Assembly: GCF_900119895.1 (NCBI RefSeq)
Contig: NZ_FQLR01000004.1
Location: 1,054,001 to 1,118,000, forward strand
Length of the DNA stretch: 64,000 bases
Reading direction: 5' to 3'
From: Collinsella phocaeensis
GTDB lineage: Bacteria > Actinomycetota > Coriobacteriia > Coriobacteriales > Coriobacteriaceae
In this document: positions 1 through 64,000 of the stretch, piece after piece
Layout: every line of letters begins with the position of its first letter
Numbering within the stretch: the stretch's first letter is position 1
Notes under the pieces: generated by a model
The model's input: only the letters and a program-made list of their open reading frames with translations
The model's database searches: none
Told to the model about the DNA's origin: nothing
Translations under genes and position numbers: made by a program

Positions 1-1520
1 CCGCGTTGCTTTCGGCGCTGAAGCTGCTGATGGGGGAGCGTGCCGACGCTTCGCTGGTGCGCGAGGGCGCCGAGGCCGCGATGGTCGAGGGCCGCTTGTA
101 TGAATCCGCTCGGGACAGCGATGGGTTTTGCGCTCAGCGCCGAGTGAGCGCCGATGGGCGCAGTCGTGTCCGAATCGACGGCTCCATGGCGAGCGTGCGC
201 GAGCTTTCGGAGCGCGTGGGCCGACATATCGATCTTTGCGGCCAGCACGAACATCAGCGCCTGCTCGACGCTTCGGAACACGTCGCGCTCGTCGACGCAT
301 GGGCGTCCGCTTCGATTTCGGCGCCCCTCGAGGCGTACCGTTCGTGTCTCAAGGAGGCGCGTGCGGCTGCCCGCGAGCTCGAGCACGTCGAGGAGGCGTC
401 GCGTGCGCAGGGATCCCGCGTCGAGGAGGCGCGGTTCGTATGCGCCCGCATCGACGAGGTCGCGCCGGTCGCCGGCGAGTACGAGGAGCTCGAGAAGCTG
501 TTGCCGCGCAGCGAGCATGCCGAGTCCCTCGCTCGGTGCGCCCACGAGGCCCAGGAGATGCTCTCCGGCGAAGGCGGCGCGCTCGACGGGCTCAACGCGG
601 CGATCTACGAACTGTCCCGTCTGGGTTCGGTCGATCCCGCCCTCGCAGGGTTCTCCGACACGCTCGCGGAGGCCTCGATCACCCTCGAGGACGTCGCTTC
701 CGATCTCAGGAGATATCGCGACGCCATCGATTTCGACCCGACTGAGCTGGAGCGTCTTCAGGAGCGGTTCGCCTCGCTCAAGGGGCTGTGCCGCCAGTGG
801 GGCCCCACCATGGACGACGTCTTTGCGAAACGGGACGAGGCGCGCGAGCTGCTGAGCCTCGTCGACGACGGGGAGGAGCGGGTCGCGCGCGCTCGTTCGG
901 AGCGCGACGCGGCCGAGTCCCGGCTCGCCTCCGCGGCGCGCGCCCTCACGCGCGCGCGGGATGCCGCGGCCCCTCGGTTCTGCCGCGAGGTGGTGCGTCA
1001 GATGGCGCGTCTTGAGATGGGGCGCGCCGAGATCGTCTGGGAATCCCGTCCGCTTCCGCGCGAGAAATGGGGCGTCGACGGGCCTGCTTCGTGCGAGCTG
1101 CTCTACCGGTCCGGCGCCGGCTTGACGCCGCGCCCGTTGCGGCGCATCGCCTCGGGCGGTGAGCTCTCGCGCGTTCTTCTGGCCGTGAAGGTCGTGCTGG
1201 GTGGCGCCGACGGCGTGGAGACGCTCGTGTTCGACGAGGTCGACGCTGGTGTCGGCGGAGCCACCGCCCGCGCGCTGGCGGGCGTGCTCGCCGATCTTGC
1301 GCGGTCGCATCAGGTTATCGTCGTCACGCATCTTCCGCAGGTCGCGGTCGTGGGGGACGTTCACTACGTGGTGCGCAAGTCCGATGGTGATGTGCCCGAG
1401 ACGCAGCTTCTCGCCGTGGAGGGCGATGAGCGCGTCGAGGAGATCGCCCGTATGCTGTCGGGGGACACCGGTTCCGCGTCGCTCGAGCACGCGCGCCAGC
1501 TGCTGGGTGAGCGCCGGTAG
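1..1520 (+). CDS. recN: DNA repair protein RecN (3' part, cut by window start)
   Basis: SMC-like ATPase that acts at DNA double-strand breaks during recombinational repair. The reading frame is already open at the first base, so the start codon and Walker A loop lie upstream of the window; about 505 C-terminal codons are present. The first residues (ALLSALKLLMGERAD) follow the missing P-loop in this family. A long charged coiled-coil middle part follows, then the ABC signature SGGELSR at about residue 380 of the visible part and Walker B with the D-loop (TLVFDEVDAGVGG). A THLPQVA switch histidine segment comes near the end. Length and motif order fit RecN. It converges with the aro operon across a strong hairpin. 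Any SOS control site would be outside the window. Confidence 0.95.
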   Translation, partial: ALLSALKLLMGERADASLVREGAEAAMVEGRLYESARDSDGFCAQRRVSADGRSRVRIDGSMASVRELSERVGRHIDLCGQHEHQRLLDASEHVALVDAWASASISAPLEAYRSCLKEARAAARELEHVEEASRAQGSRVEEARFVCARIDEVAPVAGEYEELEKLLPRSEHAESLARCAHEAQEMLSGEGGALDGLNAAIYELSRLGSVDPALAGFSDTLAEASITLEDVASDLRRYRDAIDFDPTELERLQERFASLKGLCRQWGPTMDDVFAKRDEARELLSLVDDGEERVARARSERDAAESRLASAARALTRARDAAAPRFCREVVRQMARLEMGRAEIVWESRPLPREKWGVDGPASCELLYRSGAGLTPRPLRRIASGGELSRVLLAVKVVLGGADGVETLVFDEVDAGVGGATARALAGVLADLARSHQVIVVTHLPQVAVVGDVHYVVRKSDGDVPETQLLAVEGDERVEEIARMLSGDTGSASLEHARQLLGERR

Positions 1521-1572
1521 CTTGGGGGAGGGCAAAAGGGCCCGCCCGATAGCAAGACGAGCGAGCGCTATG

Positions 1573-1618
1573 GAAGGGGTGGGCCCCATGCGATCGAGTG
1601 CATGGGGCCCACCCCTTC
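1573..1618. terminator. Perfect 19-bp inverted repeat between convergent recN and aroQ
   Basis: Bases 1573-1591 are the exact reverse complement of 1600-1618, with an 8-base loop. The stem is GC-rich and centred between two convergent genes, so it is best read as a bidirectional transcription stop. Neither side carries a run of T, so a classical intrinsic terminator is not fully shown. Confidence 0.65.
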
Positions 1619-1639
1619 GATGCGATCGGTGCGGAGCGG

Positions 1640-2077
1640 CTATGCCTCAAGATGCTCGGCGAGCATCCTGATTGCGTGCGCGTACCCTTGAAGCCCTTCT
1701 CCCGCCACGCGCGCGAAGCATGCCATGCCGGCATAGCTCGTCTGTCGGAACGGCTCGCGGCTGTCGACGTCGGATATGTGTACCTCGACCGCGGGCAGGC
1801 CGACCGCCTTGAGGGCATCGAGGATCGCGATGCTCGTATGGGTGTACGCTGCCGGGTTGATGACGATGCCGTCGTAGACGCCTCTGGCTTCCTGGATGGC
1901 ATCCACCAGGTCTCCCTCATGGTTGGACTGAAAAACGCCTACGGTCTCGAAACCGGCCTCCGCCCCTGCCGCGTGGCAGAGGTCCTCGAGGTCGTCGTAG
2001 GTCTGCGTTCCGTATATGCCCGGTTCACGGATCCCCAGCATGTTGAGGTTGGGACCGTTGAGCACCAAGACGTTCAT
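1640..2077 (-). CDS. aroQ: 3-dehydroquinate dehydratase, type II
   Basis: Third step of the shikimate pathway, converting 3-dehydroquinate to 3-dehydroshikimate; type II enzymes are dodecamers. 145 aa, the usual length. Visible motifs: LNGPNLNMLG at residues 6-15, catalytic Tyr22 in the GIYG loop, SNHEG near 51, INPAAYTHTS near 74, and EVHISD with the catalytic His near 98-103. The ATG at 2077 is chosen because AAGGAG lies just upstream and the family begins at this Met; an upstream in-frame ATG at 2122 would add 15 unrelated residues. Last gene of the aro operon, 25 bases after aroE/K. Confidence 0.95.
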   Translation of the reverse strand: MNVLVLNGPNLNMLGIREPGIYGTQTYDDLEDLCHAAGAEAGFETVGVFQSNHEGDLVDAIQEARGVYDGIVINPAAYTHTSIAILDALKAVGLPAVEVHISDVDSREPFRQTSYAGMACFARVAGEGLQGYAHAIRMLAEHLEA

Positions 2078-2102
2078 GGGTTCTCCTTGTTCCGTACGGC
2101 GG

Positions 2103-3353
2103 TTAGGCGATTTCAGCCGCATCGAGGGTGCGTACGGCCTCCCGTGCGGTCGCGTCAGCGGATTCGCGGGATGTCACGATGATGTCCGCCCACGACCGGT
2201 ACAGCGGCATACGGCGCTCGGCGAGTGCCTCGACGCCGTCGCGCTGCGACAGCGGGCGACCTGCCTTCGAGAGCTCGGCGATCGGCCGGTCGAGCATCAC
2301 GATGATGGAGTTCTGGCGCAGCAAGTCGTAGTTCTCCGGTTGGGTGACGACGCCGCCTCCGCATGAGATGACCTGGCCGCTTCGCGCCGCGATCTGTGCC
2401 AGGCAGTCGCTTTCCGCGCGCCGGAACGCCTCCTCGCCCGCATCGACGATATAGTCGGAGCAGGAGCAGCTGAGGCGCTGCTCGAGTTCCCAATCGATAT
2501 CGACGTGGGGGCGGTCGAGGCGCGCGGCGATTTGCTGTCCCACGCGGGTCTTTCCGGATCCGGGCATGCCGATGAGCGCAATGTTGCGCTCAGAGCGAGC
2601 GAGAGACGAGGTGACCTCTGCGATCCGTTCGCGGCCGACCGTGCGCCCGGTGTAGCGCTCTACCGCTTGGGCGGCTTGGGCGACAAGCATGAGCAGGCCG
2701 CCGACGTTGGGGATTCCCAGGCGGTCCGCCTCCATCATGAGTGCGGTGCGCGCCGGGTTGTACACGATGTCGACGAGCCCCTCGAGACGGGGCAGCGCGG
2801 TGAGGCTGCAGGGGGCCTTGGGGCAGGCGGGGAACATGCCCACGGGGGTGCAGTTGACGGCGAGGGCGGCGTCCGCATGCTCGTCGAGATTCTTGTAGGT
2901 GTGCTTGCCGCTGCGATCGATGGACACGGCCCGCATGCCGAGGTCGGTGAGGACCATCATCGCCGTCGAGCCCGCGCCTCCGCTTCCGCCGAAGACGACG
3001 GCCTTCTTGCCCGCGAGTTCGAGTCCGAGGGATTCGACGAGCACCTTGAACCCGTAGTAGTCGGTGTTGTCGCCGCGTAGCCGCCCGTCCGGCAGGCGCA
3101 CGACGGTGTTGATGTTGCCCATGCGCTCGGCGACCGGGGACAGCTCGTCCATATAGGCCACGAGGTCGCGCTTGTAGGGGATCGTGACATTGAACCCCTC
3201 CCACTCGCCGGAGCGCACGAACGACTCGAGCTCTTCGGGCTCCCGCTCGAACTTGCGGTAATCGAGGCCCGCGAGCTCGCGGTAGATGGTGGGCGTGTAG
3301 CTGTGCCCCAGCACGCGTCCGAGGACGCCGTAGGGTCTGGTCGTCGCCGTCAT
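2103..3353 (-). CDS. aroE-aroK: Fused shikimate dehydrogenase / shikimate kinase
   Basis: One 416-aa protein covering two consecutive pathway steps: NADPH reduction of 3-dehydroshikimate, then ATP phosphorylation of shikimate. Residues 1 to about 250 are AroE: NVTIPYK with catalytic Lys61, GDNTDYYG with Asp98, the NADP loop GGSGGAGST at 122-130, and NCTPVGM at 167-173. Residues about 255-416 are a complete kinase: Walker A GMPGSGKT at 262-269, DID at 285-287, CGGG at 331-334, and the lid arginine in KAGRPL. Both halves keep their catalytic residues, so both should be active. Start ATG follows AAAGGTG. An in-frame ORF continues upstream but has no family similarity there. Fusions of neighbouring shikimate enzymes are known; this pairing may channel shikimate. 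Confidence 0.93.
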   Translation of the reverse strand: MTATTRPYGVLGRVLGHSYTPTIYRELAGLDYRKFEREPEELESFVRSGEWEGFNVTIPYKRDLVAYMDELSPVAERMGNINTVVRLPDGRLRGDNTDYYGFKVLVESLGLELAGKKAVVFGGSGGAGSTAMMVLTDLGMRAVSIDRSGKHTYKNLDEHADAALAVNCTPVGMFPACPKAPCSLTALPRLEGLVDIVYNPARTALMMEADRLGIPNVGGLLMLVAQAAQAVERYTGRTVGRERIAEVTSSLARSERNIALIGMPGSGKTRVGQQIAARLDRPHVDIDWELEQRLSCSCSDYIVDAGEEAFRRAESDCLAQIAARSGQVISCGGGVVTQPENYDLLRQNSIIVMLDRPIAELSKAGRPLSQRDGVEALAERRMPLYRSWADIIVTSRESADATAREAVRTLDAAEIA

Positions 3354-3456
3354 GTTGTCACCTTTCTTTCCGATGGGGCGTTTCGTCTGATATTCGTGAC
3401 CGCAGGGCCTCGGAGCGATGCGGCCCCGCATGAGTGCCGGTGCGTGCGCCCGGGTT

Positions 3457-4602
3457 CTAAAGGACCTCGACATAGCTGCCGAAGTAGGTGAAGTCCGTGC
3501 AGACGTCCGCAAGGGAATCGAGCAGCTGGGCAAATTTTGGGCTGACGGCGGGGCAAGCGAGGTCGAAATAGAACGTGAACTCGAAGTCGCTGCCGGGAAC
3601 CGGTCGGCTCTCAAGTTTGACGAGATCGATGTGAAGGGCGTAGATGCGCTCGAGGACGCGGTAGAGCGCGCCGGGCTCGCTCTTGAGCTTGAGCTGGATG
3701 GACGAGCGGTCGGCTCCGGGGTAGATGGCGGGCTCGCGTGCGATCACGACGAAGCGCGTGTAGTTCGCATCGGAGTCCTGGACGCCGCGGGCGAGGACCG
3801 ACAGGCCGTACACGTTGGCGCACGCGAGCGATGAGAGGGCGGCGATATCGGTCCGACTCGAGCTCGCGACGAGCTCGGCGGCGCGGGCGGTGTTCTCGCA
3901 CACCGTGGTCGCGACCCCAAGGCGCTCGAGGTACCCGGCGCACTGGTTGAGCGCCTGGTTGTGGGAGACGACCTCTCGGATGTCATTCAGGCGAACTCCG
4001 GGGCGGGCGAGCAGGTTGTGGGAGATCTTGAGTCTCAGGGAGCGCACGATCGAGCATCCGTGGGCTCCAAGCAGGTCGTAGACGGCGTTGACGGACCCTG
4101 CGGTCGAGTTCTCGATGGGAAGCACGCCGAACTCGACGTCACCGTTCGCGACGGCTCGAAACACGCCTTGAAACGTCGGGGCGAAGGTTATCTCGGGCAC
4201 GTCGAAGAGCTTGGATGCGGCGATCTGGCTGTACGCCCCCTCGACGCCTTGGCAGCACACGGTCGCGACGGCGGGGAAGGCCGTCTCGAGCGGCAGAAAG
4301 GACGCGCGCATGCGGCGAGAGGGCGCATCGGGCCTCCTGCTGTTGATCATCTTGAGCTGCGCGGCCTTATTCATGCTCATGAGCAGGGAAAACAGGGAGA
4401 CGGCCTGGTCCTCGAGGCCTTCTGGCGCGCGCCGGGCAACGTCGGCGAGCACCTGCCGCTCACGGGCGGGGTCGAAGATGGCCTTGCCGGTTTCAAGCTT
4501 GCTGGCGGCGACGTCGGAGGCGAGCTCCATGCGCCGTGCGAACAGGTCGAGCAGCTGTTCGTCGATGGCATCGATTTCGGTTCGGACTTCGGTGAGATCC
4601 AT
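3457..4602 (-). CDS. pheA: Chorismate mutase / prephenate dehydratase (P-protein)
   Basis: Bifunctional enzyme making phenylpyruvate, the phenylalanine precursor. 381 aa. The N-terminal AroQ-type chorismate mutase (about 1-90) shows the IDAIDEQLLDLFARRMEL helix and a KLETGKAIFDPARE stretch. The dehydratase domain (about 115-285) has GVEGAYSQ, GVLPIENSTAGSV and NYTRFVVI. The C-terminal ACT domain (about 295-381) carries ESRPVPGSDFEF, the phenylalanine-binding ESRP motif, so feedback inhibition by Phe is expected from the family. AAAGGAG precedes the ATG. Lies between aroC and aroE/K in the operon. Confidence 0.95.
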   Translation of the reverse strand: MDLTEVRTEIDAIDEQLLDLFARRMELASDVAASKLETGKAIFDPARERQVLADVARRAPEGLEDQAVSLFSLLMSMNKAAQLKMINSRRPDAPSRRMRASFLPLETAFPAVATVCCQGVEGAYSQIAASKLFDVPEITFAPTFQGVFRAVANGDVEFGVLPIENSTAGSVNAVYDLLGAHGCSIVRSLRLKISHNLLARPGVRLNDIREVVSHNQALNQCAGYLERLGVATTVCENTARAAELVASSSRTDIAALSSLACANVYGLSVLARGVQDSDANYTRFVVIAREPAIYPGADRSSIQLKLKSEPGALYRVLERIYALHIDLVKLESRPVPGSDFEFTFYFDLACPAVSPKFAQLLDSLADVCTDFTYFGSYVEVL

Positions 4603-4683
4603 GCTGGCTCCTTTTTGCGTACGTCTCCGGATGCGCCACGGACGCGGCGCGCGGGCGGGGCGCCATATGGGAATGGTGCGGTA

Positions 4684-5790
4684 TCAGGCCCACGATGCGG
4701 TGCCCTCGGATTCCAAGAGCGCGTCGAGCAGGGCGAGGGCGCAGGCCGCCTCTGCGACGGGGACGGCACGGGGGACGATGCAGGGGTCGTGCCGTCCCCG
4801 AACGACGAGCTCGGCGTCTTCGCCGCGTTCGATGTCGACGCTCATCTGGGGCTTACCGATGCTGGGCGTCGGCTTCACGGCCATGCGCCAAACGACCGGC
4901 AGGCCGTCCGTGATACCGCCGAGGATGCCGCCCGCGTTGTTGCTCTGCGGTCGCGGCACGGCGTCTTCCATGCGGTAGGGATCGTTGTTCTGCGACCCCA
5001 GCAAGCGGGCGGCGGCGAATCCTACGCCGAACTCGACGCCCTTGACGGCGGGAATCCCGAATGCGATGCGTGCGATTCGGTTCTCGATGCCGTCGAACAT
5101 GGGGTCGCCCAGGCCGGCCGGCACCCCGTAGGCCACGCATTCGATGACGCCCCCCACGCTGTCGAGGTCGCCTTTCGCCGCCATGATACGCGAGCGCATC
5201 CGCGTTGCCGCCGCCGCGCTCACGCACGGAAGCGGGTTGGCGAGGATGGCGGCGAGCTCGACCTCGTTGGGCTTCATGGGGTCGAGCGGGGTGTCGGCGA
5301 TACCCTCCGGTCCGAGAAGCGCGATGTGGGCGGCGATGCGCAGCCCACGCGTCTCGAGCGCCTGCAGGGCGATGCCCCCGGCGACGCACAGGGGCGCGGT
5401 GAGGCGCCCGGAGAAGTGCCCGCCGCCGGCGACGTCCTGGTGGCCGCGGTACTTCACCTGCGCCGGCCAATCGGCGTGGCCGGGCCGGGGCTTGCGGCGC
5501 AGCTCGTCGTAGTCCTGGCTTCGCGTGTTGCCGTTGCGTATGATGGCGGCGATGGGCGCCCCGTTGGTGAGCCCATCGGTGATGCCCGCGATGAATTCCG
5601 GGGCGTCGGCCTCCCGGCGCGCGGTCGAGGTCTCGTCGCGGCCCGGCGCGCGCCGGGCGAGAAAGCCCTGGAGCCGATCGAGGTCTACGGGGATGCCGGC
5701 CGGGACGCCGTCGAGCGAGCAGCCGATGGCGGGGGAGTGCGACTGGCCGAAGATGGAGAAGCGCAGCGCGTTGCCGTAGGTGGAAGCCAT
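4684..5790 (-). CDS. aroC: Chorismate synthase
   Basis: Seventh step: EPSP to chorismate, using reduced FMN. 368 aa, the normal length. Family signatures seen: an N-terminal GNALRFSIFGQSHSPAIG stretch with the active-site His, RRKPRPGHAD near residue 100, GGGHFSGRLTA, MRSRIMAAKGDLDSVGG, and RPQSNNAGGILGGITDG. The second active-site His region around these motifs is intact. Ends 81 bases before pheA and starts 8 bases after the aroA stop, in the order aroA-aroC-pheA. Confidence 0.96.
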   Translation of the reverse strand: MASTYGNALRFSIFGQSHSPAIGCSLDGVPAGIPVDLDRLQGFLARRAPGRDETSTARREADAPEFIAGITDGLTNGAPIAAIIRNGNTRSQDYDELRRKPRPGHADWPAQVKYRGHQDVAGGGHFSGRLTAPLCVAGGIALQALETRGLRIAAHIALLGPEGIADTPLDPMKPNEVELAAILANPLPCVSAAAATRMRSRIMAAKGDLDSVGGVIECVAYGVPAGLGDPMFDGIENRIARIAFGIPAVKGVEFGVGFAAARLLGSQNNDPYRMEDAVPRPQSNNAGGILGGITDGLPVVWRMAVKPTPSIGKPQMSVDIERGEDAELVVRGRHDPCIVPRAVPVAEAACALALLDALLESEGTASWA

Positions 5791-5798
5791 GGACGCCC

Positions 5799-7118
5799 CT
5801 ATTCCTCGAAGAGCTCGACGTCTCCGCCGAGCATGCGGTAATGGTCGAAGAAGTCCGGATATGACTTCTGCACCGCCTCGGCCCCGTGGATGAGGACCGG
5901 GCCGTCGCAGCGAATGGCGGCGACGGAGGCCATCATGGCGATACGGTGGTCGTTATGGGAGTCGACGGTGCCGCCCGCGAGACGTTCGACGCCGTGGATC
6001 ACGAGGCTGTCCCCGCAGGTCCGAATATTGGCACCGAGGTTGGAAAGCTCGGATGCAGTCGTGGCGAGCCGGTCGGATTCCTTGATGCGCAGGCGCGCGC
6101 AGTCCGATATCACCGTCGTTCCCTGCGCCACCGCGGCGACCGCGGAGATGACGGGGACGAGGTCGGGCACGTCCTGTGCGCTCAGGGTGAATGCGGAGAG
6201 GTGGTCGGGCTGAACCCGGGCGGCGCCGGAGGCGCGCACGACGCGTGCCCCGAAGCGCGACAGGGCGGCCATGACGTTGCGGTCCCCTTGAGCGGAGTTG
6301 AGGGACACGCCGGTCACCTGGACGGGTTCCTCTCCGAGCGCCCCCGCGCAGAGCCAAAACGCCGCGTTGGACCAGTCTCCCTCGACCTCGACGGTGCCCG
6401 GGGTGCGCAGCGCGGCGTCGGGGATCCGGTAGCGGGTGACCTCCTCGATGCCGTCGGGCCCGATCCCGCGCTCGCAGGCCACGTCGACGCCGAAGGTCTT
6501 GAGCGCCTGCACGGTGAGGTTGACGTAGGGTCGGCTTTCCAGCCTGCCGTGCACCTCGATCTCGCTTGCGGCGGGCAGGAGCGGCAGGGCGAGCATGAGG
6601 CCCGAGACGAACTGAGAGCTCACGTTGCCGGGCAGCACGAAGCGGCCCGGGCGAAGGCGACCGGAGGTCTGAAGCGGGAACGAGCCCAAGCCGGACAGGG
6701 CGCAGCCGGCCGCCATGAGCTCGCCGTCGAGCGGGTTGAGGGGACGTTCGCCCAGGCGCGGCGCCCCGGTGAAGGTCGCCTGGGCGCCGAGCGCGCAGGC
6801 GACGGGAAGCATGAACCGCAGCGTGCTGCCCGATTCCCCGCAGTCGAGCGTGGTCCCCTGGAAGGCCTTGAGGATGCCGAGCTCCATGCTCTTGGGAACC
6901 GGATGGACCAAGAAGCCGTCGTCAAGCGTCTCGATGCGTGCGCCGAGCGCGGTGAGGCAGCGCCTGGTCGCATCGATATCGGCGCAGGTGGTATTGCATA
7001 CGACGCGTGTCGCGCCGTTGCTCAGCGCGGCGCAGATGAGGAGCCGGTGGGCGACCGATTTCGATGCGATCGCGGGCACGGTCCCCGCGAGGGGCCGAGG
7101 GTTGATGCGCGCAAGCAT
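5799..7118 (-). CDS. aroA: 3-phosphoshikimate 1-carboxyvinyltransferase (EPSP synthase)
   Basis: Sixth step: shikimate 3-phosphate plus PEP to EPSP. 439 aa. Seen in order: an N-terminal SKSVAHRLLICAAL (shikimate-phosphate binding), LDCGESGSTLRFMLP near residue 92, SSQFVSGLMLALPLL, GDWSNAAFWL, QDVPDLVP with the catalytic Asp, and LRIKESDRL. The PEP-loop reads GESGSTLRF rather than the GNAGTxxR of E. coli-type enzymes; the consensus Arg is kept. This variation may alter glyphosate response, which is an inference. The stop of aroB lies 2 bases before the ATG, so the two are probably translationally coupled. Confidence 0.95.
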   Translation of the reverse strand: MLARINPRPLAGTVPAIASKSVAHRLLICAALSNGATRVVCNTTCADIDATRRCLTALGARIETLDDGFLVHPVPKSMELGILKAFQGTTLDCGESGSTLRFMLPVACALGAQATFTGAPRLGERPLNPLDGELMAAGCALSGLGSFPLQTSGRLRPGRFVLPGNVSSQFVSGLMLALPLLPAASEIEVHGRLESRPYVNLTVQALKTFGVDVACERGIGPDGIEEVTRYRIPDAALRTPGTVEVEGDWSNAAFWLCAGALGEEPVQVTGVSLNSAQGDRNVMAALSRFGARVVRASGAARVQPDHLSAFTLSAQDVPDLVPVISAVAAVAQGTTVISDCARLRIKESDRLATTASELSNLGANIRTCGDSLVIHGVERLAGGTVDSHNDHRIAMMASVAAIRCDGPVLIHGAEAVQKSYPDFFDHYRMLGGDVELFEE

Positions 7119-7120
7119 GG

Positions 7121-8239
7121 TTAGTCCTCCTTGGTGGACGGAGATGAGAGCTGGCGGGTGCAGGCGAGCCCCACCTCGAGGATGCGGCGGAATTCGTCGA
7201 GCGGCGTCCGCGCGAGCGCGGCGCCGCCGACCTCGCGCGGGATGACGAGCTCGATGGCGTCGCCCGTGCGCTTCTTGTCATGCAGGGCCTCGGCGAAAAC
7301 GGACTCGGCGTCGACGTGGAACGCCAGGGACAGCCCGTGCGCCTCGAGTAGCGCTGCGAGGCGGGCCGGAACGTCCTCCGCGAGCGCCCCTGCCGTCACG
7401 GCCGAGGAAGCGATGGCGACCATGCCGATGGCGACGCAGGTGCCGTGCCCCAGGCGATAGCCCTCCGCCGCCTCGACGCCGTGGCCGATGCTGTGACCGA
7501 AGTTCAACAGCTTCCGGAGGCCCCCTTCGCGCTCGTCCGCTTCGACGACGGCGCGCTTGATGTCGATGTTGCGCGCTACGAGCCAGGCGACGCGGGCGAG
7601 GTCGCGCTTGAGGAGTTCCGGCGTGAGCGGCGTGGACTCGAGCTCGCCGAACAAGTCGGCGTCGGCGATCATCGCGTGCTTGACGACCTCGCCGCAGCCG
7701 TCGGCGAACTGGGCGTCGGTGAGGGTGCCCAGGCAGCCGACGTCGGCGAGCACCGCGCGCGGCTGCCAGAACGCGCCGGCGAGGTTCTTGCCTGCGGCGA
7801 GGTCGATGGCGGTCTTGCCGCCCACGGAGGAGTCGACCATGGCAAGCAGCGTGGTGGGGATTTGGATGAAGTCGATGCCGCGCATGTAGGTCGCGGCGAC
7901 GAACCCGGCGACGTCCCCCACGACCCCGCCGCCCAGGGCGACGATGAGGTCCGCGCGGTCGAGCTCCTCGACGGCGGCCCGTTCGAGCAGGTCGATGTAG
8001 GTTCCGGCGCGCTTATGCTCCTCGCCGGCTGGGAAGGTCGCGACGGCGCAGCGGTACCCCGCCGCCTCGAGCGACTCGCTCACGGGCGCGGCGTAGAGCG
8101 GGCCGACGTTGTCGTCCGTGATGATGAGCGCGCGGGCGCCCCGGTTGACTTCACGCGCTATCTCGCCGGTCTTCTCCAGCAGGAAGGTGCCGATGAGCAT
8201 CCGATAGGGTCGCGAGGCGTTGACGTCTATGGTGTACAT
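7121..8239 (-). CDS. aroB: 3-dehydroquinate synthase
   Basis: Second step: DAHP to 3-dehydroquinate, with NAD and a divalent metal. 372 aa from the ATG at 8239, which follows AGGAG; an in-frame ATG at 8347 would add 36 residues inside tyrA and is rejected. Motifs: ALGGGVVGDVAGFVAATYMRG (NAD-binding), PTTLLAMVDSSVGGKTAIDL (active site), GCGEVVKHAMI, and NFGHSIGHGVEA with metal-binding histidines. Starts 22 bases after the tyrA stop. Confidence 0.95.
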   Translation of the reverse strand: MYTIDVNASRPYRMLIGTFLLEKTGEIAREVNRGARALIITDDNVGPLYAAPVSESLEAAGYRCAVATFPAGEEHKRAGTYIDLLERAAVEELDRADLIVALGGGVVGDVAGFVAATYMRGIDFIQIPTTLLAMVDSSVGGKTAIDLAAGKNLAGAFWQPRAVLADVGCLGTLTDAQFADGCGEVVKHAMIADADLFGELESTPLTPELLKRDLARVAWLVARNIDIKRAVVEADEREGGLRKLLNFGHSIGHGVEAAEGYRLGHGTCVAIGMVAIASSAVTAGALAEDVPARLAALLEAHGLSLAFHVDAESVFAEALHDKKRTGDAIELVIPREVGGAALARTPLDEFRRILEVGLACTRQLSSPSTKED

Positions 8240-8261
8240 GGGGCTCCTATCGCCGATGGTC

Positions 8262-9152
8262 TCAACGCGCCTGGGCGTCGTCGAGGGCGCGCTTGATGCG
8301 GTCGCCCTCCGCGAGGAGCATGCGCAGCCCCTCCTCGTCGCGCGCATCGAGTGCGTCGCGGTATGCGGAGAGCGCGTCGATGATGTGGCCGATCTCGAAG
8401 CTCAGGAGCTCCGCGTTATCGCACATCAGCTCCGCCCACATGCCCGGGTTGAGGTGGGCGACGCGCGTGAGGTCCCGGTAGCTGCCCGCGGAGAAGCCGT
8501 GGTGCTGGCGTGCCGTCGGGCTTTTGACGTAGGCGTTTGAGACGACGTGCGCGAGCTGGCTCGTGAAGGCGATGACGCGGTCGTGCTCCTCGGGCGTGGT
8601 GACGCTGAAGGTGCCGAAGCCCGCGGGGGCGAGGAACGCATGGACGCGGTCCAGGAGCCTCAGGCGGCGCACGTCGTCGCATGCGGGCGGCACGAGGACG
8701 ACGGGCGCTCCGCGGAACAGGTCGGCCCGCGCCCACGCAAAGCCGGAGTTCTCGGTTCCCGCCATGGGGTGGGCCCCGACGAAGTCGAAGCCGTGCTGCT
8801 CCGCCAAGGGGAACGCCTGGGCGCACACGGTCCCTTTGACGCCGGCGGTGTCGATGACGACGGGGCCGGCGCCCGCGCGAGCGGCCGCCCCGAGCGCCTC
8901 CGCGTGCGCGCGCAGCCATGCGATGCACGCCCCGGGGTAGGCCGAGAGGATGACGAGGTCGCAGGATGAGATCGTGTCGTCGGTCAGGCGCCCGGACGCG
9001 ACGTCGATCAGCGCGATGGCGAGCGTGTCGGCGTCGACGTCGTGGGCGAGCACGGTCCACCCGGCATCGCGGTACGCGCGCGCGAAGCTCCCGCCGATAA
9101 GACCCAGGCCGACGATTCCCACAGTGCGCGTGGGCCTCGATGCGTTGTCCAT
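8262..9152 (-). CDS. tyrA: Prephenate dehydrogenase
   Basis: Oxidative decarboxylation of prephenate to 4-hydroxyphenylpyruvate, for tyrosine. 296 aa. N-terminal Rossmann fold with GIVGLGLIGGSFA at about residues 12-24; GAHPMAGTENSG carries the catalytic His; a C-terminal helical part (SPTARQHHGFSAGSYRDLTRVA, split by eye) completes the dimer domain. There is no ACT domain and no fused chorismate mutase, so the mutase activity for this branch must come from PheA or elsewhere. GGGGGAG precedes the ATG. The frame remains open far upstream, but that part overlaps aroF antisense-like sequence without similarity. Confidence 0.93.
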   Translation of the reverse strand: MDNASRPTRTVGIVGLGLIGGSFARAYRDAGWTVLAHDVDADTLAIALIDVASGRLTDDTISSCDLVILSAYPGACIAWLRAHAEALGAAARAGAGPVVIDTAGVKGTVCAQAFPLAEQHGFDFVGAHPMAGTENSGFAWARADLFRGAPVVLVPPACDDVRRLRLLDRVHAFLAPAGFGTFSVTTPEEHDRVIAFTSQLAHVVSNAYVKSPTARQHHGFSAGSYRDLTRVAHLNPGMWAELMCDNAELLSFEIGHIIDALSAYRDALDARDEEGLRMLLAEGDRIKRALDDAQAR

Positions 9153-9163
9153 CGCCTCTCCCC

Positions 9164-10192
9164 CTACGCGCGGTCGTCGCCGGATGGGGCGACGACGGAT
9201 CGGATGGCGCGGATGCGCTCCATCGTGCGGTCGAACTGGTCGGGCGTGAGTGCCTGGGCGCCATCGGACCATGCGTGCTCCGGGTCGTCGTGCACCTCGA
9301 TCTCCAGGCCGTCGGCCCCGGCCGCGCACGCGGCGAGCGCCATGGGCTCGACATACCGGGTGTAGCCGGTCGCGTGGCTGGGATCGGCCACGACGGGGAG
9401 GTGGCTGAGGTAGTGCAGGACGGGGACCGCGTTGAGGTCGAAGGTGTTGCGCGTGCGCGTCTCGAAGGTGCGTATGCCGCGCTCGCACAGGATGACGTTG
9501 TCGTTGCCCTCGCTCATGATGTACTCGGCCGCCATCAGAAGCTCGTCGATCGTGCCGGACATGCCGCGCTTGAGCAGGACCGGGGTGCGCGTCCTTCCGA
9601 CCTCTTTGAGCAGGGGGAAGTTCTGGGCGTTGCGTGCTCCGACCTGCATCACCTCGATGCGGTGGTCGATGAACGTCTGGACGTCGCGCGGGTCCATGAT
9701 CTCGGTGACGATGGGCATATCGAGTTCGTCGGCCGCCTCGCGCAGCAGCGACAGTCCCTCCGGACCCATGCCCTGGTAGGCGTACGGCGAGGCGCGTGGC
9801 TTGTACGCGCCGCCGCGCAGCATCGTGGCGCCCGCGGCGCGCACGCGGCGGGCGATGCGGACGAGGTTGTCGCCCTCGACGGAGCAGGGACCCGCGATGA
9901 CCTGGAAGTGCCCTCCGCCGATCTTGACGCCATGGCCGCAGTCGACGACCGTGTCGGCCGGGTGGAACTTCCGGTTTGCCTTCTTGAAGGGCTCGGAGAC
10001 GCGCTGGACCCGTTCGACGATATCCATCGATTCGAGGAGGAACGGGTCGATCCGCGTGGTGTCGCCGACCAGCCCGATGATGGTCTCGTTCTCGCCGTGG
10101 CTCACATGGGTCTCGAGGCCCTTGTCCTGGATCCAGGAGATCAGGCTCTCCACGGCCTCGCGGGGCGCGCTCTTGCGCAGGATGGCGATCAT
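9164..10192 (-). CDS. aroF: 3-deoxy-7-phosphoheptulonate synthase (DAHP synthase, type I-beta)
   Basis: First committed step: PEP plus erythrose 4-phosphate to DAHP. 342 aa. An N-terminal ferredoxin-like domain (about 1-70) precedes the barrel, as in the Thermotoga type I-beta enzymes, where this domain mediates feedback control. Barrel motifs: IAGPCSVEG with the metal Cys, LRGGAYKPRASPYAYQG, VGARNAQNFPLL, LLKRGMSGT, and DPSHATGY. Start ATG at 10192 follows GAGGAG; the in-frame ATG at 10246 has no ribosome site. First gene of the aro operon, so inhibition of this enzyme would gate the whole pathway. Confidence 0.95.
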   Translation of the reverse strand: MIAILRKSAPREAVESLISWIQDKGLETHVSHGENETIIGLVGDTTRIDPFLLESMDIVERVQRVSEPFKKANRKFHPADTVVDCGHGVKIGGGHFQVIAGPCSVEGDNLVRIARRVRAAGATMLRGGAYKPRASPYAYQGMGPEGLSLLREAADELDMPIVTEIMDPRDVQTFIDHRIEVMQVGARNAQNFPLLKEVGRTRTPVLLKRGMSGTIDELLMAAEYIMSEGNDNVILCERGIRTFETRTRNTFDLNAVPVLHYLSHLPVVADPSHATGYTRYVEPMALAACAAGADGLEIEVHDDPEHAWSDGAQALTPDQFDRTMERIRAIRSVVAPSGDDRA

Positions 10193-10236
10193 ATCCGCTC
10201 CTCGGTTCGCTCGATCGAATGCTTGGGTGCATGAAG

Positions 10237-10245
10237 TGTATACCA
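10237..10245 (-). promoter_or_regulatory. Probable aro operon promoter, extended -10
   Basis: On the minus strand the site reads TGGTATACA, an extended -10 lying 45 bases before the aroF start. No good -35 is seen. The predicted transcript would have a leader of only about 38 bases, too short for an attenuator or T-box. The rest of 10193-10484 holds nothing else that I recognise apart from the tRNA-Arg promoter. Confidence 0.4.
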
Positions 10246-10466
10246 TCGCGGAGACGGCCCGGGCGCTCTCGCAACATTAACAATACGGCTCTCTCGATGG
10301 GCCTCCTTCGAGCGGCGTCCGTCCCCGCCCTTCTTGTTCGCCGCCGCGCCCATCTCGCCGTGAGCGTGCTGACCGGCGAGGCGGTCCGGTCGCCCCGGCG
10401 GGATTGCGCGCCGTTTCGCGTTTCTATGAGATTCAAATTGATCGACCGACAGCCGGCCGCGTTGGG

Positions 10467-10472
10467 TATAAT
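10467..10472 (+). promoter_or_regulatory. tRNA-Arg promoter -10 box
   Basis: A perfect TATAAT 13 bases before the tRNA-Arg gene. A -35 element is not clear at the expected distance. Confidence 0.55.
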
Positions 10473-10484
10473 CGGTACCGCTGC

Positions 10485-10561
10485 GCGCCATTAGCTCAGT
10501 GGATTAGAGCGTCTGCCTCCGGAGCAGAAGGCCGTAGGTTCGAACCCTATATGGCGCACCA
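10485..10561 (+). tRNA. tRNA-Arg (anticodon CCG)
   Basis: Complete cloverleaf: acceptor GCGCCAT pairs with ATGGCGC, D-arm GCTC/GAGC, anticodon stem TCTGC/GCAGA with loop CTCCGGA giving anticodon CCG (codon CGG), T-arm GTAGG/CCTAT with TTCGAAC. The 3' CCA is encoded. Followed closely by an intrinsic terminator. Confidence 0.95.
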
Positions 10562-10573
10562 CTCGTTCCATTT

Positions 10574-10597
10574 AAGCCCCTGAACGGGGCTTTTTTC
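10574..10597 (+). terminator. Intrinsic terminator after tRNA-Arg
   Basis: AAGCCCC and GGGGCTT arms with a short loop, followed by a T run. It ends the tRNA transcript only about 15 bases before the ATPase start, so its read-through could tune the ATPase gene. Confidence 0.85.
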
Positions 10598-10611
10598 ATA
10601 TGGAGGTATCC

Positions 10612-13350
10612 ATGGCGTCGGAATTCGACAGTCCGGTCCCCGTGAACCTTGACGGCCTGACGACGGCAGAGGTCGAGCAGCGTATCGCCGAGGGCAAGAT
10701 CAACATCAACACCGAGCTCAAGACCAAATCCGTCCGCGAGCTCGTGATCGAGAACACCTGCACCCTTTTCAACCTCATCAACCTCGTGCTGGCCGTCCTC
10801 GTCGTCTTCACCGGGTCGATCAAGAACCTCACCTTCCTGGGGATCGTCGTGCTCAACACGGGCATCGGCATCGTGCAGGCGCTGCGCTCTAAACGCATGG
10901 TCGACAAGCTCACGCTGCTCACCTCCAAGCGCGCGCAGGTCCTTCGCGACGGCGCGCCGGTGGAGCTCGACCTCGACCAGATCGTCCTCGACGACATCGT
11001 GCGGCTCGGCCGCGGCGACCAGGTTCCCGCCGACTCCGTCGTCGTGGACGGCGAGGCCCAGGTCAACGAGAGCCTGCTGACCGGCGAGAGCGACCTCATC
11101 CGCAAGCGCCCCGGCAGCGAGCTCATGAGCGGGAGCTTCATCGACTCCGGCACGGTGCTCGCCCGCGTGCGGCGCGTCGGCGCCGACAACTACGTCGCCC
11201 GCATCAACAAGGAGGCCAAATACGTCAAGAAGGTCAATTCCGAGATCATGGAGGCGCTGAACGCGATCGTGCGCTTCGCCAGCATCATCATGCTGCCCCT
11301 CGGGCTCGCGCTGTTCGCCTCCAGCGTCCATGAGGGGTATGCCGCCTGGGCCGCCGGCGAAGGCGGCGGCGCCTCGGTCGCGGCGTGGCTGCTCGGCGGG
11401 CATGCGGCCTGGGAGCAGGTCCGCGCCGCGACGCTTTCCACGGTGGGGGCCCTGCTGGGCATGATCCCCCAGGGGCTCGTCCTGCTCACCTCATCGGTCC
11501 TCGCCATCGCGACGATTCGCCTCGCTCGCCGCAAGGTGCTCGCCCAGCAGCTGTACTGCATCGAGACGCTCGCTCGCGTCGACGTGCTGTGCCTCGACAA
11601 GACCGGCACGATCACCTCGGGCCGCATGGAGGTCGAGGGGACGTATCCCATCGCGCTCTCCGGCGGCGAGGGCGAGGCCCGTTGCGGCGTGGCGTCCGAC
11701 GTGGCGGCGCTCGACCTCGCCCTCGCGGGCATCGCGCGTGCCACGGCGGGCGATGCGAACGAGACCTGCAAGGCGCTGCTCGCCCACTACGAGGGATCCC
11801 CGGCGGGGGAGGGCCGCATCGTGCGCGCCATCCCGTTCTCGTCTGATAAGAAGTGGAGCGGGGCCGAGACGGAGCACGGCTCCTTCGTCATGGGCGCGGC
11901 GCAGTTCGTCCTCACGCCCGAGGTCTTCGCCGAGTACGAGCAGCGCGTCGCGGAGCTCGCCGACACCTGCCGCGTGCTCGTCGCGGCGGAGGTGGACGGA
12001 TTCACGCCCGAGGGCGACATCCTCGGCGTGCCGCGTCCCTTGGGCTTCGTCACCATTCGGGACGAAATCCGGGCCAGCGCGGCGGAGACCATCGGGTTCT
12101 TCAGGGAGCAGGGCGTCACCCTGAACGTCATCTCGGGCGACGACCCGCGCACCGTGTCCTCGATCGCGCGCGTCGTGGGCATCCCGGGAGCCGGTGCCTA
12201 CGTGGACGCCACGACGCTCGACACCCCCTCTAAGATCGATGCCGCCGCGGGCCGTTACCACGTCTTCGGACGCGTCACCCCGCAGCAGAAGCGCGAGCTT
12301 GTGGTCGCGCTCAAGAGGCGCGGGCACACGGTCGCCATGACGGGCGACGGCGTCAACGACGTGCTCGCGCTCAAGGAGGCCGACTGCTCCGTCGCCATGG
12401 CGGCCGGTTCGGACGCCGCTCGCAACGTCGCCGAGATCGTGCTCGTCGACAACGACTTCGCGTCCATGCCCGCCGTCGTCGCCGAGGGGCGCCGCTCGAT
12501 CAACAACCTCCAGCGATCCGCCGCCCTGTTCCTCACCAAGACGCTGTTCTCCATGGGGCTCGCGGCCATGTGCATCTTCTTTCCGCCCTATCCGTTCCAG
12601 CCCATCACGATGACGCTCATCAACTTCTTCTGCATCGGGTTCCCGAGCTTCGTGCTGGCGCTCGAGCCCAACCGGGCGCGCGTGGAGGGCCGCTTCCTGA
12701 CGAACGTGCTCAAGCGGTCCTGTCCCGCCTCCATCGCGGTCCTCGTCGCCTGCGCGCTCTGCATGGCCGCCGCGGCGCGGCTCCATCTCGCCGCTGCCGA
12801 CCTCTCCACGATGTGCGTCGTCGCCACGGGCGCCGTCGGCTTCGCCCTGATCGCGCGCATCTCCGTGCCCTTCACGCCGCTTCGCATCGCGGTGCTCGCC
12901 TTCGTCGCGTGCGGTCTCGTCGGCGGGGTTCTCGTCATGCCCGAGTTCCTTTCCATCGCCCCGCTCGGCGGGGTTTCGGCGCTCGTCGCGACGGCGGTCG
13001 CACTCGTGGGCACGACCGCATTTCTGCTGCTGGCGCGACGCGTCGACGCCCATGCCCCCGCGCGCACGGCGCGCGCGACGGGATTCGGCCGCGGCGTGCG
13101 CATGAGCGGCCGCGCGGGATCCAAGCGCGTCACCCCGTCCGCGTCGGCGCCGAGGCGGTGGATGGCGTCTATCGCCTCGGCGCTTGACGCCCGGCGCGAC
13201 GAGCGGGCCCTTGACCGCGCCCGCGCCGAGGCGCAGCGCGCCGTGACGGGGTCGCGGGGCGGGTCGTACCGCCGTGTGGTCAAGGAGCCCGGCGGCATCA
13301 AGGTGTCGATGAAAAAAAATCGCCGCCGCGCGAAGGGCTCCGATAGCTGA
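10612..13350 (+). CDS. P-type cation-transporting ATPase (CtpE-like)
   Basis: ATP-driven cation pump of the cytoplasmic membrane; 912 aa. A-domain LLTGES near residue 157, phosphorylation loop CLDKTGTIT with Asp329, and MTGDGVNDVLALKEADCSVAMA hinge in the P-domain. About ten hydrophobic helices are visible: a pair near 55-90, another pair near 220-300, and a C-terminal bundle at about 640-800. Helix M4 reads PQGLV where calcium pumps have PEGLP, so the ion cannot be read off; the mycobacterial CtpE calcium family is the closest match I recognise. A basic tail of about 100 residues (KNRRRAKG end) follows the last helix, which is unusual. GGAGG sits 6 bases before the ATG. Confidence 0.85.
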   Translation: MASEFDSPVPVNLDGLTTAEVEQRIAEGKININTELKTKSVRELVIENTCTLFNLINLVLAVLVVFTGSIKNLTFLGIVVLNTGIGIVQALRSKRMVDKLTLLTSKRAQVLRDGAPVELDLDQIVLDDIVRLGRGDQVPADSVVVDGEAQVNESLLTGESDLIRKRPGSELMSGSFIDSGTVLARVRRVGADNYVARINKEAKYVKKVNSEIMEALNAIVRFASIIMLPLGLALFASSVHEGYAAWAAGEGGGASVAAWLLGGHAAWEQVRAATLSTVGALLGMIPQGLVLLTSSVLAIATIRLARRKVLAQQLYCIETLARVDVLCLDKTGTITSGRMEVEGTYPIALSGGEGEARCGVASDVAALDLALAGIARATAGDANETCKALLAHYEGSPAGEGRIVRAIPFSSDKKWSGAETEHGSFVMGAAQFVLTPEVFAEYEQRVAELADTCRVLVAAEVDGFTPEGDILGVPRPLGFVTIRDEIRASAAETIGFFREQGVTLNVISGDDPRTVSSIARVVGIPGAGAYVDATTLDTPSKIDAAAGRYHVFGRVTPQQKRELVVALKRRGHTVAMTGDGVNDVLALKEADCSVAMAAGSDAARNVAEIVLVDNDFASMPAVVAEGRRSINNLQRSAALFLTKTLFSMGLAAMCIFFPPYPFQPITMTLINFFCIGFPSFVLALEPNRARVEGRFLTNVLKRSCPASIAVLVACALCMAAAARLHLAAADLSTMCVVATGAVGFALIARISVPFTPLRIAVLAFVACGLVGGVLVMPEFLSIAPLGGVSALVATAVALVGTTAFLLLARRVDAHAPARTARATGFGRGVRMSGRAGSKRVTPSASAPRRWMASIASALDARRDERALDRARAEAQRAVTGSRGGSYRRVVKEPGGIKVSMKKNRRRAKGSDS

Positions 13351-13358
13351 GCGCGGTT

Positions 13359-13367
13359 TGCTATGAT
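13359..13367 (+). promoter_or_regulatory. Extended -10 promoter for zinc-ribbon gene
   Basis: TGCTATGAT, a TGn extended -10, 58 bases before the GTG start at 13425 and just after the ATPase stop. Confidence 0.45.
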
Positions 13368-13424
13368 GAGACGCGCCTTGTGCGATTGAGCCGCACCGGT
13401 AGGTGCTTAGGAAACGAGGATGTC

Positions 13425-14528
13425 GTGATCTGCCCCCATTGCCTCAAGACCATCGATGCAAACGAGACGTTCTGCCCGCATTGCCATGCGTTCGTGGGCG
13501 ACTCCTCATATAGCGAATTCGTGTTCTGCGACGGCTGCGGGGCGCGTCTGTCCTCCCATGACCGCACCTGCCCCAAATGCGGCAGGCCGGCCCCCGGCAT
13601 CCTCTCGACCGAATCGGCCTCGGCGGACCTCGCGGCGGGGAAGACGGCCAGCTTCCCGCGGCTTTCGGCTCCCTCGTTCGACGAGGAGGCCGCACCTTCC
13701 TCGGTGGCCCGCGCCCTCGACGACGCAGCCGATCCGAGCGAGACGAACATACTGGACCTCGACGAGCTCGATCGTGCCCAGGCCGTCGGTTCGCCCAAGG
13801 GCCGCTCCGAATCCAAGCCCGCCCCGCACGATCCGTACCATTCCGACAAGCCTTCTCGCAAGGGACTGGTCATCGGGCTCGCGGCCGTGCTGCTCATCGC
13901 CGCGGGTGCGTATCTCGTGGTCCGCGATCCCTTGGGCGTCATGCCCGGCGCATACGAGTGGTTCGATCGCGCCGCCGCCGATGCCTTCCCGAGCCGCCAG
14001 CAGGCGGAGGATTCGAATGGGGGCGGTGCCGACGAGGAGCCCGCTTCGACGGACGGGGAGTCCGAGTCGGCGGAGACCGTCCTCACCGACGACGAGGTCT
14101 ACGCCGCCCTGTCCCGTGCCTACCAGCAGATCGAGTCCTATGACGCCGACGAAGCCTTCGGCGAGGTGATCGATTCCTTCAACGGCTTCTATCTCTCCAA
14201 GAGCCTGCAGGAGCGCACGGAGCGCTCCGCCTCCGCGTTCTCGCTGCGCGATCAGATCGATCAGACCATCGCCGACCTCGAGGGTCTCCGCGCACCCGAG
14301 GACACGGTGTACGCCGAGGACATCCAGCATATGATCCAGCTCGCACAGTGGATGCGGGGGCGCGTCGATCAGATCTGCGCCTCCTGGGAGGTCTCGCTCT
14401 CGGTTCCCGACGGGGAGTCGCTCAAACCGTATCAGGACGAGATCCTCGCTCCGATGCGCCGCGCGGGGAGTTCCGACCTCGACAACTTCGACGCGCACTT
14501 CCTTGAGTGGGAGCCCGAGCGGAAGTAG
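13425..14528 (+). CDS. Membrane-anchored double zinc-ribbon protein, function unknown
   Basis: About 367 aa. Two zinc ribbons at the N-terminus: CPHC...CPHC (residues about 3-20) and CDGC...CPKC (about 35-55). A disordered acidic linker follows, then one membrane helix (GLVIGLAAVLLIAAGAYLVV, about 145-165) and a predicted outside domain of about 190 residues rich in charged helices (YAALSRAYQQIESYDADEAF and on). GTG at 13425 is chosen because CGAGGA lies upstream and the first ribbon begins at residue 3; the in-frame TTG-side start at 13380 lacks a ribosome site. Topology suggests a cytosolic zinc sensor or partner domain joined to an exported domain. No specific function can be given. Confidence 0.7.
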   Translation: MICPHCLKTIDANETFCPHCHAFVGDSSYSEFVFCDGCGARLSSHDRTCPKCGRPAPGILSTESASADLAAGKTASFPRLSAPSFDEEAAPSSVARALDDAADPSETNILDLDELDRAQAVGSPKGRSESKPAPHDPYHSDKPSRKGLVIGLAAVLLIAAGAYLVVRDPLGVMPGAYEWFDRAAADAFPSRQQAEDSNGGGADEEPASTDGESESAETVLTDDEVYAALSRAYQQIESYDADEAFGEVIDSFNGFYLSKSLQERTERSASAFSLRDQIDQTIADLEGLRAPEDTVYAEDIQHMIQLAQWMRGRVDQICASWEVSLSVPDGESLKPYQDEILAPMRRAGSSDLDNFDAHFLEWEPERK

Positions 14529-14609
14529 GGCCCGGCGGGCATGCGGCGCCCCGTCTTCCGCCATGTCGTTCGTTTCGCCTATGCGATACGTGTGAACCAC
14601 TGCGCAACT

Positions 14610-14618
14610 TGCTAGAAT
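14610..14618 (+). promoter_or_regulatory. Extended -10 promoter for cyclophilin gene
   Basis: TGCTAGAAT, with a weak TGTGAA -35-like element at 14591-14596. Lies 42 bases before the ATG at 14660. Confidence 0.5.
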
Positions 14619-14659
14619 AAGCAGGATGTTGATTTCTGCTGAATCGAAGGGGTTGCCAT

Positions 14660-15202
14660 ATGTTCCCACAGGATCTGTACACGCCCGAGTTCTCCGTCTC
14701 CGGCGACGAGGTCGCGGTCATCGAGACCTCGAAGGGCACCATCCGCGTCGAGCTCGACGGCGACGGCGCCCCCATCCACGTCGCAAACTTCTGCGAGCTC
14801 GCGACCATGGGCTTCTATGACGGCCTCAAGTTCCACCGTTTTGTCCCCGGCTTTGTCATCCAGGGCGGGGACCCCAACACTCGCGACATGGAACCGGCGG
14901 ATGTCGCCGCTGGCCTCATGGGGCCCGACGGCCGTCCCGGCACCGGTGGGCCCGGCTACTGCATCAAGGGCGAGTTCCTCACCAATCCCCGCAACAGCCA
15001 TGAAGACGGCGCGCTCGCCATGGCGCGCTCCATGAACCCGGATTCCGCCGGCTCCCAGTTCTATTTCTGCCTCGGTGCGCAGCACAACCTCGATTCCGGC
15101 TACACGGTCTTCGGCCAGACGGTCGAGGGCTTCGACGTCATCTCCGAGCTCCGCGCCGGCGACGTCATCGAGCACGTCTCCATCGTCCATAAGGAGCAGT
15201 AA
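14660..15202 (+). CDS. Peptidyl-prolyl cis-trans isomerase, cyclophilin type
   Basis: Catalyses proline isomerisation during protein folding. 180 aa with no signal peptide, so probably cytosolic. Cyclophilin core: VIETSKGTIRVEL, YDGLKFHRFVPGFVIQGGDP (catalytic Arg), GALAMARSMNPDSAGSQFYF, and VFGQTVEGFDVI. Directly followed by the TPR gene, whose GTG starts at the base after this stop, so the two are translationally coupled. Confidence 0.93.
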   Translation: MFPQDLYTPEFSVSGDEVAVIETSKGTIRVELDGDGAPIHVANFCELATMGFYDGLKFHRFVPGFVIQGGDPNTRDMEPADVAAGLMGPDGRPGTGGPGYCIKGEFLTNPRNSHEDGALAMARSMNPDSAGSQFYFCLGAQHNLDSGYTVFGQTVEGFDVISELRAGDVIEHVSIVHKEQ

Positions 15203-16540
15203 GTGAACGCACAGTATTTCGATCGCGCGCGCGCGGCGTACCGCGCCGGTGATTTCGCGGCCGCGGCCCAGATGTTCAACGTGGCCAAGGAGCCCGGCGA
15301 GGTGTGCGGCGAGGCCGATCACTTCCGAGGCAACTCGCTCATGAAGCTCGGCATGTTCGCCGAGGCGGCCGAGGCGTACGCCCAGGCGCTCGCCGACCCG
15401 TCGTACGGAAAATACGGCGCGCTTCTCACCAACCAGGGCAAGGCGTATGCCGCCGCCGGCGACCTCCAGGCCGCGGCCGACTCGTTCTCGCGCGCAGCGC
15501 AGGACACGTCGTACGCGACGCCTTATAAAGCGTACCTCGGGCTGGGCAACGCCCTGCTCGCCCTCGGGAACGTCGCCGATGCCGGCGTCGCGTTCCGTGC
15601 GGCGGCGATCGACGGCACGAACCCCGCCCCCGCCTCCGCCCTCGCGAGCCTCGGCGACTGCTTCGTGCGCCTGGGCCGTCCCGGCGATGCCGTCGAATCC
15701 TACCTCACGGCGCTCGACTACGTCGGTCCGCATGACGACCCGCGCTCCATCAACGCCGGCCTCGGGTGCGCCTACGCGGCGGCCAACCGCCATGCCGATG
15801 CCGTCGATGCCTTCGGCCGCGCGACCGCGGACGGCATCTACCAGCTGACCCCCGACCAGGCGACCGTTCTCGCGACGGCCCAGGACGTCCTGGCCGCCCA
15901 GGGCTCGATGGCCCCCGCCCCGGTCACGGGCGGAATGGCCGCGGTCGATCCCCTCGACCCGCTGGGGCAGTCGGGCGCCTTCATGCCCGACCCCTCCGAC
16001 ACGGGCTTCTTCACGCTGACCGAGAACGAGATGATCCAGCAGGACAAGAAGGAGTCCCGCACGCGGCGCCGCAAGCGCCACACCGGGCTCAAGGTGTTCA
16101 TCACCATCCTCGTGGTGCTTATTCTCGCCGCCGCCGGACTCGGCTTCGCCTACACCCGCGGCGCGGGCGTTCCTTCGCAGCAGCAGGCGGTCGAGGGCCT
16201 GTTCGCCGCCGTCACCGCCGGTGACGACGAGGCCGCCGCGTCCTGCCTGGCGCCCGGCCTGTCTGATGACGCGCGCGCGCTCATCCTCTCGTCCATCCCG
16301 TCCGACGCGACGCCCACGATCTCCGGTCTCGACCGCGGCATGACCCGTTCCGAGGCGACGGTCACCGTCCAGCTTTCCCTGGGCGGCACCCAGACGTATG
16401 ACATCGTGTTCGCGCGGACCTCCAACCATATCGGTTGGGCGGTCGAGAGCGTGAGCATCGATTTGGGCGACTCCGAAGGCAGCGCATCCGATGCGTCGCC
16501 CGATGCAACGACCCCTCAGGACGCCGGCAGTGCCGCCTAG
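15203..16540 (+). CDS. TPR-repeat membrane protein with exported C-terminal domain
   Basis: 445 aa. Residues about 1-230 form five or more tetratricopeptide repeats (for example AYRAGDFAAAAQMF, AEAAEAYAQAL, GDLQAAADSFSRAA, GRPGDAVESYLTAL), a protein-binding scaffold in the cytosol. A basic stretch RTRRRKRH precedes a single membrane helix at about 297-318. The remaining 120 residues would lie outside and end in a Ser/Asp/Thr-rich tail. AAGGAG sits before the GTG, inside the end of the cyclophilin gene. The exact partner is unknown; the layout (cytosolic adaptor, helix, small outer domain) resembles the zinc-ribbon protein upstream. Confidence 0.8.
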   Translation: MNAQYFDRARAAYRAGDFAAAAQMFNVAKEPGEVCGEADHFRGNSLMKLGMFAEAAEAYAQALADPSYGKYGALLTNQGKAYAAAGDLQAAADSFSRAAQDTSYATPYKAYLGLGNALLALGNVADAGVAFRAAAIDGTNPAPASALASLGDCFVRLGRPGDAVESYLTALDYVGPHDDPRSINAGLGCAYAAANRHADAVDAFGRATADGIYQLTPDQATVLATAQDVLAAQGSMAPAPVTGGMAAVDPLDPLGQSGAFMPDPSDTGFFTLTENEMIQQDKKESRTRRRKRHTGLKVFITILVVLILAAAGLGFAYTRGAGVPSQQQAVEGLFAAVTAGDDEAAASCLAPGLSDDARALILSSIPSDATPTISGLDRGMTRSEATVTVQLSLGGTQTYDIVFARTSNHIGWAVESVSIDLGDSEGSASDASPDATTPQDAGSAA

Positions 16541-16562
16541 CCTGATGTAGCTTTCCTGCGCC

Positions 16563-16592
16563 CGCGCCCGCGCGGCTCGCCACGCGGGCGCG
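16563..16592 (+). terminator. GC hairpin after the TPR gene
   Basis: A perfect 10-bp stem (16563-16572 with 16583-16592) and 10-base loop. No T run follows, so its role as a terminator is likely but not certain. Confidence 0.45.
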
Positions 16593-16658
16593 ATGCAATA
16601 GACTTCGTATGCGCGACCATCGCGCCCCCCTTTCGATTCACGAACCTTTGGAGCGGTT

Positions 16659-17702
<1,044 letters not shown>

Positions 17703-17724
17703 TCGAGCGGAAGGACCCCATCGT

Positions 17725-18684
17725 TTGGCTCGCAACGGCAAGTACCCATCAGCACATCTGAATAGCAAGCGGCAATCAACGGGAATGCGCCCGTTGATTG
17801 CTTTAAGCCTCGTCTCCGTCCTGATCCTTACGTTCTACATTCGTGAGGGGGACGCGGGTCCCGTGCACACCGCGCGCAGCGTCGTCACCACGGCGACGAG
17901 CCCCGCGCGCTTCGCAGGGTCCCTCGTCGCCGCGCCGTTCAACGCGCTGGGCAACGTGGCCGCCAACCTCACGGCCTCCCAGGAGACCCTTGCCGAGCTG
18001 CGCGAGCAGAACGAGGAGCTTACCGCGCGCGTCGCCGAGCTTTCCGAATCCGCCAAGACCGCCGAGCGCCTCGAGGACCTTCTGGGGCTTCAATCCACCT
18101 ACAGCCTCGAGTCCACCGCCGCGCGCATCATCGGCGGCTCTTCGGACGCTTGGACCCATACCGTCACCATCAACAAGGGAACGGCCGACGGCCTCGCGCT
18201 CGGTATGCCGGTTTGCAACTCGAACGGGGTCATCGGTCAGATCGTCGAGTGCGCCCTCAACGTCTCCACCGTCCTGCTCGTGAACGACGAGACCTCCGGG
18301 GTGTCCGCGATGATCCAGTCCTCGCGCGCCCAGGGCATGCTCCAAGGCCAGCCCGACGGCTCGCTTCGCCTCAACTACGTCCCTGCAGACGCCGTAGTCG
18401 AGGTGGGCGATATCGTGATCACCTCGGGTATCGGCGGCGTGTTCCCCAAGGGCCTTCCCCTCGGGACCGTCAGCTCCGTCGACAAGAGCGCCAACGACGT
18501 GTACTACACCATCACGGTTCGCTCTCAGGCGTCCGCCGAGAACAACGAGGAGGTCCTGGTGATCACCTCCCTCACCACCGACCAGTCCGCGAGCGACACC
18601 GACATCCAAGCCGCGAATTCGTCGCCCGCGGGAGAAACCACGGCGAAAGACGATGGTTCCAGCGACGCGAACGGGGAGGGGTAG
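17725..18684 (+). CDS. mreC: Rod shape-determining protein MreC
   Basis: Links MreB to the periplasmic or extracellular wall synthases. 319 aa: a short basic N-terminus, one membrane helix at about 22-40, a coiled coil at about 85-115 (LAELREQNEELTARVAEL), then the beta-barrel domain with INKGTADGL, NGVIGQI and VVEVGDIVITSG. The end is a Ser/Thr/Asp-rich tail. TTG start follows GGAAGGA; an internal ATG at 17785 would remove the basic N-terminus. Confidence 0.93.
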   Translation: MARNGKYPSAHLNSKRQSTGMRPLIALSLVSVLILTFYIREGDAGPVHTARSVVTTATSPARFAGSLVAAPFNALGNVAANLTASQETLAELREQNEELTARVAELSESAKTAERLEDLLGLQSTYSLESTAARIIGGSSDAWTHTVTINKGTADGLALGMPVCNSNGVIGQIVECALNVSTVLLVNDETSGVSAMIQSSRAQGMLQGQPDGSLRLNYVPADAVVEVGDIVITSGIGGVFPKGLPLGTVSSVDKSANDVYYTITVRSQASAENNEEVLVITSLTTDQSASDTDIQAANSSPAGETTAKDDGSSDANGEG

Positions 18685-18687
18685 CCC

Positions 18688-19230
18688 ATGCGACTGCACG
18701 AAACAGGCGCCTCTTCGCGCACGTATGCCGCCATGGCGATCGTCGCCTGCCTTCTTCAAGTGGGAATCGCCCCGCAGATCTCCCTGTTCGGGGGGACGTT
18801 CAACTTCATGGTGGTGCTCGCCGTCTCCCTCGCGCTGACGCGCGAGGTGCACGCCTCCGTGGTCTGCGGGTTTCTCTGCGGTCTGTTTTTCGACTTGACC
18901 TCAGCCGTCCCCGTCGGGCTCATGGCGCTGGTCCTGACCATCGGGTCGTTCGCCGTGGCCACCATGGCGCACGGCATGGCCCCCGGCATGACGGTCGAGG
19001 GGGTGCGCCTCGCCATCGCTTCCGTCGTCGTCGTCAACATCGTCTACGCCGTCTTCCTCTACGTGCTCGGCGTGCAGTCCGACCTGATGTGGGCGTTGGG
19101 CCACGGGGTTTCCGGCGCCGTGCTCGATTCGCTCGCCTGCCTGCCGTTCATCGCGGCGGGCGGCGGCTCGGCGCCGACGCGGGGGTTCACCGCCCGTTCC
19201 GGCGGGTCACGTCTCAAGGGTTTGAAGTAA
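18688..19230 (+). CDS. mreD: Rod shape-determining protein MreD
   Basis: Integral membrane partner of MreC. 180 aa, about five hydrophobic helices, with the family-like FNFMVVLAVSLALTRE and GFLCGLFFDLTSAVPVG. ATG lies 3 bases after the mreC stop, preceded by GGGGAGG. Confidence 0.92.
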   Translation: MRLHETGASSRTYAAMAIVACLLQVGIAPQISLFGGTFNFMVVLAVSLALTREVHASVVCGFLCGLFFDLTSAVPVGLMALVLTIGSFAVATMAHGMAPGMTVEGVRLAIASVVVVNIVYAVFLYVLGVQSDLMWALGHGVSGAVLDSLACLPFIAAGGGSAPTRGFTARSGGSRLKGLK

Positions 19231-19246
19231 AGGGGGTGCAGGCGGT

Positions 19247-21310
19247 TTGGACGCCAAGCTGGTAGTCATCATCGCCGGCATCATCCTTGTCGTGGCGATC
19301 CTCGCGTCGCTCGCGATCCTTCGGGGTTCTTCCGGTCGATTCACCTACGACACGCAGGGCGGGACGCGCCCGCGCGCAACCGAGGGCGAGGGCAACACGC
19401 AGGGCGTCGCGGTGAAGGGAAGGTTCACGGGCCTCGCCTTCGCGGCGGCCGGCGTCTTCGCCGCCATCACCGCGAAGCTCTGGAGCATGCAGATGGTCTC
19501 TTCTGACCATTACGAGGAGCTGTCCCGGCAGAATCAGACGCGCACGGTCACGACGCCTGCGCCCCGGGGTCGCATCCTCGACCGCAACGGGGTGCCGCTC
19601 GTCACGAATCGCGCCTCGCTCACGGTCGCGGCGTATCGCGACCTCGCCGATGACGCCGTGCTCGTCCGGCACCTCGCCAACGTCCTCGGCATGCCCTACA
19701 TCGCCGTCAAGCGGAACATCCAGGACTACAACCAGAGCGCCCAGAGCCTCCATACGGTCGCGACGGACGTGCGCCGCTCCACGGTCGCCTACATCCAGGA
19801 GCATGCGAGCGATTTCTCCGGCGTCCAGGTGGTCGAGCGAACGCAGCGCCAGTACCCTTACGGCACCCTTGCCGGCCATGTCCTCGGCTATACCGGAACC
19901 ATCACCTCCGAGCAGCTCGAGGCGCGCATCGAGGCGCTTGAGGAGGGCACCGCCGACGCGCGCGCCGGACAGATCCAGTACGAGTCAGGCGACATCGTGG
20001 GCCAATCCGGCGTGGAGATCCAGTACGAAAGCCTCCTGCAGGGCATTCGCGGCGAGCAGACCGTGCAGGTCGACGTCTACGGCAACGTTACGGGGTCGAC
20101 GTCTTCGGTCCCCCCTGAGCCCGGCAGCGACATCAAGCTCACGCTCGATCTCAAGATCCAGCAGGCGTGCGAGGACGGCCTCGCCCACGCCATGAGCGCC
20201 GGGCAGAGCCAGGGGTACGCTGAGGCAAAAAAGGGCGCCTGCGTCTGCATGGACGTCACGAACGGCGAGATCCTGGGCATGGCGAGCGCCCCCGTCTTCG
20301 ATCCGTCCGTCTTCATCGGAGGCGTCTCCAACGACGCGTGGGCCGCGCTTTCGAGCGAGGAGAGCGGATACCCCATGATCAACCGAGCGATCGCGGGCCA
20401 ATACATGTCCGCCTCCACCATCAAGCCGCTCTCGGCGCTCGCCGCCCTTAAATACGGGGTGTACACGGAGGGGCAGACCACGGTCTGCACGGGCTGGTGG
20501 ACCGGGATGGGCGAGGCGAACGGCAAGTACTGCTGGGACCACGCGGGGCACGGCACCATGAACCTCCAGACGGGCATCACGATGTCCTGCGACCCGGTGT
20601 TCTACGACATCGGCAAGGCGTTCTTCTACGACGAGAAGAATCCGGAGGGCCTGCAGGAGGTGTATCGCGGATGGGGGCTCGGCTCGACTACGGGCGTCGA
20701 CCTTCCGAGCGAGGCGGCGGGCCGCGTCCCGGACGCCGAGTGGAAGTCCGAGTTCTTCTCCGACTGGGAGGACGCCGACCGCTCGTGGAACGGCGGAGAC
20801 ATGTGCAACATCGCCATCGGGCAGGGCGACATCCTCGTGACGCCGCTGCAGATGGCGTGCGTCTATGCGGGAATCGCGAACGGAGGTCCCGAGTACGTCC
20901 CCCATGTGTTCCTATCCGCCGTGGGCAGGGACGGCACCGGAGATGCCGCCTCATACGAGACGCGCAAGCGGCTTGAAGGCACCTTCGGAAAGAAATCCGA
21001 TATCGATCTCGTGAAGCGCGGCCTGTACGGCGTCATCTACGAGGAGTCCGCAAGCCAGGCCGCGCACTTCACCAACCTCGACGTCACCGTCGAGGGCAAA
21101 TCGGGAACGGGCCAGAAGAGCGGCGAGGACGACTACTCCTGGTTCGTCGCCTACGCTCCGGCCGAAGATCCCAAGTACGTGGTCGCCGCCTTGGTCGAGC
21201 AGGGCGGATTCGGCTCCACGAGCGCGATCCATGCGGTGCGCGACGTGCTGGGGGCCATCTACGATCAGCCCGACACGGCCGGCGACACCGCCGGCGACGG
21301 CGCGCGATAG
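19247..21310 (+). CDS. mrdA: Penicillin-binding protein 2 (class B transpeptidase)
   Basis: Cross-links peptidoglycan during elongation together with RodA. 687 aa. Transpeptidase motifs: STIK with Ser390 and Lys393, SCD at 447-449 (PBP2 enzymes have SxD here), and KSGTG at 618-622. The dimerisation part (RGRILDRNGVPLVTNRA) follows the anchor. Two hydrophobic segments are seen at 4-26 and 59-79; the second is the usual anchor (RFTGLAF ... LWSMQMV), so the first is extra. TTG start after AGGGGG. Sits 16 bases after mreD and 10 before rodA. Confidence 0.94.
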   Translation: MDAKLVVIIAGIILVVAILASLAILRGSSGRFTYDTQGGTRPRATEGEGNTQGVAVKGRFTGLAFAAAGVFAAITAKLWSMQMVSSDHYEELSRQNQTRTVTTPAPRGRILDRNGVPLVTNRASLTVAAYRDLADDAVLVRHLANVLGMPYIAVKRNIQDYNQSAQSLHTVATDVRRSTVAYIQEHASDFSGVQVVERTQRQYPYGTLAGHVLGYTGTITSEQLEARIEALEEGTADARAGQIQYESGDIVGQSGVEIQYESLLQGIRGEQTVQVDVYGNVTGSTSSVPPEPGSDIKLTLDLKIQQACEDGLAHAMSAGQSQGYAEAKKGACVCMDVTNGEILGMASAPVFDPSVFIGGVSNDAWAALSSEESGYPMINRAIAGQYMSASTIKPLSALAALKYGVYTEGQTTVCTGWWTGMGEANGKYCWDHAGHGTMNLQTGITMSCDPVFYDIGKAFFYDEKNPEGLQEVYRGWGLGSTTGVDLPSEAAGRVPDAEWKSEFFSDWEDADRSWNGGDMCNIAIGQGDILVTPLQMACVYAGIANGGPEYVPHVFLSAVGRDGTGDAASYETRKRLEGTFGKKSDIDLVKRGLYGVIYEESASQAAHFTNLDVTVEGKSGTGQKSGEDDYSWFVAYAPAEDPKYVVAALVEQGGFGSTSAIHAVRDVLGAIYDQPDTAGDTAGDGAR

Positions 21311-21320
21311 GAGGGTGAGC

Positions 21321-22523
21321 ATGTCTGCAAAGTCAAGGAACGCCTCGAGCGATGCGCTCGAGCGCGTGAACAAGCGGATCGGCCAAGCCCGCGGGTCCTT
21401 CAAGAACGTCGTGAACATCCCCGTCCTCGTCGCGTCCGTCGCGTTGATCGCGTACGGTGCGCTCGTCATCTGGACCGCATCGCTTTCGATCAGCGCGGCG
21501 TCGTTCTCCCGTCATCTGCTCGGCGTCGGCCTGGGTGCGATTCTCGCGCTCTTCTGCTGGAGCAGGGACTGGCGCGGCCTGTCCGGACTCTCCACGGCCC
21601 TCCTCGTGCTCGACCTCGCCATCATCTTCTCCCCGTACATCCCCGGGCTCTCCTATAACGCCAAGGGCATGACGGGTTGGATCGAGATTCCGGGCATTCA
21701 CCTCACGTTCCAGCCGGTCGAGCTCGCCAAGATCGTGACCGTGTTTCTGGTGGGCGGCCTCGGGGCCCAGTACAACGGGCATATCGATTCCGTGCGCGAC
21801 TACGTGAAGCTGTGCGGGATGCTCGCGGTCCCGTTCTGCGCCGTGGTCGCGGCGGGCGACCTGGGCAGCGGCCTTGTGGTCTTCTGCTCCGGCGCCCTCA
21901 TCATCATGATGAGCGGTCCCAAGAAGGAATGGGTCCTTTCGACCATTGCCGTGCTCATCGGCCTCGTTGCGCTCCTGCTCGCCGCGGATTCGGTGGTGGA
22001 CAGCATCGTCGGGCACGATACCCTCATCAAGCAGTACCAGATGAACCGCCTGCTCGTCTTTCTGGACCCGTCCTCGGACACGACCGGCGCCGCGTACAAC
22101 CTGCAGCAGTCCATGATCGCTGTGGGATCCGGGGGTTTTTTCGGCAAGGGCATCGGCGCCGCCACGCAGGCTGCTGAGGGATTTCTGCCCGAGGCGCATA
22201 CCGACTTCGTGTTCGCCCTGCTGTCCGAGGAGTTCGGGTTCGCCGGCGCCATGGTGCTGCTCGCGCTCTACGCGCTGCTCATCTTCTCGACGATTCGCAT
22301 CGCGTATCGATCCGATTCGCAGTTTCTGCGGCTCGTCGCCGTCGGCATCGTGGGCATCTGGTTGTTCCAGATTCTCGAGAACATCGGCATGTGCATCGGA
22401 CTCATGCCGATCACCGGCATCCCGCTTCCGTTTATCAGCTTCGGTTCCAGTTCCATGTTGATGCAGATGGCCAACGTGGGCATCGTCCAGTCGATCTGGC
22501 GCTGCCGCGCGAAGGCCTCCTAG
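21321..22523 (+). CDS. rodA: Peptidoglycan glycosyltransferase RodA (SEDS family)
   Basis: Polymerises glycan strands for side-wall growth. 400 aa, about ten membrane helices. Family features: GMTGWIEIPGIHLTFQPVELAKI (read in two parts), GDLGSGLVVF, SGGFFGKGIGAATQ, PEAHTDFVFALLSEEFGF with the catalytic Asp region, and GIPLPFISFGSSSML. ATG at 21321 follows AGGAGG; the frame is open 30 codons upstream inside mrdA without a ribosome site. Confidence 0.95.
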   Translation: MSAKSRNASSDALERVNKRIGQARGSFKNVVNIPVLVASVALIAYGALVIWTASLSISAASFSRHLLGVGLGAILALFCWSRDWRGLSGLSTALLVLDLAIIFSPYIPGLSYNAKGMTGWIEIPGIHLTFQPVELAKIVTVFLVGGLGAQYNGHIDSVRDYVKLCGMLAVPFCAVVAAGDLGSGLVVFCSGALIIMMSGPKKEWVLSTIAVLIGLVALLLAADSVVDSIVGHDTLIKQYQMNRLLVFLDPSSDTTGAAYNLQQSMIAVGSGGFFGKGIGAATQAAEGFLPEAHTDFVFALLSEEFGFAGAMVLLALYALLIFSTIRIAYRSDSQFLRLVAVGIVGIWLFQILENIGMCIGLMPITGIPLPFISFGSSSMLMQMANVGIVQSIWRCRAKAS

Positions 22524-22543
22524 CCAGAGAGGAGGGGAGTGCC

Positions 22544-23434
22544 GTGCGCATTCCGTTCGATACCTTGTTCGGGGCCGCCAAGATGGGAGCCTCGTCGCTT
22601 CACGAGGGCGCCGCCCCCGTCCGTGTGGCCGTGCTCGTGGACGCCGGGGCCTCGCGGCAGCAGGCGGCGTGGCTCCGCGAGGCCCTCGTGCCGCAAACCG
22701 TGACGGCGCTTGTCCGCGTCGCCGCCCTTGACGACGGGGATCCGGAGATCAAACCCGACACCGATCTTGCCATCGTGTTGGCGGGAACCTCGGGCAGGCT
22801 TGAGGCCGCTGTCAGGTCCGTGCTCATCGCGGGGGTCCCCTGCATGGTCGTCGCGGAGTCCGCGGTCGCGGCGCCTTTCGCGTGCGGCGATGCCCCCATG
22901 CTCGGTCTCGTCACATCCCAGGACCGCACGGCGATGCTGCAGGGCATCGCGCGCTGGGTCGTCGCGCGAAGCGACAAGCGCATCGCCTTCGCCGCGGCAT
23001 TCCCGTTCATGCGTATCGCCGCCGCCGCGCGTGCCGTGAGGTCCGCCTCTCTCACGAACATGGCCACCGGGGCCCTCGTGTTCGTTCCCGGGGCCGACTT
23101 TCCCGCCATGACGCTCGTGCAGGCCGGGATGCTGCTCGAGTTGGCGTCGATCTTCGGTAAGCCGATCCGCCCGGAGCGCGCGTACGAGCTCGCCGCGCTC
23201 GGCTGCTGCGCCCTCGCGTTCCGTGCGGCCGCGCGGGCGGCGTGCGGCGCGCTCCCTCGATGGTCCTTCGCCATCAAGGCGCTCGTCGCGGGTGCCGGAA
23301 CCCTCGGAGTCGGCCGAGCGCTCGTCGCGTTCTATGAACGGGACTTCGATTACGCGCCCCTCAACGAGTTCATCGGCGGCGCCTTCGCGCGCATCCGCGA
23401 CATCGCAGTCCCCGATCCCGTTCCCACCGTCTAA
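22544..23434 (+). CDS. DUF697-like membrane-associated protein, function unknown
   Basis: About 296 aa. The N-terminal half looks like a nucleotide-fold remnant (VRVAVLVDAGASRQQAAWL; DTDLAIVLAGTSG; VPCMVVAES) without a Walker A loop. The C-terminal half matches the DUF697 pattern, ATGALVFVPGADFPAMTLVQ followed by helices that may lie on the membrane. GTG at 22544 follows GAGGAGGGG. Placed between rodA and the radical SAM gene with short gaps, hence probably cotranscribed with cell-wall elongation genes. I cannot give a function. Confidence 0.7.
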   Translation: MRIPFDTLFGAAKMGASSLHEGAAPVRVAVLVDAGASRQQAAWLREALVPQTVTALVRVAALDDGDPEIKPDTDLAIVLAGTSGRLEAAVRSVLIAGVPCMVVAESAVAAPFACGDAPMLGLVTSQDRTAMLQGIARWVVARSDKRIAFAAAFPFMRIAAAARAVRSASLTNMATGALVFVPGADFPAMTLVQAGMLLELASIFGKPIRPERAYELAALGCCALAFRAAARAACGALPRWSFAIKALVAGAGTLGVGRALVAFYERDFDYAPLNEFIGGAFARIRDIAVPDPVPTV

Positions 23435-23446
23435 GGAGGACGCACC

Positions 23447-25324
23447 GTGCGCCTTGCCTACGAAGACCGCTTCAGCGAGCTCGAGCCGCTGCTCGCCCGC
23501 GTCGAAAAACCGAGTCGTTACATCGATCACGAATGGGGGACCAAATCGGACCCCGCGGCACCGTTCCGCGTCTGCCTCATCTATCCAGACGTCTACGAGG
23601 TCGGCTTGCCCAACCAGGGAATCGCCATCCTCTATGCGGTTCTCAACCAGCAGGAGGGCATCTCCTGCGAGCGGGGGTATGTGCCCTGGATCGACATGGC
23701 CGACGCCATGCGCGCCGCGCACGTGCCGTTGCTGTCGCTCGAGGGAGCGGCTCCGGTCGCGTCGTTCGACATCGTGGGCTTTCACGTGCCCCACGAGATG
23801 GCGGTGACCAATTACCTTGAGGCGCTGGACCTCGCGGGCATACCCCTGCTTTCCGCCGACCGCGCCGAGGACGATCCCATCGTCATCGCCGGTGGCCCGT
23901 CCGTCTACAACCCCGAGCCCGTCGCCTGCTTCTTCGATGCGATCATGATCGGCGAGGGCGAGGAGCAGATCGTCGAGGCGTCTCGCTGCGTCGAGCGCAT
24001 GCGCGCCAGCGGCGCGTCCCGCATCGACATACTCCGGGCGCTCGCCCACGTCGGCGGCGCGTACGTGCCCGCGCTGTACGAGGTCAGCCATGAGGGCCCG
24101 TGCACCGAGCACGGCTTCACGGTTCCCCGGGCGGGGGAGGACGTCCCCGATGTCGTCTACAAGCGCGTGGTGCGGGACTTCGGTGCGACCGACCCCGTCC
24201 CGCAGAGCATCGTGCCCTATGCGCAGCTCGTCCACGACCGCCTTTCGATCGAGGTGCTGCGCGGCTGCGCCCGCGGATGTCGTTTCTGCCAGGCCGGCAT
24301 GACGTACCGCCCCGTCCGCGAGCGCACGCCCGACCAGATCGTGGGGGCCGTCACCCGCGGGCTTTCCGAGATGGGTTACGAGGAGGTGTCGCTCACGTCG
24401 CTCTCCACGACCGACCACTCCTGCTGCGCCCCGATTCTCTCGCGCCTCAACCGCCGGCTCGCCGACACGGGCACCCGCGTGTCCATCCCCTCGCAGCGGC
24501 TCGATTCCTTCGGCGTCGACATGGCGCTCTCCGTGGCGGGAGAGAAAAAGGGCGGCCTCACCTTCGCGCCCGAGGCGGGCAGCCAGCGGCTGCGCGACGT
24601 CATCAACAAGAACGTGACCGAGGACGATCTCGAGCGCGCGACGCGCGCGGCTTTCGAGGCGGGGTGGCGGCGCGTCAAGCTCTATTTCATGATGGGCCTT
24701 CCCGGTGAGACGGATGACGACATCCGCGCCATCGCCGAGCTCGCCGACAGGACGTACGAGCTCGCACGCGAGATCGTGCCCAAGGGCCAGCGCGGCGGCA
24801 TCTCCGTCTCCGTCTCCGTCTCCGTGTTCATCCCGAAGGCCGCGACGCCGTTCCAGTGGTGCGCCCAGACTCCCGACGAGGAGGTCAAGCGCAGGCAGCA
24901 GCTGCTCATCCACAGCGTGCGCAACCGCGCCGTGCGCGTCCACTACCACGATGCCGACACCTCCCTCATCGAGGCCGTGCTTTCCCGCGGCGGGCGCGAC
25001 CTGTCCGGCGTCATCATGGGCGCCTGGCGGCGCGGAGCGCGCTTCGATGCCTGGACCGAGCAGTTCGACCTCGCGCGCTGGGAGGATGCCGCGCGCGAGG
25101 AGGGCATCGACCTGCGTGCGGTCGCGCAGACGCCCTTCGAGCTCGAGGCGCGCCTTCCGTGGGAGCACGTCAGCCCCGGTGTGTCCCGCGGCTTCCTGCT
25201 GCGCGAGTGGCGCCGCGCGATGAAGGCCGAGACCACGCCCGACTGCACCCGAACCTCGTGCACGGGATGCGGCATCTGCCCGACCCTGCACGCCGAGAAC
25301 GTCCTGGTAGGTGATCGCAAATGA
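23447..25324 (+). CDS. B12-binding-domain-type radical SAM protein (TIGR03960-like)
   Basis: 625 aa. N-terminal Rossmann-like part resembling a cobalamin-binding domain (YPDVYEVGLPNQGIAILYAVLN; GGPSVYNPEPVACFFD). The radical SAM cluster CARGCRFC has Cys274, Cys278 and Cys281, binding a 4Fe-4S cluster for S-adenosylmethionine cleavage. The C-terminus adds CTGCGICP, a possible second metal site. The substrate is not known. In many bacteria this family sits directly upstream of a DUF2344 protein and rplU, as here, which suggests a role near RNA or ribosome metabolism. GTG start follows AAGGAGG. Confidence 0.85.
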   Translation: MRLAYEDRFSELEPLLARVEKPSRYIDHEWGTKSDPAAPFRVCLIYPDVYEVGLPNQGIAILYAVLNQQEGISCERGYVPWIDMADAMRAAHVPLLSLEGAAPVASFDIVGFHVPHEMAVTNYLEALDLAGIPLLSADRAEDDPIVIAGGPSVYNPEPVACFFDAIMIGEGEEQIVEASRCVERMRASGASRIDILRALAHVGGAYVPALYEVSHEGPCTEHGFTVPRAGEDVPDVVYKRVVRDFGATDPVPQSIVPYAQLVHDRLSIEVLRGCARGCRFCQAGMTYRPVRERTPDQIVGAVTRGLSEMGYEEVSLTSLSTTDHSCCAPILSRLNRRLADTGTRVSIPSQRLDSFGVDMALSVAGEKKGGLTFAPEAGSQRLRDVINKNVTEDDLERATRAAFEAGWRRVKLYFMMGLPGETDDDIRAIAELADRTYELAREIVPKGQRGGISVSVSVSVFIPKAATPFQWCAQTPDEEVKRRQQLLIHSVRNRAVRVHYHDADTSLIEAVLSRGGRDLSGVIMGAWRRGARFDAWTEQFDLARWEDAAREEGIDLRAVAQTPFELEARLPWEHVSPGVSRGFLLREWRRAMKAETTPDCTRTSCTGCGICPTLHAENVLVGDRK

Positions 25325-26142
25325 CCGAGACCACGGCTTCGCGGCTCTTCCGGCTGCGCACGTCCTATGTCAAGCACGGGCGGCTCGCCTATCTGGGTCA
25401 CCTCGAGCTCATCCACACGATCGAGCGCATCGTCCGGCGAGCCGGCCTTCCGTTCGCCGTCACGCAGGGGTTCTCTCCGCACATGCGCGTCGGATTCACG
25501 TCGGCGCTACCGGTGGGAACCTCCTCCGACGCGGAGTATTACGACCTGTTCATGACCGATTACGTCCCCGCTCCCGCCGCGCTCGATGCCCTGAGAGCAT
25601 CTTCCCCGGCCGACCTGGCTCCGATCGCGTCCGGCTATCTTGACGTGCGCGCACCGGCCCTGACCGCTGAGATCACGCGGGCACTGTACCGGATCGATCT
25701 AGACCTTGCGGTCCGCCTCGATGTCGACGCGGACCGCCTCGAGCGCGATGTCTCCCGCCTGCTCGAGCAGGGGCGAATTCCGTACATGCGCGGCAAGAAG
25801 GAAAAGGAGCTCGACCTCGCGGGGAACCTCGTCTCCTTCGCCGCCTCGCAGGTGAGCCGCGGCCGCCTGGCCCTCGAGCTCGATACGCGCATAAGCAACG
25901 AGGGGGGTCTTCGTCCCGAGATCCTGCTCGCGGCGCTCGACCGCCTGTGGGCGCCTGCGGGATCGGATTTTGAAGGTCCTATCGTTTCTCGAGGAATCCA
26001 AGACTTCGAGCGCATTCCGCGCTATTCTGTTTGTCGGACTGCCCAGTATGCAGAGGATGCTGACGGATCCCTCTTGAGTCCGCTGCGTACCGACGAGCCT
26101 TCTCCTGCTCCCAAATCGGTCTCGTCTGTGCCGTCCTTGTGA
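25321..26142 (+). CDS. DUF2344 (TIGR03936) protein
   Basis: 273 aa; start overlaps the upstream radical SAM stop by 4 bases (ATGA), so translation is coupled. Typical family start: LRTSYVKHGRLAYLGHLELIHTIERIVRRAGLPFAVTQGFSPH, read in pieces, with GTSSDAEYYDL after it. In other genomes it is separate from or fused to the radical SAM partner. No enzymatic motif is recognised; it may help the radical SAM protein choose its substrate. Confidence 0.85.
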   Translation: MTETTASRLFRLRTSYVKHGRLAYLGHLELIHTIERIVRRAGLPFAVTQGFSPHMRVGFTSALPVGTSSDAEYYDLFMTDYVPAPAALDALRASSPADLAPIASGYLDVRAPALTAEITRALYRIDLDLAVRLDVDADRLERDVSRLLEQGRIPYMRGKKEKELDLAGNLVSFAASQVSRGRLALELDTRISNEGGLRPEILLAALDRLWAPAGSDFEGPIVSRGIQDFERIPRYSVCRTAQYAEDADGSLLSPLRTDEPSPAPKSVSSVPSL

Positions 26143-26171
26143 AGCGGTGGAATCTGCGTCGATATTTCCTG

Positions 26172-26200
26172 TTGACGCTGCATTTTTCTGCTGCTAGGAT
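26172..26200 (+). promoter_or_regulatory. rplU-rpmA promoter
   Basis: -35 TTGACG (26172-26177), 17-base spacer, -10 TAGGAT (26195-26200), with TGC giving an extended -10. The best promoter in the window. Start of transcription near 26207, about 34 bases before rplU. Confidence 0.75.
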
Positions 26201-26240
26201 ATTCGACTGTTGCACTAACTGATGCATGAAGGGCAAAACA

Positions 26241-26600
26241 ATGTACGCAATCGTTTCAACCGGCGGCAAGCAGTATAAGGTCGCCACTGATGATGTTCTG
26301 AACGTCGAGAAGATCGAGGGCGAGGTCGGCACCAAGGTCGAGCTGCCCGTTCTCTTCCTCAACGACGGCAAGAAGATCATCACGGATCCTGCCAAGCTTG
26401 CAAAGGCTAAGGTCACTGCTGAGATCGTCGAGCAGTTCAAGGGCGAGAAGCAGCTTGTCTTCAAGTTCCACAAGCGTAAGCGCTACAGCCGTCTCAAGGG
26501 TCATCGTCAGCAGCTTACCCGTCTGAAGATCACCAAGGTCCAGGCTACTTCCCGCGCCAAGAAGGCCGCTGCGGCCTCCGAGGCTCCTGCGGCTGAGTAA
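26241..26600 (+). CDS. rplU: 50S ribosomal protein L21
   Basis: 119 aa. Start MYAIVSTGGKQYKV is the family start, with AAGGG upstream; the in-frame ATG at 26226 is rejected. RNA-binding core KFHKRKRYSRLKGHRQQLT is present. Ends in an Ala-rich tail. Base composition is slightly less GC-rich with more T-ending codons than its neighbours, as expected of a highly expressed gene. Confidence 0.97.
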   Translation: MYAIVSTGGKQYKVATDDVLNVEKIEGEVGTKVELPVLFLNDGKKIITDPAKLAKAKVTAEIVEQFKGEKQLVFKFHKRKRYSRLKGHRQQLTRLKITKVQATSRAKKAAAASEAPAAE

Positions 26601-26633
26601 CTCGCGAGAACTGCAAGAAAGTAGGTAACACTC

Positions 26634-26891
26634 ATGGCACACAAAAAAGGTCTCGGCTCGTCCCGTAACGGCCGCGATTCCCGTGGTCAGCGTCTCGGCA
26701 CCAAGCGTTTTGCCGGCCAGACCGTGACCACCGGCACCGTCCTCGTCCGTCAGCGCGGCACCCATATCCACCCGGGCGACAATGTTGGCCGCGGCAAGGA
26801 CGACACCCTCTTCGCGCTGGTCGACGGCACCGTCGAGTTCACGAAGGGCGTCAAGCACCGCGTGCACGTTCGTCCGCTGGCCAACGCCTAA
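26634..26891 (+). CDS. rpmA: 50S ribosomal protein L27
   Basis: 85 aa, full length: [41 protein letters not shown]. It begins directly with MAHKKG, so there is no cleavable N-terminal extension of the kind known in Firmicutes L27. Preceded by a GTAGGT-like site and followed by a hairpin. Confidence 0.97.
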
Positions 26892-26926
26892 GCGCACCCT
26901 TCATCTTTCGCATCTTTGCATCTTTG

Positions 26927-26966
26927 GGAGACCCTTGGCCGCTTGCTGAGGGTCTCCTTTCTTTCT
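26927..26966 (+). terminator. Terminator between rpmA and obgE
   Basis: Perfect 9-bp stem (26927-26935 with 26949-26957) followed by a T-rich run. The obgE ribosome site begins right after it, so it probably lowers but does not abolish read-through into obgE. Confidence 0.75.
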
Positions 26967-26969
26967 TAA

Positions 26970-29101
<2,132 letters not shown>

Positions 29102-29112
<11 letters not shown>

Positions 29113-29722
29113 GTTCTCGATCGATGACCCGGAGGCGTACCTCGCGCGCATCCGCGAGCTGCTCGATGTGCGCATGCGCGACAACCTCCGTCGCCGCAAC
29201 CACACGCTCGGCGTCGCGCGAACCGCAGCCGAGCTCGCCGAGACCTACGGGGTCGACCCGTTTCTCGCCGAGGCCGCCGGCCTCCTGCACGACTGGGACA
29301 AGGTTCTGCCCGATGGGGAGCTCATGGCCCGCGCCGCTCAGTACGGCATCCGCGTCGCGGGTTCCCCGATCCATGCGGTTCCGTTGCTTCACGGTCCCGT
29401 CGCCGCACACGAGCTGCCCGAGCTGTTTCCCGAGCTTCCCGCCCCCGTCTTTCAGGCCGTCGCGCGCCACACGGTCGGCGCGACGGACATGACGCCGCTC
29501 GACATGGTCGTCTTCATCGCGGACGCCATAGAGCCGATGCGGTGCGGGGCGTACGCCGATGACCTCCGGGCCCGTGTCGGCGCCTGCGATCTCCAACGCC
29601 TGTTTTTCGACTGCTTCACTCAGGGTCTCGTCTACGTCATGCAAACGGGTCGGTACCTGTATCCGACCGCCCTCGACATCTACAACTCGTACGCGCTCTC
29701 CTGCGCGGGAAAGAAAGGATGA
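29102..29722 (+). CDS. yqeK: HD-domain hydrolase YqeK (probable Ap4A hydrolase)
   Basis: 206 aa. HD motifs: NHTLGVARTA, LLHDWDK and ARHTVGA supply the metal-binding His and Asp. YqeK proteins from Gram-positives hydrolyse diadenosine tetraphosphate symmetrically. Start ATG follows AGGGGAG and overlaps the nadD end by 11 bases. The nadD-yqeK-rsfS order is typical of Gram-positive bacteria. Confidence 0.9.
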
Positions 29723-29724
29723 AC

Positions 29725-30180
29725 ATGTCCGAATCCAACGACGTTCTCGACATCGAAACCATGGCCGACCGCGACGCCGTCATGCCCGTATCCTCGGACC
29801 GGACCGCCGCCAGCCTGTCGAGCAATGGGATAGACGCCCGTTTCGTGGCGGAATGTGCCGCGCATGCGGTCTCGGATAAGCAGTGCGGTGACATCGTCGT
29901 CCTCGATCTGACCGAGCTCTCCGATGTCTGCGACTATTTCGTGATCGCCACCGCCAACAACTCCCGTCAGGCGGATGCGTCCGTCGATGAGGTCGAGGAG
30001 CGCGTCGCGGATGCCTGCGGTGAGCATCCTTTCTCTATCGAGGGCAGGGACAAGGGCGATTGGATCCTCATGGACTACGGATCGGTCCTCGTGCATGTGT
30101 TCACCCCGGAGCAACGCGAGTTCTACCGCCTCGATAAGCTGTGGGGCGATGACCCCGTGCTCGACCTCGATCTGGACTAG
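29725..30180 (+). CDS. rsfS: Ribosomal silencing factor RsfS
   Basis: Binds L14 and blocks joining of the subunits when nutrients run short. 151 aa, of which the DUF143 core is the last 110 (CAAHAVSDKQCGDIVVLDL, CDYFVIATANNSRQ, ILMDYGSVLVHVFTPEQREFYRLDKLW). The first ~38 residues are an extra acidic, Ser-rich arm. ATG at 29725 is 6 bases after AAAGG; an ATG at 29719 overlaps the yqeK stop but sits directly against it. Confidence 0.92.
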   Translation: MSESNDVLDIETMADRDAVMPVSSDRTAASLSSNGIDARFVAECAAHAVSDKQCGDIVVLDLTELSDVCDYFVIATANNSRQADASVDEVEERVADACGEHPFSIEGRDKGDWILMDYGSVLVHVFTPEQREFYRLDKLWGDDPVLDLDLD

Positions 30181-30188
30181 CCGCCATG

Positions 30189-30228
30189 AGCCCGCTTCGC
30201 GCCGCGTTCGGCCGGCGCGAAGCGGGCT
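30189..30228. terminator. Bidirectional terminator between rsfS and dinB
   Basis: Perfect 15-bp stem (30189-30203 with 30214-30228) and a 10-base loop, between convergent genes. Confidence 0.8.
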
Positions 30229-30233
30229 TTCGC

Positions 30234-31517
30234 TTATGGGTTCGAAGGGTACTTGTCGCGTCGAATGAGGTCCTCATCGAACCGGGCGGCGCGCCCGTAC
30301 CCTACGGCGCCCGCTCCGAAACGGGCGCGGATGCCGTCCACGGCGACCGAAAGGTCGCGTAATTCCGTCGTCTCCGCCCCGCGTTCATCCAGATCGCTGA
30401 ACAGGTCCGCCTGAACGCCCGCGGCGTGGTCGAATCCTGATGCGGCGACTCCCGCGAGGCGCACGGTGACCCCGGGTGACCATATCGTATCGAGCAATTC
30501 CGACAGCACCGGGGCCATCGCATGCTCGTCATCGGTCGGATGGGCAAGGGTTCTCTGCGCGGAGCGGCCCTCGCCGAACGTGTACTTCAGCTTGACGCAG
30601 ATGCATCCGGCGGTGAGCCCCTGGGCCCTCAGCCGCGCGCCGACGGACTCGGCGAGCAGGGCGAGCGCCGCCTCTATGTCCGAGCGCTCGGTCAGGTCCT
30701 GCGGAAAGGTGCGCTCGTTGCTGACCGATTTGACCTCGCGGGGCGAGGCGGCGGTGCGGACCTTCGAGCGCTCGCGTCCCGAAGCGCGAAGTCGCGCTTC
30801 CTCCGCATGGGAGCCGAAAACCGCTGCCAGCGCTTCCGGAGGTGCCGTCGCCAGCTCCCCGAGCGTTCGAATGCGCATGCGGGCGAGGGCGGCCTCTGCG
30901 CGCCCGCCGATCCCGCTCATGGCCCTCACCGGAAGCGGGGCGAGGAACGTGCGCTCGCAGCCTGGGGGAACGACCGTGAGGCCGCGGGGCTTCTGCTGCT
31001 CGCTGGCGATCTTCGCGACGGTCTTGTTGCAGCCGAGCCCGATCGAGCAGGTGATTCCGAGCTCGGCCACGCGGGCCATGATACGGCGGCAGATCTCCAC
31101 CGGGCCCTCGTCTGCAAATCGACCCGGCGTGATGTCGATGAACGCCTCGTCGATGGACACCCGATCGACATAGGGGGTCTCGTCTTCGAGTATCACCATG
31201 ACGCGCGCGCTCAGCTCGCGGTACCTGTCGAACCGACCGCGCGTCCATATGGCTTGGGGGCACAGGCGGCGCGCCTGCGAGCTCGGCATGGCCGAGCGGA
31301 CGCCGAAGCGTCGGGCTTCATACGATGCGGTCGAGACGACGCCGCGGCGCTCCGGGTCGCCACCGACGATCACGGGCTTCCCGCGCCACTCCGGATGGTC
31401 GAGCTGCTCAACGCTTGCGAAAAAGGCGTCGAGATCGACGAGTGCGATGGCTGGGCCGCACCAGCGCCCCAGCAGCGCATCCGCGCCGCATGCCGCGTCG
31501 TTGCCCCGTGCGCCCAT
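30234..31517 (-). CDS. dinB: DNA polymerase IV (Y-family)
   Basis: Error-prone translesion polymerase. 427 aa. Active site VDLDAFFASVEQ and SIDEAFID supply the three metal-binding acids; helix-hairpin-helix MSGIGGRAEAALARM follows; little-finger domain to about 390. QADLF near residue 380 fits the beta-clamp-binding pentamer. ATG at 31517 follows AAAGGAG; the frame stays open 39 codons upstream without similarity. A LexA-like palindrome lies 18 bases upstream. Confidence 0.93.
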   Translation of the reverse strand: MGARGNDAACGADALLGRWCGPAIALVDLDAFFASVEQLDHPEWRGKPVIVGGDPERRGVVSTASYEARRFGVRSAMPSSQARRLCPQAIWTRGRFDRYRELSARVMVILEDETPYVDRVSIDEAFIDITPGRFADEGPVEICRRIMARVAELGITCSIGLGCNKTVAKIASEQQKPRGLTVVPPGCERTFLAPLPVRAMSGIGGRAEAALARMRIRTLGELATAPPEALAAVFGSHAEEARLRASGRERSKVRTAASPREVKSVSNERTFPQDLTERSDIEAALALLAESVGARLRAQGLTAGCICVKLKYTFGEGRSAQRTLAHPTDDEHAMAPVLSELLDTIWSPGVTVRLAGVAASGFDHAAGVQADLFSDLDERGAETTELRDLSVAVDGIRARFGAGAVGYGRAARFDEDLIRRDKYPSNP

Positions 31518-31534
31518 GGCTCTCCTTTCAGATG

Positions 31535-31548
31535 CGTATATATGTTCG
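31535..31548 (-). promoter_or_regulatory. Putative LexA (SOS) box before dinB
   Basis: CGTATATATGTTCG on the plus strand matches the Gram-positive and actinobacterial CGAACATATGTTCG operator at 12 of 14 positions. It lies directly before the dinB ribosome site, where repression is expected. Confidence 0.55.
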
Positions 31549-31657
31549 ATTGTACGACACGGTTCCCGCGCATATACGGTGAAGGGCTTGCATTTTGTCC
31601 ATACGTGCGTAAGATATGGAATGCTTTCGACCATACCGAAGAAGTTCTTCTCACGGC

Positions 31658-31686
31658 TTCACCTGCTCCGGTCTAAGGCGTATCAT
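31658..31686 (+). promoter_or_regulatory. rpsP operon promoter
   Basis: TTCACC (31658-31663), 17-base spacer, TATCAT (31681-31686). The expected transcript starts about 50 bases before the rpsP TTG. Confidence 0.55.
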
Positions 31687-31741
31687 TATTAACTGTTTGT
31701 CTGTTGTTGCAGCATGTGCTGCGTAGTTGGAGGAGTTTGCA

Positions 31742-32077
31742 TTGGCAGTCAAGATCCGCCTCGCTCGTCACGGTTCCCACAAGCGTCCGTACTACCGCGT
31801 CGTCGTCGCTAATTCCCGTTCGCCCCGCGACGGTCGTTTCATCGAGGAGGTCGGCCGCTACAACCCGCTGACCACCCCCAAGACCATCAACCTCGACCTT
31901 GAGAAGATCTCCGAGTGGCAGGCCAAGGGCGCTCAGCTCACCGATGCCGTCGCTGCGCTCGTCAAGGCCGCCAACGAGGGTGAGAAGGCTGCCGAGGCCC
32001 CCAAGAAGTCCAAGAAGCAGCTTGCCCGTGAGGCCGCCGAGGCTGAGGCAGCTGCCGCTGAGGCTAGCGAGGAGTAG
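31742..32077 (+). CDS. rpsP: 30S ribosomal protein S16
   Basis: 111 aa. Family start [23 protein letters not shown] and [16 protein letters not shown] start behind GGAGGAG gives the normal N-terminus; the ATG-less upstream frame is discarded. The last ~30 residues form an Ala/Glu-rich extension beyond the usual S16 length. First gene of rpsP-khpA-rimM-trmD. Confidence 0.96.
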
Positions 32078-32079
32078 CT

Positions 32080-32385
32080 TTGACCGCTGGGCTCTCCGAG
32101 AGCGTCGAAGATACCCTGGAGGTCGCGGACGGGACGGAGCTCGTTTCCGATCGCATCGCCGATCTTGTCGAGTACCTTGTCGTCAACATCGTCGACGATG
32201 TTGACGCGGTGAGTCTCGAGGTTATCGACAGCGAGTCTTCGTCGGCCATCGAGGTTTCCGTCGCCGCCGATGATGTCGCTAAGGTCATCGGCCGGCACGG
32301 GCGCACGATCAAGGCCATCAGAACGCTCGCCCGCGCCCTGGCCGCACGGTTGGGAACGTCCGTTGAGATCGAGGTTCTGGGGTAA
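32080..32385 (+). CDS. khpA: KH-domain RNA-binding protein KhpA
   Basis: 101 aa; KH core AKVIGRHGRTIKAIRTLARA with the IGRHG loop. Longer than the usual 75-80 aa by an acidic N-terminal arm of about 20 residues. TTG start after GAGGAG, 2 bases after the rpsP stop. Gram-positive homologues bind small RNAs and mRNAs as a complex with KhpB. Confidence 0.88.
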   Translation: MTAGLSESVEDTLEVADGTELVSDRIADLVEYLVVNIVDDVDAVSLEVIDSESSSAIEVSVAADDVAKVIGRHGRTIKAIRTLARALAARLGTSVEIEVLG

Positions 32386-32388
32386 CTC

Positions 32389-32913
32389 TTGTCGACCGAT
32401 TTCAGGAATATAGCACGTGTGGTCAGGCCGCACGGCACGAAGGGGGAGGTCATCGTGGCTGAGCTGCGAGGCCTTCCTTTTTATCTCCATGAGGGCATGG
32501 AGGTCGCCTTGACTCCGCCCGCGCTCGATCGCGACCGGTTCTGCCTCGTCGAGGAGGTCAAGAACTGCGGCGGGGAGATGCTCGTCTCCTTCTCATGCGC
32601 CCATTCACTCCATGATGCCGAATCCATATCCGGCACGACGGTGCTCGCCTGCACCGAGGATCTCGATGCCAGCCGGCTCGACGCCTCCGTGGACGAGCTG
32701 ATCGGTCGTGCCGTCGTGGATGCCCGGTTCGGGTCGCTCGGCGTCATCGGGGAGGTCATGCTCACTCCGGCCAACGATGTCTGGGTCGTGGACGGCGCTC
32801 GGTACGGAGAGGTCCTCGTCCCCGTCATCGAGCAGGTCGTCGAGTCCGTCCCCGCCGAAGGCCCCATCTCCGTTCGCCTCATGGACGGCTTGATCGATCC
32901 GTCTCTGCTGTAA
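32389..32913 (+). CDS. rimM: 16S rRNA processing protein RimM
   Basis: Assembly factor for the 30S head, acting on the S19 area. 174 aa: N-terminal barrel IARVVRPHGTKGEVIVAEL and C-terminal PRC barrel (GRAVVDARFGSLGVIGEVM; VLVPVIEQVVESV). TTG start, only 3 bases after khpA; the weak ribosome site is GAGGTT. Confidence 0.92.
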   Translation: MSTDFRNIARVVRPHGTKGEVIVAELRGLPFYLHEGMEVALTPPALDRDRFCLVEEVKNCGGEMLVSFSCAHSLHDAESISGTTVLACTEDLDASRLDASVDELIGRAVVDARFGSLGVIGEVMLTPANDVWVVDGARYGEVLVPVIEQVVESVPAEGPISVRLMDGLIDPSLL

Positions 32914-32924
32914 GGGGGAGCACC

Positions 32925-33704
32925 GTGATCATCGAGACCCTCTCCGTGTTTCCGGAGATGTTCGAGCCCGTCATGTCGACGTCCATACTCGGCCGCGCCC
33001 GCCGGGCGGGGCTGTTCGAGTTTCAAGCCCATGATCTGCGCGACTGGACTCACGATAGGCACCGCACCGTGGACGACGAGCCCTATGGTGGGGGAGCGGG
33101 CATGCTCATGAAGGTCGAGCCGCTCGTCACCGCGATCGAGGACCTGGCTTCGCGCGGGCCCGCGCCCCGCGTCGTGTTCTTCACGCCGTGCGGCGAGCCG
33201 TTCACCCAGATGGTCGCCGAGCGCCTCGTCGAGCAGGAGCGCATCCTGTTCGTCTGCGGCCGGTATGAGGGCATGGACGAGCGCGCGTACGATCTCGCCG
33301 ATGAGCGCCTGTCCATCGGCGACTACATCTTGACGGGTGGCGAGCTGCCCGCGATGGTCGTGGCCGACGCCGTCGTCCGCCTGATCCCCGGCGCCTTGGG
33401 AGACGACATGTCCAACAAGGACGAGTCGTTCGCGACGGGCGACGATGGGGGCCTTCTGGAATACGCCCAGTACACGCGCCCCGCGGAGTTCCGGGGCAAG
33501 TCGGTTCCCGCAGTCCTGCTTTCGGGCGACCACGCCAAGGTTGACGCCTGGCGCCGTGCGAACGCCATCGAGCGAACGTGCCGGTGGAGGCCCGACCTCA
33601 TCGCGCGCGCGGGTCTAGACGAGGAGGAGCGCGTCCGTGCCGATGCGCTTATCGAGGCGATGCACGGGCCGTATGGCCCATGCGAGACGGGAGGTCGGCT
33701 ATGA
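32925..33704 (+). CDS. trmD: tRNA (guanine37-N1)-methyltransferase
   Basis: Makes m1G37 in tRNAs, preventing +1 frameshifts. 259 aa: DEPYGGGAGMLMKVEP, CGRYEGMDERAYDLADE, and SIGDYILTGGELPAMVV, the knot residues that bind S-adenosylmethionine. GTG start behind GGGGGAG. Its stop overlaps the lepB ATG. Confidence 0.96.
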   Translation: MIIETLSVFPEMFEPVMSTSILGRARRAGLFEFQAHDLRDWTHDRHRTVDDEPYGGGAGMLMKVEPLVTAIEDLASRGPAPRVVFFTPCGEPFTQMVAERLVEQERILFVCGRYEGMDERAYDLADERLSIGDYILTGGELPAMVVADAVVRLIPGALGDDMSNKDESFATGDDGGLLEYAQYTRPAEFRGKSVPAVLLSGDHAKVDAWRRANAIERTCRWRPDLIARAGLDEEERVRADALIEAMHGPYGPCETGGRL

Positions 33705-34261
33705 GCTACGAGCGCTCTGGTTTCATCCGCAGCGCACTGGAGTGGATCGCGGTCTTCGCCGTCGCGCTCGGCGTCGTCTTGCTCGTGCGCACGTTTGTCA
33801 TCGAGCCCTATGTGGTCCCCACCGGCTCCATGGAGTCCACGATTCAGGTGGGCGACCAGCTGCTTGCCCAGAAGGTCACGACCCTGCTCGGTATCGATCC
33901 CTCGGCGGGCGATATCGTGGTCTTCGATAATCCCGAGGCGGGAAGCGAGCACGAGGTGCTGATCAAGCGCGTCGTCGCCACGGCCGGGCAGACGGTCGAC
34001 TTTTCCGACGGCAGCCTCCTTGTCGACGGCGAGCCCGTCACGGAACCCTATGCGCAGGGGCTCACGCAGGCGCTGCCGGTCCAAGCCGACGACGTGAGCA
34101 TCGCCTATCCCTACACGGTGCCCGAGGGGTGCGTATGGGTGATGGGGGACAACCGCGAGAACTCCGCCGACTCCCGGTATTTCGGTCCCGTCTCCTGCGA
34201 CTCGGTCATCGGGGTCGCCGTCGTGAGGTACTGGCCCCTCACGCGCATGGGCGGACTGTGA
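33701..34261 (+). CDS. lepB: Signal peptidase I
   Basis: Cleaves signal peptides at the outer face of the membrane. 186 aa: one anchor helix at about 13-32, catalytic Ser43 in TGSMEST and Lys89 in IKRVVATAG, then [19 protein letters not shown] overlaps the trmD stop by 4 bases, so it is coupled to trmD. In most other genomes trmD is followed directly by rplS, not lepB. Confidence 0.95.
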
Positions 34262-34318
34262 GACGGGGCTCTCGCGCCGGGACGTTGCACGCCTCGCGTT
34301 ACTTATAGGCAATTTGTT

Positions 34319-34348
34319 CAGCCCGCGGCGCGCATCGTCCGCGGGCTG
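34319..34348 (+). terminator. Hairpin between lepB and glyQ
   Basis: 10-bp stem (34319-34328 with 34339-34348). It lies immediately before and partly against the probable glyQ -10 box. No long T run follows. Confidence 0.45.
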
Positions 34349-34355
34349 CTACTAT
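34347..34355 (+). promoter_or_regulatory. Extended -10 promoter for glyQ-glyS
   Basis: TGCTACTAT, 43 bases before the glyQ ATG. No -35 is apparent. No T-box leader is present. Confidence 0.4.
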
Positions 34356-34397
34356 TACGAACTATATGTCCACACGATTGAGGGGGAGCGGCTCAGG

Positions 34398-35315
34398 ATG
34401 AATCCGAACGCATTGACCTTCCAAGACATGATCCTCAAGCTCGAGGCCTACTGGGCGGGTCACGGCTGCACGGTCATGCAGCCCTACGATTCCGAGGTCG
34501 GCGCGGGGACCTTCCATACCGCGACGCTGCTGCGCAGTCTCGGCAAGCAGCCCTGGCGCGCCTGCTATCCGCAGCCCTGTCGCCGTCCCGCCGACGGCCG
34601 CTACGGCGAGAACCCCAACCGCCTGCAGCATTACTATCAGTTCCAGGTGCTCATCAAGCCGAGCCCCGAGAACTCTCAGGAGCTCTACCTGGATTCGCTC
34701 GCCGCCATCGGGCTCGACCCCGCTTTGCACGACGTGCGCTTCGTCGAGGACGACTGGGAGAGCCCCACGCTCGGCGCATGGGGTTTGGGCTGGGAGGTCT
34801 GGCTCGACGGCATGGAGGTCACGCAGTTCACGTACTTCCAGCAGGTCGGTGGTATCGAGTGCGATCCCGTCCCCGTCGAGATCACCTACGGGCTCGAGCG
34901 CATCGCCATGTACGCCCAGGGGGTGACGAGCGTCTACGACCTCGTCTGGAGCTATCTGCCCGACGGGACCCCGATGACCTACGGCGACGTCTTCCTCGAG
35001 AACGAGCGCGAGTTCTCCGCCTACAACTTCGAGGTCGCCAACGTCGACATGATGCGCGGCAAGTTCGATGATTTCGAGGCCGAGTGCCATGCCTGCCTCG
35101 ATGCCAAGCTCCCGCTGCCCGCATACGACTGCGTCATGAAGTGCAGCCATAGCTTCAACGTCCTGGATGCCCGCGGGGCCCTCTCCGCGACCGAGCGCGC
35201 TGCCTACATCCTGCGCGTCCGCACGCTCGCCAAGGCCTGCTGCGAGTGCTATCTCGCCGAGGTCGCCGGTGATGATGCTTCGCACGTCGATGCCCAGATG
35301 GGGGAGGTGGCCTAA
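34398..35315 (+). CDS. glyQ: Glycyl-tRNA synthetase alpha subunit
   Basis: Class II synthetase catalytic subunit of the alpha2-beta2 type. 305 aa: [43 protein letters not shown], and [21 protein letters not shown], all family blocks. ATG at 34398 preceded by GGGGAG; the frame upstream to 34314 is not conserved. glyS starts at the base after the stop. Confidence 0.96.
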
Positions 35316-37409
35316 ATGGCGAGCACCCGTACGTTCCTGTTCGAGCTCGGTGTCGAGGAGATGCCCTCCGCGCCGCTGAACAACGCCGTCAAGCAGATCG
35401 AGGCGCTTATGGCCAAGGGGCTTGACGAGTCCGGCCTCGCGCACGGCGCGGTCCGCGTCCTGTCTTCCCCCCGTCGACTCGCCGCGTTGGTGCAGGACGT
35501 CACCGAGTCGACCGAGGAGATCCATTCGGTCATGCGCGGCCCTTCCGCGAAGATCGCCTTCGACGCGGACGGCAACCCCACCAAGGCCGCCGAGGGCTTC
35601 GCCCGCAGGTACGGCCTTACCGCGGCGGATCTCGTCCTCCGCGAGGACGCTGACGGCGCGGAATACGTCTTTGCCGAGCAGAACGCTCCCTCCGAGCCCG
35701 CGCTTCCCATCCTCACCCGCGTGAGCGAGGAGCTGATCGGAGCCATCCAGTGGCCGAATTACCGCAGCCAGCGCTGGGGGTCCGAGCACGAGTCCTTCGT
35801 GCGCCCGGTCCGCTGGATCTGCTCGCTGTTCGGCGACGAGGTCGTGCCCGTCTCCTTTGCCGGCGTCGTGAGCGGCAACGTGACGCGCGGGCATCGCGTG
35901 CTCTCCCCGGGCGAGCACGTCGTCCCCGACGCCGATGGCTACGAGGCCGTGCTCGAATCCGTGCATGTCCTGTCGGCCGAGCGCCGCGCGCAGGTCATAC
36001 GCGACGGCATCGCCCGCGTCGAGGCCGACCTCGGCGTGCGCGTGGACACCCCGGCAAAGATCTTCGACGAGGTCGTGAACCTTTGCGAGTGGCCGACCGT
36101 CCTGGTCGGCAACTTCGATGAGGAGTTCCTCGCCGTGCCCTCCGAGATCATCTGCGAGTCCATGCTCTCGAACCAGCGCTATTTCCCGACCTACGGCGCG
36201 GACGGCAAGCTGACGCGCGCCTTCGTCGTCGTGTCCAACGCCGATCCCGCGGTGAGCGAGACCGTCATCGACGGCAACGAGCGCGTCGTTCGCGCCCGCC
36301 TCTATGACGCCAAGTTCTTCTACGACGAGGATCTCAAGGTCGACCTGGAGGACTTCCGCGAGCGCCTCGCTTCCGTTGGCTTCCAGCAGAAGCTCGGATC
36401 GGTGCTCCAGAAATCCGACCGCATGGAGGATCTCGCCCTCGCCATCGCGCGCGAGGCGCATGTGGGTGCGAGTTCCGCGTCCGACGCCCAGCGCGCCGCG
36501 CACCTCGCCAAGGCTGACCTGGTGTCCTCCGCCGTCGTCGAGTTCACGAATCAGCAGGGCGTCATGGGCGGCTATTACGCCGCCGCGGCCGGCGAGGCGC
36601 CCGAGGTCGCGGCCGCCATTCGCGACCATTATCGCCCCCGCTTCGCCGGCGACGAGCTGCCCGAGGGAATCGCTGGCTGCATCGTGGCCGTGGCCGACAA
36701 GCTCGACACCATCGCGGGCATGTTTGCCATCGGCGAGCCGCCGACCGGTTCCAAGGATCCGTTCGCCCTTCGTCGCTCCGCCATCGGTGTGCTCAACATC
36801 CTGCGCGATCGTCTCGGGTGCGGCTACGAGCCCCTCGTGCGCGCCGCGCTCGACGCGTACGCCGAGCAGGGCCTGGAGTTCGATTCGGACGTCGTCGCTG
36901 AGGCCGTGTGCGCGTTCATCAAGGGTCGCATGGAGCAGATGGCTCGCGACGAGAAGGTGCCCTCGGATGTCGTCGCAGCCGTTTCCGCCGGCTCTGTGAC
37001 CATTCCTGCCGATTACCTCGCCCTCGCGCGTGCGCTCGACGGAGCGCGTACGCACGATCGCGCATCGTTCGAGAACCTTGCTACCGCCTATGCGCGCGCC
37101 TCGCATCTCGCGGACGCATCTCTCGGCACCTCGGTCGACCGAGCGCTTATGGGCGCTGCGGAGTCCGCGCTTCTCGAGGCCGTGGATAAGGCCGAGGGCG
37201 CCGTCGCCTCCTCGCTCGCCTCGAAGGACTTCTCCGGGGTCATCGAAGCCCTGGCTTCGCTCCGCGAGCCCATCGATGCGTTCTTCGACGACGTCATGGT
37301 CATGGACGAGGACGTCTCGCTCCGCGAGAATCGACTGCGCCTGCTCAACCGCTTCGAGTCCGTCTTCGCCGGTATCGCAAACATCGGTGAGCTTGCCAAG
37401 AAGAAGTAG
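35316..37409 (+). CDS. glyS: Glycyl-tRNA synthetase beta subunit
   Basis: tRNA-binding subunit. 697 aa: FLFELGVEEMPSAPL at the N-terminus, PVRWICSLFGDEVVP, SNQRYFPTYGADGKL, KADLVSSAVVEFTNQQGVMGGYYA with the HD-like part, and KDPFALRRSAIGVLNI. Length normal. Directly coupled to glyQ with no gap. Confidence 0.95.
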   Translation: MASTRTFLFELGVEEMPSAPLNNAVKQIEALMAKGLDESGLAHGAVRVLSSPRRLAALVQDVTESTEEIHSVMRGPSAKIAFDADGNPTKAAEGFARRYGLTAADLVLREDADGAEYVFAEQNAPSEPALPILTRVSEELIGAIQWPNYRSQRWGSEHESFVRPVRWICSLFGDEVVPVSFAGVVSGNVTRGHRVLSPGEHVVPDADGYEAVLESVHVLSAERRAQVIRDGIARVEADLGVRVDTPAKIFDEVVNLCEWPTVLVGNFDEEFLAVPSEIICESMLSNQRYFPTYGADGKLTRAFVVVSNADPAVSETVIDGNERVVRARLYDAKFFYDEDLKVDLEDFRERLASVGFQQKLGSVLQKSDRMEDLALAIAREAHVGASSASDAQRAAHLAKADLVSSAVVEFTNQQGVMGGYYAAAAGEAPEVAAAIRDHYRPRFAGDELPEGIAGCIVAVADKLDTIAGMFAIGEPPTGSKDPFALRRSAIGVLNILRDRLGCGYEPLVRAALDAYAEQGLEFDSDVVAEAVCAFIKGRMEQMARDEKVPSDVVAAVSAGSVTIPADYLALARALDGARTHDRASFENLATAYARASHLADASLGTSVDRALMGAAESALLEAVDKAEGAVASSLASKDFSGVIEALASLREPIDAFFDDVMVMDEDVSLRENRLRLLNRFESVFAGIANIGELAKKK

Positions 37410-37433
37410 GCCCTCTTCACATCGTTGCCGTCT

Positions 37434-37472
37434 GGCCCCGCCGTCTCGCCCACACAGCGAGCAGGCGGGGCC
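37434..37472 (+). terminator. Terminator after glyS
   Basis: Perfect 9-bp outer stem (37434-37442 with 37464-37472) followed by TTCTC. A second CTCGC/GCGAG pairing inside the loop would lengthen it. Confidence 0.6.
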
Positions 37473-37551
37473 TTCTCGTCGCATGCATCGAGCCGGATTA
37501 TGGCACACTATGGCCCATGGCCAACGTTCCCTGCATGCCGGAGGTGCACCT

Positions 37552-38415
37552 ATGGCGCCGCAATCCAACGAGCTTCAGCCCACCGTGCTGATCATTTCCG
37601 ATTCGCTCGGCGACACCGCGTGCGAAGTCGTCCTCGCAGCGGCCGGACAGTTCGAGGAGGGCTCCATTCGAATCGCGCGCCTCCCCAAGGTGGAGCGAGT
37701 TCAGCAGGTCGTTGATTATCTCGCCCCGCGTATCGAGGAGGGCGAGCGCATCGCGGTCTTCCATACCATCGTGACCGAGGTTCTGCGCTCCGAGGTCGTT
37801 GATGCCCTGCTCGACCTGCGCGTCCCCGCTGTTGATCTCATGGGTCCAGCGATGTACATCCTGTCGTATCTCACGGGCCGTCATCCTTCGGGCATCCCGG
37901 GCACCATCCACCGCACGGATGACGCCTACTTCCGAAGGATCGATGCGATGGAGTACTTCGTCGAGCACGATGACGGGCGCGGGGCAGACGATCTCTCGCA
38001 CGCCGACATCGTTCTTCTCGGCGTCTCGCGAACCTCCAAGACGCCGCTCTCCATGTATCTGGCCTTCCATGGCTACAAGGTCGCCAACATTCCGCTTGCC
38101 CACGGCATGGAGCCGCCCGCCTCGCTGTACGACGTCGATCCCATGCGGCTGTTCGGCCTCCTCTCCACGACGGATGTGATCGCCGATATTCGCGACAGGA
38201 GGCTCGGCGACGATATGGCGCGCGCGGTCGCCGGCTCCTATGCCGACCCGTTGGCCATCGAACTCGAGATGGATGAGGCGCGAGCCCTCATGAAGCGCTT
38301 GGGGTGCTTCATCGTGCGCACCGACAAAAAGGCGGTTGAGGAGGCGGGGGCCGAAATCATCGCGCATCTCGAGGAGATGCAGGCTCTACGTGCATCGCGG
38401 CATGCCGGGGCTTAG
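37552..38415 (+). CDS. ppsR: PPDK regulatory protein (kinase/pyrophosphorylase, DUF299)
   Basis: Inactivates pyruvate phosphate dikinase by ADP-dependent phosphorylation and reactivates it by phosphate-dependent dephosphorylation. 287 aa: IISDSLGDTACEVV, GPAMYILSYLTGRHPSG, and P-loop GVSRTSKTPLSMYLA. ATG follows GGAGG; the frame is open far upstream over glyS with no similarity. Its target gene ppdK is next downstream on the same strand, supporting a PPDK rather than a PEP synthase target. Confidence 0.92.
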   Translation: MAPQSNELQPTVLIISDSLGDTACEVVLAAAGQFEEGSIRIARLPKVERVQQVVDYLAPRIEEGERIAVFHTIVTEVLRSEVVDALLDLRVPAVDLMGPAMYILSYLTGRHPSGIPGTIHRTDDAYFRRIDAMEYFVEHDDGRGADDLSHADIVLLGVSRTSKTPLSMYLAFHGYKVANIPLAHGMEPPASLYDVDPMRLFGLLSTTDVIADIRDRRLGDDMARAVAGSYADPLAIELEMDEARALMKRLGCFIVRTDKKAVEEAGAEIIAHLEEMQALRASRHAGA

Positions 38416-38454
38416 CTCGTGCAACCCTGCTTCATGCTGCGAAACCGAAACGTA

Positions 38455-38478
38455 GTGGTATCACCATAGCAATACCAC
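38455..38478. promoter_or_regulatory. Palindrome upstream of ppdK, possible operator
   Basis: GTGGTAT and ATACCAC arms 10 bases apart. The left part also contains a smaller TGGT/ACCA palindrome. It lies about 25 bases upstream of the predicted -35. Confidence 0.35.
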
Positions 38479-38501
38479 ACATGCGAAGATGGCTTGAAGC
38501 T

Positions 38502-38530
38502 TTGACACAAAACCAAACAACTTTTGATAT
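38502..38530 (+). promoter_or_regulatory. Probable ppdK promoter
   Basis: Perfect TTGACA (38502-38507), 17-base spacer, TGATAT (38525-38530). This AT-rich stretch stands out against its GC-rich neighbours. A second -10-like TACTAT at 38558 is possible. Confidence 0.55.
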
Positions 38531-38571
38531 CTTGCGTTTTGTGAGCGTTTAGACGCGTACTATTCCCCTTG

Positions 38572-38627
38572 TCCGGAATCGTCGCATTCCGGATCGGAAT
38601 ATCGTTATTCGCATCCGCTGGGATGCG
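38572..38627 (+). other. Two hairpins in the ppdK leader
   Basis: An 8-bp stem (38572-38579 with 38586-38593) and a 7-bp stem (38610-38616 with 38621-38627). The second ends just before the GGGGGAG ribosome site and could hinder translation. Confidence 0.45.
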
Positions 38628-38641
38628 GAAGGGGGAGTATC

Positions 38642-41368
<2,727 letters not shown>

Positions 41369-41393
41369 CCCGATCCGGTCGGCCTCCCTCTCC

Positions 41394-41429
41394 CGATGCG
41401 CGTCGGCTCTTCGGTGCCGTCGCGCATCG
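41394..41429 (+). terminator. Hairpin after ppdK
   Basis: 14-base arms with a single mismatch (41394-41407 with 41416-41429). Only weak T content follows. Confidence 0.55.
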
Positions 41430-41490
41430 TCGCTGTTATATGGGGTTTTGGGGATGCCGTGACGGTATTTCGGCGTTACGTGATACGGTC

Positions 41491-41518
41491 TTGCGCCCGC
41501 CGGCGACCCGTGTATAAT
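41491..41518 (+). promoter_or_regulatory. rplS promoter
   Basis: TTGCGC (41491-41496), 16-base spacer, perfect TATAAT (41513-41518). About 60 bases of leader before the rplS ATG. Confidence 0.7.
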
Positions 41519-41587
41519 TTCGATTGTTTGTTCAACCCATGTGCCGGCGCGAGCGTGCGGCACCTCTGGTAAGAGTAAGGATCGAAA

Positions 41588-41929
41588 ATGGACTACATCC
41601 GCGCAATCGAGCGTCAGCAGATCCGTGAGGACATCCCGCAGGTCCTCGTCGGTGACAACGTCAAGGTGCACTATCGCATCAAGGAGGGTGACCGCGAGCG
41701 CATCCAGGTCTTCCAGGGCGACGTCATCCGCATGAGCGGCGGCTCTTCCCGCGAGACCTTCACCGTCCGCAAGCTTTCCTTCGGCATCGGCGTCGAGCGC
41801 ACCTTCCCGCTCCACAGCCCGAAGATCGCCAAGCTCGAGGTCGTGCGCCACGGTAAGGTTCGCCGCGCCAAGCTGTACTACCTCCGCGACAAGGTCGGCA
41901 AGGCCGCTCGCATTCCCGAGAAGCGCTAG
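41588..41929 (+). CDS. rplS: 50S ribosomal protein L19
   Basis: 113 aa: [45 protein letters not shown], and [18 protein letters not shown] preceded by GTAAGGATC. It has its own promoter, unlike genomes where it follows trmD directly. Confidence 0.97.
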
Positions 41930-41962
41930 GGTTCTCTCGACACGCACGTGGAACGAACACAG

Positions 41963-41991
41963 GGGCCGTCCCGTCTGGGGCGGCCCTTCTT
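41963..41991 (+). terminator. Terminator between rplS and rnhB
   Basis: 10-bp stem with one G-T pair and a tetraloop (41963-41972 with 41977-41986), then TTCTT. Confidence 0.65.
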
Positions 41992-42009
41992 GATGGACAG
42001 GAGAAGGCC

Positions 42010-42798
42010 ATGGCGAACATGACGAGCAGCGTATCCGCCTCGCGCATCGCCGCTGAACTCGGCAGCGCGCCTTTGGACGAAATCGAGGCCCTGGTCGAGC
42101 GGTACTTCGAAGATCCGCGCGTGCAGGTTGCCAAAGCCTGCGAGCGCGCTCTCAGGAGGCTTGAGCGCGAGCGCGCGGAGCGGGACCGCGTGGACGCGAT
42201 GTACCGGACGATGGCCGAGCTCGGAGGGCCGGGAGTCGTCGTGGGGGTCGACGAAGTCGGGCGCGGGTCGGTCGCCGGACCCCTGACGGTGTGCGCGGTC
42301 TGCCTTCCCGATGAGCCCCGCATCTGGGGCGTCAACGACTCCAAGCAGCTGTCCCCGCAGAGGCGCTGTCTGCTCGCCGCGCGAATCGCCGAGGTCGCCA
42401 CGGCGATCGGCATATGCCATATCCCGGCGTCGCGCATCGACGAGATGGGGATGGCGCGCTCGCTTCGTGCGGCGGTGGCGGGGGCCGTTTCGGATACCGG
42501 GCTTGATCCCGATTGCGTCCTCATGGACGGCAACCCGCTCGGCGCCGTGCCGCATGAGCGCAACGTCGTCCATGGAGACGCCAAGGTGGCATGCATCGCG
42601 GCGGCCTCCATCGTGGCCAAGGTGACTCGAGACGAGCTCATGGTCGAGCTCGATTCCGAATATCCCGGGTACCATCTGGCCCAATCGAAGGGCTACGCTT
42701 CGCCCGAGCACATAGCCGCCATCCGCGAGCACGGGCTTTCCCCTGTCCATCGCGCGAGTTTTTGCGGAAATTTCCTGGAGACGGCCACGCTGTTCTAG
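42010..42798 (+). CDS. rnhB: Ribonuclease HII
   Basis: Removes RNA primers and single ribonucleotides from DNA. 262 aa: catalytic VDEVGRGSVAGPL (Asp, Glu), LMDGNPL, GDAKVACIAAASIVAKVTRD, and YPGYHLAQSKGY. An N-terminal arm of about 75 residues precedes the core, as in Bacillus RnhB. ATG follows CAGGAGAAGG. Confidence 0.95.
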   Translation: MANMTSSVSASRIAAELGSAPLDEIEALVERYFEDPRVQVAKACERALRRLERERAERDRVDAMYRTMAELGGPGVVVGVDEVGRGSVAGPLTVCAVCLPDEPRIWGVNDSKQLSPQRRCLLAARIAEVATAIGICHIPASRIDEMGMARSLRAAVAGAVSDTGLDPDCVLMDGNPLGAVPHERNVVHGDAKVACIAAASIVAKVTRDELMVELDSEYPGYHLAQSKGYASPEHIAAIREHGLSPVHRASFCGNFLETATLF

Positions 42799-42975
42799 GG
42801 CACCGGCGTCGATCCGGGCGCTGGTTGCCTGCGCCCGCGCTCGCCCGACCTGCTCCTGTTCGCCGCCCGTTCGGCATGCGCCCGCTTCGTCGCGCATCGC
42901 TGTCGGCTTTCGCGTCATATCTGTTTGCGTCCCGCCCGCATACTCCCGATCCATACCCGATGGAAAGGAGTCGAT

Positions 42976-43461
42976 ATGGCCAAGAGAAGCAAGGCGAAGC
43001 GCGAGCGCATCGAGCGCGAACGGGAGCGGGCGCGGCGCATCCTGGAGGAGGGCATCGACGATCCCGGCGCAATCGAATCGCTCAGCTCGAAGGAGCTCGG
43101 CCGCCTCGGGGAATGCGTCGCGCAATGCTATCTTCAGGACCGGGGCTATGAGCTGCTCGAAACCGGATACACCTGTCCGGAGGGCGAAGCCGACCTCATC
43201 GTCGTCGATCCCGATACCGGCGAAGTGGTGCTCGTCGAGGTCAAATCGCGCCGCGCCCGCAGCGATGCGCCGTTCTATCCCGAGGAGGCCGTCGACGAGC
43301 GCAAGCAGCGCAGGTATGCTCGGATCGCCGCCCATTACGCGATGACCCATGTTCCCGTGCTCTCGATGCGGTTCGACGTCGTGGCCGTGACGTTCTGCTC
43401 CAGCAGCTGCGTCGGTGTCGCCCATCTCTGCGGCGCGTTCGAATGGGATTCCGAGCGATGA
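42976..43461 (+). CDS. yraN: YraN / UPF0102 nuclease-fold protein
   Basis: 161 aa. Endonuclease-like core: LGRLGECVAQCYLQDRGYELLE, GEADLIVVDPDTGEVVLVEVKSR (Asp and Glu-x-Lys), and DERKQRRYARIA. The N-terminus is a very basic coil (KAKRERIERERERARR) of about 30 residues beyond the family core. Function unproven. ATG follows AAAGGAG. The stop overlaps the comM start. Confidence 0.87.
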   Translation: MAKRSKAKRERIERERERARRILEEGIDDPGAIESLSSKELGRLGECVAQCYLQDRGYELLETGYTCPEGEADLIVVDPDTGEVVLVEVKSRRARSDAPFYPEEAVDERKQRRYARIAAHYAMTHVPVLSMRFDVVAVTFCSSSCVGVAHLCGAFEWDSER

Positions 43462-44987
43462 GCGCCTCTTCGCGCCGCTCGGCCTTCTCGGTGCACGCGG
43501 CCTGCATTCGCGGCGTGGAGGCGCATCCGGTAACGGTCGAGGTTTCCATGTCGGATGGAATTCCCGGCATTGCTATCGTCGGCATGGCCGGGACGGCCGT
43601 TCTCGAGGCGCGCCAGCGTATCCGGTGCGCCCTGCGCGCGGCAGGTTACGAGCTTCCCCGGCAAAGCATCACGGTGAACCTCGCGCCGGCGGACATGAGG
43701 AAGACGGGCTCGGGCCTCGATCTTCCCATAGCCGTCGCGATCTTGGCGATTTCTGCGCAGATACCCGCGGCCGGCCTTGATGGCTGCCTGTTCGCCGGGG
43801 AGCTCGCCCTCGACGGCTCGGTGGCTCCGGTGTTCGGGGAGGTGGCGTACCAGGTGCTCGCCCGGGACAGCCGTCTGGCCCTCGTTACCTCTCGTGACGG
43901 CGAGCACGTGCTCTCGATGGATGTGTCGATCCGCGGCATCTCGACGATATCCTCGCTGCGCGCGGGCATCGAGCGCGCAGCCGGTGACCTGCCGGCCGCG
44001 CTCGCCCCCTCGCTGCCTGCAGTCGATCTCGATTACGGGGATGTCGTGGGGCAGGAGGTGGCAAAGCGCGCAATGGTGCTTGCCGCTGCCGGAGAGCTCG
44101 GATTGCTTATGTCCGGGGCTCCGGGGTCGGGCAAGACCATGCTTGCCCGGCGCATGACGACGATCCTGCCGCCCATCGACCCGCATACCCAGCAGGATGC
44201 GCTTCGCATCCATTCGGTTGCCCGCGCGCCCGTCGACGGCCTGCTTGCGGGAAGGCGCCCGTTTCGCAGCCCCCACCACAGCATCTCCTCGGCGGGGCTC
44301 GTCGGAGGCGGACGGCCCGTGGGGCCCGGCGAGGTCTCCCTCGCTCACGGGGGCGTCCTGTTCCTTGACGAGCTGGCCGAGTTTCCCTCGGGCGTCCTCC
44401 AGATGCTCAGGCAGCCCATCGAGCAGGGGGTCGTCCACATCGTGCGCGCGGAGGGATCGTTCGAGTTTCCCTGCCGCTTCCAGCTTGTCGCCGCGAGCAA
44501 TCCCTGTCCGTGCGGAAATCTCGGAGACCCTGACGTGCCCTGCACGTGCGGCGTCGGCGCCATCGAGCGCTATCGAGCAAAGCTTTCCGGGCCGCTCGCA
44601 GACCGAATCGACATCTCGATCGACATCGCGCGCCCGGATCCCAAACTGATCGTGGACGGCGCCGAGGGCATGACGTCAGCCGAGATGCAGGCGCTCGTGG
44701 AACGAGCCCGCGCCTTTCGCGCGGACCGCGTCCGGGTATCGGGGGAGTCGCCGCAGGGGACGGACTCGGAGCACGGAGAATCGGTGATCGACGGGTTCGG
44801 CCTCGACGAGCAAGCCGTCTCGGCGCTTCTTGCTCACGCGCGGACGGGCCATTTGACCGGGCGGGGCATCGTGCGCCTCTGCCGAGTCGCCCGCACCGTC
44901 GCGGACGTGGCCGAATCGATGTCCGTGCGTGCGGTTCATGTCCTGGAGGCGGCCATGTTTTCAGGGAGGTGCGGCAGCCATGACTGA
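43458..44987 (+). CDS. comM: YifB/ComM family AAA ATPase (Mg chelatase-like)
   Basis: Hexameric helicase shown in Vibrio to help branch migration during natural transformation. 509 aa: N-terminal Lon-S5-like fold (DGIPGIAIVGMAGTAVLEARQRI), Walker A SGAPGSGKTML, Walker B GVLFLDELAEF, a cysteine-rich loop NPCPCGNLGDPDVPCTCG, and C-terminal helical bundle. ATG at 43458 overlaps yraN's TGA. comM and dprA side by side suggest a DNA-uptake or recombination function here. Confidence 0.93.
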   Translation: MSASSRRSAFSVHAACIRGVEAHPVTVEVSMSDGIPGIAIVGMAGTAVLEARQRIRCALRAAGYELPRQSITVNLAPADMRKTGSGLDLPIAVAILAISAQIPAAGLDGCLFAGELALDGSVAPVFGEVAYQVLARDSRLALVTSRDGEHVLSMDVSIRGISTISSLRAGIERAAGDLPAALAPSLPAVDLDYGDVVGQEVAKRAMVLAAAGELGLLMSGAPGSGKTMLARRMTTILPPIDPHTQQDALRIHSVARAPVDGLLAGRRPFRSPHHSISSAGLVGGGRPVGPGEVSLAHGGVLFLDELAEFPSGVLQMLRQPIEQGVVHIVRAEGSFEFPCRFQLVAASNPCPCGNLGDPDVPCTCGVGAIERYRAKLSGPLADRIDISIDIARPDPKLIVDGAEGMTSAEMQALVERARAFRADRVRVSGESPQGTDSEHGESVIDGFGLDEQAVSALLAHARTGHLTGRGIVRLCRVARTVADVAESMSVRAVHVLEAAMFSGRCGSHD

Positions 44988-45909
44988 TCGCGGAAAGCAC
45001 GTTCTTCGCCGAGACGACCGGCTGTACCCCCGTTTCCTGTCCGAGGTGCCCGATGCTCCCGAGCGCCTGTACGTCTGGGGCGATCCTGCCGTCCTTTCGA
45101 CCCCGTGCCTCGCCGTCATAGGGTCGAGAAAGGCGACCCCGTACGGCATTGCGGCCGCCCAGCTCGTGGCGACCTGCGCGGCGGAGTCCGGCGTATGCGT
45201 CGTTTCCGGAGGCGCCATGGGGTGCGACCAGGCTGCCGGGCACGCCGCCCTGCGGGCGGGCGGCGTGCATATCGCGGTGCTCGGCTGCGGAGCGGACGTG
45301 GTCTACCCGAAGTCAAGCGCGGCCTTGCTGAGCCGGTGCGCGGAGTCCGGCGGGGCTGTCGTCTCGCTCGATCCTTGGGGAACCCCTCCGCGGCGCTACG
45401 CGTTCCCCCGCCGCAACCGCGTGATAGCCGGGCTGTCCCGTGCCGTGTGCATCGTGGAGGCGGCGCTTCCATCGGGCACGTTCTCGACGGCCGAGGCGGC
45501 CATGGATTACGGGCGCGAGGTGCTGGCCGTTCCCGGATCCATCTGGTCTCCGCATTCTCGCGGGTCGAACAGGCTCATAGCCGACGGTGCATGCGGGCTT
45601 GTCGACGAGGAGTCCATCGAGGTCGCTGTCTCCAGGATCTTCGGGACCCTAAGGTTTCAGCGCGTCGTGCCGGGAGGGCCCTCGGACATCGGGAAACGGG
45701 AGCTCGCGGTCCTCGATGCGCTGATCGCGAACCCGATGAGGGCGGAGTCGGTCGCGGCGTTTCTGAAGGCCTCTCCGCTTGAGGCCCTTACCGTCCTGTC
45801 CTCTATGCAGGCGTCGGGCTTGGTGGAGCGGCTGCCTGATGGAGCCTTCGCCGCATCCGTGCGGACGCTTCACGCGCGGTCCGCAATCATGCACAATGTA
45901 GGGTCGTAA
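44980..45909 (+). CDS. dprA: DNA processing protein DprA
   Basis: Loads RecA onto incoming single-stranded DNA during transformation. 309 aa: Rossmann-like core AVIGSRKATPYG, VVSGGAMGCDQAAGHAAL, LGCGADVVYP, and PGSIWSPHSRGSNRLIADGA. The C-terminal ~60 residues resemble a winged helix (LDALIANPMRAESVAAFLKAS). ATG overlaps the comM end by 8 bases behind GGGAGG. The N-terminal SAM-like part is short. Confidence 0.93.
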   Translation: MTDRGKHVLRRDDRLYPRFLSEVPDAPERLYVWGDPAVLSTPCLAVIGSRKATPYGIAAAQLVATCAAESGVCVVSGGAMGCDQAAGHAALRAGGVHIAVLGCGADVVYPKSSAALLSRCAESGGAVVSLDPWGTPPRRYAFPRRNRVIAGLSRAVCIVEAALPSGTFSTAEAAMDYGREVLAVPGSIWSPHSRGSNRLIADGACGLVDEESIEVAVSRIFGTLRFQRVVPGGPSDIGKRELAVLDALIANPMRAESVAAFLKASPLEALTVLSSMQASGLVERLPDGAFAASVRTLHARSAIMHNVGS

Positions 45910-45929
45910 AACTTAAGACGGGAGGACCG

Positions 45930-47267
45930 ATGGAAACAGATATCGTCGATGTCGTCGGAGCCGGACTAGCCGGTTGCGAGTGCGTATGCCAGCTTGCCGA
46001 CCGCGGCGTGCGCGTGCGTCTGCACGAGATGCGGCCCCAGACCCTGTCGCCCGCGCACCATACGGGCCATATGGCCGAGCTCGTATGCTCCAACTCGTTC
46101 AAGTCGACGCGCGCCGATTCCGCTGCGGGTCTGCTCAAGAACGAGTTGAGGCGAATGGGTTCCGTGCTCGTATCGTGCGCCGAGCGCGCCCAGGTGCCCG
46201 CCGGAGGAGCGCTCGCCGTGGATCGCGACGAGTTCTCGCGTTTCGTCGAGCGTGAGGTCTCGTCTCGCCCGGGCATCGAGGTCGTTCGGGGCGAGGTTAC
46301 CGGTATTCCCGACGGGCACGTCGTCATCGCTGCGGGGCCGCTGTGCTCTCCCGCGCTCTCAGCGCGCGTCCTCGAGCTTGTCGGCGGGGAGGCGCTCTCC
46401 TTCTACGATGCCGCGGCCCCCATCGTGGACGCCGAGTCCCTGGATCGGTCCGTCCTGTTTTGCCAGTCCCGCTACGGCGAGGAGGGGACGGGGGACTATC
46501 TGAACGCACCGCTCGATCGCGAGGAATATACGGCGTTCATCGACGCGCTCGTCAGTGCCGACCGTGTCGTGTTGAAGGATTTCGAATCCGGCGATCTGTT
46601 CCAGGCGTGCCAGCCGGCCGAAGAGGTCGCCCGCAAAGGCCCGGACGCCATCCGCTTCGGCGCCATGAAGCCCATCGGCCTCACGGACCCCCGTACCGGA
46701 CGCCGTCCATGGGCCGCCGTTCAGCTTCGTGCGGAGAACGCGGACCGTACGGCGTACAACCTCGTGGGGTTCCAGACGAACCTTACGTTCGGCGAGCAGC
46801 GCCGCGTGTTCCGCATGATTCCCGGTCTGGAGAACGCCGAGTTCTTCCGCTATGGCGTGATGCACCGCAACACCTTCGTCGATGCGCCCCGCGTCCTTGA
46901 CGGCACGTTCCGCGTGCCGGGCACGAAGGTTCGCCTTGCGGGCCAGATCACGGGAACCGAGGGGTATACCGAAGCCATCGCCTCCGGTCTCGTTGCCGCG
47001 CTCAACACCTACGCCGACCTTACGGGTGCCGGGGCGCTTGAGCTGCCGCGGACGGGGGCGTTCGGCTCGCTCGTCGCGTATGCAACCGACCCCGCAACAG
47101 TCGACTACCAGCCCATGCACGTCAACTTCGGTATCGTTCCGGCGCTGGAGGACGGCAGGCGCAGGTCCAAGCGCGACCGTTATGCGGCCTATGCCCAGCG
47201 CGCGCTGACGGACCTGGATGCCTATATCGCATCGCGGCCTGAGCTGTTCTCGGTCCATCGTGGCTGA
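45930..47267 (+). CDS. trmFO: tRNA uracil-54 methyltransferase TrmFO (folate/FAD-dependent)
   Basis: Makes T54 in tRNA with methylene-THF and FAD. 445 aa: FAD loop VVGAGLAGCECVCQLADRG at 8-26, LVCSNSFKSTRADSAAGLLKNEL, TGDYLNAPLDREEY, and QITGTEGYTEAIASGL. Start ATG after GGGAGG, 20 bases after dprA. In Bacillus topA lies between these two genes; here it does not. Confidence 0.95.
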   Translation: METDIVDVVGAGLAGCECVCQLADRGVRVRLHEMRPQTLSPAHHTGHMAELVCSNSFKSTRADSAAGLLKNELRRMGSVLVSCAERAQVPAGGALAVDRDEFSRFVEREVSSRPGIEVVRGEVTGIPDGHVVIAAGPLCSPALSARVLELVGGEALSFYDAAAPIVDAESLDRSVLFCQSRYGEEGTGDYLNAPLDREEYTAFIDALVSADRVVLKDFESGDLFQACQPAEEVARKGPDAIRFGAMKPIGLTDPRTGRRPWAAVQLRAENADRTAYNLVGFQTNLTFGEQRRVFRMIPGLENAEFFRYGVMHRNTFVDAPRVLDGTFRVPGTKVRLAGQITGTEGYTEAIASGLVAALNTYADLTGAGALELPRTGAFGSLVAYATDPATVDYQPMHVNFGIVPALEDGRRRSKRDRYAAYAQRALTDLDAYIASRPELFSVHRG

Positions 47268-48195
47268 TGCGACGAGGGGCGATGCCACCGACGCCTTCGA
47301 GGCCATCGATGGGTTCGTGGTATATATCGCCCGGGTTGAGGGGCTCTCCCCTGAGACGGTCCGGGCTTACGGGTCCCATCTCGAGGCTTTCGGGACGTGG
47401 TGCTGCCGCGCATGCGACGGATTCCTCTGCTCTGACGTCAGGGGGCTGCGTTCATATCTGGCTGAACTTCGGTCGACGGGTCTTTCGGCCTCATCTCTGT
47501 CGGCGCACCTTTCCGCCATCCGATCCCTCTATCGATGGGCGTCGCTCGATGGCCTGGTCGATGTGGATCCCGCCGGGGCGCTCCTCAGCCCGAAGCGGTC
47601 GAAACCGCTGCCGCGGACCCTCGATGCGCATCAAGTCGAGCTGCTCATCGCGACGCCCGATACATCGTGCGCCGAGGGGGCGCGTGACCGTGCCCTGCTC
47701 GAGCTCCTGTATGCGAGCGGGGCTCGTATCTCCGAGGCTGCCGGCTTGACGGTCGATTCCATCGATTTTTCCGACCGGAGCGTCCGCCTGTTCGGAAAGG
47801 GGAGGAAGGAGCGCATCGTTCCCCTGTACCGGCACGCCCTCGATGCCGTCTCTCGGTATCTCGACGGGCCGAGGGACGAGCTCCTTGCACGCGCACCGCG
47901 CCCGGCCGGTGGGATGACGCACGCCCTCTTCATCTCCGGAAGGGGTAGGCCCATGGACGCCGGCGCGCTTCGCTACCGGTTCAAGAAGATCGTCGCGGCA
48001 TGCGGGCTCCCTGCCGACACGACGCCCCATACGATGCGGCACACGTTCGCCACGGACCTCATCGAGGGCGGTGCGGACCTCCGGAGCGTCCAGGAGCTGC
48101 TTGGCCATGCGAGCCTATCCACCACGCAGCTGTACACCCATCTGGCCCCGGAGGCCATGAAGCGCGCCGTGTCGGGCGCTCATCCGCGTGCATGA
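47260..48195 (+). CDS. xerC: Tyrosine recombinase XerC/XerD
   Basis: Resolves chromosome dimers at dif. 311 aa from GTG at 47260. Catalytic residues: Arg in SGARISEAAGL, Lys in GKGRKERIVPL, HTMRHTFAT (His, Arg), and LLGHASLSTTQLYTHL (His, Tyr). The N-terminal SAM-like domain is intact. The start is uncertain: an ATG at 47218, 14 codons earlier inside trmFO, has a weak GACGGA site. The gene after trmFO is XerC (CodV) in Firmicutes, which supports this name over a phage integrase. Confidence 0.9.
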   Translation: MADATRGDATDAFEAIDGFVVYIARVEGLSPETVRAYGSHLEAFGTWCCRACDGFLCSDVRGLRSYLAELRSTGLSASSLSAHLSAIRSLYRWASLDGLVDVDPAGALLSPKRSKPLPRTLDAHQVELLIATPDTSCAEGARDRALLELLYASGARISEAAGLTVDSIDFSDRSVRLFGKGRKERIVPLYRHALDAVSRYLDGPRDELLARAPRPAGGMTHALFISGRGRPMDAGALRYRFKKIVAACGLPADTTPHTMRHTFATDLIEGGADLRSVQELLGHASLSTTQLYTHLAPEAMKRAVSGAHPRA

Positions 48196-48226
48196 CCCCA
48201 TAACCTGCACATATCGTATTTATCTC

Positions 48227-48255
48227 TTGGAATCGGCTTCGGATGCTGGTAACAT
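48227..48255 (+). promoter_or_regulatory. rpsB promoter with extended -10
   Basis: TTGGAA (48227-48232), 17-base spacer, TAACAT (48250-48255) preceded by TGG. Predicted leader of about 134 bases before rpsB. Confidence 0.65.
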
Positions 48256-48262
48256 AACGACT

Positions 48263-48358
48263 GTTGCGGACTCGCAACGTTTCTATCACACACGCGCGGC
48301 GACCGGAGGGCCGTGGTGCTCGGGTGGCATGGTAGCTCGTACCCGGGTGGCCCGTCGG
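48263..48358 (+). promoter_or_regulatory. Structured rpsB leader, possible S2 autoregulatory RNA
   Basis: A short hairpin (48263-48268 with 48273-48278, loop GACT) stands at the 5' end. A larger element follows: CGAC 48300-48303 pairs 48354-48357, GGGCC 48308-48312 pairs 48349-48353, and GCTCGGGT 48318-48325 pairs 48341-48348 with two G-T pairs. The left side has bulges of 4 and 5 bases. Ribosomal operons often carry protein-binding leaders; S2 autoregulation is inferred. Confidence 0.55.
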
Positions 48359-48395
48359 AATGACCCAGCGCGGAGGCAAACCACAGGAGGTTACC

Positions 48396-49145
48396 ATGGC
48401 TACCAAGATCAATATCCGCACCCTTCTCGAGGCAGGCTGCCACTTCGGTCACCAGACCCGTCGCTGGAACCCCAAGATGCGTCCGTTCATCTTCGGTGAG
48501 CGCAACGGCATCTACATCCTCGACCTCAAGCAGACCATCGTCGAGGCCGACTCCGCCTACACCTTCCTCAAGAACACCTGCGCCCACGGCGGCAAGGTCC
48601 TGTTCGTCGGCACCAAGAAGCAGGCTCAGGAGGCCGTCAAGAACGCTGCCGAGCGCGCCGGCATGCCCTACATCAACCAGCGTTGGCTCGGCGGCATGCT
48701 GACCAACTTCGTCACCATCCGCTCCCGCATGAACCGCATGGAGGAGCTCGAGGCTATGGTGGCCGACGGTTCCATGGCTCTTCGCGGCAAGAAGGAGCAG
48801 GCCGTCCTGGGCAAGGAGCTCGCCAAGCTCCAGACCAACCTCGGCGGCGCCCGCGACATGAAGGCGCTGCCCGCCGCGCTCCTCGTCATCGACACCAAGC
48901 GCGAGGAGAACGCCATCAAGGAGGCGCAGCGCCTCGGTATCCCCGTCGTCGCCCTCATCGACACCAACTCCGACCCCGACGAGGTCGAGTACGGCATCCC
49001 CTGCAACGATGACGCCATCTCCGCCGTCTCCCTTATGTGCGAGCTCTTCGCCGACGCCTGCCTCGCCGGTACCGGCAAGGAGCAGATCTCCGAGGCCGAG
49101 ATGGCCGCTCCGGCCGCCGAGGCCACCGAGGCCGTTTCCGAGTAG
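48396..49145 (+). CDS. rpsB: 30S ribosomal protein S2
   Basis: 249 aa: LLEAGCHFGHQTRRWNPKM, PYINQRWLGGMLTNFVTI, and GIPVVALIDTNSDPDEVEY. ATG behind AGGAGG; the in-frame ATG at 48360 is inside the leader hairpin tail and is rejected. An acidic Ala/Glu-rich tail closes the protein. Cotranscribed with tsf. Confidence 0.97.
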   Translation: MATKINIRTLLEAGCHFGHQTRRWNPKMRPFIFGERNGIYILDLKQTIVEADSAYTFLKNTCAHGGKVLFVGTKKQAQEAVKNAAERAGMPYINQRWLGGMLTNFVTIRSRMNRMEELEAMVADGSMALRGKKEQAVLGKELAKLQTNLGGARDMKALPAALLVIDTKREENAIKEAQRLGIPVVALIDTNSDPDEVEYGIPCNDDAISAVSLMCELFADACLAGTGKEQISEAEMAAPAAEATEAVSE

Positions 49146-49187
49146 CCCGTCCGCTCATCCGTACCGTTTCATTTGAAAGGAACGAAC

Positions 49188-50057
49188 ATGGCTCAGATCA
49201 CCGCCGCTATGGTCAAGCAGCTCCGCGAGATGACCGACTCCCCGATGATGGAGTGCAAGAAGGCCCTCGTCGCCGCTGACGGCGACATGGACGCCGCTGT
49301 CGACGTTCTCCGCAAGAACGGCCTCGCCGCCGCCGCCAAGAAGGCCGGCCGCGAGACCAACGAGGGCGCCGTCGCCGCGTACGTCTCCGAGGACGGCACC
49401 CAGGGCGCTCTCGCCGAGGTCGCCTGCGAGACCGACTTCGTGGCATCCAACCCCAAGTTCACCGGCTTTGTCGCCAAGGTCGCCGAGGCCGCTTGCGCCA
49501 ACGAGCCTGCTGACGTCGATGCCCTCAAGGCGCTTGAGATCGACGGCGAGACGGTTGACGCCGGCCTCACCGAGCTCATCCACGTCATCGGCGAGAACAT
49601 GAAGATCGCCCGCTTCGCGGTCCGCAAGCCCGCTTCCGGTGCCGTCTCCAGCTACATCCACATGGGCGGCAAGATCGGCGTTCTGGTCGAGTTCTCCTTC
49701 GAGAAGCCCGAGACCGCTTCCGCCGAGGCCTTCAAGTCCTTCGCCCACGACGTCGCCATGCAGGTCGCTGCCACCGCTCCGATCGCTGCCGTCCGCGAGG
49801 ACGTCGCCCAGGACGTCATCGATCACGAGATCGAGATCTACAAGGCCCAGGCTGCCGAGTCCGGTAAGCCCGAGGCCATTCAGGAGAAGATGGCCCATGG
49901 CCGTCTCGAGAAGTTCTTCAAGGGCTTCGTCCTGAACGAGCAGGAGTTCATCAAGGATTCCAGCCTCACCATCAAGGCATACGCCGAGCAGGTTTCCAAG
50001 GAGGTCGGCGACACCGTCAAGGTCGTCGTGTTCGACCGTCTGGTCTGCGGCGAGTAG
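49188..50057 (+). CDS. tsf: Elongation factor Ts
   Basis: Nucleotide exchange factor for EF-Tu. 289 aa: MVKQLREMTDSPMMECKKAL, EGAVAAYVSEDG, ACETDFVASN, and VAATAPIAAVREDVAQDVID. The family motif usually reads TGAGMMDCKKAL; here TDSPMMECKKAL. ATG after AAAGGAAC. Confidence 0.96.
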   Translation: MAQITAAMVKQLREMTDSPMMECKKALVAADGDMDAAVDVLRKNGLAAAAKKAGRETNEGAVAAYVSEDGTQGALAEVACETDFVASNPKFTGFVAKVAEAACANEPADVDALKALEIDGETVDAGLTELIHVIGENMKIARFAVRKPASGAVSSYIHMGGKIGVLVEFSFEKPETASAEAFKSFAHDVAMQVAATAPIAAVREDVAQDVIDHEIEIYKAQAAESGKPEAIQEKMAHGRLEKFFKGFVLNEQEFIKDSSLTIKAYAEQVSKEVGDTVKVVVFDRLVCGE

Positions 50058-50079
50058 CGGACCTTTCGCATGTGCTGCG

Positions 50080-50114
50080 AGCGGGCTATGGGTTTGTTCC
50101 CGTAGCCCGCTTTT
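50080..50114 (+). terminator. Terminator after tsf
   Basis: 13-bp stem with one G-T pair (50080-50092 with 50099-50111), 6-base loop, then TTTTG. Confidence 0.85.
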
Positions 50115-50136
50115 GTATGAGAATGCACGGTCATGC

Positions 50137-50145
50137 TGCTAAAAT
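50137..50145 (+). promoter_or_regulatory. Extended -10 promoter for pyrH-frr
   Basis: TGCTAAAAT, 28 bases before the pyrH GTG; no clear -35. Confidence 0.5.
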
Positions 50146-50173
50146 GAATGAAGTCTGCAACTAAGGAGGAACT

Positions 50174-50896
50174 GTGTCCGACTACCTCTATAACCGTGTG
50201 CTTCTGAAGCTGTCCGGCGAGGCCCTGATGGGGGAGGGCGGCTACGGTATCGACCCGTCCGTCACCGCGCGCCTCGCGACCCAGATCAAGACCCTTCATG
50301 ACGAGGGGGTTCAGGTCGGTATCGTCGTCGGCGGCGGCAATATCTTCCGCGGCCTTGCTGGATCCGCCAAGGGCATGGATCGCGCCCAGGCCGACTACAT
50401 GGGCATGCTCGCGACCATCATGAACGCCCTTGCGCTCCAGGACGCCTTCGAGCATGCCGGCGCCCCCTGCCGCGTGATGAGCGCCATCCAGATGAACGAG
50501 GTGTGCGAGCCGTATATCCGCCGCCGCGCCATCCATCATCTCGAGAAGGGCAACATCGTCATCTTCGCTGCCGGTTCCGGAAACCCGTACTTCACCACCG
50601 ATACCGCCGCCGCCCTTCGCGCATGCGAGATCGGTGCCGAATGCCTCCTCAAGGCAACGAAGGTGGACGGCGTCTACGATAAGGACCCGGTCAAGAACGA
50701 CGATGCCGTCCGTTTCGACACGATCACGCACCATGAGGTCCTCGTGCGCGGTCTCCAGGTCATGGATTCCACTGCCGCCGCGCTCTGCCAGGACAACCGT
50801 ATGCCCATCATCGTCCTCAACATCGAGGGTGATGACAATATCAAGCGCGCTCTTTGCGGAGAGCCCGTCGGCACCGTCGTCGTACAGGAGGACTAG
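50174..50896 (+). CDS. pyrH: UMP kinase
   Basis: UMP to UDP with ATP; hexameric, amino-acid-kinase fold. 240 aa: [49 protein letters not shown], and [14 protein letters not shown] start behind AAGGAGG. frr follows after 1 base. Confidence 0.96.
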
Positions 50897-50897
50897 T

Positions 50898-51431
50898 ATG
50901 TCTGATATCACCGCCCATATGGACAAGGCCATCGAGAGCCTCAAGCACAACTTCGGCAAGATCCGCACCGGTCGCGCCAACGCCAACATCCTGTCCGACA
51001 TCACCGTCGACTATTACGGCGTTGCGACCCCCATCACGCAGGTTGCGGCCGTCAAGGCTCCCGAGGCGCACATGCTTGTCGTCGAGCCCTGGGACAAGGC
51101 ACTCGTCAACGCCATCGTCAAGGCGATTTCCGCTTCCGACCTCGGTATCACCCCGAGCAGCGACGGCATGGTCATTCGCCTTCCGTTCCCGGCTCCCACC
51201 GAGGAGCGTCGTCGCGAGCTTGTCAAGGAGTGCCGAGAGCTTGCCGAGCACGCGAAGGTGGCTATCCGCAACGTTCGTCGCGATGCGAACAACAAGCTCG
51301 AGCGCGACGAGGAGCTCACCGAGGACGATGTCCGCCGCGAGCAGGCACGCGTGCAGAAGCACACCGACACCTATGTCGCCATGATCGACGATCTGCTCAA
51401 GGCCAAAGAGGCCGAGGTGATGGAGATCTAA
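50898..51431 (+). CDS. frr: Ribosome recycling factor
   Basis: Splits post-termination ribosomes with EF-G. 177 aa: MDKAIESLKHNFGKIRTGRANA, PITQVAAVKAPEAHMLVVEPWD, IRNVRRDANNKLE, and a three-helix bundle to the end. ATG after AGGAGG. Confidence 0.97.
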   Translation: MSDITAHMDKAIESLKHNFGKIRTGRANANILSDITVDYYGVATPITQVAAVKAPEAHMLVVEPWDKALVNAIVKAISASDLGITPSSDGMVIRLPFPAPTEERRRELVKECRELAEHAKVAIRNVRRDANNKLERDEELTEDDVRREQARVQKHTDTYVAMIDDLLKAKEAEVMEI

Positions 51432-51460
51432 TCCGACCGAGCATCGGCGCCGTGTGCTGC

Positions 51461-51492
51461 AACCGCCCTCTCGTTCTATCGAGGGGGCGGTT
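51461..51492 (+). terminator. Terminator after frr
   Basis: 13-bp stem with one G-T pair (51461-51473 with 51480-51492) and 6-base loop. It separates pyrH-frr from the uppS-cdsA-dxr set. Confidence 0.7.
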
Positions 51493-51665
51493 GTTCATAA
51501 TCAGCTGCACAGGTGAAACCTACGCTTTGTAGCTGTTGTGGTATCCGCTGCGGTAATTTCGCCTCCCGTTTCATTCGTGCGATACTGCAATCTGGTCGAT
51601 TTTGGCTCAACGCGCCTTGCGCCGTCGATCGCTTCGATTCACGAGATCCCAGGAGTTCTGATACC

Positions 51666-52454
51666 GTGCAGTACGACGCCGACAAGCTTATGGAGTATTT
51701 CTCCGAAGCCCCCGCAGATATCGATATGGCCGAGCTGGATATGGAGCGCATACCGCACCATATCTCTTGCATCATGGACGGCAACGGTCGCTGGGCCACC
51801 TCGCGCGGGCTCGCTCGCACCGAAGGCCATAAGGCGGGTATTGTATCCCTGCGCGAGATCATCACGGCCTGCGTTCGCCTCGGCGTCGACGTCATGAGCG
51901 CCTACGCGTTCTCCACCGAGAACTGGAATCGCCCCCAGCACGAGGTCAACGTGCTCATGCATCTGTTTGCCAAGACCTTCATCGATGAGCTGCCGCTGCT
52001 CAAGCGCGAAAACGTTCGCGTCGTCTTCCTAGGCGATATCGATGCACTGCCCAAGAAGACCCGCGACGTCTTCGAGTACGGCCTCAAGGAATGCGCCGGA
52101 CATACCGGCATGGTCCTGGCGCTCGCGGTCAACTACGGTGGTCGAGCCGAGATCGTCCGCGCCGCCCGCGATATAGCGCGCAGCGTCGCCGACGGTTCGC
52201 TCGATATCGACGACATCGATGAATCCGCCGTCGCGGAGCGCTTGTATACCTCCGGGCTGCCCGACCCCGAGCTCGTCATTCGAACTTCAGGGGAGATCCG
52301 CGTCTCCAACTACCTGCTGTGGCAGATCGCCTATGCGGAGTTCTATATCACGGATACGTATTGGCCAGATTTCGATCGGTGGGGACTTGTTCGCGCGATT
52401 CTCTCGTTCCAGGGGCGCGATCGTCGATTCGGCGGTCTTTCCGCAGCCAAATAA
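51666..52454 (+). CDS. uppS: Isoprenyl diphosphate synthase (undecaprenyl-PP synthase type)
   Basis: Makes the long cis-isoprenoid carrier lipid for cell-wall precursors. 262 aa: MDGNGRWATSRG (substrate Asp), FSTENWNRP, AVNYGGRAEIV, and RTSGEIRVSNYLLWQ. GTG at 51666 follows AGGAG about 10 bases away; the frame is open to 51513 but that part lies next to the frr terminator and is not conserved. Heads the membrane-lipid block. Confidence 0.93.
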   Translation: MQYDADKLMEYFSEAPADIDMAELDMERIPHHISCIMDGNGRWATSRGLARTEGHKAGIVSLREIITACVRLGVDVMSAYAFSTENWNRPQHEVNVLMHLFAKTFIDELPLLKRENVRVVFLGDIDALPKKTRDVFEYGLKECAGHTGMVLALAVNYGGRAEIVRAARDIARSVADGSLDIDDIDESAVAERLYTSGLPDPELVIRTSGEIRVSNYLLWQIAYAEFYITDTYWPDFDRWGLVRAILSFQGRDRRFGGLSAAK

Positions 52455-52481
52455 GCATCTGAGTTCGTTCTAGGAGCCGTC

Positions 52482-53342
52482 TTGGACACCAAAGACACCA
52501 ACGTTGCCGCGCCGAGCGCGAAAAGCGCGTCGAGCCGCCTGCATTCCTTTATCGTTCGCGCGGGATTCGGCCTGATCTACGCCGGGCTGTTCATCGCGTG
52601 CCTTGCGCTCGGCACGATTCCCACCGCCGTGTTCATTTCCGCCATGAGCTGGTTGTGCTGCTATGAGTTCTTCAGGATGGTCAGGCTCGACGGCAAGGTC
52701 CCCAATGAGTTCTTGGGTCTCGTGGCGGCGGTTCTGTTTCCGCTCTCGGTGCTTGTCGATGCGGTCTGGCTCACGGTCCTCAACTTCTTGCTCGTGCTTT
52801 CCCTCGGGCTCTGGTATGTCTGGAGCCCTCGGACGCGCATGGCCGACGTCGCCGTGACCGCGTTCGGCCCCATATATACCGGGTATATGCTCTCGGCCGT
52901 CGTCCTGCTCCGCGAGGCCGTGCCCGGTTTCGAGGGCGCCCTGCTTTCCATCGGCGTGTGCGCATCGCTTTGGATCAGCGACTCTTTCGCCTACATGGTC
53001 GGAAGTCGGCTCGGCAAGCACAAGATGGCCCCTAAGATCTCTCCCAACAAGAGCTGGGAGGGCTTCGTCGGCGGCCTTATCGGCTCTGTGCTCATCTGGG
53101 TGATCCTCTGGGCCACCGGCCTGTACGGCTTCGATCTGTGGTTCGCGGCGGTTGCCGGCGTCGCCGTCGGCGTCATGGGCGTTTTCGGCGACTTGATCGA
53201 GAGCAGGATCAAGCGCGGCGTCGGTGTCAAGGACTCGGGCCATCTGATTCCTGGGCACGGAGGCATGCTCGATCGCTCCGATTCGCTTATCTTCGGGTGC
53301 ATCACTGCGTATCTATTGCTGCATATCGGAGGTGTCCTGTAA
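52482..53342 (+). CDS. cdsA: Phosphatidate cytidylyltransferase
   Basis: Makes CDP-diacylglycerol for phospholipids. 286 aa, about seven membrane helices. The family signature is complete: SRIKRGVGVKDSGHLIPGHG followed by GMLDR. TTG start behind TAGGAG. Its stop overlaps the dxr ATG by one base. Confidence 0.94.
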   Translation: MDTKDTNVAAPSAKSASSRLHSFIVRAGFGLIYAGLFIACLALGTIPTAVFISAMSWLCCYEFFRMVRLDGKVPNEFLGLVAAVLFPLSVLVDAVWLTVLNFLLVLSLGLWYVWSPRTRMADVAVTAFGPIYTGYMLSAVVLLREAVPGFEGALLSIGVCASLWISDSFAYMVGSRLGKHKMAPKISPNKSWEGFVGGLIGSVLIWVILWATGLYGFDLWFAAVAGVAVGVMGVFGDLIESRIKRGVGVKDSGHLIPGHGGMLDRSDSLIFGCITAYLLLHIGGVL

Positions 53343-54523
53343 TGCCCCAAGATCATTCTGCGCCGCGTCTCCGTGTCGCGATCCTCGGCTGCACGGGGTC
53401 TATCGGTGCGCAGGCGCTAGACGTCTGTCGGCGGCACCCCGACGAGCTCGAGGTCGTCGCGCTCAGCGCGCATTCCCGCACCGCGGAGCTCGTCGCGAAT
53501 GCGCGCGAGTTCGGGATTCGTCGGGCGGTCGTGACCGACCCGGCTCACGCGTCGGACCCCGTCCTCAACGAACTGCCTGTTATCTGCGCGCTCTCGACGG
53601 GAAAGGAGGGCGTGCTCGACCTGGTTCGGCATGACGATGTCGATTGCGTCCTCAATGCCATCGTCGGCTCGGCCGGACTCGAGGCGAGCCATGCCGCCCT
53701 CTGCGCCGGAAAGCGCCTTGCCCTTGCCAACAAGGAGTCGCTCGTCGTCGGCGGCGACCTGCTCATGCCTCTCGCCGCGCCAGGCCAGCTGCTCCCCGTC
53801 GACTCCGAGCACAACGCCATCTTCCAATGCCTGATGGGCGATAACACGCGTGACGTCCACTGCATCTGGCTCACCTGCTCGGGCGGCCCCTTCTTCGGTC
53901 GCACCGAGACCGACCTTGCGAGCGTTACCGTGCACGATGCCCTTGCGCATCCCACCTGGAACATGGGGGCCAAGATCACCATCGACTCCGCGACGCTCAT
54001 GAACAAGGGCCTTGAGCGCATCGAGGCCATGCATCTGTTCGGGGTGCCGCTGGATGACATCCGCGTGCTCATCCAGCGTCAATCCAAGATCCACTCCATG
54101 GTCGAATTCGTCGATGGGTCGGTCATCGCGCATCTCGGCGCATCCGACATGCGCATCCCGATCCAATTCGCCCTGTCGTATCCCGAGCGCTGGTCCACCC
54201 CGGCGCCCCGCGTCGATTTTCGCCAGCTCGGCTCTTTGGAGTTTGCGGCTCCCGACCCAGACGCGTTCTCCTGCCTCGCGCTCGCCGAGCGCGCCGGCAG
54301 GGAAGGGCGGACGCTGCCGTGCGTCCTCAACGCGGCGAATGAGGTCGCGGTCGATGCCTTTCTGCATGAACGCTGCTCCTTCGTCGATATCGCCCGCGTC
54401 GTGGAAGCGACGATGGATGCGCATCGCATCGAGGACGTCGAGTCGATCCAGCAGCTCCGCGCCATCGATATATGGGCCCGGGAGCGCGCCCGCTATGCGC
54501 TGTCCTCTCTCGGCTGCGCATAA
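53342..54523 (+). CDS. dxr: 1-deoxy-D-xylulose 5-phosphate reductoisomerase
   Basis: Second step of the non-mevalonate isoprenoid pathway, fosmidomycin target. 393 aa: NADPH loop LGCTGSIGAQALDV, LANKESLVVGGDLLMP, PVDSEHNAIFQCL (metal-binding Asp, Glu), GGPFFGRTETDL, and LERIEAMHLFGV. ATG overlaps cdsA's stop, behind GGAGG. With ispG in the same run it supplies IPP for uppS. Confidence 0.95.
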   Translation: MPQDHSAPRLRVAILGCTGSIGAQALDVCRRHPDELEVVALSAHSRTAELVANAREFGIRRAVVTDPAHASDPVLNELPVICALSTGKEGVLDLVRHDDVDCVLNAIVGSAGLEASHAALCAGKRLALANKESLVVGGDLLMPLAAPGQLLPVDSEHNAIFQCLMGDNTRDVHCIWLTCSGGPFFGRTETDLASVTVHDALAHPTWNMGAKITIDSATLMNKGLERIEAMHLFGVPLDDIRVLIQRQSKIHSMVEFVDGSVIAHLGASDMRIPIQFALSYPERWSTPAPRVDFRQLGSLEFAAPDPDAFSCLALAERAGREGRTLPCVLNAANEVAVDAFLHERCSFVDIARVVEATMDAHRIEDVESIQQLRAIDIWARERARYALSSLGCA

Positions 54524-54535
54524 GGGGGTGCTGCC

Positions 54536-55885
54536 GTGCTGTCAGTCGTCTCAACGGTATTCTGGGGCCTGATCACACTTTCTGTGCTCGTCTTTATCCA
54601 TGAGGGCGGACATTTTCTCGCCGCGCGCGCCTGCGGCGTCCGCGTCACCGAGTTTTTCCTCGGTCTTCCGTGCCGATTTCGCCTCGAGAGGCAATCGCGA
54701 GGCTGCGGTACCGTATTCGGCGTAACGCCCCTTCTTCTGGGCGGTTACGCCGCTATCGCCGGCATGGATCCGGACGTCACGCCCCATGCGGCATCCGTGC
54801 TCGGGTACGTCCACCGTCACGGGTTCGCAGAAGTCGACAGGATGGCCGAGGATCTCGGCCTCGATGTCGATGACGTGCTTCTGTCCTGCGGCGAGCTGCT
54901 GTCCATGGGTTCGATCGCGGGCGCTCCCGCCAACGGGCAGCCGAACGATTCCGCGTATCTGCCCATGCGCTACGCGTCCGTCCCCCGCGACCGCTCCGGA
55001 AACACCGTCCTCGACGGTCGGGCCTTCATGAGGGCGGAGGCATCCGAGCAGGGCGAGCCCTGGGTTTCCGATATGTCGGACGATCAGTTCTTGGCGCACG
55101 AGCGTTCCCGCACCTATCAGGGCGTGGGATTCGCGAGGCGTGCGTTCATGCTGCTTGCCGGAATCGCGGTCAACGTGCTGTGCGGCATGCTGCTGCTCAT
55201 GAGCGTCTACAGCATCGTGGGCGTGCAGGCCGTATCCGATGTCAACGTTCTCGGCTCGGTCGAAGAAGGCTCTCCCGCATGGGACTCCGGTCTTCGGGCG
55301 GGCGACCGGGTGCTGGCGATCGGTGATACCGAGACGCCGACGTGGTCCGACATGCTCGACGCCATCGCGCTCGCCGATCCTTCGGGATCGATCGCATTCA
55401 CCTATGAACGCTCCGGTGAACGTGCGACGGTCTCCGTTCAGCCGGGTGATGACGGAATGGTCGGCGTCGGCGCGACGCTCACGACGGTCCGTCTCGCCCC
55501 CTGGGAGTCGCTGCAGGTCTCGTGGGCCTACGTCGTCCAGACGGTGCAGGGCGTCCTGAGGCTCCTGCAGCCCGCCCATACGATGGAGGTGCTCGACAGC
55601 TCGACTTCGGTTGTGGGCATTTCGGTCATGTCCGCTCAAGCCGCGGCTGCGGGCCCTGCCGCCTACCTGTCGCTTGCCGGGCTTATCTCCCTATCGCTCG
55701 GTTTCATGAACCTGTTGCCCATCCCTCCGCTGGACGGCGGCAAGCTCGTCATCGAGGCTGTTCAGGCCGTCGCGCGTCGACCTGTTCCCGTCAAGATTCA
55801 GAATCTCGTTTCCTATCTCGGCATCGCGCTCTTCGGGTTGATGTTCTTCTATATGCTGCGGGCCGATATCCTTCGTTTGCTGTAG
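54536..55885 (+). CDS. rseP: Site-2 intramembrane metalloprotease RseP/RasP with inserted domain
   Basis: Cleaves membrane-anchored regulators and leftover signal peptides within the membrane. 449 aa: TM1 with HEGGH at 22-26, TM2 near 203-228, PDZ domain about 235-310, and the LDG metal motif at 399-401 in PIPPLDGGK, then the last helices. Residues about 78-195, between GGY and TM2, are an insertion absent from standard RseP. Residues 86-132 resemble a winged helix: helix VLGYVHRHG, then AEVDRMAEDLGLDVDDVLLS, then a GSIAG wing. This loop faces the cytosol in RseP. GTG start after GGGGG. Confidence 0.92.
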   Translation: MLSVVSTVFWGLITLSVLVFIHEGGHFLAARACGVRVTEFFLGLPCRFRLERQSRGCGTVFGVTPLLLGGYAAIAGMDPDVTPHAASVLGYVHRHGFAEVDRMAEDLGLDVDDVLLSCGELLSMGSIAGAPANGQPNDSAYLPMRYASVPRDRSGNTVLDGRAFMRAEASEQGEPWVSDMSDDQFLAHERSRTYQGVGFARRAFMLLAGIAVNVLCGMLLLMSVYSIVGVQAVSDVNVLGSVEEGSPAWDSGLRAGDRVLAIGDTETPTWSDMLDAIALADPSGSIAFTYERSGERATVSVQPGDDGMVGVGATLTTVRLAPWESLQVSWAYVVQTVQGVLRLLQPAHTMEVLDSSTSVVGISVMSAQAAAAGPAAYLSLAGLISLSLGFMNLLPIPPLDGGKLVIEAVQAVARRPVPVKIQNLVSYLGIALFGLMFFYMLRADILRLL

Positions 55886-55893
55886 GAGGCGCC

Positions 55894-56958
55894 ATGAGTA
55901 CCGTGAATGCTCGAGACCTCACCTGTCCGGTACACGTCGGCGGGGTGCAGATTGGCGGCGGTGCGCCCGTCGCCGTTCAGTCCATGACGTGTACGCCGAC
56001 ATCGGACCCCGACGCCACGCTCGCCCAGGTGCGCGCGCTTGCGGAGGCGGGGTGCGACCTTGTCCGCGTCACCGTTCCCACGAAGGAGTCGCTCGACTCC
56101 TTCGCACGCATCTGCGATGAATCCCCAGTCCCCATCGTCGCCGACATCCACTTCGATTATCGACTTGCCATCGGAGCCGTGCGCGTCGGCGCCTCAAAGC
56201 TTCGCATCAATCCCGGGAACATCGGGGATTGGTCTCGCGTCGATGCGGTCATCGACGCGGCGGGGGAGGCCGGTGCCGCGATTCGGATCGGCGTCAACGC
56301 CGGATCGCTCGATGACCGCATCGCGGCTCGGGACGACCTGACGCAGCCAGAGAAGCTCGTGGCCTCGTCCCTCGAATTCGTCGATCATTTCGAGTCCCGC
56401 GGATTTACCGACATCGTTTTGTCCGCGAAGGCCCATAGCGTACCCACCACCCTCGAGACGTACCGCGCGCTCTCGCGTGAGCTACCCCGCGTCCCCCTCC
56501 ACCTGGGCGTGACCGAGGCCGGTACGGTCCGGCAGGGGACCATCAAGAGCGCCGTCGCCCTCGGGATCCTGCTTTCGGAAGGCATCGGGGACACCATGCG
56601 GGTGTCGTTGACCGCCGACCCCGTCGAGGAACCCCCGGTATGCTGGGGCATCCTCTCCGCCCTGGGCCTGAGGCGTCGAGGCCCCGAGCTCGTGAGCTGT
56701 CCGACCTGCGGCAGAACCCAGGTCGACCTCATCGGGTTGGCCGAACGGGTGGGGGAGCGTTTACGCGGCTGCGACAAGCCCATCTCCGTCGCGGTCATGG
56801 GGTGCGTCGTGAACGGTCCGGGAGAAGCCTCCGACGCCGACGTCGGCGTCGCGTGCGGCCGGGGCGTCGGCATGGTCTTCCGTCATGGAGCGGTCGTGCG
56901 CAAGGTACCCGAATCCGAAATCGTTGACGCGCTCATGGAAGAAATCGAGAAGCTCTAA
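55894..56958 (+). CDS. ispG: 4-hydroxy-3-methylbut-2-enyl diphosphate synthase
   Basis: Penultimate step of the MEP pathway; uses a 4Fe-4S cluster. 354 aa: VAVQSMTCTPTSD near the N-terminus, KLRINPGNIGD, cluster cysteines in SCPTCGR and MGCVVNGPGEASDADVG. ATG after TAGGAGG. The frame upstream overlaps rseP and is discarded. Confidence 0.95.
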   Translation: MSTVNARDLTCPVHVGGVQIGGGAPVAVQSMTCTPTSDPDATLAQVRALAEAGCDLVRVTVPTKESLDSFARICDESPVPIVADIHFDYRLAIGAVRVGASKLRINPGNIGDWSRVDAVIDAAGEAGAAIRIGVNAGSLDDRIAARDDLTQPEKLVASSLEFVDHFESRGFTDIVLSAKAHSVPTTLETYRALSRELPRVPLHLGVTEAGTVRQGTIKSAVALGILLSEGIGDTMRVSLTADPVEEPPVCWGILSALGLRRRGPELVSCPTCGRTQVDLIGLAERVGERLRGCDKPISVAVMGCVVNGPGEASDADVGVACGRGVGMVFRHGAVVRKVPESEIVDALMEEIEKL

Positions 56959-56960
56959 CC

Positions 56961-56969
56961 TGCTATCAT
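56961..56969 (+). promoter_or_regulatory. Extended -10 promoter for proS
   Basis: TGCTATCAT immediately after the ispG stop, 36 bases before the proS GTG. No clear -35. Confidence 0.45.
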
Positions 56970-57005
56970 TGTTACATTTGAAGTTTTGACCACAAGGAGG
57001 TCGCC

Positions 57006-58730
57006 GTGTCGAAGACCTGCGCCATGAAAATGTCCAGCCTCTACGCGCCCACCCTGAAGGAGGATCCCGCCGAGGCCGAGCTCGCCAGCCATCGACTGCT
57101 GCTGCGCGCCGGCATGATCCGCAAGCAGGCGGCGGGCCTGTACAGCTACCTCCCGCTTGCTTGGCGCTCCCTGAAGAAGATCGAGGATATCGTGCGCGAT
57201 GAGATGGACTCTGCGGGTGCTCAGGAGCTCCTGATGCCCATGGTCGTCGATGGCGGCCTTTGGCACGAGAGCGGTCGCTGGAACGCCTATGGTCCTGAGC
57301 TCATGCGCATGAAGGACCGCCATGACCGCGAGTTCGTGCTCGGCCCGACGCATGAGGAGACCATTACCGATCTGGTCAAGAACGAACTGCGCTCCTACAA
57401 GCAGCTTCCCGTGAACCTCTACCAGATCCAGGACAAGTTCCGCGATGAGATGCGCCCTCGCTTCGGCTTGATGCGCGGCCGCGAGTTCATCATGAAGGAC
57501 GGCTACTCGTTCTCCGCCACCCAGGAGAGCCTGCAGGAGATTTACGACGATATGAAGGATGCGTACGCCCGCATCTGCGAGCGTTGCGGATTGAAGGCTC
57601 TTCCCGTCGTCGCCGATTCGGGGCAGATCGGCGGCGATACCTCCGTCGAGTTCATGGCGCTCGCCGATGCCGGCGAGGCCAGCCTGGTATATTGCGAGGC
57701 CTGCGGGTTTGCCGCCGATGACGAAGCCGCCGCCACCACGATCGTCGTTACCGAGGGTCCCGGCGACGGTACGCTTCAGAAGGTTCATACGCCCGGCCTG
57801 GGAACCATCGAAGCGGTCGCGGAGTTCTTCGGCTTCCCCGAGAACGGGACGCGCAAGTCCTTGGCGCTCGTCGCGGAGGACGGCACCAAGGTCGTCGCGA
57901 TCGTGCCGGGCGATCACGAGCTGAACGAGTGCAAGGCTGAGAAGCTGTTTGGCGAATACCACATGATGAGCGAGGAGGAGCTCCAGGAGGCAGGGCTGTT
58001 CAAGGGGTTCATCGGCCCCGTGAACCTTCCCGACGGCATCCGCCTGGTCGTCGACGAGTCGTTGCGCGAGTCCCGTAGCTGGGCATGCGGCGCCAACGAG
58101 GTCGACTACCACTTCACCGGCGCATGCCCCGACCGTGATTTCACGGTCGATCAGTGGGCGGACCTCGTAACCGTCCACGAGGGCGATGCGTGCCCGCATT
58201 GCGGACGTCCGCTCAAGGGCGCCCGCGGCATCGAGGTCTCCCAGGTGTTCCAGCTCGGTACGAAGTATTCCGAGGCCATGGGGGCCACCTTTGCCGATGA
58301 GAACGGCGAGGAGAAGCCCTTCATCATGGGATGCTACGGCGTGGGCGTGTCGCGTACGCTCGCGGCCGTCGTCGAGCAGCATAATGACGAGCACGGTATC
58401 ATCTGGCCCGTCTCCATCGCGCCGTATGAGGTGTCGATCATCCCGCTCGACCCGAAGATGGATGACTGCGCGGCCGCATGCTCCAGCATCGCCGATGCTC
58501 TGTGCGAAGCCGGCATCGAGGTCGTGATCGACGACCGCGATGAGCGCCCTGGCGTCAAATTTGCCGACAACGACCTCATGGGCTTCCCGTATCAGGTCAT
58601 CATCGGTAAGCGCGGACTTAAGAACGGCACGGTCGAGCTGAAGGACCGTGCGACGGGCGAGCGTGAGGACGTGGCCGTCGAGTCTGTTGCCGCGAAGGTC
58701 GCCGAGCTCGTTGTTGGCCAGCGTCGATAG
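57006..58730 (+). CDS. proS: Prolyl-tRNA synthetase (bacterial type)
   Basis: 574 aa. Class II motifs: LLLRAGMIRKQAAGLYSYLPL, GPTHEETITDLVKNEL, PRFGLMRGREFIMKDGYSF. A YbaK-like editing insertion (about residues 240-385) that clears mis-charged Ala lies in the middle, and anticodon-binding domain follows (SIAPYEVSIIPLD). GTG start after CAAGGAGG. Confidence 0.96.
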   Translation: MSKTCAMKMSSLYAPTLKEDPAEAELASHRLLLRAGMIRKQAAGLYSYLPLAWRSLKKIEDIVRDEMDSAGAQELLMPMVVDGGLWHESGRWNAYGPELMRMKDRHDREFVLGPTHEETITDLVKNELRSYKQLPVNLYQIQDKFRDEMRPRFGLMRGREFIMKDGYSFSATQESLQEIYDDMKDAYARICERCGLKALPVVADSGQIGGDTSVEFMALADAGEASLVYCEACGFAADDEAAATTIVVTEGPGDGTLQKVHTPGLGTIEAVAEFFGFPENGTRKSLALVAEDGTKVVAIVPGDHELNECKAEKLFGEYHMMSEEELQEAGLFKGFIGPVNLPDGIRLVVDESLRESRSWACGANEVDYHFTGACPDRDFTVDQWADLVTVHEGDACPHCGRPLKGARGIEVSQVFQLGTKYSEAMGATFADENGEEKPFIMGCYGVGVSRTLAAVVEQHNDEHGIIWPVSIAPYEVSIIPLDPKMDDCAAACSSIADALCEAGIEVVIDDRDERPGVKFADNDLMGFPYQVIIGKRGLKNGTVELKDRATGEREDVAVESVAAKVAELVVGQRR

Positions 58731-58749
58731 CACCTTCTGCATATTCACT

Positions 58750-58787
58750 AAAGATGCGCTTCGGTGGGCACCGGGGCGCATCTTTTT
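58750..58787 (+). terminator. Intrinsic terminator after proS
   Basis: 10-bp stem AAAGATGCGC (58750-58759 with 58776-58785), inner CGGT/ACCG pairing, and a T run. Confidence 0.9.
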
Positions 58788-58890
58788 GCATCACGCTTGA
58801 ATCGACGATGTGTCAGGCTTTGCTCATATGCTGTTCTACCTGGGAGTTCTTTGTTCGATATTCGCCACTCCAAAATCTTTGAAAAAGTGC

Positions 58891-58919
58891 TTGCATGACC
58901 CTGGATCTTCCCGTATAGT
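58891..58919 (+). promoter_or_regulatory. tRNA-Ala promoter
   Basis: TTGCAT (58891-58896), 17-base spacer, TATAGT (58914-58919), 15 bases before the tRNA. Confidence 0.7.
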
Positions 58920-58934
58920 ACTTTGTCGTTGCAA

Positions 58935-59010
58935 GGGGGCGTAGCTCAGCTGGGAGAGCGCTTGACTGGCAGTCAAGAGGTCAGGGGTTCGATCCCCCTC
59001 GTCTCCACCA
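58935..59010 (+). tRNA. tRNA-Ala (anticodon GGC), copy 1
   Basis: Acceptor GGGGGCG/CGTCTCC with the G3-T70 pair that marks alanine tRNAs; anticodon stem CTTGA/TCAAG with loop CTGGCAG giving GGC (codon GCC); T-arm AGGGG/CCCCT. CCA is encoded. Confidence 0.95.
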
Positions 59011-59032
59011 CTTGCTTCATTCTTCTCTTCAT

Positions 59033-59108
59033 GGGGGCGTAGCTCAGCTGGGAGAGCGCTTGACTGGCAGTCAAGAGGTCAGGGGTTCGATCCCCCTCGT
59101 CTCCACCA
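59033..59108 (+). tRNA. tRNA-Ala (anticodon GGC), copy 2
   Basis: Identical over 76 bases to copy 1, 22 bases downstream, with the same encoded CCA. Shares one transcript with copy 1, ended by the terminator at 59119. Confidence 0.95.
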
Positions 59109-59118
59109 TAAGATTTAG

Positions 59119-59145
59119 GGCCTCCGGGAAACCGGAGGCCTTTTT
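59119..59145 (+). terminator. Intrinsic terminator after tRNA-Ala pair
   Basis: Perfect 9-bp stem (59119-59127 with 59132-59140), GAAA tetraloop and TTTTT. Confidence 0.92.
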
Positions 59146-59183
59146 CTACGGATAGAGGAAGTGCCGCGCGTGGCAACCACATC

Positions 59184-59259
59184 GGGCTCTTGGCGCAACG
59201 GTTAGCGCAGGGGACTCATAATCCCTGGGTTCTGGGTTCGAATCCCGGAGGGCCCACCA
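59184..59259 (+). tRNA. tRNA with anticodon CAT (Met, or Ile2)
   Basis: Acceptor GGGCTCT/AGGGCCC, D-stem GCGC/GCGC, anticodon stem GGGGA/TCCCT, loop CTCATAA, T-arm CTGGG/CCCGG, discriminator A, encoded CCA. Anticodon CAT reads AUG, or AUA if the C is changed to lysidine; the sequence alone does not settle which. The GCGC D-stem is unusual. No convincing promoter lies between the preceding terminator and this gene. Confidence 0.88.
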
Positions 59260-59268
59260 GAGATTCAG

Positions 59269-59303
59269 AAGGCCGGACCACGTGTCTGACCTTTTTCTTT
59301 TTT
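59269..59303 (+). terminator. Probable terminator after tRNA(CAT)
   Basis: Imperfect stem beginning at AAGGCCGGAC and paired with GTCTGACCTT, followed by two T runs. Confidence 0.55.
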
Positions 59304-59312
59304 GCATAACGC

Positions 59313-59639
59313 TCAGTTCTGTATCTTCTTGTGTCTGGACGTTTCGGGAAGCAGCTTGTTGACCTCTTGGGCGGCCATCTCCGCAGCGGCGATGTCGGGC
59401 CGCTTATAGTGCTATGTAATCGGTTCTGAGGTCCGTGTGCCCGTGGAGGCGCGACACGAGCGTGTCGGGGAGACCTGCAGCCTGCATCAGCGTCTCGAAG
59501 GCGTGCGGAGCATCTCGGGCGGGATGCGCCGAAACCCGAGTTCCGCGCACGCTCCGTTCCATCTGTCGTGCAGCCCGAACCAGTCGAGATCGACGATTCC
59601 GGACCCCGCCCACGACTGAATGAGCGCGAGATCCTTCAT
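59313..59639 (-). pseudogene. Decayed phage-type tyrosine integrase, C-terminal part
   Basis: Minus-strand remnant of a catalytic domain, broken by at least two frameshifts. From 59639 one frame reads MKDLALIQSWAG ... FGLHDRWNGACAELGFR ... RIPPEMLR. A shift near 59505-59515 gives HAFETLMQAAGLPDTLVSRL and HGHTDLRTDYI. A second shift near 59407 gives HYKRPDIAAAEMAAQEVNKL and a stop at 59313. Family logic: an arginine in the MLR segment, HGH near the end, and a Tyr beyond. No N-terminal domain remains. The remnant lies between two tRNA genes, the usual landing site of such elements. The remaining 59640-59703 only holds the tRNA-Val promoter. Confidence 0.75.
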
Positions 59640-59654
59640 AATCTGAAAAAACTG

Positions 59655-59684
59655 TTGCGTCTCTCCTCGCTCGCGTGGTAGTAT
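59655..59684 (+). promoter_or_regulatory. tRNA-Val promoter
   Basis: TTGCGT (59655-59660), 18-base spacer, TAGTAT (59679-59684) preceded by TGG. Confidence 0.6.
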
Positions 59685-59703
59685 TCTCCTTGCTGAAAAG
59701 CAC

Positions 59704-59778
59704 GGGCGATTGGCTCAGGGGTAGAGCATATCCTTCACACGGATGGGGTCACAAGTTCGAATCTTGTATCGCCCACCA
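59704..59778 (+). tRNA. tRNA-Val (anticodon CAC)
   Basis: Acceptor GGGCGAT/ATCGCCC, D-arm GCTC/GAGC, anticodon stem TATCC/GGATG with loop TTCACAC giving CAC (codon GTG), T-arm ACAAG/CTTGT, encoded CCA. Confidence 0.94.
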
Positions 59779-59789
59779 TCACATTCGAA

Positions 59790-59815
59790 AGGCTCCAGGT
59801 CACTGGGGCCTTTTT
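59790..59815 (+). terminator. Intrinsic terminator after tRNA-Val
   Basis: 9-bp stem with one G-T pair (59790-59798 with 59803-59811), tetraloop, T run. It lies 30 bases before the ABC-F start. Confidence 0.88.
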
Positions 59816-59844
59816 GCTATGCAGAGACGTCTGATTGGTTTGCC

Positions 59845-61848
59845 ATGATTCTTCTCGTCGACAAGATCGAAAAGTCATTCGGTGCGCGCACGCTCTTCTC
59901 CGGGGCCTCGTTCCAAATCAATCCGGGGGAGCGCTATGCGCTCGTCGGTCCCAACGGCGCGGGAAAGACCACGATGCTCAAGATTATCATGGGGCTCGAT
60001 TCCCCGGATGCGGGCGCGGTCACGTATGCCAAGGACGTCAACGTGGGCTACCTCGAGCAGGAGACCAAGCTTGCGAGCGACTCCACCATCATCCGCGAGG
60101 TCATGGATGCCGCCCTGGAGATTCGCTCCCTCGGAGACCGCGCCGAGGAGCTCCAGCTCGCCATCGCCGAAGGCGCGCCGGACGCCGACCTTGATGCGCT
60201 TCTCGAAGAGTACGGTCATGTCCAGGACCGCTTCGAGCGGCTGGGCGGATACGAGCTCGAAAGCAACGCCCGGCAGATCCTCACCGGCCTCGGATTCTCC
60301 GTCGACGATTTCGATCGCCCGTGCTCCGAGTTCTCCGGTGGCTGGCAGATGCGCATCGCGCTTGCTAAGCTCTTCCTTCGCCGCCCGGACCTGTTGCTGC
60401 TCGACGAGCCCACCAACCATCTCGATCTCGAGAGCGTCCAGTGGCTGCGCGGGTTCATCTCCTCGTATGAGGGGGCGGTCCTCATCGTATCCCATGACCG
60501 CGCGTTCATGGATGCCTGCGTGGACCATGTGGCCGCCCTCGAGAACCGTCGCGTCACCACCTACACGGGCAACTACTCCTCGTATCTCAAGCAGCGCGAG
60601 GACAACCTCGAGCAGATGCGCGCCAAGCGCGCGGCCCAGGAGCGCGAGATCGCACACATGCAGGTCTTCGTCGACAAGTTCCGCTACAAGCCGACCAAGG
60701 CCGCACAGGCCCAGGAGCGCATGAGGCGCATCGAGCAGATCAAAAGCGAGCTCGTAATCCTTCCCGAGGGGCACAAGCATGTCGAGTTCAAGTTCCCCGA
60801 CCCGCCGCGTTCCGGCGACTTGGTCGCGGCGCTCGAGCACGTCTCCAAGGCTTACGATGACAAGGTCGTCTACGAAAACCTCGATCTCAAGCTCTACCGC
60901 GGCGAGCACGTAGCGCTCGTGGGGCCCAACGGCGCGGGTAAATCCACATTGCTCAAGATGCTGGCAGGAGTTGAGGCGCCCACGACGGGAATCCGGGAGC
61001 TCGGCACGCATGTCGGCGTCGCCTACTACGCCCAGCATCAGCTCGAGGGCCTCCGGGAGTCCAACACGGTGCTCCAGGAGATCGATTCCGTCGCCCCCAC
61101 CTGGACCGTCCCGCAGCAGCGCAGCCTCCTCGGCGCCTTCCTGTTCACCGGCGAGGACGTCGACAAGCGCGTCGGCGTCCTATCGGGCGGCGAGCGCGCG
61201 CGCCTTGCCCTCGCCAAGATGCTCGTCGCCCCCGAGGCGCTGCTCTGTCTCGACGAGCCCACCAACCATCTCGATATTGACTCTGTCGACATGCTCGAGA
61301 GCGCCCTGCGCAACTTCCCCGGGACGCTGGTCCTCATCAGTCACGACGAGCACCTCGTCCGCTCCGTCGCGAATCGCGTCGTGGACATCCGGGACGGCAA
61401 GATGACGGTCTATGACGGCGATTACGATTACTATCTTTTCAAGCGAGAGGATCTGGCGCAGCGCGCGGCCGAGCGCGCCGCCGTTCCTGCGCGTCCCGTC
61501 GAGCGCGTCGCGCAGGAACGGCGCGTCGAGGCCGAGGTGCGCGAGGGCGGCAAGAAGACGCGCGAGCAACGCCGCGCCGAGGCCGAGGCGCGGGCGGCTC
61601 TCAACCGGAAGCTCAAGAAGACGAAAGATCGCCTGAAGCGCGTCGAGCGCGAACTGGAATCCAAGCGCGCCCGCTACGATGAGCTCATGGCCCTCATGGC
61701 TTCTGAGGCTCTCTATGCCGACCAGGACGCCTTCTCGTCCGCTCTCGGGGAGTACAACGAGCTCAAGCAGCAGCTGCCCGTTCTCGAGGACGAATGGCTC
61801 GACCTTTCCACCACGATCGAGGAGGAGACGGAACGTGGACTCGCGTAA
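59845..61848 (+). CDS. ABC-F ATPase
   Basis: Soluble twin ATPase of the kind that acts on the ribosome; no membrane segments. 667 aa. First cassette: Walker [11 protein letters not shown], signature SGGWQMRIA, Walker [14 protein letters not shown]. An interdomain arm at about 245-310 ([20 protein letters not shown]) is the P-site-tRNA-interacting motif region. Second cassette: [33 protein letters not shown]. The C-terminus from about 545 is a charged coiled coil, as in Uup or YdiF. The ATG at 59845 has only a weak ribosome site. Resistance function is not shown; housekeeping ABC-F proteins look similar. Confidence 0.9.
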
Positions 61849-62131
61849 GGCGGCGGCCATCTCCCTGGCCGTCCTCAGCGTCGCCTTCCGGATCGCCGGG
61901 ATCCTCATGGCTGCCCTCACGGCGATGCTGTGCTTTCCCGGCGTCTCCGCTCGGCTCAACCTCGTCGGATTCGTCATCGATCTGTCGAGGTCCCTTCCCG
62001 ATCCCATCTCCGGCTACGGACTCGTCACCTCGCCGTTCGGTGGGGTGTTTCGCCTCGATTTCGCTCTTGTTGCCTGCTTTCTGCTTGTTCTTGACTACAT
62101 CTGCCAGCGCGCATCCCGCGCTCTCCGATAG
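61835..62131 (+). CDS. Small membrane protein, function unknown
   Basis: 98 aa from GTG at 61835, which sits in the end of the ABC-F gene behind GGAGGAG. Two hydrophobic segments (about 9-33 and 75-92) flank an outside loop ([20 protein letters not shown]). Basic residues at both ends place both termini in the cytosol. I recognise no family. Overlap with the ABC-F gene and a 12-base gap to the next gene suggest the three form one transcript. Confidence 0.65.
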
Positions 62132-62142
62132 GAGCCGTTCCC

Positions 62143-62811
62143 GTGGACCTTACCTACCTGCTCTCCAGCGCCCTTGCCGTCATCGGAGGCATCGTCATCC
62201 ATGAGAGCGCGCACGCGCTCGCCGCTTACGTGCTGGGCGATCGCACGGCGCGCTCGCGCGGACGCGTATCGCTCAACCCCCTTGCGCACATCGACCCCTT
62301 CGGAACCGTCTTGCTCCCGCTGCTCATGATGGCGGCGGGCGGCCCGGTGTTCGCCTTCGCGAAGCCCGTCCCTGTATACCTGGGAAACCTGAAGCACCCC
62401 AAGCGCGACGAGGTGCTCGTGTCGTTCGCTGGCCCCGCGTCCAATCTGCTTCTCGCCTTCATAGCCGCACTCGTCCTCAAGGGCCTCGTCGGCCTTCCCG
62501 CCGCAGGCGGCTCCAACATGGCCGGTTCCGTCGCCTATTTTTGCCTGACCTGCATTTCCGTCAATCTCTCCCTTGCGTTTTTCAACCTCATCCCCCTGCC
62601 GCCGCTCGACGGATCGTCGATCCTCGTCCCGTTTCTTCGCGGTCGCGCGCTGTCTGGGTACTATCAGATTCAGTCCATGGCGATGCCCATCCTGATCGTC
62701 GTCCTCTACCTTCTTCCCTCCGTGCTCCATATAGACCTGGTCGGAATCTATTTCGCGTTCACGGTGGACCCTCTGTTCAGCGCGCTCGTGAGGTTCGCGC
62801 TCGGCGCGTAG
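62143..62811 (+). CDS. Site-2 protease family membrane peptidase (M50)
   Basis: 222 aa, about six membrane helices. HESAH at 20-24 is the HExxH zinc site; a second motif LNPLAHIDPFGT and the LDG of PLPPLDGSS supply the remaining ligands; there is no PDZ domain. Substrate unknown. GTG start behind TAGGAG. Sits just ahead of scpA, an order seen in many Gram-positives. Confidence 0.88.
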   Translation: MDLTYLLSSALAVIGGIVIHESAHALAAYVLGDRTARSRGRVSLNPLAHIDPFGTVLLPLLMMAAGGPVFAFAKPVPVYLGNLKHPKRDEVLVSFAGPASNLLLAFIAALVLKGLVGLPAAGGSNMAGSVAYFCLTCISVNLSLAFFNLIPLPPLDGSSILVPFLRGRALSGYYQIQSMAMPILIVVLYLLPSVLHIDLVGIYFAFTVDPLFSALVRFALGA

Positions 62812-62863
62812 TGCGCTAGACTGGAAGATCGATGCACCGACGGCACGAGAGCTGAGGGGGAAG

Positions 62864-63664
62864 ATGTCATACCGTATCTCGACGCAGGCCTATTCGGGTC
62901 CGTTCGATCTTCTTCTCCAGCTCGTAAGCAGGCAGAAGGTCGATATCGGATCCATCTCCATCACGGAGGTATCCGAGCAATACCTGGCTGAGGTCGAACG
63001 GCTCGAGGCGCTCGACCTCGATGTCGCCAGCGACTTCCTTCTGGTGGCCGCGACGCTGTTGGACATCAAGGCCGCATCGCTCGTGCCGGACGAGAAGCCG
63101 CGGCCCTCGGTCGACGATGAGGACCTCGACGAGCTCGCCGATCTCGACGGCGACGCGCTGAGGGAAGTCCTCATCGCACGACTTATCGCGTACAAGCAGT
63201 TCAGGAGCGCTGCCGCTGCGCTCGGTTCCCGCATGGAAGCCGAAAGCAGGATGCATCCCCGCGTCGCGGGGCCCGACCCTGAGTTTCTGAACCTCATGCC
63301 CGACTACCTCGCCGGCATCACGCTGCGCGGGCTCGCCGTCATCTGCGCCGACCTCGACGGCAGGAGGGAGACGTTCCTGCTCGAGGCCGAGCACGTGGCG
63401 CCCCATCGCGTTCCCCTTGAGCTCACGGTCGCCTCGGTCGACCGCGTCACCATCTCCCGCCCGCACCTCACGTTCGATGAGCTGCTGGACGGCGATTCCA
63501 CGACCGAGCAGCTCGTGGCGACCTTTCTCGCCATTCTCGAACTTGCGAAGCGCGGCTCGGTCACGTTGAGCCAGAATGAGAACTTCGGAACCATCGCGAT
63601 CGACCGCGTCGAGGGCGCGGCGGAATACCGCCCCGGTGACGCGCTCACCATCGAGGAGGCCTGA
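62864..63664 (+). CDS. scpA: Segregation and condensation protein A
   Basis: Kleisin of the Smc-ScpAB condensin. 266 aa: N-terminal Smc-neck part (YSGPFDLLLQLVSRQKVDIGSI, SDFLLVAATLLDIKAASLV), a linker, then the C-terminal winged helix (LVATFLAILELAKRGSVTLSQNE). ATG after GGGGGAAG. scpB starts 2 bases later. Confidence 0.94.
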   Translation: MSYRISTQAYSGPFDLLLQLVSRQKVDIGSISITEVSEQYLAEVERLEALDLDVASDFLLVAATLLDIKAASLVPDEKPRPSVDDEDLDELADLDGDALREVLIARLIAYKQFRSAAAALGSRMEAESRMHPRVAGPDPEFLNLMPDYLAGITLRGLAVICADLDGRRETFLLEAEHVAPHRVPLELTVASVDRVTISRPHLTFDELLDGDSTTEQLVATFLAILELAKRGSVTLSQNENFGTIAIDRVEGAAEYRPGDALTIEEA

Positions 63665-63665
63665 T

Positions 63666-64000
63666 ATGATCGAATTGCAACCATTGGACGCCTCGTCGCT
63701 CAAGGGCGCCCTGGAGGCGCTCTTGCTCGTCTCGAGCGATCCCGTGAGCGCGGCGGCGCTCGGCTCGGCCCTCGAGATCGCCCCGGGCGAGGCGGCATCG
63801 CTCCTCGCCGAGCTTAAAGTCGAGTACGAGGAGGCGAACCGTGGATTTCAGCTCCGCGAGGTTGCGGGAGGCTGGAGGCTGTTCACCCATCCGGCGTATC
63901 ACGACCAGGTCGAGGCTTTCGTCTTGTCCTGGGACACCCAGCGCCTCTCGCAGGCGGCCTTGGAGACGCTCGCCGTTGTTGCGTACCACCAGCCCGTCAC
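63666..64000 (+). CDS. scpB: Segregation and condensation protein B (5' part, cut by window end)
   Basis: ScpA partner in condensin. First 111 codons are present: KGALEALLLVSSDPVSAAALG, a winged helix, then RGFQLREVAGGWRLFTHP and LSQAALETLAVVAYHQPV, which is the ScpB block. Second winged helix lies beyond the window. ATG just after the scpA stop. Confidence 0.93.
   Translation, partial: MIELQPLDASSLKGALEALLLVSSDPVSAAALGSALEIAPGEAASLLAELKVEYEEANRGFQLREVAGGWRLFTHPAYHDQVEAFVLSWDTQRLSQAALETLAVVAYHQPV

Follow-up and report, generated by a model that had tools for sequence, protein, structure and literature searches.

A predicted winged-helix domain in the cytosolic loop of RseP-type site-2 proteases of Coriobacteriia

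RseP-type proteases are models for the intramembrane cutting of signalling proteins. We report that the RseP-type protease of Collinsella phocaeensis, like nearly all of its sampled relatives among the gut and related bacteria of the class Coriobacteriia, carries an insert in its TM1–TM2 loop that is predicted to consist of a winged helix followed by an ordered arm. The helix that would contact DNA in other winged helices is acidic here, and a protein seems a likelier binding partner for the domain than DNA. RseP and the winged helix are each known, and their combination in the TM1–TM2 loop is apparently new, as no published description of it was found in a literature search conducted largely without subscription papers.

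Results

An RseP-type protease with an enlarged cytosolic loop

The analysed stretch of C. phocaeensis DNA (64,000 nucleotides, hereafter the window) contains on its forward strand, as do all features described below, an rseP-like ORF of 449 aa with a GTG start (54536–55885). By its sequence matches, this ORF is an RseP-type site-2 (M50) intramembrane metalloprotease. Specifically, Pfam searches yielded a Peptidase_M50 match (PF02163, E 2.9e-40) and a single PDZ domain (PDZ_6 at 1.7e-9 and PDZ_2 at 6.6e-8, both within residues 238–301), with no CBS domain among the matches up to E 5, and the RseP family model TIGR00054 ('RIP metalloprotease RseP') scored 173.3 bits, above its cut-off of 147.55. 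The HExxH zinc motif (residues 22–26, 54599–54613) lies in TM1, and its H22, E23 and H26 are invariant in an alignment of 49 rows, while L399, D400 and G401 of the LDG zinc motif (residues 399–401, 55730–55738) are nearly invariant over 49 rows. Between these motifs are located a membrane-reentrant beta region (54644–54757; AlphaFold2 strands at residues 37–42, 50–53, 60–63 and 70–74) and the extracytoplasmic PDZ domain (about residues 229–322, 55220–55501). In a Foldseek search with the whole model, the leading matches were B. subtilis RasP (9a6w, a RasP–EcsA structure) and RseP structures from E. coli, A. aeolicus and K. koreensis. The nearest named relatives of the protein belong to Collinsella and share 55–57% identity with it.

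The frames neighbouring rseP are presumably dxr-like and ispG-like, and the gene order of uppS-, cdsA-, dxr-, rseP-, ispG- and proS-like frames, which places isoprenoid and lipid genes around rseP, is ordinary. A second, small M50-type protease frame of 222 aa with HESAH and PPLDG motifs is located at 62143–62811 and constitutes the weak second RseP match of the genome; the frame directly after it (62864–63664) is presumably scpA-like.

The loop between the positions of residues 75 and 199 measures 125 residues in the C. phocaeensis protein, versus 18–29 residues in loci of the Bacilli and Clostridia types; the same short range holds for 14 of the 19 rows that come from the phylum but not from the class. 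This length comparison delimits an inserted segment that, with its flanks, comprises residues 78–199 (54767–55132) and makes the stretch from the beta region to TM2 about 100 residues longer than in most relatives outside the class. An earlier, sequence-only reading of this DNA had proposed an insertion of about 115 residues (78–195) in the cytosolic loop, at 54764–55120 (codons 77–195 of the ORF), and the comparison with the outgroups agrees with it. Longer loops do occur in six outgroup rows, five of them from the phylum (L262, L272, L275, L276 and L279, 55–106 residues) and one from Anaerolineae (L100, 43 residues). None of these six matches the winged-helix profile described below, and in the five phylum rows the TM1–TM2 loop may accept other insertions too. 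The beta region of E. coli RseP enters from the cytoplasmic side, and because the insert directly follows this region, the inserted domain is expected by homology to be cytosolic and to lie beside the active-site entrance.

The insert is predicted to fold as a winged helix followed by an ordered arm

The full-length AlphaFold2 model, built on 49 sequences (the protein itself and related loci), reached a pLDDT of 93.5 and a pTM of 0.86, and modelling of the insert alone on 40 sequences (pLDDT 87.4) yielded the same elements in the same order; both models are predictions, and the sets of relatives behind them overlap. In these models the winged helix proper spans residues 85–148 (54788–54979) and consists of H1 (85–95), S1 (97–99), H2 (100–107), H3 (111–123), S2 (127–130), the wing (131–144) and S3 (145–148), with H3 (54866–54904) at the recognition-helix position. 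The helix-turn-helix pattern with a small wing that had been noticed from the letters alone was therefore recovered, as a prediction, in both models. In the full-length model, block pLDDT was 90–97 over the helix-turn-helix-wing part, but 68 for wing residues 131–140. The winged helix ends near residue 148, and residues 149–199 (54980–55132) form a separate ordered arm that leads into TM2, with a block pLDDT of 90–96 and a conserved G173 and E189-R-x-x-T-Y194. Immediately after H3, the C. phocaeensis protein carries a Met at residue 124 (54905–54907), versus a Trp in 92% of 145 members.

Profile comparisons pointed to the same fold. By hhalign, the insert profile aligned with 29 MarR_2 domains from the same bacterial family at 96.1% (E 3.4e-9) and with 30 GntR domains from that family at 40.6% (E 2.9e-4), while three other RseP regions, serving as control, gave 0.1–1.5%. 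When run against PDB sequences, the insert profile yielded 42 matches up to E 10, the majority of which are named as winged-helix proteins. The best of these, DDRGK1, reached 1.2e-5 over the whole chain as a sum of weak stretches (best single stretch 0.095), and below the top two chains all matches were weaker than 0.03. Structure comparison with the domain model gave a best Foldseek E of 6.7e-3, with none at 0.001 or better, and the 50 rows returned were by description mostly winged-helix-type regulators. With VIA-align the best Z was 7.7, a level that the tool calls common; 7bzh superposed with an rmsd of 1.5 over 59 residues, and ESCRT-II chains were among the matches at Z 7.1–7.2. Both lists are dominated by one common fold, and the absence of any family from them proves nothing.

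Single inserts were less informative as to family. At E 0.1, 130 inserts most often matched the Pfam families TrmB (32), HTH_PafC (22) and MarR_2 (21), with matches spread over 71 families, the best 25 of which include some non-winged-helix families. The C. phocaeensis insert itself did not reach a curated Pfam cut-off, its only match being HTH_PafC at 13 bits versus a cut-off of 32. As these single-member matches are weak and scattered, an assignment of the domain to PafC, TrmB or MarR was dropped and only the fold is claimed. Several lines nevertheless agree on a predicted winged helix for residues 85–148. The checks proposed by the sequence-only reading, structure prediction and profile comparison with winged-helix families, thus returned a confident winged-helix order and a 96% match with MarR domains, and neither outcome that it had named as speaking against it occurred: the predicted fold is that of a winged helix, and the insert is ordered and conserved.

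The insert is present nearly throughout the class

An RseP match was found in 143 of the 149 genomes of the order, the six genomes without a match being 62–89% complete. The loci analysed cover 110 of these 143 genomes. From the remainder of the class, 40 of 46 genomes were sampled, and from the phylum beyond the class, 20 of the 136 with a match. L001 (a copy of the window), L083, L158, L227 (partial) and exact duplicates were left out. Every RseP found in the 110 order genomes bears the insert. Moreover, a profile built from the order inserts recognised 35 of 39 held-out loops from the rest of the class at E 1e-3 and, at the same threshold, none of 49 outgroup loops (19 from elsewhere in the phylum and 30 from other phyla). 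The four missed class loops (L224, L240, L242 and L244) all belong to family f13, are 28–29 residues long and are accompanied by a longer PDZ region (121–136 aligned residues); the corresponding assemblies are 59–93% complete. In L227, the partial fortieth class row and likewise a member of f13, an insert is visible by eye.

All 20 sampled family codes, f1–f20, include one or more rows with the insert (f8 through L143, which had been collapsed as a copy of L046), and named loci place the inner winged-helix domain in genera that include Collinsella, Slackia and Adlercreutzia. Nearly all sampled class members carry it. An insert limited to the genus or arising as a frame artefact was rejected, and the conservation across Coriobacteriia that the sequence-only reading had asked about is borne out by the held-out recognition and by the representation of all sampled families. 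A disordered or freely variable insert was rejected on the pLDDT values and on the same held-out recognition.

A tree of 97 hand-picked rows out of 232, made by a quick method with the insert and PDZ columns excluded, united all 84 class rows in one group (SH-aLRT 99). The four insert-less rows formed a single clade (support 90), which is one of three branches at the unresolved base of the class group, and the insert presence label requires 2 changes on this tree. The simplest readings would be a single gain in or near the class ancestor combined with one loss, or else a gain somewhat after that point, so that the insert-less f13 clade would represent either a loss or the state before the insert; two independent gains are also possible on these sequences.

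The PDZ domain is missing in two clades that retain the winged helix

At most 19 of 94 PDZ positions are filled in all 8 kept rows of family f2 and in the Eggerthellaceae-type loci grouped with them (including Slackia L055 and Adlercreutzia L058). The same holds for L044, L050, L051 and L054, two of which are titled Atopobiaceae, and which retain the winged helix. Pfam found no PDZ domain in L057 and L050, with M50 present in both, and the PDZ-less L057 scored 136.9 on TIGR00054, below the cut-off of 147.55. On the tree, the PDZ-less rows split into one supported clade of 19 rows (98) and another, apart from it, of 4 rows (99), with 2 changes required; both clades have the winged helix.

Within five families, mean identity was 0.60–0.68 for the protease core, 0.43–0.50 for helices 85–130 and 0.40–0.61 for the arm. 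The PDZ domain, at 0.38–0.41 in the four of these families that have it, lies below the helices and the arm, while the wing, at 0.37–0.50 in four families, is similar to or somewhat above the PDZ domain.

The recognition-helix position is acidic

In DNA-binding winged helices, H3 usually sits in the major groove. The mean net charge of H3 (taken as residues 111–124) was –3.23 among 145 non-redundant inserts from 179 members (excluding L100, L262, L272, L275, L276 and L279), of which one was positive and 8 were neutral. Control domains from the same bacterial family, chosen as best-scoring loci, averaged +0.76 for MarR_2 (29 of 30, with L308 left out) and +0.97 for GntR (30 of 30), and the Mann-Whitney p values of 1e-14 and 4e-17, respectively, are not corrected for relatedness. 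Its mean charge dropped to –5.67 in the 39 rows that lack the PDZ domain, compared with –2.84 for H3 of the 140 rows that have it, and the whole winged helix averaged –6.2 and –5.1 in these two sets. At exposed H3 positions, as judged from helix periodicity, the residues vary while acidity is mainly kept, and such shared acidity without shared residues offers no pointer to one specific partner.

The sequence-only reading had suggested that the loop could bind DNA or a regulator and thereby link membrane cleavage to transcription. Because H3 is acidic in nearly all members, DNA binding by the insert appears unlikely and this role was rejected, while a protein partner or substrate became the preferred reading.

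Discussion

Comparison with known proteases and winged helices

The Coriobacteriia protein resembles RseP and RasP, which are group I site-2 proteases, in its HExxH and LDG motifs, its M50 match, its beta region, its single PDZ domain and its TIGR00054 score above the cut-off. It differs from them in the roughly 100 additional residues, predicted to contain a winged helix, between the beta region and TM2, and in the absence of the PDZ domain from two clades of relatives. An extra cytosolic domain on the protease is shared with SpoIVFB and mjS2P of group III, but their CBS domain is C-terminal, whereas here a winged helix occupies the TM1–TM2 loop and no CBS match was found. In SpoIVFB, the cytosolic interdomain linker is described as engaging Pro-sigmaK, with the CBS domain thought to help position this linker while making little contact with Pro-sigmaK and not being essential for processing (PMC11486902). 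As it is the linker and not the CBS domain that holds the substrate, this precedent is only partial. The extra domains named for the site-2 protease groups in the review PMC10202637 are PDZ and CBS, and the word 'winged' is absent from its main text.

With the winged-helix domains of MarR, TrmB and PafC, the insert shares the order of helices and strands as well as profile similarity, but it differs from them in its acidic recognition helix, in being built into a membrane protease and, in the case of the C. phocaeensis insert, in falling below the Pfam cut-offs. Some winged helices bind proteins, and the DDRGK1 and ESCRT-II chains are such protein-binding winged helices. DDRGK1 provided the best whole-chain PDB profile matches and ESCRT-II chains were among the VIA-align matches; these proteins are, however, eukaryotic and of unrelated context, and the similarity may reflect the common fold alone.

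A possible cytosolic docking site or gate

We propose, with the balance evenly poised, that the winged helix serves as a cytosolic protein-docking site or gate, which receives the basic, inward-facing segment of type II membrane substrates, anti-sigma factors for instance. In this form of RseP, the winged helix and ordered arm stand directly between the beta region and TM2, a position that by homology is cytosolic, and the acidic domain would hold the basic cytosolic juxtamembrane part of the substrate at the active-site entrance. The species docked or gated from inside might be candidate anti-sigma-type substrates or their sigma-bound form. Substrate selection would then be cytosolic, whereas for E. 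coli RseP a selection through the beta region and the PDZ domains outside the cytoplasm is proposed. In favour of docking, the insert adjoins the beta region, and the E. coli counterpart of this region is reported to loop in from the cytoplasmic side and to bind substrate (PMC4597795); in addition, the predicted fold is kept nearly class-wide and in both PDZ-less clades, and its H3 is not DNA-like. Counting against it are the Met124 of C. phocaeensis itself, at a position where most members have Trp, and the insert-less clade of four loci.

Several other roles have to be weighed against docking. The domain might instead bind, in place of the substrate, a dedicated cytosolic regulator that would open or close the protease; a released sigma factor, an ABC ATPase and a nucleotide-sensing protein are conceivable examples. 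The DDRGK1 and ESCRT-II chains among the matches fit such a role, as do the deposition of RasP in a model with EcsA (9a6w, by its title) and the description of BofA and SpoIVFA as holding SpoIVFB inactive (PMC10202637). However, no obvious linked partner gene accompanies rseP, which lies among isoprenoid and lipid genes in the window, and EcsB (PF05975), the marker of an Ecs-like ABC partner, was not found in the one genome searched for it, that of C. phocaeensis, so that we regard a dedicated regulator as a possible but rather doubtful alternative. A somewhat less probable role is that of a structural spacer or folded relic that stabilises the TM1–TM2 region and binds nothing. The ordered and conserved arm would suit such a spacer, the conserved L121, W124, G173, E189 and Y194 are as compatible with packing as with binding, and in two compared families the conservation of the wing barely exceeds that of the PDZ domain. 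Yet the predicted fold persists nearly class-wide while the PDZ domain is missing in two clades, and the helices and arm are more conserved than that domain. Finally, the proposal of the sequence-only reading that RseP acts as a membrane-tethered transcription regulator through DNA binding by this domain draws on the likeness of the fold to MarR-type DNA-binding domains, but given the charge of H3 relative to the MarR_2 and GntR controls and the net negative charge of the winged helix as a whole, it seems highly improbable.

In E. coli RseP, the extracytoplasmic PDZ pair is a proposed gate (PMC10202637) and is thought to serve as a substrate size filter (PMC10202637, PMC4597795). As a more speculative extension, to which we give only tentative credence, control over the substrate may have shifted from the extracytoplasmic to the cytosolic side of the membrane in Coriobacteriia: a winged helix, probably captured once from a transcription-factor-like ancestor, would have turned acidic and would now act as a cytosolic receptor for positively charged substrate segments, rendering the PDZ filter dispensable and allowing its loss twice in the sampled rows. 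Such a receptor would amount to a second, cytosolic way of gating regulated intramembrane proteolysis. The PDZ-less clades with a winged helix constitute a natural experiment in this respect, and make the question of what replaces the PDZ filter directly testable.

Candidate substrates in the C. phocaeensis genome

In type II membrane proteins the cytosolic flank is commonly basic, and because this is general among them, charge complementarity with the acidic domain is weak evidence for docking. Five sigma-70 region-2 matches were found in the C. phocaeensis genome, and in two of the four loci examined the gene after the sigma gene encodes a protein whose N-terminus is basic and for which a TM helix is predicted. 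Both downstream proteins are possibly membrane anti-sigma factors. At one locus (L346, 1429–3039), the candidate substrate (2071–3039) carries a charge of +11 before its TM helix and its sigma neighbour matches ECF models. At the other (L345, 1501–3160), the candidate (1892–3160) carries +5 and matches DUF4179, with a TM helix that barely passes the hydropathy threshold.
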